This document shows positions 1 to 26,058 of a stretch of 26,058 bases of DNA, one piece after another (position 1 is the stretch's first letter; every line of letters starts with the position of its first letter). The position numbers and the translations under genes were made by a program. This DNA is from a virus. The DNA lies in IMG/VR virus record IMGVR_UViG_3300020156_000075, positions 1 to 26,058 of that record, one strand, 5' to 3'. Below the pieces are notes generated by a model that saw nothing but the letters and a program-made list of their open reading frames with translations, searched no databases and had not been told where the DNA came from.

Positions 1-579
1 ATGGGTATGTTCAAGCAGAACCCGGCCCAGCTTGTGCAAATAGTTCTTGCAGAGGCGGCGGCTCGTGGTGTAGATTTGAACCGTCTACTTGGTTCTCAGA
101 TCGGTGCGATCCAGACCAACGCCATTTCTAAGATGCTCGATCAGCGGTTGAAGCCGTTGGACGATGCAAGACAACAGAACGAACGACACGCGCGAGCCGA
201 ACAAGCAGCGCAGGACCGTTACGACAGATTTCTTGCCTCATACCCCGATGCTGAATTGCATCAGGACGCAATCGCAAACCTCATGGCCGAAGGTAAAGCG
301 CAAGACGAGCGCGAAGGTTACTATATGGTCCGTGAGTTCGCTCTCCGTAATGGGTTGGATTTTTCTCAACCTCTTGGTCCGCAAGTTGCTGCTAAGATAC
401 AACAGCAAAGGACACAAGGCGGAAAGCAACCTGCAAATCAGCAACAGCGGCGTCCGATGGTTACGGGACCTAGTGTTCCACAACGTCAGATGACGCAAAG
501 GGAAACAAGAATTGCTTCTCCCGACAGATCATATGCATCAATTGTCGAGGAAGCTATGAATGAAGCAGGACTTCAATAA
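1..579 (+). CDS. Putative capsid scaffolding protein, probably 5'-truncated
   Basis: The reading frame is open from the first base, so the ATG at position 1 may be an internal Met and the gene may begin outside the window. The visible 192 residues are hydrophilic and helical, rich in Gln, Arg, Glu and Ala, with a Gln-rich disordered stretch at about 135-165 and an amphipathic C-terminal helix. Position directly before the major capsid gene, with the stop codon abutting its ATG at 580, is where podoviruses place the scaffold that directs procapsid assembly and then leaves or is degraded. The highly charged, low-complexity composition fits that role. No protease motif is visible. The assignment rests on composition and position rather than a sequence signature; a minor head protein is the main alternative. 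Confidence 0.6.
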   Translation: MGMFKQNPAQLVQIVLAEAAARGVDLNRLLGSQIGAIQTNAISKMLDQRLKPLDDARQQNERHARAEQAAQDRYDRFLASYPDAELHQDAIANLMAEGKAQDEREGYYMVREFALRNGLDFSQPLGPQVAAKIQQQRTQGGKQPANQQQRRPMVTGPSVPQRQMTQRETRIASPDRSYASIVEEAMNEAGLQ

Positions 580-1533
580 ATGACTATCGCAAGTGTTTTG
601 CATTCCACGCTTACTAAGTCGCGCGGAAAGCTCATCATGGCGGCGGTCAAGTCTAACGCGTTCGTTGCGTGGGCGATGGCTAGCAATCGTGTTGAGTATG
701 AAGATGGTGGTTATGAAATTACCAATCCATTGACGATTGGTCGTAACCCCAACGTTGGTACTTACGAGTACTACGGAGAACTGCCGATTAACCAGACGAA
801 TGAGTTCACGACCGTTGAATATGGTTGGTCTCGTTTTGCTGGTTCGGTGATTATCTCCGATCAGGAAGAGGATGAGAACCGAGGACGCGCTCAAATCTTT
901 AAGCTTATGAAAGCCAAGATGGAAGTCTTGGAAGAGAGCATTAAAGAGAAGTTCTCTTCGTATCTCTATGCTGCGGGTGGTGGTGCTGATCCTTATGGAC
1001 TTGCTACCATGATCCCAGATGATCCGACGACGGGTACTCTTGGCGGTATCAATCGTGCATCTGAAACGCAGTGGCGTACTTCGTCCTACGATTTCGGTGC
1101 TGGTGGTATTGATAGCACCAACATCGAAGAGGCACTAGACGATATCCTTATGGACCTCACTGTGAAAGGTGAAAGCCCGGATATCATGCTGACTGGTCGC
1201 AATCTGTATCGTACTTATCGTGCGGCAGTGCGTGACAAGGTTGTCATTAACATGTCGGAAAGCAATTCCGGTAAGAAGATGATCGATCTTGGCTTCAAAG
1301 GTGTGAGCCATCAGTCGGTTCCGATGCTGTATGACGAGGATTGCCCCGTCAACAAAATCTATTTCATTAACTCTAAGTACCTTCGCCTACATATTCTCAA
1401 GCATGTGAATATGAAAGTGAAGCAGCTTACTGCACCGTGGAACGTTGATGCTCACGGCTCGCGTATCGTTTGGCAGGGACAGTTCTGTCTCTGGGCAGCG
1501 TATCGTAAGCACGCCGTGCTCATTAACGAATAA
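580..1533 (+). CDS. Major capsid protein
   Basis: This 317-residue protein is the likely shell subunit. The N-terminus (TLTKSRGKL near residues 10-18, then a VEYEDGGYEITNPL region) resembles a recurrent class of phage capsid proteins in which a short helical arm precedes a glycine-containing beta segment. It continues with mixed alpha/beta sequence expected of an HK97-type fold: a long acidic helix around residues 89-125, then a C-terminal domain ending in aromatic-rich strands (IVWQGQFCLWAAY). Length is normal for a podovirus capsid subunit. The start at 580 is kept because the TLTKSRGKL segment looks conserved. An internal ATG at 637 has a somewhat better ribosome site (GGAAAG) and cannot be excluded. 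Its place between scaffold and head-tail genes supports the call. Confidence 0.85.
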   Translation: MTIASVLHSTLTKSRGKLIMAAVKSNAFVAWAMASNRVEYEDGGYEITNPLTIGRNPNVGTYEYYGELPINQTNEFTTVEYGWSRFAGSVIISDQEEDENRGRAQIFKLMKAKMEVLEESIKEKFSSYLYAAGGGADPYGLATMIPDDPTTGTLGGINRASETQWRTSSYDFGAGGIDSTNIEEALDDILMDLTVKGESPDIMLTGRNLYRTYRAAVRDKVVINMSESNSGKKMIDLGFKGVSHQSVPMLYDEDCPVNKIYFINSKYLRLHILKHVNMKVKQLTAPWNVDAHGSRIVWQGQFCLWAAYRKHAVLINE

Positions 1534-1543
1534 TGAGGAACGG

Positions 1544-1849
1544 ATGAAAGCCGCTGTTGTTGAAAATACCGGGATTAAGCCTGCGTTCACTGTGAGCGAA
1601 GGTGGCCCGTACACACGTCGAATTGCGACGTTTAACAAAGAGAAGAAAACTTTCGAGTACTCCGATAAACAGGAGGAAACAAGTTTCATTCTCACCATGG
1701 CGCGTGGACATTCTATTCGTGTACGCACTATGGAAGAAGTTGAGCGTATTGCAGGACGATCCGGCGTTAAGCTTGTCGATCTTGAGACAGGCGAGGACAA
1801 AGGAACCGTTCCGCTTTTGGTGCAGAAGCGTGGAAGAGGTAATAACTAA
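1544..1849 (+). CDS. Small head-region protein of unknown function
   Basis: The start at 1544 is chosen because GAGGAA lies four bases upstream, while upstream in-frame ATGs fall inside the capsid gene. The 101-residue product has no family signature I recognise. It has a mixed strand/helix N-terminal half with a stretch pairing Lys and aromatic residues (KKTFEYSDKQEETSF, about residues 29-43), a helical ME-EVERIAG segment near 62-70, and a basic tail ending KRGRGNN. Its stop overlaps the next start as TAATG. Between the capsid and the next structural gene, small proteins are often capsid accessory or head-completion factors; that is an inference from position only. Confidence 0.6.
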   Translation: MKAAVVENTGIKPAFTVSEGGPYTRRIATFNKEKKTFEYSDKQEETSFILTMARGHSIRVRTMEEVERIAGRSGVKLVDLETGEDKGTVPLLVQKRGRGNN

Positions 1850-2529
1850 TGTCTGCTGCTGAGAAGATGGTGCCCGATTACGACAATTGGGCATCTAGTA
1901 TTAACCTCTACGTTCCCGATGCACAGTTTGCTTCGGAAGTTGGGGTGAATGGAGTGTTTCGGGCGGAGTTCGGAGCACTTGTTGCTGCTGATACGGATGG
2001 TGTTCTCGTAGACCAGTCAATGGAAGCTGCGGGTAATACGTCTACTATGGCAGCGACGTATGCACGTTCGAAGATGGGTCCGTGGGGACGTAACCTTACA
2101 ATGGTTGCGCCTGCGTCGTCTACGAACACTGTTACCGTTACGGGACGTGACTATCTCGGGCAACCGATGAAAGAAGCGTTCACTCTTAACGGTACGACGC
2201 CTGTTGCCGGTAAGAAAGCGTTTGCAGAAGTAACCAACATTGCTTGGACTACTGATGCAGAAGCTACTGCGGTTGATGTTGGGTGGGGCGACGTGTTCGG
2301 CCTTCCTTATCGCACAGAAGCATTGCTTGCTTCTATTGAGAACGATGCAACTGCAACTGCGGCAACGCTGGTCGCTGGTGCTTCATCTACGACTGCGCAG
2401 ACCGCAACGTCTGCTGATCCGCGTGGCACTGTTGATTTTAACGGTACACCGGATGCATCGCGGACATTCGCTGTTGTGGCAATTGCAGATAAGACGCAAC
2501 TGTTCGGTATCGCACAGTATTACGCGTAA
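1849..2529 (+). CDS. Putative virion structural (capsid accessory or decoration) protein
   Basis: This 226-residue protein is rich in Ala, Thr, Val and Gly with alternating hydrophobic residues, which suggests a beta-rich structural protein with little charge. The centre (NTVTVTGRDYLGQPMKEAF, around residues 92-110) looks like strands of an Ig-like or jelly-roll domain. An Ala/Thr-rich linker (about 165-190) separates it from a C-terminal strand segment. It overlaps the previous gene as TAATG and is followed by a strong terminator, so it closes the first head transcription block. Capsid decoration or head-fibre protein is the likeliest role from position and composition; no diagnostic motif was found. 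Confidence 0.6.
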   Translation: MSAAEKMVPDYDNWASSINLYVPDAQFASEVGVNGVFRAEFGALVAADTDGVLVDQSMEAAGNTSTMAATYARSKMGPWGRNLTMVAPASSTNTVTVTGRDYLGQPMKEAFTLNGTTPVAGKKAFAEVTNIAWTTDAEATAVDVGWGDVFGLPYRTEALLASIENDATATAATLVAGASSTTAQTATSADPRGTVDFNGTPDASRTFAVVAIADKTQLFGIAQYYA

Positions 2530-2536
2530 TCTGCAA

Positions 2537-2572
2537 GGGGGCGGTGTTGTGGGATGCCGCCCCCATTTTCCT
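2537..2572 (+). terminator. Rho-independent terminator after the capsid gene block
   Basis: A perfect 8-bp GC stem (GGGGGCGG at 2537-2544 pairs with CCGCCCCC at 2557-2564) encloses a 12-base loop, and two extra G-T wobble pairs can extend it inward. It is followed by ATTTTCCTT. It lies eight bases after the stop of the preceding gene and just before the AAGGAGT ribosome site of the adaptor gene. In a module with almost no intergenic DNA this is the only strong rightward terminator seen. It probably separates highly expressed head genes from the tail genes, with partial read-through. Confidence 0.85.
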
Positions 2573-2584
2573 TAAGGAGTACCC

Positions 2585-3229
2585 ATGTCTACCTTTGAGG
2601 AACTAGTTCAGAAAACAATTGTCGAACTAAAACTTGAAAACGGTGTTGCCGTTCAAGCCTATGCAGAGGACACGATTGCAGCGAAATTGCAACGTGTCTT
2701 TAATGCTTTGTTCGACCAATATTTCTTTCCTCGATACACTGCAACGACAACCTATACGCTTGACGGCAGCACGGGTAAAGTGACTGCTACTCTTACGTCT
2801 GTCATTAAGCGAGCAGATGATATCAAGCATATTTGGTATGCAACGAATACTCGTGAATTACCTAGGAAACCTTCTTGGATCAATCCCAACGCCCTTACTG
2901 GCGGCATTCGTCGTTATTGGGAGCCTGTGGCTGATAACAAGATTTTTAGAATACTGCCAATTACTACGACAGGTAATGTGACTGTCTCGTATAGAACTAA
3001 ACCCGCCGACTTCACTGCTGGTGACACAGTTTATATGGATGACGATCTTCTCGTCTCTGGTGCCGTATTCGATTGGCTAGTAGATGAAGGCGAGAATGAA
3101 ATGGCAGTAAAGAAATGGAAAGGTATCTTTGACGCGAGAGAAAGTCAGATCAGACAAGCTCTCAATAGCGGACCTATTCCATTTGGAACTGCTGCACCGT
3201 CTCCGTTTACTGACTGGATGAGCGAATGA
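2585..3229 (+). CDS. Head-tail adaptor, T7 gp11 / tail tubular protein A-like
   Basis: The 214-residue size, helical N-terminus, central strand region and C-terminal helical bundle match the gp11-type adaptor that forms a ring between portal and nozzle in short-tailed phages. Visible features are an N-terminal helical pair (ELVQKTIVELKLENGVAVQAY and AAKLQRVFNALFDQYFF), strand pairs at TATTTYTLDGSTGKVTATL, and a helical C-terminal segment with LVSGAVFDWLVDEGENEMA near residues 158-176. The start follows AAGGAG five bases upstream. Its last codons overlap the nozzle gene start as ATGA, the usual A-then-B order of tail tubular genes. The assignment is from gene order and architecture. Confidence 0.75.
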   Translation: MSTFEELVQKTIVELKLENGVAVQAYAEDTIAAKLQRVFNALFDQYFFPRYTATTTYTLDGSTGKVTATLTSVIKRADDIKHIWYATNTRELPRKPSWINPNALTGGIRRYWEPVADNKIFRILPITTTGNVTVSYRTKPADFTAGDTVYMDDDLLVSGAVFDWLVDEGENEMAVKKWKGIFDARESQIRQALNSGPIPFGTAAPSPFTDWMSE

Positions 3230-5541
3230 ACAAGACAAGTGTTATTCGTGATTTCAAGGGCGGTCTCAACGTAGTCGATGATGATCTAAATCTAGTCAGT
3301 GATTACCAAGTCGTCTTAGATAACATTCATCGCGGTATCGATAGCTCGTTGTCGGTTCGTCCCGGCTACGAGCTTTTCGCTGATCTACTCGATGGTACTG
3401 TTACAGAACACACAGCGTCGTTCGAGATTTCGGTAACGAATGCATCGCGGGCTGTTGTGTGTAACTGGAATTCTCATCCATTCAGTAATAGAGAACATAT
3501 CAATTTCACAACGCCAGTGACCATTGGGGGTATTACTCTCAGTGGTATATACGGCGTGAGTGATACTGGCACTAATAGCTTCACAATCTGGCACCGTGAT
3601 CCTGCTACCTCTACAACTGCTGCAACTGCGTCTCGTACCGTTTCGAGAGACGATCATATGTTAGCGGGTGATGTGTTAGAAGTCACCTATTACGACAATC
3701 ATCTAGTCGTTGTGGATAACATCGGCGAGATTTGTAAGATCGACGAAGATGGCACTAAGACACGTATCTTCGATGTAGCGTATGCTAACGCTTTGTCAGG
3801 CACCCCAATCGGTTGGGTTAATTGCTCGTTCGTTTGCTCCGACGTTTTCAGAGGCGACCTTATTCTTGTGAATGGTGAGGATAAGCCTCTCCTAATCAAT
3901 TTCGATAATGCGAATGAAGTCGAGTTTCTACAAGACATACCGACAGGAACGAATACCAACACTCCTGTTTGCAAATACGTTCGATCGGTCGGCAAATGGC
4001 TGGTCATGGCAGGCGATCCTGAATTTCCGTATCGTGTTCACATTAGCGCAACGGATGCTGGCGGTACGTGGGTTGGCGATGATGCACCTAATGATGCAGT
4101 GCAGGTCGATGTTAATAACGTCTCGAACTCACCTTCTCAAGTTATCCGTGGTATTCATAAGTTTAGGGATAACCTTGTCGTGGCCTTTGATGATACTTTC
4201 GTCTTGGTCACTCTTGGCATTTACGATGGCGACGATCATGTCCCTGACATTAACGATACCATTGCTAGGCATGGTGCTGTTTCGCATAAGTCGATGATCT
4301 TTCTTGGTTATGATCTAGTCTCTGCTGATCCTATTGGTGTGACTAGCATTGCCAAGTCTCTTTACGACAGTACTGTTGTCCCTACACGGCTAAGTGAGTT
4401 TATTGCTCCTTTGTTGCAGAGGAATATCAATCGTCTTTCAAACGATACATTGGAGAATAAAATCTTCGCTGTCTACTCTACACATGACACGCGTTATATT
4501 CTCTTCATGAATGATTTCGACGATGACCAGATTACTCTCGGATATGATCCCTTCTATGTTGTTTCTGACCACATTGGCGACGGGTTGGTTATTGTTGAGA
4601 AACGACAACACGGATTTGAAATCGGGGATAGCATCACAATTGCTGGGGCTACTGGCTTTTCCGGCATTACTGCTGGCAATCTCAATACTACTCATTCTGT
4701 GTATGGAGTTATAGACGAGGATTTCTTTGTTATCGATACCGCAGGAACCTCTACTATTGCTGGTCAAGGTGGGGGAAATGCGGCGACGATTACCCGAAAC
4801 AAAACTGAGACTACTGGATATGCTTATACCTATAACAAAGGTCTGAGAATTAAGACTTGGGCTCGTTATAGAGATATGAGTTTCGTAGCAGGATGCACAT
4901 CGGTTTATGGCCGTGTATTCCTTGCAACGGATAATCGTATCTGGCGAATGGGAAATAGGTTTGAGCCTATCTTCTCTGATCTATATAATAATTACGATGT
5001 AATCTGGGATAATAGCACTGCCTATACTGTTGGGCAGAAAGTCTATGATAGTGCGGCTAGAGAAACCTATACGTGTCTCGAAGCTCATACGTCCCATGCA
5101 TCCGATACGTTCGCTGAGGATCGAGATAATAATCCATCCTATTGGGAACGATATGAAGGTGAAGAGATTGTCTTTGCGGCTGAATGGCCTTGGGCTGATT
5201 TCGATAAACGCGATCTAACCAAAGCTGTTCAACGATTGGGTATCGATGCACGTGGTAAGGGTTCGTTTACTCTACAAACGTACTTCGACTATTTCTATAA
5301 AGACAGACTTAATGGAACGCGTACTCCCGGAATGGAAATGGGTTTCGTCGGTGGTGACACAGGCGGATATGGTGCAGGCGCACAGGCTTATGGAGCCGGT
5401 CGCATCGCCACTCGGCAAAGGTTGTGGCCGTGGCCTGCCCGTGCTAAGCTCGTGAAGTTCCGCATCGAAGGTCAGACAAGATACGATTTACGCATCGTAG
5501 CCCTTATCATTCGTTATAGGTTATTGGGTATAGATCGATGA
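3226..5541 (+). CDS. Tail nozzle, T7 gp12 / tail tubular protein B-like, with a carbohydrate-binding-like insert
   Basis: This 771-residue protein follows the adaptor and has the repeated beta-strand and Asp-rich blade-like segments expected of a gp12-type nozzle. The N-terminus (DFKGGLNVVDDDLNL, SVRPGYELF) resembles known nozzle or DNA-stabilisation proteins, where a G-L-N and R-P-G pair is common. Two small beta inserts of similar pattern occur near residues 85-135 and 455-525. A third insert, about residues 594-640, starts with Trp and has the W-STAY-G-V-Y-C-HTS-W pattern of small carbohydrate-binding modules (CBM5/12-like) and also occurs in the adjacent fibre. A Gly/Tyr-rich loop (GGYGAGAQAYGAG) lies near the C-terminus. 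It should form the DNA exit channel and dock the fibres. Confidence 0.78.
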   Translation: MNKTSVIRDFKGGLNVVDDDLNLVSDYQVVLDNIHRGIDSSLSVRPGYELFADLLDGTVTEHTASFEISVTNASRAVVCNWNSHPFSNREHINFTTPVTIGGITLSGIYGVSDTGTNSFTIWHRDPATSTTAATASRTVSRDDHMLAGDVLEVTYYDNHLVVVDNIGEICKIDEDGTKTRIFDVAYANALSGTPIGWVNCSFVCSDVFRGDLILVNGEDKPLLINFDNANEVEFLQDIPTGTNTNTPVCKYVRSVGKWLVMAGDPEFPYRVHISATDAGGTWVGDDAPNDAVQVDVNNVSNSPSQVIRGIHKFRDNLVVAFDDTFVLVTLGIYDGDDHVPDINDTIARHGAVSHKSMIFLGYDLVSADPIGVTSIAKSLYDSTVVPTRLSEFIAPLLQRNINRLSNDTLENKIFAVYSTHDTRYILFMNDFDDDQITLGYDPFYVVSDHIGDGLVIVEKRQHGFEIGDSITIAGATGFSGITAGNLNTTHSVYGVIDEDFFVIDTAGTSTIAGQGGGNAATITRNKTETTGYAYTYNKGLRIKTWARYRDMSFVAGCTSVYGRVFLATDNRIWRMGNRFEPIFSDLYNNYDVIWDNSTAYTVGQKVYDSAARETYTCLEAHTSHASDTFAEDRDNNPSYWERYEGEEIVFAAEWPWADFDKRDLTKAVQRLGIDARGKGSFTLQTYFDYFYKDRLNGTRTPGMEMGFVGGDTGGYGAGAQAYGAGRIATRQRLWPWPARAKLVKFRIEGQTRYDLRIVALIIRYRLLGIDR
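5005..5145 (+). repeat. Carbohydrate-binding-like module in the nozzle (copy 1)
   Basis: It encodes residues 594-640 of the nozzle. The pattern is Trp, then N-STAY, G, V, Y-x-C, HTS, a short acidic loop and a closing Trp. This layout of aromatic residues matches CBM5/12-like modules of chitinases and phage tail proteins. Its first about 30 bases are nearly the same as the start of the fibre copy at 5694, which suggests exchange or duplication between neighbouring genes. Confidence 0.65.
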
Positions 5542-7310
5542 GTATTGGTGCAATTCGCGATAGAACCGAACATTTCGAATTTATCTATCCGAACTTCAAT
5601 TTCCCTAGCTGGCATAGTTATATCGATAAGAACTTCGCTCTTATTGATGCTTTGCTTTATCTTATTACAGGTATCAGCGATCTTCGTGGTATCTGGGAAA
5701 ATAGCACAGCATATGTTGTTGGGGATCGAGCGGTTGATGAAGATACTAGCGTTGTTTATCAGTGCCTCGTAGGACATACTTCGTCTGCGTCTGGCACTTT
5801 TGCTGCCCATCGCTCAGCTAATCCTACGCATTGGCAAGAGAGTACTATTACTCCTGAGTTTCGTGGTACATGGGCTACTGCAACTGCTTATAATAATAAT
5901 GACTTCGTCGTTAGAAACAATGTCTACTATGTCTGTGTTGAAGCACATACATCAGGCGTGTTTGCCACTGATCTAACAGCGGTTAAATGGGTTGCGCTAG
6001 TTGATATCACTGCTCAAGTAACAGCGGCTGAGACTGCTGAAACTAACGCAGAGACTGCGGCGACTGCTGCTGCGGCAAGTGCTACAGCGGCTGCGGCTTC
6101 GGAAACATCTGCTGCTTCTGATGCTGCGGCTGCGGCTGCGTCGGAAACTGCGGCAGAAACGGCAGCTACAAACGCAGCTACAAGTGAGACTAATGCTGCT
6201 GCCAGTGCTGCGGCTGCGCAGACTGCTGAAACGAATGCAGAAACAGCGAAAACTAATGCTGAAACCGCTGAAACAAACGCTGGGACGGCTGCTACTAATG
6301 CCGCAGCCTCCGCAACTGAAGCTGCTGCACAAGCCGCTAAACTGACTGGTACATCTACTTCATCGGTTGCTATTGGTACTGGATCAAAAGCATTCACTAC
6401 TCAAAGTAGTAAGTTCTTTGATGTAGGTAATTTTGTTCTTATCGTAGATGATGCTGCCCCTGCAACTAATTGGATGTTTGGGCAGGTTACCGCTTATTCT
6501 GGTACATCGTTAACTGTTAATGTTGTAGTCGTCGGTGGTTCAGGCACTAAAAGCGCATGGACTATTCGTGTTGCAGGCGCTCGTGGTGCGACTGGTGATA
6601 CTGGTCCAGCGGGTACTATAGCTGATGGTGATAAGGGAAACATTACTGTTTCTAGCAGTGGTACTGTATGGACTATTGATAATGATGTTGTCACTTATGC
6701 AAAAATGCAGAATGTGTCTGCAACACAGCGTGCTATCGGTCGAAATACATCGGGTGCAGGCGATCCAGAAGAGGTAACTGCATCGCAATTAATCGATTGG
6801 GTAGGCTCCACACGCGGTGCTATTTTGTATCGTGGTGCGGCTGGATGGGCAATCCTTGCTCCCGGAACATCTGGACATTTTCTTAAATCAAATGGTGCTG
6901 GTGCTGATCCGTCTTATGCTGCTGTTTCAAGTCCAACTGCTTCAACCACAGCGCAGGTAGAGACAGGTAGTGATACAACAACGTTTGTTTCTCCGGGAAC
7001 GATGCGTTATCATCTTAGTCATCCAAAAGCAACGGCACGGTTTTCTGTTGCCGGTGTTTTAAGTTTTAATTCTGGAGTTTCGTTTATAACAGACGTAGGT
7101 ACAGGAAGCTGGACAGCCACTCTTCTTGATACTTTTGCCACTGCTTCTTTAGGTGCGTGTGTTGTTAGCGCATTGACTAGCACTACTCTATGTTTTAGTG
7201 TTACGGCACAAACGACAACAACATTTAGTATTAACGCTATGAATACATCAGGAACTCTTACCGATCCAAGTAGTGCTATGTATTTTATTATTATGGGGGA
7301 CATCGCCTAA
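5538..7310 (+). CDS. Tail fibre protein
   Basis: The 590-residue protein begins with a short nozzle-docking region (residues 1-50), then two carbohydrate-binding-like modules (W53-W99 and W112-W151). Next comes a long Ala/Thr/Glu/Asn-rich segment (about 157-273) built from heptad-like AETAETNAETAA units, the classic trimeric coiled-coil shaft of phage fibres. After it come a beta segment, a short collagen-like run (GARGATGDTGPAG, about 347-359), and a Ser/Thr/Gly-rich distal part typical of beta-structured receptor-binding tips. ATGA overlap with the nozzle gene implies translational coupling. I see no pectate-lyase or SGNH motif, so it appears to be a binding fibre rather than a depolymerase. 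The tip sequence is unlike anything I can name. Confidence 0.85.
   Translation: MSIGAIRDRTEHFEFIYPNFNFPSWHSYIDKNFALIDALLYLITGISDLRGIWENSTAYVVGDRAVDEDTSVVYQCLVGHTSSASGTFAAHRSANPTHWQESTITPEFRGTWATATAYNNNDFVVRNNVYYVCVEAHTSGVFATDLTAVKWVALVDITAQVTAAETAETNAETAATAAAASATAAAASETSAASDAAAAAASETAAETAATNAATSETNAAASAAAAQTAETNAETAKTNAETAETNAGTAATNAAASATEAAAQAAKLTGTSTSSVAIGTGSKAFTTQSSKFFDVGNFVLIVDDAAPATNWMFGQVTAYSGTSLTVNVVVVGGSGTKSAWTIRVAGARGATGDTGPAGTIADGDKGNITVSSSGTVWTIDNDVVTYAKMQNVSATQRAIGRNTSGAGDPEEVTASQLIDWVGSTRGAILYRGAAGWAILAPGTSGHFLKSNGAGADPSYAAVSSPTASTTAQVETGSDTTTFVSPGTMRYHLSHPKATARFSVAGVLSFNSGVSFITDVGTGSWTATLLDTFATASLGACVVSALTSTTLCFSVTAQTTTTFSINAMNTSGTLTDPSSAMYFIIMGDIA
5694..5834 (+). repeat. Carbohydrate-binding-like module in the fibre (copy 2)
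   Basis: It encodes fibre residues 53-99 with the same W-NSTAY-GD-Y-C-HTS-W spacing as the nozzle module. The opening 33 bases differ from those of copy 1 at only about five positions by eye. Confidence 0.65.
5871..5990 (+). repeat. Carbohydrate-binding-like module in the fibre (copy 3)
   Basis: It encodes fibre residues 112-151: W-ATATAY-ND-VV-YYVC-EAHTSG-W. It keeps the Trp, Tyr, Cys and HTS landmarks of copies 1 and 2 but is shorter and diverged at the DNA level, so it is likely an older duplication. Confidence 0.6.
6004..6345 (+). repeat. Alanine-rich heptad repeats of the fibre shaft
   Basis: Degenerate repeats encode units such as AETAETN and AASETAA with Ala, Thr, Glu and Asn in near-heptad spacing over about 115 residues. 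This is the coiled-coil shaft of a trimeric fibre. The repeats are degenerate at the DNA level, but variable copy number between relatives would not be surprising. Confidence 0.75.
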
Positions 7311-7774
7311 TGGGTAAACGTATTGTTTATATGAGACCAGACGGCGGTATGTCAATAGTAATTCCTGCCTCTAATGGACGTATCGGAGACGAGACCGAAG
7401 ATGATTTTATTGCTCGTATTCGACAAAATAATCTTCCATTAGATGCCATTGACATACAAATTGTAGAAGAAACAGACATACCTACAGATCGCTATTTTCG
7501 CAATGCGTGGAAACATTCTGCTGGGGCTATATCTGTGGATATGCCTAAAGCAAGAGATATACACAGAGACAAACTAAGAGAAATGCGAGCACCTAAACTT
7601 GCTGCTCTTGATGTTGAGTATATGCGTGCGGATGAACGTGGAGATACACAAACAAAAAGTACTGTCTCTGCTAAGAAACAGGCATTACGAGATATTACAG
7701 TTGATCCTACCATTGAAGCGGCTCAGACCCCGGAGGAACTCAAGGCAATCATACCTGACGCACTAAAGGACTAG
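7310..7774 (+). CDS. Fibre-associated or assembly protein, unknown
   Basis: A 154-residue protein whose start overlaps the fibre stop as TAATG. The C-terminal half is helical: DRYFRNAWK at about 62-70, then the RDIHRDKLREMRAPKLAALD segment and a helix ending DPTIEAAQTPEELKAIIPDALKD. The combination FRNAW, RDK-R-R-P-L-ALD and TPEELKA is one I associate with short proteins encoded just after fibre genes in several phages, or with C-terminal domains of fibre-linked proteins. The N-terminal third is acidic and beta-like. A fibre chaperone or fibre-tip partner is a reasonable inference from position, not proven. Confidence 0.6.
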   Translation: MGKRIVYMRPDGGMSIVIPASNGRIGDETEDDFIARIRQNNLPLDAIDIQIVEETDIPTDRYFRNAWKHSAGAISVDMPKARDIHRDKLREMRAPKLAALDVEYMRADERGDTQTKSTVSAKKQALRDITVDPTIEAAQTPEELKAIIPDALKD

Positions 7775-7778
7775 TCTA

Positions 7779-8063
7779 ATGTCTAAAGAAAAAGAACAGT
7801 TGTTCGATGGTAAGATTACTTGGGGTATTCTCCTCACAGCCATAGCCTTCATCGGCTCTTATTACTTAATGTATACTAAAGTAGATAGTCTCCAAGAGAA
7901 TAATAAAGATATCAAGGTAGAACTCCGTGACATTAAAAACAAGCAGGATACAGCCACTAATCGGCTCACTGTCCTCGAAACCGTTCAGAAGCACATGCAA
8001 ATCACTCTTGATCGCCTTGATCGTAGGAGTGCTAATCGGAGTAACACAGGCGCTGAGCCATAG
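7779..8063 (+). CDS. Single-TM protein with coiled-coil tail (spanin- or holin-like)
   Basis: The 94-residue product has a charged N-terminus, one transmembrane segment at about residues 14-32 (TWGILLTAIAFIGSYYLMY), then a long helical tail (VDSLQENNKDIKVELRDIK, then a Leu-spaced segment to about 80) likely to form a coiled coil. This N-in, tail-out layout is that of an inner-membrane spanin, although some phages carry similar proteins of unknown role or holin accessories. A second gene begins within it in the +1 frame and encodes a secreted protein, mimicking an Rz/Rz1 arrangement. A clearer spanin pair lies downstream at 8851-9229, so the role here is uncertain. AAGGA lies upstream of the start. 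Confidence 0.65.
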   Translation: MSKEKEQLFDGKITWGILLTAIAFIGSYYLMYTKVDSLQENNKDIKVELRDIKNKQDTATNRLTVLETVQKHMQITLDRLDRRSANRSNTGAEP

Positions 8064-8271
8064 CTGGTATGACCAGTATTGTTGTAATGAGAAAGATTGT
8101 AGACCTGTTGACATTGACGATGTGATTGAACTTTCTGGTGGTCGGTGGAAACATATTCCCACAGGCAAAATCTTCCCAGCAGATACCGTTAGACCGTCCA
8201 AAGATAACCGCTTTCATGTATGTATCTTCCACGGTCAACCACGTTGTATCTATATTCTACAGGGATCGTAA
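7927..8271 (+). CDS. Secreted cysteine-rich protein overlapping the TM gene
   Basis: This frame starts with GTG at 7927 inside the preceding gene and runs past it to 8271, 114 residues if that start is right. Residues 27-44 form a hydrophobic signal-peptide core ending ALS, a plausible signal peptidase I site, after a basic n-region. The exported part has Cys at 52, 53, 58, 99 and 107 in the pattern SWYDQYCCNEKDCRP ... HVCIFHGQPRCIY. I associate this CC-x4-C-RP plus C-terminal RC pattern with small periplasmic proteins of alphaproteobacteria and their phages. There is no lipobox, so it is not a standard Rz1. The start is uncertain; TTG codons near 8000 are alternatives. It ends one base into the endolysin start. 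Confidence 0.6.
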   Translation: MTLKTSRIQPLIGSLSSKPFRSTCKSLLIALIVGVLIGVTQALSHSWYDQYCCNEKDCRPVDIDDVIELSGGRWKHIPTGKIFPADTVRPSKDNRFHVCIFHGQPRCIYILQGS

Positions 8272-8660
8272 TGCTCGATAAACGTAGTGAAAAGAACCTC
8301 AAAGGTGTTCATCCCGATCTGGTGAAAGTTGTGCGTAAAGCATTCGAACTTGCGCCTGTCGATCCTGTTATCACGTGTGGCGTGCGTACCATTGCCGAGC
8401 AACGTGTGCTTGTTGCCAAAGGTGCTAGCAGGACGATGAACTCTCGCCACATTCCCGGTCGTGATGGCTTCTCAAAAGCTATCGATGTGGCATTCATTAT
8501 TGATGGCAAGCTTCGTTGGGATTGGCCACTTTACAAAAAGTTTGCCGATGTTATGAAGCAAGCATCAAAGGCCGTCAAAGTACCGATTGAATGGGGCGGT
8601 GACTGGCGGTCATTCAAAGATGGTCCCCATTTTCAACTACCTCATAAGGGTTATCCATGA
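8271..8660 (+). CDS. Endolysin, M15-family peptidase
   Basis: The 129-residue protein has the hallmarks of zinc D,D-carboxypeptidase / L-alanyl-D-glutamate endopeptidases (VanY/M15 family). SRHIPGRDGFSKAIDVAF supplies zinc ligands His60 and Asp72, and IEWGGDW plus GPHFQL supplies Glu107 and His120. It should cleave peptide cross-links or stems in peptidoglycan during lysis. It has only the catalytic domain, the usual size for Gram-negative phage endolysins, with no cell-wall binding domain and no signal peptide, so it needs the holin for release. The start at 8271 overlaps the previous stop (TAATG) and has ACAGGGA upstream; a longer in-frame start lies inside the previous gene and is rejected. 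Confidence 0.88.
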   Translation: MLDKRSEKNLKGVHPDLVKVVRKAFELAPVDPVITCGVRTIAEQRVLVAKGASRTMNSRHIPGRDGFSKAIDVAFIIDGKLRWDWPLYKKFADVMKQASKAVKVPIEWGGDWRSFKDGPHFQLPHKGYP

Positions 8661-8851
8661 ACGACAATCTTAAGATGTTCTTTCGCTATGGTGTTGCGGT
8701 CGGTGTATCGTATGCCGTAGCGAAAGGTTGGATTACGCCTACTGCTGGTGAACAGTTCACTCAATCCATTGTAGAATTGGGCGGCATTCTAGTTGCTTTC
8801 ATTCCGGCTATCTATGCTGCAATGAAGGTTAGCAACCAGCCGAAAACGTAA
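8657..8851 (+). CDS. Small holin-like membrane protein
   Basis: A 64-residue hydrophobic protein with two probable membrane segments, about residues 9-24 (FRYGVAVGVSYAVAKGW) and 38-56 (IVELGGILVAFIPAIYAAM), joined by a short polar loop with TPTAGEQ, and ending in a charged tail. This small two-helix pattern resembles the short putative holins found next to endolysins in many phages (for example the Pam3-gp28-like class). It overlaps the endolysin stop as ATGA and the i-spanin start as TAATG, placing it firmly in the lysis cassette. It is the best holin candidate here. Confidence 0.75.
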   Translation: MNDNLKMFFRYGVAVGVSYAVAKGWITPTAGEQFTQSIVELGGILVAFIPAIYAAMKVSNQPKT

Positions 8852-9072
8852 TGATTACATGGGCTAAGATAGGTCTCGCGTTACTTAGCCTTTTCCGTAC
8901 CCTCATAGACTATTTAGAGCGAATGAGGGTACGGAAAGAAGTACTCACTGAGCAGAAAGAGAAGCAAGATGAGATTATCGCTACTGATAAAGTCGATACA
9001 GATAATTTCGATAGGCTTTCTCCCGCTGATCGTGAGCGGGTGCGTAACGACAACCAGTTATATCGGGATTAA
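8851..9072 (+). CDS. i-spanin (Rz-like)
   Basis: The 73-residue protein has one N-terminal membrane segment (about residues 3-19, TWAKIGLALLSLFRTLI) followed by a charged helical domain, the inner-membrane spanin layout. The o-spanin gene starts within it in the +1 frame at 8969, the overlapping arrangement of many Rz/Rz1 pairs. The periplasmic part is only about 50 residues, short compared with lambda Rz, while its o-spanin partner is longer than usual. The codons for residues 15-29 contain a perfect 15-bp inverted repeat at 8892-8937. TAATG overlap with the holin gene suggests coupling. Confidence 0.78.
   Translation: MITWAKIGLALLSLFRTLIDYLERMRVRKEVLTEQKEKQDEIIATDKVDTDNFDRLSPADRERVRNDNQLYRD
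8892..8937 (+). repeat. Perfect 15-bp inverted repeat inside the i-spanin gene
   Basis: TTTCCGTACCCTCAT at 8892-8906 is the exact reverse complement of 8923-8937, with a 16-base spacer. It would fold into a strong stem-loop in the lysis mRNA, 32 bases before the o-spanin start. No U-run follows on either strand, so it is not a normal terminator. RNase processing or control of o-spanin translation are possible. Confidence 0.8.
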
Positions 9073-9229
9073 ACCCACCACACAAACCGAAACTAGAGTA
9101 TTCTGCAACCTATATAAGAGAGTAAAACTCTCTAGAGCAGATACGGAGAAAACTAAAGATGACGTTACAAGAAACGAACTCACTTACATCAAATACTGCA
9201 AAGATAAAGAAGAAGGAAAGGTTCAATAG
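8969..9229 (+). CDS. o-spanin lipoprotein (Rz1-like)
   Basis: The 86-residue product starts inside the i-spanin gene in a different frame. A basic N-terminus and a hydrophobic core end in LIVSGC, a lipobox with Cys25, so the mature 62-residue protein should be lipid-anchored in the outer membrane. The mature part is polar with two more Cys residues (46 and 76), unlike the short Pro-rich lambda Rz1. With the i-spanin it should bridge the envelope and fuse the membranes at the last step of lysis. Its 3' end overlaps the acetyltransferase gene by 71 bases. Confidence 0.82.
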   Translation: MRLSLLIKSIQIISIGFLPLIVSGCVTTTSYIGIKPTTQTETRVFCNLYKRVKLSRADTEKTKDDVTRNELTYIKYCKDKEEGKVQ

Positions 9230-9713
9230 ATCGGGTAAGTGGTTCGAGATTAGAGAAGTTATTACTGCTGATGACATGCTTGGTGCTGAACAATTGTTTC
9301 GGGCAGCTTATGATGAATTGAAGCCGCCCGGAGAGTTTAGTATGGAGGCGATTGTCCGACATACTGAATATAAGCTTGCCGATCCCGAACGCATGAGCTA
9401 CAATGCGTGGATCGCTTACAGAGAAGGCATCCCGGTTGGGTTTATCATAGGCTCTGTTTCTGGCTTCTATTTCTCTTTCGACAAACAATGTCACTTAGAT
9501 GTTTGGTATGTCGATAAGAAATATCGCGGATCAGCCTGTGCCTTCCTGCTTCTTAAACGCCTCATTCAATGGGGTGCATTACGTGGCGCTGTGAGACATT
9601 CTCTCGAAATCATCGCCGATGCACATACCAATCGAATGGTTAAAGCGTTCGAAACAATGGCATCAAAACTCGGCTTTAGGATGGCCGGTGTATTCTTTGT
9701 GAGGGATTTTTAA
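9159..9713 (+). CDS. GNAT-family acetyltransferase
   Basis: This 184-residue protein has the GNAT pattern: an N-terminal strand-helix (FEIREVITADDMLGAEQLFRAA), central strands NAWIAYREGIPVGFIIGSV, then the acetyl-CoA binding region around DVWYVDKKYRGSACAFLLLK, in which the R-G-x-x motif A follows a beta strand, and a C-terminal strand (FRMAGVFFVRDF). The catalytic mechanism and substrate cannot be read from sequence. It sits between the lysis genes and the internal virion proteins, so it may modify a virion or host protein late in infection. The start at 9159 overlaps the o-spanin by 71 bases; GGAGA lies about 10 bases upstream. Confidence 0.82.
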   Translation: MTLQETNSLTSNTAKIKKKERFNRSGKWFEIREVITADDMLGAEQLFRAAYDELKPPGEFSMEAIVRHTEYKLADPERMSYNAWIAYREGIPVGFIIGSVSGFYFSFDKQCHLDVWYVDKKYRGSACAFLLLKRLIQWGALRGAVRHSLEIIADAHTNRMVKAFETMASKLGFRMAGVFFVRDF

Positions 9714-9715
9714 TA

Positions 9716-10654
9716 ATGGGTAGTTCTGCACCCGCGCCTCCCGCCCCGCCCGATTATGGTGCGCAGGCTGAAAGTGAAATGAAAGTCGAGCGTGAACGCG
9801 CACGTATTGCCGAGGAACAACGCATTGCAGCCGAGGCACGCGCCGCACAAGAAGAAGAGAAGAAACGTGGTCAATTCAATTCGCGTGTTCAATCTTCATA
9901 CAATCAAGCTAAGAACTACGGAAGCTCTAGGCTTGCTGCTCTTGGCATTGATGATCAGTATGGTATTCTTCCTTCTTATTATACTGAGCTTGATAGTGCC
10001 CGTTCTAACATTCCTGATCTTGATCCTAACCCCGGTAGTTACTTTGGGCCATCACTTTTCGAAACGGCTCTCGGTAATCAAAGAAATGTTCAGCGAAAGA
10101 ACCTCACTCGCGGTTATGAGGGTGTCATTGGACAAGACTTTGATACTTCACTACTCCCTGACACTGCTGACGATCCTTATCTCTCTAAGATTATTGACGA
10201 ACAGTATAATGATGCACTAGCGGAGTTGCAGCGTGCACAGGGCCGTGGTCAATTGAACGACACTGGTTATCAGGATGCGTTCAAAGGACTACAGCAAGCT
10301 AGGACTGGTGCAATGGCTCGTGCCCAATCTCAGGGACTTGGTGTTCTTGAGACTGGTCGTGAGAAACTGCGTGGTCTTGATAGCACCAATCGTCAACGCA
10401 TCGCTGACTTTGATTTCGGTGATCGTTTCGATGCTAATCAAGCTGCTGGTCGTATTAAGAACCAAGCGACCATGTTCTCAACTGGTCTCGAAGGTGAGTT
10501 GCGGAATGCATTCGGAGACACTCAGTTCTTCGATCCTTCCACTCTCATTACTCGTGGCGGTAAGGCACAGGGAGTTACTAATCCCGGTGCACTAAAAGCA
10601 CAGTTGCAAGAAGATGAATTGCAGAGAACGAGTGGTGGTCAGGGAGCGTTCTAA
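9716..10654 (+). CDS. Internal virion protein, paralogue 1
   Basis: The 312-residue protein opens with a Pro/Ala-rich segment (SSAPAPPAPPDYGAQ), then a charged helix (residues 22-55), then a domain shared with the next gene. Landmarks of that domain are YNQAKNYG, LDPNPG-YF, GNQRNVQ, YNDALAELQRAQGRGQLND, GLGVLETGREK, DFDFGDRFD, FGDTQFFDPS and the terminal SGGQGAF. N-termini with APAPP-PPDY are common in phage virion-associated proteins encoded after the tail genes. A role as an ejected core protein is inferred from position. The start follows GAGGG. It ends TAATG into its paralogue. Confidence 0.65.
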   Translation: MGSSAPAPPAPPDYGAQAESEMKVERERARIAEEQRIAAEARAAQEEEKKRGQFNSRVQSSYNQAKNYGSSRLAALGIDDQYGILPSYYTELDSARSNIPDLDPNPGSYFGPSLFETALGNQRNVQRKNLTRGYEGVIGQDFDTSLLPDTADDPYLSKIIDEQYNDALAELQRAQGRGQLNDTGYQDAFKGLQQARTGAMARAQSQGLGVLETGREKLRGLDSTNRQRIADFDFGDRFDANQAAGRIKNQATMFSTGLEGELRNAFGDTQFFDPSTLITRGGKAQGVTNPGALKAQLQEDELQRTSGGQGAF

Positions 10655-11943
10655 TGGTAACGGATCGTGATAGGCGATTTGGTACTGCATCGCAACCTAC
10701 CTATAACGATGGTCCAGCGTATGCAGAACCTGTTGCTCCGGCTGCGTACAATCCGGGTGGTCGATACGTAAAGAACCCTTATGGTATTACTCAATGGGCA
10801 CCTGACGATGATCCAATAGCATCGTCATGGCCTACTGTTGAAGTAGCACCGCAGAAACTAGCAGATGGGAAGCCTAATCCTGATTATGTAGACCCGATGC
10901 AGGGTCTATATGATTGGCATAAACAGCAACTCGATACTGTTAATGCTGCAACGGGTAATAACTACGTACAGACCAAGCCAACTGCGGGACCTAATTCGCC
11001 CGCAGAACTATATGGTGGTGGTGGCCCGGCTGGTCCGACTACTCCACCTGTAGTTACACCTCCCGCACCTACTGGACCTGATCCGAAGCGATTACAATAT
11101 TCTAATCGTTTCCAGTCAGCTTACGACAATGCCCTAAACTACGGTAAGAATAAGCTTCGTTCTCAGGGCTATACGCCAGAAGGTGCAGAGACTGATCCTT
11201 ATGGTGTCTTTGACTTATATAGATCAGAGATTGATCGTATGAAGGGTGACTTCTACGATATGGACCCTGATCCGAATATCTATTGGAACGATCAAATTGC
11301 TGATCCGGGCTCGGTGTTCAGCGGTTATGATACTACGTTTAACACTTTGCTCAGTGATAAGAAGTCAGGTAATCAGAGGAATATTCGTTCGCAGTTCGAT
11401 CAGCGTTACGGCAGCGGTGATTACTCATCTTATCTATCTGACGATGTTCTAGGTAGTTCGATTAGTGGCATCCTCGATCCGCAATATGCAGATGCAACTA
11501 CGCAGATCGAGAATGCTTATAAACGGGGGCTCTTGTCTGATGCAGGAAAGCAGTCTGCATTAGGAGATATCAATAAGTCCAAGTCCAACGCATTCAATGA
11601 GATTAACCTCTATGGAAAAGGCTTACTCGACACAGGCCGAAACGCCATCGGCTCTTACTTCGGTACAAAGAGGTCCTCGATTGGGGACCTTGATCTTGGG
11701 GATAGCTTTGACCTTGATAGTATTGATAGCGGCGCTCGCAATCTCGGACAAACACAAGGCGCAAGCGTATCAAGTCAGCTTAATAACATGTACGGAACAA
11801 GACAGTTCTTCGATCCGTCCCAAGCAATCAACAATGCTAAGCGAATACAAGGATCATCCGGCTCAAATAGTCAGGGATCGCTTCTTGATACAATGAAGAG
11901 TGATGAACTCAAGCGTTCCTCAGGATCGCAAGGGGCATTCTAA
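10654..11943 (+). CDS. Internal virion protein, paralogue 2
   Basis: The 429-residue protein shares its C-terminal two-thirds with the preceding gene (NYGKNKLRSQGY, MDPDPNIYW, GNQRNIR, YKRGLLSDAGKQ, GKGLLDTGRN, DLDLGDSFD, YGTRQFFDPSQ, SGSQGAF). It adds an N-terminal extension of about 145 residues rich in Pro, Gly and Tyr, with GGRYVKNPYGITQWAPDDDP and a Pro-Thr linker (about 120-145). This is a tandem duplication with divergence. Both copies keep the final (S)G-x-QGAF, so the C-terminus is probably functional, perhaps for packing in the virion core. No enzyme motif is seen. Confidence 0.65.
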   Translation: MVTDRDRRFGTASQPTYNDGPAYAEPVAPAAYNPGGRYVKNPYGITQWAPDDDPIASSWPTVEVAPQKLADGKPNPDYVDPMQGLYDWHKQQLDTVNAATGNNYVQTKPTAGPNSPAELYGGGGPAGPTTPPVVTPPAPTGPDPKRLQYSNRFQSAYDNALNYGKNKLRSQGYTPEGAETDPYGVFDLYRSEIDRMKGDFYDMDPDPNIYWNDQIADPGSVFSGYDTTFNTLLSDKKSGNQRNIRSQFDQRYGSGDYSSYLSDDVLGSSISGILDPQYADATTQIENAYKRGLLSDAGKQSALGDINKSKSNAFNEINLYGKGLLDTGRNAIGSYFGTKRSSIGDLDLGDSFDLDSIDSGARNLGQTQGASVSSQLNNMYGTRQFFDPSQAINNAKRIQGSSGSNSQGSLLDTMKSDELKRSSGSQGAF

Positions 11944-12927
11944 ATGGATATGGGATTAGGCGGTATGTTCGGAGCCGCAGGAAGCATCGGGGCAGCGTTT
12001 ATTGCAGCCGATGCACAAAATACAGCTACCCATACTAATTGGGCCATTGCTTTGATGAACTATTACTCTCGCGAAAGAGAGCGGTGGGAAGCAAAGATGG
12101 AGGCCAAACGGGTAGAGCGTAAACAAGATGAAGGATTTACCGACGCTGACGGTAATCGCACTTCATATGTGCCCGGCCAAGGTTATGTCGTAGACGTTTC
12201 TCCTGAACAAGAAGCGTTGAAAGGTCGTATCTACGCTGAACAGATGGCTCGTCTTGGGCCGGATGCTCAGCGTCGTCGTCAGCAACAGCAACGTAATGAA
12301 ATCCGACAGATCGGGGAAGGGGATCGCGCTAATGCTTTATTCGATCAAATGCGCAAAGTCCCTCCGAAGCAAGCATCAACCATTGAGAACCTGCTTTTTG
12401 ACGCTGCTGGAAAGAGCATCAACCGAGGATATGATGACGTTACAGCAGTTGCTACGCGTCAGGCGCTTCGGACGAAATCGAGCAACGCGGGTAAGCTTCT
12501 CGAAGAGATTGGGAAGCAGCGGTCGAACGCGATTAAAGATGCACGCGTAGATGCTCGTGCGCAGGCAATGACTATGGCGCCGCAAATCAATGAAGCAGAT
12601 AAGAAAGCGAGAGCCGATCTTTATAACATGTTTGCTTCTCGTGCTTCTGCTATGCCTGATGGACCTGCTCAAATCCCTAATACGCAGGCGGCTAATGGTA
12701 TGTTGGATAACGCTGCAGCACTCAATAAGTCGGCTTCTGAAAGTCGGCTTAAAGCAGCGATGATGGAAGGTGGTAGATTGCCATTCGTACCGCCTAACTA
12801 CGGTATGGCGAATGCGGTTGGTGCTGCCGGTTCATCGCTACAAGGTATGTTTAAGAACATGAGCCTATTCGCAGGTTCAGATGAAGAATATGATGAACGT
12901 TATCGTGGTAATCAGGGGACTGCGTAA
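11944..12927 (+). CDS. Internal virion protein with N-terminal membrane-active segment
   Basis: The 327-residue protein begins with a Gly/Ala-rich hydrophobic segment (GLGGMFGAAGSIGAAFIAADAQ, with the hydrophobic core near residues 4-22) followed by NTATHTNWAIALMNYYSRERERWE. This is a pattern of DNA-ejection proteins that insert in the host membrane, as in T7 gp14-type core proteins and other pilot proteins. The middle is helical, Gln/Arg-rich (RRRQQQQRNEIRQ at about 110-122), and the end is Ala/Gly-rich with a disordered acidic tail. It likely forms part of the ejection channel. An alternative ATG six bases downstream exists. Confidence 0.62.
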   Translation: MDMGLGGMFGAAGSIGAAFIAADAQNTATHTNWAIALMNYYSRERERWEAKMEAKRVERKQDEGFTDADGNRTSYVPGQGYVVDVSPEQEALKGRIYAEQMARLGPDAQRRRQQQQRNEIRQIGEGDRANALFDQMRKVPPKQASTIENLLFDAAGKSINRGYDDVTAVATRQALRTKSSNAGKLLEEIGKQRSNAIKDARVDARAQAMTMAPQINEADKKARADLYNMFASRASAMPDGPAQIPNTQAANGMLDNAAALNKSASESRLKAAMMEGGRLPFVPPNYGMANAVGAAGSSLQGMFKNMSLFAGSDEEYDERYRGNQGTA

Positions 12928-13463
12928 TGGCATTCGATTACACAGCACTAGTCCGTGCAATGGGACCGCAGCGTGACCCTTATTCTTGGGCTGAGGGTTA
13001 CTCTATGGATGCGGCCAAAGAACAAGCTTTGATGAAACAACTCGCTATGCAAGAACAGCAGAAACTTGAGGAGCGAGAATTCAGAGCCGGCGAAGGTGAG
13101 AAGGATCGCGGTAGTCGTCGTGATCTTGCGTTTGAGCTTGAGAAGCTTCGCGGTGATAATGCTGCTGAACGCGTTCGCATGAGAGGCGAATATAACACTC
13201 GTGCGCAAGAGAGCGAACGGGAACAAGCTGCTATTGCTCATGCTCAGCAATTCGGTGAGGTTATCTCTGGTCCGAAAGCACAGGCGATCTTAACTGATCC
13301 TCGTACTGCTAAAGACCCGCTGCTAAAACAGATCACGTTCGGTCGAAATCCTGTATATGTAAAACTTGACCCGAAGAAAGCAGCAGGGTTCCAGCCGAAC
13401 GCGCCTCAAACAAAGCCGCAGCAACGCAAAGTCGTAGATGACTATGACGACACAGAAGAATAA
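12927..13463 (+). CDS. Internal virion protein, helical and basic/acidic rich
   Basis: The 178-residue protein is highly charged and helical, with a long coiled-coil-like region (KEQALMKQLAMQEQQKLEER, continuing to about residue 110) and a C-terminal disordered tail ending DDYDDTEE. No catalytic motif is seen. It overlaps the previous gene as TAATG and the next by 26 bases. Position between two ejection-type proteins suggests a core or ejection component, as in the gp14-gp15-gp16 order of T7-like phages, but sequence alone does not show this. Confidence 0.58.
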   Translation: MAFDYTALVRAMGPQRDPYSWAEGYSMDAAKEQALMKQLAMQEQQKLEEREFRAGEGEKDRGSRRDLAFELEKLRGDNAAERVRMRGEYNTRAQESEREQAAIAHAQQFGEVISGPKAQAILTDPRTAKDPLLKQITFGRNPVYVKLDPKKAAGFQPNAPQTKPQQRKVVDDYDDTEE

Positions 13464-16400
13464 ACTCGGCGATATTGTCTATAACGAAAAAGGCGAGGAT
13501 ACAGGGGAACGAACTTCTCCTGATCCTTGGCTTATGCGTGCGTTGAAACAAGGTGGTGCAGGTCTTATTGAAGGCTTTGGTGCCACACTTCCAACGCTAT
13601 ATGGACTGGCTGGCGCTGGTTATGAATACGCTACATCTGATAATAAAGACTTGACTTTTGGTGAGGCTATGCTTTCACCAGAAGGTCGTGTTCGTGTACG
13701 TAATCTAGACGCTAGTATTGCTAAAGATATCTTCGAACGTAACCCCGGCATTACCGATCAAGAAGTTAATGATCGGCTTATGCATATCAAGAAACATTCA
13801 AAGAAATACTACGATCAAGTAACTCCGCATTTCCGTTCGGGTATTTCTTTTGGTCGTGATGTTTCTCGTTTCGCACAAGATACGGTTAATGATCCACGTC
13901 TCCCAACTGAACGGACGCAGCTAGACACACTCTACAACATTGTTGGTAGCTCTGGTGTGCCTCTTCCCGGTGCTGTGGGTGCTAAGGCGGCACAAGTATT
14001 AACGCGTCCTGCTGCGACTGCGGGACAGAGAGCAGCTAAGGTAGGTCTTAATGCACTCGAACTCACAACTCCAGTTACCGTTCCTTATACAGCAGGACGT
14101 GTCGCAGCTAATATCGGTGTTCAAGAAGGCATTGACCAAACATTCCGAATTACAAACGATCAACCCAGCGTCGTCGAAGATGCTTGGAACGCAGTCCCCT
14201 TACCCCGTCTTACCAAAGACAACGGCGACGCAGATTGGAAAGGAATTGCAGTCACAGGAGTGGGTGCAGCTGGAACTATTCTAGCCGCAATGAAGCTTAA
14301 GCAGATAGTAACAAAGCCCCAAGGTGGACCGACATATGGGCCAAGTGCTCAGCAAACAATCCAAGATAACAATGTCAACCCCGAACCCATGTCACAACGC
14401 GTGGCAAATCTCGGTTCTGACACAGGCGCGCCTCTTGAATACTTACGGGGCGCTGGTGTTGACGGAGCGCCATTGCGTAATGCCCAAGTCGAACTCGAAT
14501 TCAATTCCGGTTCGATGCCAACTCAAATCTTTGAAAATATTTATGAGCGTGGCCTACTCCCCGACGGTCGAAGGATTAAACCCCTTAATGACACTGCATT
14601 AGAGTGGCGTAATTCTGACGATGGTTTCAAGAATGCGGTCAGTGATTACATCAACATCAGGAATAGACTACACGATGAAGGTGAAGCACTATCAGAAACC
14701 AACAGGTCGCTTGCGGAAACTACGGCTAAACTTCAAAAAGCACAAAATGCGACGACGCCCAATCCGACCCTTATTGGCAGACTTACTCAAGAAGTAGCTG
14801 ATCTTAATTCTGAGCTACGTGCTAGAGCTACTGATGCTGATCCTAATCTGCGTCCTAACTTGATGGGGCTTTCCTCTCAAGATGCACGAACTCGTTTAGC
14901 GTCATTACAGCAAAATCCCAAAGTCATTGCTATGGCTAAAGATTTGACTGATTACTATGATGCGGTTAACTTTACACTAGCTAGAGAAGGGCTTATTTCG
15001 GCCGCCGAAGCGGGGAAGATGAGACAACATCTTCGAAATGGCTTAACCCATCTAGAAGATAATCCTTTCAACGGTAAGTCTTGGCTGCAACAGAAGTACA
15101 TGCAGTACCGTGGCGTCGTTGATCCTCTCTCTGTGTATTCGGAGGGACGGAAAGACTTATTCCGTGGTCATACTGAGAGGGTATATCGTAAAGGTTATCT
15201 CGATGATACCGACAAACGGGTTACTAAGCCTAATCAGCAAGGAATGCGATTTGAACCCCGGCCTAATACGCCTTACGATCCATTTACCAACGCGGCGTTA
15301 TTCGGGTTGCGTGCCTCTCAAGCCATTGCAGCGAACAGAGCGAAACGATCCTTCGTTCATCAACTCATTGCGTCTCCTAATAATCGCAATGGGGAATTTG
15401 GTAAGATTGTAGAACGTATCCCTGCTCATACGATTGGTGCTAGGGCTACAGAGATTAATACCAAACTCGAAGATTACGCCAAGGGTAAGCTTCACATTGG
15501 TCACTTTGAGAATGGTGACTACGTTCTGACTAATATCAACTCTCCGATCGTTAAGCGTTCGTTCGACTTTGCGCCTACTGCGACTGTTCCGCTATTGAGT
15601 GGATTACGTAAGACTATTCAAACAACTCTCACTGGTGCACTTAACCCTCCGTTCGCTATGGTTAGCGTGCCGTGGGATGGAATGATGGGAGTATTCTTCC
15701 GTGACCCAAAGCTTGTGTTCGGTCCTATCAGTGGTGCTGCCGCTAGACTGTTTGGAAGAGAAAGCTATATCACAAGGGCGATTTCCACTGCTAGTGCCCC
15801 TGTTGATCTTGCTGTTATTCTTGCTCGTCTACCTGTTGTCGCGACGAAAAGATTGATGATTGAGGCGTTCGGTCCTGCGACTGAACAACTCGGTAAATCA
15901 ATTCAGCAACAACTCGCAAGTCAGAGTGGGTTCTTCGGTTCTCTTGCGTCTTTACCCGGTGGTAATCTTGTCATTGGTAAAGTCGCTTCGTCTATGGCTA
16001 AGGCTTATCATTCATCGTGGACATATGCGATGAAAGAAATGAGAATTGGCCACACGAATATCCTATTAGAGACTGACAAGCTGATGAAGCAAGTTACGTC
16101 TCTAGAGAAAGGAGCAACTGCTGAGGCGAAGGCTGTATGGAATGGATACAAATCATTGCTTTCCGTAGTTCATGACACCGCCAAAGAGTTGTTCCTTTCT
16201 CAAAATATGAAACAGTTCAAACGTGAACTGAGAGCAGGACAACATGCAATCCCTGACGACATTCAGAAGTGGATCGTAAACGAAACACGTAAAATCGGTG
16301 GTGACTTCCAGCGACACTCAGGTAATAACTTTATCTCTAGCTTCATGTCTACCGTTCCATATGGTAACGTGATGCTACAGTCGAACCGCTATATCATTGA

Positions 16401-17673
16401 TCGTGCAAGAAAGCATCCGAAAGACGTATTCGGTAAGCTTCTCATGGGTGCAGTGCTGCCTGTCCTCTATGGTAATCACTATATTTCTACTTGGGGGGAA
16501 GAGGGTGCGAACTGGTTATGGAATGAACAACCGCCGGATCGCAGAATGCAACATATGTATCTGCCTCGCCCGGACATTTGGTTCCGTCGGCAAATGGGTG
16601 AAGATATTCCGTTCAAACCGGAGTACGTATTGCCTATTCGTATGGCACCGGAAATGATTATTCTCTCAAACCCTATGATGCACGCATTATTAGGGCTTGG
16701 GTTCTTTCCTAATGCTACAAAGGGAGCGATTGTTCCTCCCGATGTTAATCGTGATCTATCCGGTGCACTAGATCAAGTGTTCGGATTATCACTACCATTC
16801 GTTGCTGGTCCTGCTGCTGCTCTCGGCTACGAAATTAAGCCGGGTGCAATCATGCGTGGCGATAATGCCATTCGTGAACTACGAACTAATAACTTCCAAG
16901 GAGCTAACAAGGATAAGATCAGTGCAGGGTCTGCTATCCCTCGCTCATTCTATGACGTAGTGAATGCTGTGTTCGGAGTGAACATGGCAAACATGGTAGC
17001 TGCTGCTAATGTGGCGCATGAGACATTCAAGAGAACTGGCGATACTGCTAAGTCGCTCAAAGATGCAGGTGATACTGCACTACTTAAGAGACAAGCCAGT
17101 TTGCCTATGTCTAATATGCTATTCCCTAGCGTCACTCGCAACTATGTCTATACTCCTATCAGTGATGAACTGAATAAGAACATGGCTGTTCTACGTCAGG
17201 TTCATGGACAATATGCGAATGAGCCTATGCGGATGATGAACCCGCGTTCTCGTCGTAACAGAGTGGATGATGTTCGTGGGGAGGAAATGGCGGCAGTTGC
17301 TGCACCTGTAGATGATCCCAATCTCGCAGCTATTCTTAACGATGTGCGAAACGGATTGTTCTCAGGTAAGATGACGCAGCTTGACCGCGAAAGACAGAAG
17401 CTGACGGCCACACGTGAGGGCTTGCAGCGTGGCACGTCAGCGACTGGAACGCCATTGCAGCGTTACAAGAGGGAACAAGAGATTACGAAGCAGATCAACG
17501 ATCTTGATCGGGATCGTTATGATCTGTATCAGTATGTGTGGTCGGATATTCAATCTCAATACTCGACAATATTTGCGAAGAGTTATCAAGAGCCTCTGTC
17601 TCCGCAATCACTTCTGAAAGCGGTTCAAATGTCGTCTCGTCGTGCGACGTTGGCTCCTGCTCCTGTCGAGTAA
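13438..17673 (+). CDS. Giant internal virion (ejection) protein
   Basis: At 1411 residues this is the largest gene, in the position of the T7 gp16-like protein that leads DNA ejection. The N-terminus has Gly/Ala-rich hydrophobic helices (GAGLIEGFGATLPTLYGLAG, residues 36-55; others near 180-220 and 275-285). A coiled coil near 410-470 and a DLTDYYDAVNFTLAREGLIS segment follow. Middle and C-terminal parts (NPPFAMVSVPWDG; YGNVMLQSNRYIIDRARKHP; FGKLLMGAVLPVLYG) resemble the large polyvalent-protein domains (LPD38-like) found in phage giant proteins. I see no lytic transglycosylase motif, unlike T7 gp16. The start is ATG at 13438 or 13444. The last 179 bases overlap the leftward ATPase gene. Confidence 0.7.
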   Translation: MTMTTQKNKLGDIVYNEKGEDTGERTSPDPWLMRALKQGGAGLIEGFGATLPTLYGLAGAGYEYATSDNKDLTFGEAMLSPEGRVRVRNLDASIAKDIFERNPGITDQEVNDRLMHIKKHSKKYYDQVTPHFRSGISFGRDVSRFAQDTVNDPRLPTERTQLDTLYNIVGSSGVPLPGAVGAKAAQVLTRPAATAGQRAAKVGLNALELTTPVTVPYTAGRVAANIGVQEGIDQTFRITNDQPSVVEDAWNAVPLPRLTKDNGDADWKGIAVTGVGAAGTILAAMKLKQIVTKPQGGPTYGPSAQQTIQDNNVNPEPMSQRVANLGSDTGAPLEYLRGAGVDGAPLRNAQVELEFNSGSMPTQIFENIYERGLLPDGRRIKPLNDTALEWRNSDDGFKNAVSDYINIRNRLHDEGEALSETNRSLAETTAKLQKAQNATTPNPTLIGRLTQEVADLNSELRARATDADPNLRPNLMGLSSQDARTRLASLQQNPKVIAMAKDLTDYYDAVNFTLAREGLISAAEAGKMRQHLRNGLTHLEDNPFNGKSWLQQKYMQYRGVVDPLSVYSEGRKDLFRGHTERVYRKGYLDDTDKRVTKPNQQGMRFEPRPNTPYDPFTNAALFGLRASQAIAANRAKRSFVHQLIASPNNRNGEFGKIVERIPAHTIGARATEINTKLEDYAKGKLHIGHFENGDYVLTNINSPIVKRSFDFAPTATVPLLSGLRKTIQTTLTGALNPPFAMVSVPWDGMMGVFFRDPKLVFGPISGAAARLFGRESYITRAISTASAPVDLAVILARLPVVATKRLMIEAFGPATEQLGKSIQQQLASQSGFFGSLASLPGGNLVIGKVASSMAKAYHSSWTYAMKEMRIGHTNILLETDKLMKQVTSLEKGATAEAKAVWNGYKSLLSVVHDTAKELFLSQNMKQFKRELRAGQHAIPDDIQKWIVNETRKIGGDFQRHSGNNFISSFMSTVPYGNVMLQSNRYIIDRARKHPKDVFGKLLMGAVLPVLYGNHYISTWGEEGANWLWNEQPPDRRMQHMYLPRPDIWFRRQMGEDIPFKPEYVLPIRMAPEMIILSNPMMHALLGLGFFPNATKGAIVPPDVNRDLSGALDQVFGLSLPFVAGPAAALGYEIKPGAIMRGDNAIRELRTNNFQGANKDKISAGSAIPRSFYDVVNAVFGVNMANMVAAANVAHETFKRTGDTAKSLKDAGDTALLKRQASLPMSNMLFPSVTRNYVYTPISDELNKNMAVLRQVHGQYANEPMRMMNPRSRRNRVDDVRGEEMAAVAAPVDDPNLAAILNDVRNGLFSGKMTQLDRERQKLTATREGLQRGTSATGTPLQRYKREQEITKQINDLDRDRYDLYQYVWSDIQSQYSTIFAKSYQEPLSPQSLLKAVQMSSRRATLAPAPVE
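17491..17526 (-). terminator. Stem-loop at the end of the leftward operon, inside the ejection gene
   Basis: Arms at 17491-17503 and 17512-17526 pair over 13 bp with one two-base bulge and an 8-base loop, spanning the stop codon (17495-17497) of the leftward ATPase. Leftward RNA after it reads CTTCGTAATCTCTTGTT, only moderately U-rich. The site holds five GATC tetranucleotides. It may terminate or protect the 3' end of the leftward transcript while being coding sequence on the other strand. Confidence 0.45.
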
Positions 17674-18904
17674 TTCCAACTGCACGAAGTATCTTTTTCC
17701 AAACTTCTGGATTGAGTAGTTTAGTTGTTGGTGCGTAGTATCTAGATGGTCTGCCGCGTCCAGAAGGACCGGGAATTGTCCAGAGTTTAACTGCGCCTTG
17801 CTCAACCAGCACGTCCAAAGCAACATTATATTCTCCGGGTTTCATTTGATAACGGCATTTCAGGAATAGTTGATCATTCTTTATTCCTGATTTGCCTGCG
17901 TCTAAGAGAACTTCCCGTAACTTGTCGAGCCCATGCGCAAGTTTAAGATCAAAGGAATGTTCTCGGAAGATGTTATAACCAGATACTTTTGCCCTTGTGA
18001 CTGCATCCACCGCCAATTGCAGGTCTTGGACATTGACGGTCGAAGCGAGCCTAGAAAGGCAAATGCAAGCTGCTGCTCTAAGAACGTGGCCATCTTCCCG
18101 GCTCTCAAAGCTGCGTCTGTATGGGTCCTGCGAATAGCGACGGGACTTGTACCAGTTAACAAAAAACGTTTTAGCCTCGTCATCGATCGATACCTTTCCG
18201 ATGCTCAATGCGTGCGACCGTAACTTCCGCAAGAAATCTCTTAGTCCGCTTAAATCTCTGCGCTGCTCGCTCGGCCAAGCGTACAACTTCTTCCGGTGTT
18301 CCGAAGATATGAAGATGCAACGTGATGTGAAACCACCCTCGATCACGTCGGGATTGATTGCTTTCGTCAACCATGTTGGTGTACTCCCTGATAAGAATGT
18401 TACGAAGGGATTAAGTATAGGTCTAGCTCCACCGCTAATGCTGCCGCCACCAACCCGCTTATCAGGACAATCATACAAATCAGTAAGTAGGCCCGGCATT
18501 CCCAAGGCGTAACCTTCCCTGCCAAGGAATGTGACCATTTCACTAATAGTGATAACAGCATGGGCTTCTCCTAATAGCTTGGAACGTGTTGACATTTCTA
18601 ACCAGAGTTTCTCTGGTGTTGTTTTGTTCTCAATTAGCAACACATTCTCGTCAAGGACGCCATCAATAACTTTTGATGCAAAACTAATAGCGGTTGACTT
18701 CCTAGTCATGCCGCTCTCTGCGCATAATACAACGTACCAATTAAGAAAGATCGGGGCGCGTGGTCTATCTACGTAGCAATTACGTCCGACCACGGCCCCA
18801 ATAGTCCAGAGAGCAGCCCAAAAGTCATACTCCGATGGAGTTTCTTGATCTTTTAGATGCTCCATGAAGAACTCAATGTAACTATCTTTTGGGCCGCGTA
18901 GCAT
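17495..18904 (-). CDS. DUF3987-like P-loop ATPase, replication-associated
   Basis: The 469-residue protein has a P-loop variant (AESGMTRKST, residues 62-71, with GxxxKST), a Walker B-like VITISE (117-122), and FVTFLSGSTPTWL followed by GFTSRCIF (168-198). This layout matches DUF3987/YfjI-like proteins that often sit with primases, helicases and polymerases in phages and mobile elements. A winged-helix-like domain with RGRPSRYY near 365-385 and a low-complexity acidic, Thr/Asp-rich tail follow. It probably acts in replication as a helicase-like ATPase, but no primase motif is seen. The start at 18904 has GGAG upstream. The last 179 bases overlap the ejection protein gene on the other strand. 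Confidence 0.72.
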   Translation of the reverse strand: MLRGPKDSYIEFFMEHLKDQETPSEYDFWAALWTIGAVVGRNCYVDRPRAPIFLNWYVVLCAESGMTRKSTAISFASKVIDGVLDENVLLIENKTTPEKLWLEMSTRSKLLGEAHAVITISEMVTFLGREGYALGMPGLLTDLYDCPDKRVGGGSISGGARPILNPFVTFLSGSTPTWLTKAINPDVIEGGFTSRCIFISSEHRKKLYAWPSEQRRDLSGLRDFLRKLRSHALSIGKVSIDDEAKTFFVNWYKSRRYSQDPYRRSFESREDGHVLRAAACICLSRLASTVNVQDLQLAVDAVTRAKVSGYNIFREHSFDLKLAHGLDKLREVLLDAGKSGIKNDQLFLKCRYQMKPGEYNVALDVLVEQGAVKLWTIPGPSGRGRPSRYYAPTTKLLNPEVWKKILRAVGITRQEQEPTSHDETTFEPLSEVIAETEALDNSSQILSSIEIEYPTTHTDTDHNDPDQDR

Positions 18905-18905
18905 A

Positions 18906-19352
18906 TTAGTGCTCCGTTGAGTTTCTTTTATCCATCATTGCGATTTCATCAGCAAGATCACCAGCTTTAACATTTGTTACGGAACCAGTAGCAAAGTCTA
19001 CCAATGCCGTGTCATGATCTATGTCAACCTTTGGCATAGAACCGAGAACTTTTCTTGCGATGTCGGCAAACACCTGCAATTGCTCTTTTGTAGGCGGTCC
19101 ACTACCGATACTAACTTGGAAATCAACCATAGCTGACAAAGAGACAGCAGCCATTACATGTAGATAGAATGCAATAGCCTCTGCTGTCGGTTTCTGAAAT
19201 TCTTTCATAACAACTGTCTGCGTGACAAGTTCATTCGTAATACGAACGATTTTTGCCATTGCTACAGCATGGTTCTGCTGCATCGATAGCATTTTAGAAG
19301 TATCATTGAATGCGTCTTGTACGTCACTAATAGTAATAGGAGTAGGTTTCAT
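18906..19352 (-). CDS. Hypothetical protein
   Basis: A 148-residue mostly helical protein I do not recognise. Its N-terminal half has repeated amphipathic helices (DVQDAFNDTSKMLSMQQNHA; AMAKIVRITNELVTQTVVMK), and its middle holds a hydrophobic helix (FYLHVMAAVSLSAMVDFQV), perhaps buried in an oligomer rather than a membrane. The C-terminal part is acidic. Its start overlaps the MazG-like gene stop as ATGA with GGAGA upstream, and its stop lies just before the ATPase start, so it is part of the leftward operon. Confidence 0.65.
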   Translation of the reverse strand: MKPTPITISDVQDAFNDTSKMLSMQQNHAVAMAKIVRITNELVTQTVVMKEFQKPTAEAIAFYLHVMAAVSLSAMVDFQVSIGSGPPTKEQLQVFADIARKVLGSMPKVDIDHDTALVDFATGSVTNVKAGDLADEIAMMDKRNSTEH

Positions 19353-19723
19353 CGATTGTCTCCATCGCCTTGCACAGTACCACGCGCCTTCCGATCACGT
19401 AGTTTCTCGATATTACTTTCAGCAGCTTCACTAAGCTTAAAGCCTAGTAATTGCGTCAGTTCTGATACGTACCAAAGAACATCGCCACATTCATCTAGGA
19501 TTTTCTTGCGTACTTCATCATATGCCTGAGCACCTTTGCCTTCGTAGTCGCCTCGAACAATCTTCTTAATCTTACCGGCGACTTCACCAGCCTCACTGCA
19601 TAGTCCTAGAGAAAGATACTCAAGAGCTTTGTCTTGTGAGTACACAGCAGTCTTACGTGTAGCAATCTGGTAGTCGTCGAAGTCGTTACCATTGGGATCG
19701 TTTGGAAAATCTAGTCCGAACAT
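19349..19723 (-). CDS. MazG-like nucleoside triphosphate pyrophosphohydrolase
   Basis: The 124-residue protein carries the all-alpha NTP pyrophosphohydrolase signature: LSLGLCSEAGEVAGKIKK with E44 and E47 (ExxE), then KILDECGDVLWYVSELTQLL with E78 and D81 (ExxD), and a final NIEKLRDRKARG motif. These acidic residues bind magnesium. Family members cleave NTPs or dNTPs to NMP plus pyrophosphate; phage versions are proposed to clear non-standard nucleotides or (p)ppGpp. Placed with the polymerase and the dNMP-kinase-like gene it fits nucleotide-pool control. The start follows GAGG. Length is typical for a single-domain MazG-like phage enzyme. Confidence 0.88.
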   Translation of the reverse strand: MFGLDFPNDPNGNDFDDYQIATRKTAVYSQDKALEYLSLGLCSEAGEVAGKIKKIVRGDYEGKGAQAYDEVRKKILDECGDVLWYVSELTQLLGFKLSEAAESNIEKLRDRKARGTVQGDGDNR

Positions 19724-19725
19724 AA

Positions 19726-19980
19726 TTACCTCACATAGTTAATGATATCGACCTCGATCGTCGGCTTACGCTTGACAAGCCGGGCCGCTTCAACAATTAC
19801 CAATTCCTTACAATTAGCTTGTCCTTCAATAATAAGTGCGGCATCCTCTACTGCGTCATCAATCGACTTATACCATTTACGCGTATTAGATTGGTGATTA
19901 AGTACACCGCTAATTGCCGACGTTGCAAGGATCGTATAACGATGCTCGTCGTCCGGCTTACTTGCCTTTTCCTTTGCCAT
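19726..19980 (-). CDS. Hypothetical protein
   Basis: An 84-residue protein with a basic/acidic N-terminus (MAKEKASKPDDEHRY) followed by an alpha/beta region: ATSAISGVLN, SIDDAVEDAALIIEGQ, ELVIVEAARLVKR and a final strand VDIINYV. It may be a small alpha-beta fold that handles a nucleotide or protein partner, but I recognise no motif. It overlaps the upstream membrane-protein stop as TAATG. Confidence 0.6.
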   Translation of the reverse strand: MAKEKASKPDDEHRYTILATSAISGVLNHQSNTRKWYKSIDDAVEDAALIIEGQANCKELVIVEAARLVKRKPTIEVDIINYVR

Positions 19981-20171
19981 TATTCTTTTTCCTTTTTAAT
20001 ACAGACTGGTCTAGGACTGTCACCACCGCCCTGTTGTATCCAAGTTCCACCGGCATTGACACAAGTTTCAAATGCTTTCAACATTGTTTCGTTTGTTTGT
20101 TTGCAGCTATATGCCATCGCTAATATTAGACAGATAGCCACTAGGCCACCCATAATTGGACCTGCTATCAT
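19980..20171 (-). CDS. Small single-TM protein
   Basis: The 63-residue product has one hydrophobic segment (about residues 3-20, AGPIMGGLVAICLILAMA) followed by YSCKQ and a polar tail with Cys37 and Cys57 in a C-x-AGGTW-x-C-like pattern, likely a disulfide if exported. The ATG at 20171 is chosen over a GTG at 20177 because it overlaps the stop of the zinc-ribbon gene as ATGA and has GGGG upstream. The role is unknown; small early membrane proteins in phages often modify host functions. Confidence 0.62.
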   Translation of the reverse strand: MIAGPIMGGLVAICLILAMAYSCKQTNETMLKAFETCVNAGGTWIQQGGGDSPRPVCIKKEKE

Positions 20172-20320
20172 GAACACCCCGTTGTTTCACCGCAAACTGT
20201 ACACAGTAAACACGTTCCGTTTCGGATCATTTTATAATTATCACAGAAATGACATTTATCACCAGTGTATAAAGAATGCTCCTGTTTCACAGGCTCTTTA
20301 TCTTTTTTAGATTGCTCCAT
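20168..20320 (-). CDS. 50-residue zinc-ribbon protein, class II RNR C-terminus-like
   Basis: A short gene between the polymerase and the membrane protein. The start at 20320 has AGGGA upstream. It overlaps the polymerase 3' end by 34 bases and the next start as ATGA. After a Lys/Glu-rich N-terminus it has CHFC (Cys23, 26), then RNGTCLLCTVCGETTGCS (Cys37, 40, 43, 49). The CxxC plus GTCxxCxxCG-x4-CS layout resembles the zinc-binding tail of adenosylcobalamin-dependent ribonucleotide reductase (NrdJ), where the cysteines help re-reduce the active site. Here it stands alone, with no reductase gene in the window. A general zinc-ribbon regulator is the alternative. Confidence 0.65.
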   Translation of the reverse strand: MEQSKKDKEPVKQEHSLYTGDKCHFCDNYKMIRNGTCLLCTVCGETTGCS

Positions 20321-22836
20321 CGATGTATCCCTAAGTCGTCCGGCGCACTCATTGCTAGGTCTGCCGGGATAATGAGAGGCTCACCTTGAACCATGATCGG
20401 TTCTTCGGCGTGTTCCTTCATGATGGCAAGGCACCCTTTCAAGAGGTTCAATGGAGCAAGGCAAATCAGGGCATCATGGATATTGAGGACAATACGGGCA
20501 ACCGACTTAGGCCATCTTTCATCGTCGTGGCATTGATAAATCACTCGACTTACCTTATCTCCGATGGTAGATTGAGGCTTGAAAGCGACGATGCTTTCTA
20601 ACGCTTCCTCGGTGAGCCGTTCGAGAATGAACAAACGACGCCCATATGCGTTGAACAGCATACGGGTATCCTTGACCTCCTTCTCAAGCCTAGCCCACCA
20701 CTTACGAAGTTCAGGATTGATCCGATGGTAGAGCATGTAAGCCTCATGAGCCTTCATACTGGAGAGCCCGGTAGTCTCAGCGAGCCTATCAGCGGCCATC
20801 CTGTAGTTGAGCCCATGCCGACAACGTTTAGCGATGAACCTTACGGTCTTGTCCCCCTCGACTGTTTCGTCAGCGGTGGGTACTTGGTCGTAAGGTATGT
20901 TGAACATTGTTGCAGCGAGCGAACGGTGACAGTCAAAGCCCCCGTCTAATCTCGCTTTCTCAAAGTCAGCTTTCCAGCTAGGTATGTTAGCATCCCAGCC
21001 GACGTACCTAGCTTCTGCCTGTGACAAGTCGAAATAGCCAAATCCATACTGCAACATTTGTTCAGGGTCTAGCTTCTCTTTAGCTACACCATTGGCTTTC
21101 GCAATCAACTCAGCAAGTTTATCATCCAGATCAACCTTGTCGGCGATGAACATATTCTTCGCACGACTAGGCTGGTTCTGCATGTTCATTCCGGTGCCGA
21201 TGAGAGTTTTTGCGGATGACAATCTTCCCGGTGCGGATTGCGTACCAGTTTGTTTCCACTCACATCTGATCCGGTTGTCTGCGTCGATCTTACTTTCTGC
21301 ATAGGTACTGAGGAATTTATGTTCTTTACTATATTCGTTGTGTAGAGTAAGAACTTTTCTAGCTGTCTCAGGTGTTCTTGGATGGTCGAACATCCGCTTG
21401 CGATTTGCTGCATCTGTGCTAGTTCCCCTTCCAACAAGTTTAAGTCTTTGGAAGTAGAGTTCAGAACGTGCAGGCGTAGAGTTAGGATTTGGGCTGTAAT
21501 CGCTGTCACCTGTAGCTTCTTGAACAGCTTTGTGGAACTCTCTAAGTTTCTCTGCAACTGCCTCTTGTAGTTCTGTTGTAATTCTGTCTTTGATTGTGGC
21601 ATCTATCAACACTCCGCCAACTGTCATCCTCACTAGGTGAGGTTGTAGCCTCATGATATGTTCGAAGAAGAACTTGTCTAATCCTTGGGCTTCGAGTTCT
21701 TTCTTGAGTTTGATTTGGATCGCCCTAGTAATGCATACGTCTGTGATGTTGTATCGCCAATAAGCTTCAATGTCACCTTTGTCTTTCCATTCGGTTCGTT
21801 CATCCTTGTAATATGGGTGGTTGGTATACTGTGTACATAGATACCCAAGATCATGGGGGAGACGGGGATATAAGCAGTGGTGAGCCAGCATCGTATCGAA
21901 CCACGCTTTGTGGACTTGTATTTTATCCTTAAGCCAGAGCCAATACATGTCGAAGTTAGCGTTTTGGGCAACAAACTTGTTCTTCGGGTTGGCGAACATT
22001 TGTTGCAGCCGCAGCCGAATTTGAACTTCTTCATCGAGAGTATAGTAAGGCTCACCACGGATGCCTCTAAGTGGAATTGTACCCCCTCGATACATATCGA
22101 CTGCAAGGCCCACACAGGAAGTCTCGTTGCCTCCTGTTTCAATGTCAAAGCTGATTGGTTCTCCGCTCTTTTCAATCTCACCAATGAATTCAATTGCTCT
22201 ATTGGCTTCTGTGATGATTTCGCCATCGATCTTATACTCCTTCCATTTTCCAGATGTTACAATAGGCAGTTTCGCACAGTCCATGATGAAAGTGATTTCA
22301 GTCTTTGGTTCTCTTACAACCATCGCTGGATTATAAGTTGCGACCGCGCGATATGTACGGGGCTGCGAGGCCGCCAAGGACATAATTTCAAAGTCCAAGA
22401 CTGATCCTCTCCATTTGGTGATCCCTTTACGATCACATAAAGCTTCCAGTGCCATATTACCAAGACACAGAACATACTTAAGGTTAGGTAGACATGCCAA
22501 TTCCCAACGCAGTAGTGCATACCAATGATCTTTTTCATTCTTAGGTAGCTGTATCTTCTCCGTACTCTCGGCGCCACCATATGCCAATTGTTTCTTACAT
22601 ACGTTAGTGACATACACCTCTCTCCGAGTGATGTTATGCTTTCTCAAAGTGTTCCATAGCAATTGACCACTACCACCAACAAGCGGAACCTTCATCTGTA
22701 CTTCACGTGATCCCGGAGCCTCCGCAACGACGGCAATCTCTGCGTTGAAAATGCCGTCCATTGCGCAGTCAACGGTTAGTCCAAGTGCACTAGCTCTGCG
22801 CTGGTACTCTTGAGACAGTTCCGCTAAATTGTTCAT
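20287..22836 (-). CDS. Family A DNA polymerase with N-terminal uracil-DNA glycosylase-like domain
   Basis: The 849-residue protein fuses two units. Residues 33-190 resemble family 4/5-type uracil-DNA glycosylase: AEAPGSREVQMKVPLVGGSGQLL (39-60) and YNPAMVVRE (168-176) match the two active-site motifs, but the iron-sulphur cysteines are not all evident. Then come a 3'-5' exonuclease (FDIETGG, D231/E233; NANFD, D296; YNITD, D366) and a polymerase with TGTQSAPGRLSS (530-541), motif A FDLSQAEAR (D603), motif B RFIAKRCRHGLNYR (667-679) and motif C NIHDAL (D788). It should replicate the phage genome. Motif C has Ala where Glu is usual. Its start overlaps the upstream kinase gene by 47 bases. Confidence 0.93.
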   Translation of the reverse strand: MNNLAELSQEYQRRASALGLTVDCAMDGIFNAEIAVVAEAPGSREVQMKVPLVGGSGQLLWNTLRKHNITRREVYVTNVCKKQLAYGGAESTEKIQLPKNEKDHWYALLRWELACLPNLKYVLCLGNMALEALCDRKGITKWRGSVLDFEIMSLAASQPRTYRAVATYNPAMVVREPKTEITFIMDCAKLPIVTSGKWKEYKIDGEIITEANRAIEFIGEIEKSGEPISFDIETGGNETSCVGLAVDMYRGGTIPLRGIRGEPYYTLDEEVQIRLRLQQMFANPKNKFVAQNANFDMYWLWLKDKIQVHKAWFDTMLAHHCLYPRLPHDLGYLCTQYTNHPYYKDERTEWKDKGDIEAYWRYNITDVCITRAIQIKLKKELEAQGLDKFFFEHIMRLQPHLVRMTVGGVLIDATIKDRITTELQEAVAEKLREFHKAVQEATGDSDYSPNPNSTPARSELYFQRLKLVGRGTSTDAANRKRMFDHPRTPETARKVLTLHNEYSKEHKFLSTYAESKIDADNRIRCEWKQTGTQSAPGRLSSAKTLIGTGMNMQNQPSRAKNMFIADKVDLDDKLAELIAKANGVAKEKLDPEQMLQYGFGYFDLSQAEARYVGWDANIPSWKADFEKARLDGGFDCHRSLAATMFNIPYDQVPTADETVEGDKTVRFIAKRCRHGLNYRMAADRLAETTGLSSMKAHEAYMLYHRINPELRKWWARLEKEVKDTRMLFNAYGRRLFILERLTEEALESIVAFKPQSTIGDKVSRVIYQCHDDERWPKSVARIVLNIHDALICLAPLNLLKGCLAIMKEHAEEPIMVQGEPLIIPADLAMSAPDDLGIHRWSNLKKIKSL

Positions 22837-23452
22837 TGCACCATTCCGTTATGACTTTGGTAGCCTCTTTATAGAAGGCTTCCTTAGTCGAATTGTTACC
22901 GATATCCACAGCCTTAACACGTAACGGAACATTGAACAGATAAGAGCGACTGTCGCCCTCATATGTACAACCGTCACGCCCGATGCGGATCAATCTCACT
23001 TTACCGGGGTGCAACTCTTCAAGTGCTTCTAGTTCTTCGTAAAACCCGCTATCAGAAATGATGTACAATTGTTTAGGGTCTTGCCTGATGAACTTACCCT
23101 TAGACCGAGTAACATAACGTTCGATCTTCTTACCTAACATAGTTCCGAAGATACCATTGCCAAATGTAGGCTTAGCCCATTCTTCTGACATTGTAATAAG
23201 AGAGCGTCGGATCGATTGATTGTTAGGTAGTAGTCCGGGAATGTTCTTATTAAACTCTAGTTCATCCCTTGAGATATCTAGGAATGCTGAGAGCGCATCC
23301 TTTATTGGTTCCGCGAACTTCTCGTGATAAACCAATGTACGATGCTCGCCAAACATATAGAAAGGATGACCATTGAATGCAATGTATTCAGCTAAAGTGT
23401 CCTTCCCGCATCCCGGTGGGCCATTCAAGACTACGACCAGATAGTTGCTCAT
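22790..23452 (-). CDS. P-loop kinase, deoxynucleoside monophosphate kinase-like
   Basis: The 220-residue protein starts MSNYLVVVLNGPPGCGKDT, a Walker A motif (GPPGCGKDT, residues 11-19) right after the first strand. The GKDT form plus the phage replication setting resembles dNMP kinases (T4 gp1-like) that phosphorylate dNMPs for DNA synthesis. A later SEEWAKP segment (about 90-96) and IISDSGFYEELEAL region fit such a fold; the latter may carry the DxxF/E part of the nucleotide site. GAGG lies seven bases upstream. It works in the same pathway as the MazG-like enzyme and the polymerase. Other small P-loop kinases are possible. Confidence 0.75.
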   Translation of the reverse strand: MSNYLVVVLNGPPGCGKDTLAEYIAFNGHPFYMFGEHRTLVYHEKFAEPIKDALSAFLDISRDELEFNKNIPGLLPNNQSIRRSLITMSEEWAKPTFGNGIFGTMLGKKIERYVTRSKGKFIRQDPKQLYIISDSGFYEELEALEELHPGKVRLIRIGRDGCTYEGDSRSYLFNVPLRVKAVDIGNNSTKEAFYKEATKVITEWCNEQFSGTVSRVPAQS

Positions 23453-23558
23453 AAATATCCTCTTCGTTATCGAATTCTGTATCTAAAATATTATGTGCGT
23501 CGATGAGACGTTGACGCTTATCGAGAAAACGATTGTAATCAACCTGAAACTTTTTCAT
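23388..23558 (-). CDS. Small hypothetical protein bridging helicase and kinase
   Basis: The 56-residue frame begins with an ATG overlapping the helicase stop (ATGA) and extends 65 bases into the kinase gene in another frame, filling a gap of about 100 bases that has no other gene. The product is charged and helical (MKKFQVDYNRFLDKRQRLID) and ends TGMREGHFS. No motif is recognised. Coupled start and gap-filling support it; small size and overlap make it less certain. Confidence 0.5.
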   Translation of the reverse strand: MKKFQVDYNRFLDKRQRLIDAHNILDTEFDNEEDIYEQLSGRSLEWPTGMREGHFS

Positions 23559-24919
23559 TTCTGGTTCCAAAGGCTATATGACAATGATGCACGATCAGTA
23601 ATAACTGTCACTTGCTTACGTGCACGGGTGACAGCAGTGTAGAGGTTACGCCTGTTCTGTGTGAACTTACTTGACTTGTTCAACACATAACAAATCTCTT
23701 GGAACTCTGATCCCTGACACTTATGTGTCGTGAGAACATAACCAAGATCGAGTGCCTTAATCGGTTGTGTCTTAAAGATCGATCCCGACTTAGGCGAATA
23801 CTCATGGATTTCAAAAGGAACACTAACAACTCTATCGCCGAAGTCCACTAATACGGCCTCAACGTCTTTACCATGTCGCTGAATTTCAACAACTTTACCA
23901 ATCTCTCCGTTCAACATCATGGCATTGTCTGGTGTAGGGATTTGGAAACTCTCTTTACCGTAAGGCTCGCCTTCCCAACGCTCAAACAAATCTCGAAGAT
24001 CATAACAATTCTCAGTGCAGACAACTTTGTCACCAATACCGATTGTGATCTTCGCACTCTCCATCCACTTGTGACGGATAGGATCAAACGCAAATTCGGG
24101 TTCAGGATTAATGATCATCTGCGCTCGCATATTAAGTTCGTATGTTCCTACCCAAGTCTTGTGTCCTGTAACAATGATTTGGTTCTGGATAGAGCCCCAC
24201 TTAGCAGGTTCTTTATACAACAATTCTTCAACCGCAAGTACTGGACGATCAGTGAAGTTAATAACAAAGTCATCTGTACTAGCAGGTGCCATACCGTTAA
24301 CAATCCTTGCTCCATTAGCAAAGATACCGCTACCCTCAGACTGACGATACACTCGATCAAGTGTAACACTAGGGAAGCGTTTCAGATGTTGTTGGAATGG
24401 ACTTAGCTCGAAGCCTTCTACTTTGATTTTGCTCTTTTCGATAGGAGATAGTTGATGAATGTCTCCGAAGCATCGTAGCAGACCACCATTAGGAAGAGCA
24501 TCAATAAGTTGGCGGTTGAGTTCGTGAGGAACCATAGCATACTCATCACAAATGACAAAGTCATACTGTATACGATTATCTTTATCACGACGCGGGATCG
24601 TAACGTCAAGGGGCTTTCCGGTTTTTTCGTCGATTTCGTTTGGTTTCGGGAACTCAAGCAATCGGTGTATTGTAACCGCCTCAATTCCAGTTGCCTCCTT
24701 AACTCGTCTCGCTGCCTTTCCAGTTGGTGCGCAACAGATAACTTTCCATCCTTCTTCAACCATCTGATTAGCAACTCGCTGGATGATAGTAGTCTTTCCA
24801 GTTCCCGCACTTCCTGTAACAGCCACAATTCGATCTTCGGCACAGCACATTTCAATTGCTTGTCGTTGTTTTCCATCAAATGTAATCTCCAACTCAGACA
24901 GCTTCTCCGCTGCGTTCAT
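23555..24919 (-). CDS. SF1 helicase, RecD/Dda-like
   Basis: The 454-residue protein has superfamily 1 helicase motifs in order: Q-like DGKQRQAIEM (residues 15-24), Walker A GSAGTGKTT (36-44), APTGKAARR (64-72), Walker B VICDEYAMV (122-130), GDIHQLSPI (152-160), a VYRQSEGSGI arginine-type segment, and near the end LTTHKCQGSEF plus LYTAVTRARKQVTVI. This matches RecD2/Dda-type 5'-3' helicases that unwind or clear proteins at the fork. ATG at 24919 is chosen because AAGGA lies nine bases upstream; an in-frame extension would read through a hairpin. A terminator-like hairpin sits 30 bases upstream. It probably works with the DUF3987-like ATPase and polymerase. Confidence 0.9.
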   Translation of the reverse strand: MNAAEKLSELEITFDGKQRQAIEMCCAEDRIVAVTGSAGTGKTTIIQRVANQMVEEGWKVICCAPTGKAARRVKEATGIEAVTIHRLLEFPKPNEIDEKTGKPLDVTIPRRDKDNRIQYDFVICDEYAMVPHELNRQLIDALPNGGLLRCFGDIHQLSPIEKSKIKVEGFELSPFQQHLKRFPSVTLDRVYRQSEGSGIFANGARIVNGMAPASTDDFVINFTDRPVLAVEELLYKEPAKWGSIQNQIIVTGHKTWVGTYELNMRAQMIINPEPEFAFDPIRHKWMESAKITIGIGDKVVCTENCYDLRDLFERWEGEPYGKESFQIPTPDNAMMLNGEIGKVVEIQRHGKDVEAVLVDFGDRVVSVPFEIHEYSPKSGSIFKTQPIKALDLGYVLTTHKCQGSEFQEICYVLNKSSKFTQNRRNLYTAVTRARKQVTVITDRASLSYSLWNQK

Positions 24920-24942
24920 TATTGTTATCCTTAATACGAATA

Positions 24943-24980
24943 AAGAAATGGGGAGTGTATTACAAAGGAACACACTCCCC
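24943..24980 (-). terminator. Hairpin with U-rich tail just before the helicase gene
   Basis: ACACTCCCC at 24972-24980 is the reverse complement of 24950-24958: a perfect 9-bp stem with a 13-base loop. Leftward RNA continues ATTTCTTTATTCG. It should end transcripts from the small genes on the right, or act as an attenuator for the helicase operon, since only about 30 bases separate it from the helicase ATG and little room remains for a promoter. Confidence 0.75.
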
Positions 24981-25111
24981 GTCTGTTTGGGCATAATGGA
25001 CATACCCACCCCCAAGTCGGGACAGATAGGGGGTTATGAATACTCCGTTTCGTAGAGGCAAGACAGAGTACTCCCTCGCACGTCGTAACGCGCTAGTAAG
25101 CAATATTCAGA
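24981..25111 (-). other. Intergenic region with stacked inverted repeats
   Basis: This is the longest gap in the window. Besides the hairpin at 24950-24980 it holds three further inverted repeats readable in leftward RNA: 25008-25013 with 25029-25034 (6 bp, five G-C pairs), 25038-25045 with 25066-25073 (8 bp with one G-U), and 25093-25100 with 25115-25122 (8 bp perfect, overlapping the stop of the upstream gene). No tRNA is evident. It may be a structured leader or hold a promoter; I cannot assign a -35/-10 pair with confidence. Confidence 0.45.
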
Positions 25112-25333
25112 TCACTTACTAGTTAAAACCAATTTTACAATAAATTTGAGATTGTGATCAGACACCAAGTCAGCAGCTACACGCTTAGCTAGACTATTCT
25201 TCACCGTATTCTTAAATGTTGGATTGGTGAAGTACTCAGGGTGCGCATGGATCAGACATTTAAGCTGACCCTCAACCGTCTTTTTTATCCGTAAGAATAA
25301 CGCTCGTTGTGCCGGTGAATACTGCTTCGCCAT
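25112..25333 (-). CDS. Small basic hypothetical protein
   Basis: The 73-residue protein is rich in Lys, Arg and hydrophobic residues, with helices at YSPAQRALFLRIKKTVEGQL and KNTVKNSLAKRVAADLV, and may bind nucleic acid. ATG at 25333 is preferred over two adjacent upstream GTG codons because GGAGAGG lies 7-13 bases before it. It starts inside the upstream gene in another frame (62-base overlap). Its stop lies within an 8-bp inverted repeat. No family recognised. Confidence 0.58.
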   Translation of the reverse strand: MAKQYSPAQRALFLRIKKTVEGQLKCLIHAHPEYFTNPTFKNTVKNSLAKRVAADLVSDHNLKFIVKLVLTSK

Positions 25334-25556
25334 CACCACCTCTCCTATGCCACTCGATTAAAGACGCCGCCGCACTCAAAGTTGCCCATCGAATAAACTG
25401 ACTTTCAGACATGTCAGTCATCTTGGCAGCTTCAAGTAATGTATCATAGCTCGCTAAGCCCATTCTAAACGTGAGCCTTTGTGAACTATTGTCGCCTTTA
25501 ACGTATGGCAGAGGGATAGGAGGGGGGAGTATTACTCGGTTAGGGAGTTTTCGCAT
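25272..25556 (-). CDS. Putative ribbon-helix-helix DNA-binding protein
   Basis: The 94-residue protein has a Pro-rich N-terminus (PPPIPLPYVK), then RLTFRMGLASYDTLLEAAKM followed by SESQFIRWATLSAAASL. A strand with alternating residues (RLTFRM), a helix with LLEAA, a turn S-ES, and a second helix QFIRWA is the ribbon-helix-helix pattern seen in MobC-, CopG- and Arc-like proteins. It could be an early regulator. The start overlaps the upstream 49-residue gene by 17 bases, and its 3' end is overlapped by the next gene. No nearby operator was identified. Confidence 0.62.
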   Translation of the reverse strand: MRKLPNRVILPPPIPLPYVKGDNSSQRLTFRMGLASYDTLLEAAKMTDMSESQFIRWATLSAAASLIEWHRRGGDGEAVFTGTTSVILTDKKDG

Positions 25557-25689
25557 CTACATTAACCTTTTCAAGGGCATGTAATGCATATTCTAGACCG
25601 GCTATATACGAACGAATGTCAGCAAGTTGATGCAATAGCTTTTGTTCTTCTTGTTTCTTAATATTTATGTGTCTTTGGATTTCGTTCAT
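25540..25689 (-). CDS. 49-residue coiled-coil protein
   Basis: This short gene has an excellent ribosome site (AGGAG, about seven bases before ATG at 25689) and fills a gap between the hairpin at 25708-25734 and the ribbon-helix-helix gene. The product is almost wholly helical: MNEIQRHINIKKQEEQKLLH, then LADIRSYIAGLEYALHALEKV, with hydrophobic residues in heptad-like spacing. No family is recognised. It could be an oligomeric partner of a host or phage protein. It overlaps the next gene by 17 bases. Confidence 0.62.
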   Translation of the reverse strand: MNEIQRHINIKKQEEQKLLHQLADIRSYIAGLEYALHALEKVNVDAKTP

Positions 25690-25699
25690 GGCCGCTCCT

Positions 25700-25734
25700 A
25701 AGAAAGTGGGAGATATGGGTTGGTCATATCTCCC
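25700..25734 (-). terminator. Hairpin between the first two leftward genes
   Basis: GGGAGATATG at 25708-25717 pairs perfectly with 25725-25734 (10 bp, 7-base loop). Leftward RNA then reads ACTTTCTTAGGAG, so the U-rich tail runs straight into the ribosome site of the 49-residue gene. It fits a terminator of the rightmost gene or an attenuator, and its layout is like the hairpin before the helicase. Confidence 0.72.
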
Positions 25735-25781
25735 GTTTGCGTCTCATCCGTCCCAACCGACGCTAGGCTACGTTTACACTA

Positions 25782-26015
25782 TTACGCAGCCGGAGCCTTT
25801 TCTTTCTTAAGGAACTGCGAAACATCGACATAACGAATGCCGGGTTCGCTCTGCGTCTTTGCGAGAATTTCGAACGCATCACGAGTGAGACCGACAACAT
25901 CAACGTTATCGCCCTTATAGAGCAGATAGGTCGGCTTCATCTTGCGCGGGCCATTCGACTTACGCTTCTTCTTTTCGCCCGTGCCATTAGCCGGGGCAGC
26001 ATTCTTATCAGCCAC
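25782..26015 (-). CDS. Small basic hypothetical protein
   Basis: The 77-residue protein starts with GTG at 26015, preceded by TTAGGA. Its N-terminal third is disordered and basic (GEKKKRKSNGPRKMK), followed by a compact alpha/beta part: TYLLYKGDNVDVVGLTRDAF, EILAKTQSEPGIRYVDVSQF, and a basic end KKEKAPAA. A basic tail plus a small fold could bind nucleic acid or ribosomes, but no family is recognised. It is first in the visible leftward module and is followed by a strong hairpin, so it may be a highly expressed separate unit. The 43 bases to its right contain an AT-rich stretch with TATATT that could be part of a promoter. Confidence 0.62.
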   Translation of the reverse strand: MADKNAAPANGTGEKKKRKSNGPRKMKPTYLLYKGDNVDVVGLTRDAFEILAKTQSEPGIRYVDVSQFLKKEKAPAA

Positions 26016-26058
26016 TTTTGATATCCTAATATATGTTTGGGTTTAAGAGATACGAGAG

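Follow-up and report, generated by a model that had tools for sequence, protein, structure and literature searches.

The window is a stretch of 26,058 nucleotides, positions 1 to 26,058 of the IMG/VR virus record IMGVR_UViG_3300020156_000075. It contains a short standalone gene at 20168..20320 whose 50-residue product belongs with the zinc-ribbon tail of class II ribonucleotide reductases (RNR) of the NrdJ type. An earlier note on this DNA had given the same location but no strand; the minus strand carries the gene. Its translation, read from 20320 to 20168, is MEQSKKDKEPVKQEHSLYTGDKCHFCDNYKMIRNGTCLLCTVCGETTGCS. The six cysteines (C23, C26, C37, C40, C43 and C49) stand exactly in the order CxxC-x10-CxxCxxC-x5-C, as had been described from the letters. 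A Shine-Dalgarno-like AGGGA (20328..20332, minus strand) is located 7 bases 5' of the ATG. The ribosome site claimed by the earlier note is thus present, but it is moderate rather than strong. The start of the gene falls within the end of the polymerase gene, with an overlap of 34 nt, and its stop codon overlaps the ATG of the next gene in the sequence ATGA, so that the reported coupling can be read directly.

The tail gene is part of an operon. The upstream gene (20287..22836, minus strand) encodes a fusion of a uracil-DNA-glycosylase-like domain with a family A DNA polymerase (Pfam UDG, DNA_pol_A_exo1 and DNA_pol_A), and the N-terminal part of this polymerase resembles family 4 of the uracil-DNA glycosylases. 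The ATGA-coupled gene downstream (19980..20177, minus strand) encodes a small protein that is hydrophobic near its N-terminus, for which profile searches gave no family at a useful E-value. A MazG-like nucleotide pyrophosphohydrolase (19349..19723, minus strand; PF03819, E 4.4e-10; phrog_229, E 4.1e-35) and a deoxynucleoside monophosphate (dNMP) kinase-like gene (22790..23452, minus strand; phrog_139, E 3.1e-34) share the operon, in which the order is polymerase, tail gene and then MazG. Profile searches also found a RecD2-like helicase and a primase/helicase-like gene there.

The identity of the short protein is given by its end. Its last 44 residues correspond to positions 1179-1222 of the 1222 positions in NCBIfam NF005736, the alphaproteobacterial vitamin-B12-dependent ribonucleotide reductase NrdJ, at E 2.3e-11, which is not a chance match and marks the short gene as real. 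The match runs end to end at the extreme C-terminus of the enzyme. A second NCBIfam match, to positions 921-960 of 960 in NF005122 (E 2.6e-7), is of the same kind. As the protein consists of the tail alone, its whole-protein NCBIfam scores fall far short of the curated cut-offs. A Pfam scan returned no family up to E 10, and a sequence search of the PDB returned no RNR tail, the best match having E 0.17; in neither was there a better match to another zinc-ribbon family. The protein therefore has the features of the C-terminal zinc finger of class II RNR, namely a profile match to the last residue of NrdJ and six C-terminal cysteines in the order CxxC-x9/10-CxxCxxC-x5-C. This evidence supports the view, already proposed in the earlier note, that the gene encodes a detached NrdJ zinc-finger tail as a separate protein.

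The zinc-ribbon domain covers residues 20-50 (20171..20263, minus strand) and reaches the free C-terminus. Across 81 tails, C23, C26, G35, T36, C37, C40, C43, G44, G48 and C49 are invariant, and the AlphaFold2 model shows a hairpin of the zinc-ribbon kind with pLDDT 88-92 over residues 21-50. A fold search with this model found only generic zinc ribbons, ribosomal proteins being the best and none reaching E <= 0.001, and it is uninformative on function. In NrdJd of Stackebrandtia nassauensis, a class II RNR in which these residues were mapped by experiment, Cys920, 923, 936 and 939 are the proposed zinc ligands and Cys933 and Cys945 the proposed redox pair (PMC5704485). By alignment, Cys23, Cys26, Cys40 and Cys43 (span 20192..20254, minus strand) are the predicted zinc ligands of the window protein, and Cys37 and Cys49 (span 20174..20212, minus strand) the predicted redox pair. 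The protein may thus bind zinc and cycle a pair of redox cysteines.

Two known systems are close enough for comparison. In class II RNRs the tail returns the active site to its reduced state, and in S. nassauensis NrdJd tails serve the active sites of other subunits (PMC5704485). The reductant TCEP acts on the active site only by way of the tail (PMC5704485). The tail of that enzyme and the window protein are alike in having six cysteines in identical order at the extreme C-terminus, with a spacing of 3-10-3-3-6 in NrdJd and 3-11-3-3-6 in the window protein. The NrdJd tail, however, lies within an enzyme of 947 residues with a cysteine-rich domain (CRD) of about 230 residues, whereas the window protein consists of the last zinc finger only, encoded by a gene of its own with no enzyme alongside. 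The part of the tail is taken in Pseudomonas aeruginosa by NrdJb, a separate subunit that performs thiol-disulfide exchange in trans (PMC4520616) and resembles the window protein in that the tail has its own gene. This subunit, however, has 229 residues, contains an IscU/TSCPD-like domain and is encoded in one operon with nrdJa. The 50-residue window protein has no IscU/TSCPD-like domain according to Pfam, and there is no nrdJa beside its gene, the upstream gene being the glycosylase-polymerase fusion. The complete class II RNR of Bradyrhizobium phage BDU-MI-1 (KY940711) is a third point of reference; over its last 35 residues this NrdJ shares 65.7% identity with the window tail, which, unlike it, stands alone.

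The earlier note had suggested a search for nrdJ elsewhere in the genome. The NrdJ catalytic barrel PF02867, and any other RNR catalytic domain, is absent from the window record, which is a 26-kb linear fragment, so that nrdJ could lie in the remaining genome. The DNA polymerase links 13 other records to the window, including five of 43-47 kb, and neither an RNR domain nor a tail gene was found in them. In most of these relatives, MazG follows the polymerase within about 100 bases; the window lineage has therefore probably gained the tail gene and the two small genes that follow it. Whole records picked for standalone tails were also searched, and an RNR catalytic domain was found in 0 of 62 (50, a further 11 and the L106 record; among the 50, L061 is doubtful and the frame of L060 is cut by its stretch), although most of these are fragments and an RNR may lie elsewhere in some of the genomes. 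It was detected in all 13 control records with full NrdJ, which were searched together with the last set of standalone records. The absence of the catalytic domain from the window, its relatives and the other records makes action on a host enzyme the main reading.

Free tails of this kind recur in unrelated phages. The first alignment was too divergent for a scan of the collection, and DNA patterns were used on IMG/VR instead. The pattern scans gave at least 138 reading frames ending in an NrdJ tail, of which at least 55 are full NrdJ, at least 20 are cut by contig ends and at least 63 are short and complete. After exclusion of two spurious reading frames (L128 and L104) and one doubtful frame (L061), at least 60 complete short reading frames remain, in at least 44 clusters at 90% tail identity. 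In the complete viral pattern scan, 39 of the 80 readable matches are standalone, 31 full and 10 cut. Two named phages belong to the group: Microcystis phage Mae-JY30, with a 78-residue standalone tail (XAI96317.1) in a complete genome of 61.7 kb, and EBPR siphovirus 2, with a 104-residue standalone tail (gp40) in a partial genome. An RNR catalytic domain is absent from both the complete and the partial sequence, and three phages with full NrdJ from the same search do have it. Both tails stand alone as the window protein does, but XAI96317.1 has a longer N-terminal extension and a different genome context, and gp40 has histidine in place of threonine before the first redox cysteine. A survey of Bacteroidota, the phylum of L155 and a single phylum to which the phage hosts may not belong, found the tail in 277 of 395 cellular genomes. 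Among the matches listed, nearly all of these tails are in frames of at least 930 residues, and the few shorter frames mostly lie close to the end of a contig or have a full copy next to them.

The surroundings of the standalone tails are varied. Replication, DNA-modification and ParB genes are frequent around them, a weak observation from raw frequencies, and no common partner gene was found among their neighbours. The tail genes of L034 and L106 sit among structural genes. The prophage-like L035 has a neighbouring DNA polymerase III beta gene, with Rhizobium phages among the closest matches, which gives only hints of an alphaproteobacterial host. For contigs of 30 kb or more, the median length is 58.7 kb with a standalone tail and 94.0 kb with full NrdJ (p 0.013), a difference that is only suggestive because the length of a contig need not equal that of the genome.

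The N-terminal parts of the standalone tails are mostly dissimilar to one another. In L052 (4646-5212), a dATP/dGTP pyrophosphohydrolase domain (PF04447, E 3e-14) is fused to the tail. L080 (5019-5681) carries a TSCPD domain and a tail in the manner of NrdJb, and L144 (2467-3072) a TSCPD-like part and a tail at a weak E of 0.025; both contigs are large, viral and free of an RNR catalytic domain, and the layout of the two proteins is nearer to NrdJb than that of the window protein, weakly so in L144. The smallest tail genes have only about 31-34 codons and start 2-4 codons ahead of the first cysteine. Such NrdJ-tail microproteins of about 31-34 residues are encoded at L133:8535-8630 and L064:1844-1939, and in L041, L145, L106 and L034. 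The genes in L133 and L064 have clear ribosome sites and are antisense to both flanking genes. Upstream of position 173 in L106 and of position 206 in L034 is a tiny cysteine-rich reading frame, MDRCTGDCCCNCGGK and MEKDKDCGCGCDCK respectively, its end overlapping the start of the zinc-ribbon gene in ATGA in the former and GTGA in the latter. The standalone tails of L043, L084, L032, L065 and L127 have in common an N-terminal segment that contains cysteine and finishes with a CxC...CP motif; L032 has no Pfam match.

The six cysteines and the free C-terminus of these tails are conserved. In the complete scan, the pattern placed no demand on the codons of Cys37 and Cys49, yet both redox cysteines are present in 39/39 standalone, 31/31 full and 10/10 cut frames. 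A third scan, in which a stop codon after the motif was not required, again gave 82 stretches, with identical listed loci. The equal number of stretches with and without the required stop indicates that the free C-terminus is under constraint.

Selection was measured on the last 33 codons of standalone tails, in relatives of the window gene, which has no close homologue. The tails of L112 and L114 differ by 15 synonymous codon changes and 1 nonsynonymous change, and those of L083 and L156 by 13 synonymous and 0 nonsynonymous changes, with the remainder of the latter proteins diverged. In several standalone families, dN/dS of the tail is near zero and the N-terminal parts are diverging. These relatives of the window gene are under strong purifying selection. 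A pseudogene reading of the standalone tails is ruled out by this selection together with their recurrence. In a tree of the tails (41 columns), the standalone ones are interspersed with those of full NrdJ, with a minimum of 17 changes between the two states, at least three of which are forced by well-supported branches. Most forks of the tree are not resolved because the columns are so few. The window tail falls, with weak support, beside the full-NrdJ tails of the Bradyrhizobium phage BDU-MI-1 kind.

The most direct interpretation is that the window protein acts in trans as a redox tail on a class II RNR of the host, stimulating or sustaining it; we give this about an even chance of being correct. 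Zinc held by Cys23, 26, 40 and 43 would order the chain and bring Cys37 and the C-terminal Cys49 together. The free tail would then enter the active-site cleft of the host NrdJ, re-reduce the disulfide left by each turnover and be recharged by whichever host system charges the enzyme's own tail. The dNTP supply of the host would in this way be kept running, or run faster, during phage replication. This scheme supposes docking of the tail on the host NrdJ, a host with a class II enzyme, and stimulation rather than inhibition as the outcome. The retention of both redox cysteines in a search that did not demand them argues for a redox tail. The action of such tails across subunits (PMC5704485) and the separate NrdJb (PMC4520616) argue for action in trans. 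The pyrophosphohydrolase fusion of L052 and the surroundings of polymerase, MazG and dNMP kinase-like genes also speak for it, and the link to dNTP metabolism, drawn by the earlier note from the gene's position, may be right. Against it stand the structural-gene locations in L034 and L106, the absence of NrdJb's IscU/TSCPD-like domain, by which the affinity for the enzyme may be weak, and the failed complementation in S. nassauensis, where the separately expressed full cysteine-rich domain aggregated and did not restore activity (PMC5704485).

The same conservation would be seen in a decoy or brake, a competitor recognised by NrdJ or by its reductant. A free tail might fill the cleft of the host enzyme or drain its reductant, slowing or redirecting it, for example so as to shift the nucleotide pool or evade defence. 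The minimal tail, moreover, has no IscU-like domain, which could have allowed it to substitute fully. There is no sign of inhibition, however; a simple plug would not need the two redox cysteines kept in every standalone tail, and surroundings of replication genes better fit dNTP supply. We regard a decoy as unlikely, and a little more unlikely an adaptor that is charged by the host's NrdJ-reducing system and hands electrons on to some other protein of the phage or the host. The fusions to unrelated N-terminal parts, including the dNTP pyrophosphohydrolase of L052, and the siting of some tails among structural genes speak for an adaptor, but the standalone tails have no common partner gene nearby and their sequence remains that of an NrdJ tail.

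The earlier note had also allowed for a reused zinc ribbon. In one form of this reading it would be a purely structural module, binding nucleic acid or protein after loss of its redox role. The fold search, with its generic ribbons and ribosomal ones at the top, agrees with this; the redox pair in 39/39 standalone tails, found without ascertainment, and the lack of a match of the window protein to any other zinc-ribbon family in Pfam make it improbable. Slightly more improbable is that the phage encodes an NrdJ of its own, outside the fragment at hand, and that the window protein serves it. The window is a fragment and split nrdJ genes exist (PMC4520616; PMC3653736), but no RNR was found in the 43-47 kb relatives, the 62 standalone-tail records or the complete Mae-JY30 genome. 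The patchy presence of the tail gene and its absence from the polymerase relatives might recall the decaying remnant of a captured nrdJ. With strong purifying selection, repeated changes on the tree, and own start and ribosome sites even in genes of 32 codons, such a remnant is very improbable.

Phages carrying whole ribonucleotide reductases are already known, and split tails are known as well in the form of NrdJb. No description of free-standing NrdJ tails in phages was found in open-access full texts. To our knowledge, tails without any partner gene, mostly without an IscU-like domain and widespread in phages, are new. A broader proposal, to which we give slightly less than an even chance, is that free NrdJ zinc fingers, down to 31-34 residues, are widespread and have arisen repeatedly, and that phages whose size leaves no room for a class II RNR take over or tune that of the host by providing its redox tail only. 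If this is true, a phage that relies on the host for the enzyme and supplies just the redox tail would control dNTP synthesis in its host at very low cost and in a new way. Which reductant feeds tail-bearing class II RNRs in the cell is not known (PMC5704485). A natural, minimal, isolated tail could be a handle for finding it, as separately made domains have so far aggregated or been poorly soluble. Annotation is affected too. The Mae-JY30 protein XAI96317.1 is publicly annotated as class II ribonucleotide reductase, which hides its tail-only nature, and gp40 of EBPR siphovirus 2 as RNR alpha; counts of phage RNRs that include tail matches would therefore be inflated.

A further observation concerns the overlap of the polymerase and tail genes, which contains a slippery heptamer, A_AAA_AAG, in the polymerase frame (minus strand, 20308-20302). 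The chance of such a heptamer, given the protein and the codon usage, is about 7%. In the relatives, the protein sequence at this place is much alike, with AAG AAG where both lysines are kept. Nothing stands out in the hairpin downstream of the heptamer (z -0.85 over 51 nt; -2.4 over 33 nt that were chosen). A -1 slip at this site would give a polymerase-tail fusion protein, a possibility that we mention as a lead only.
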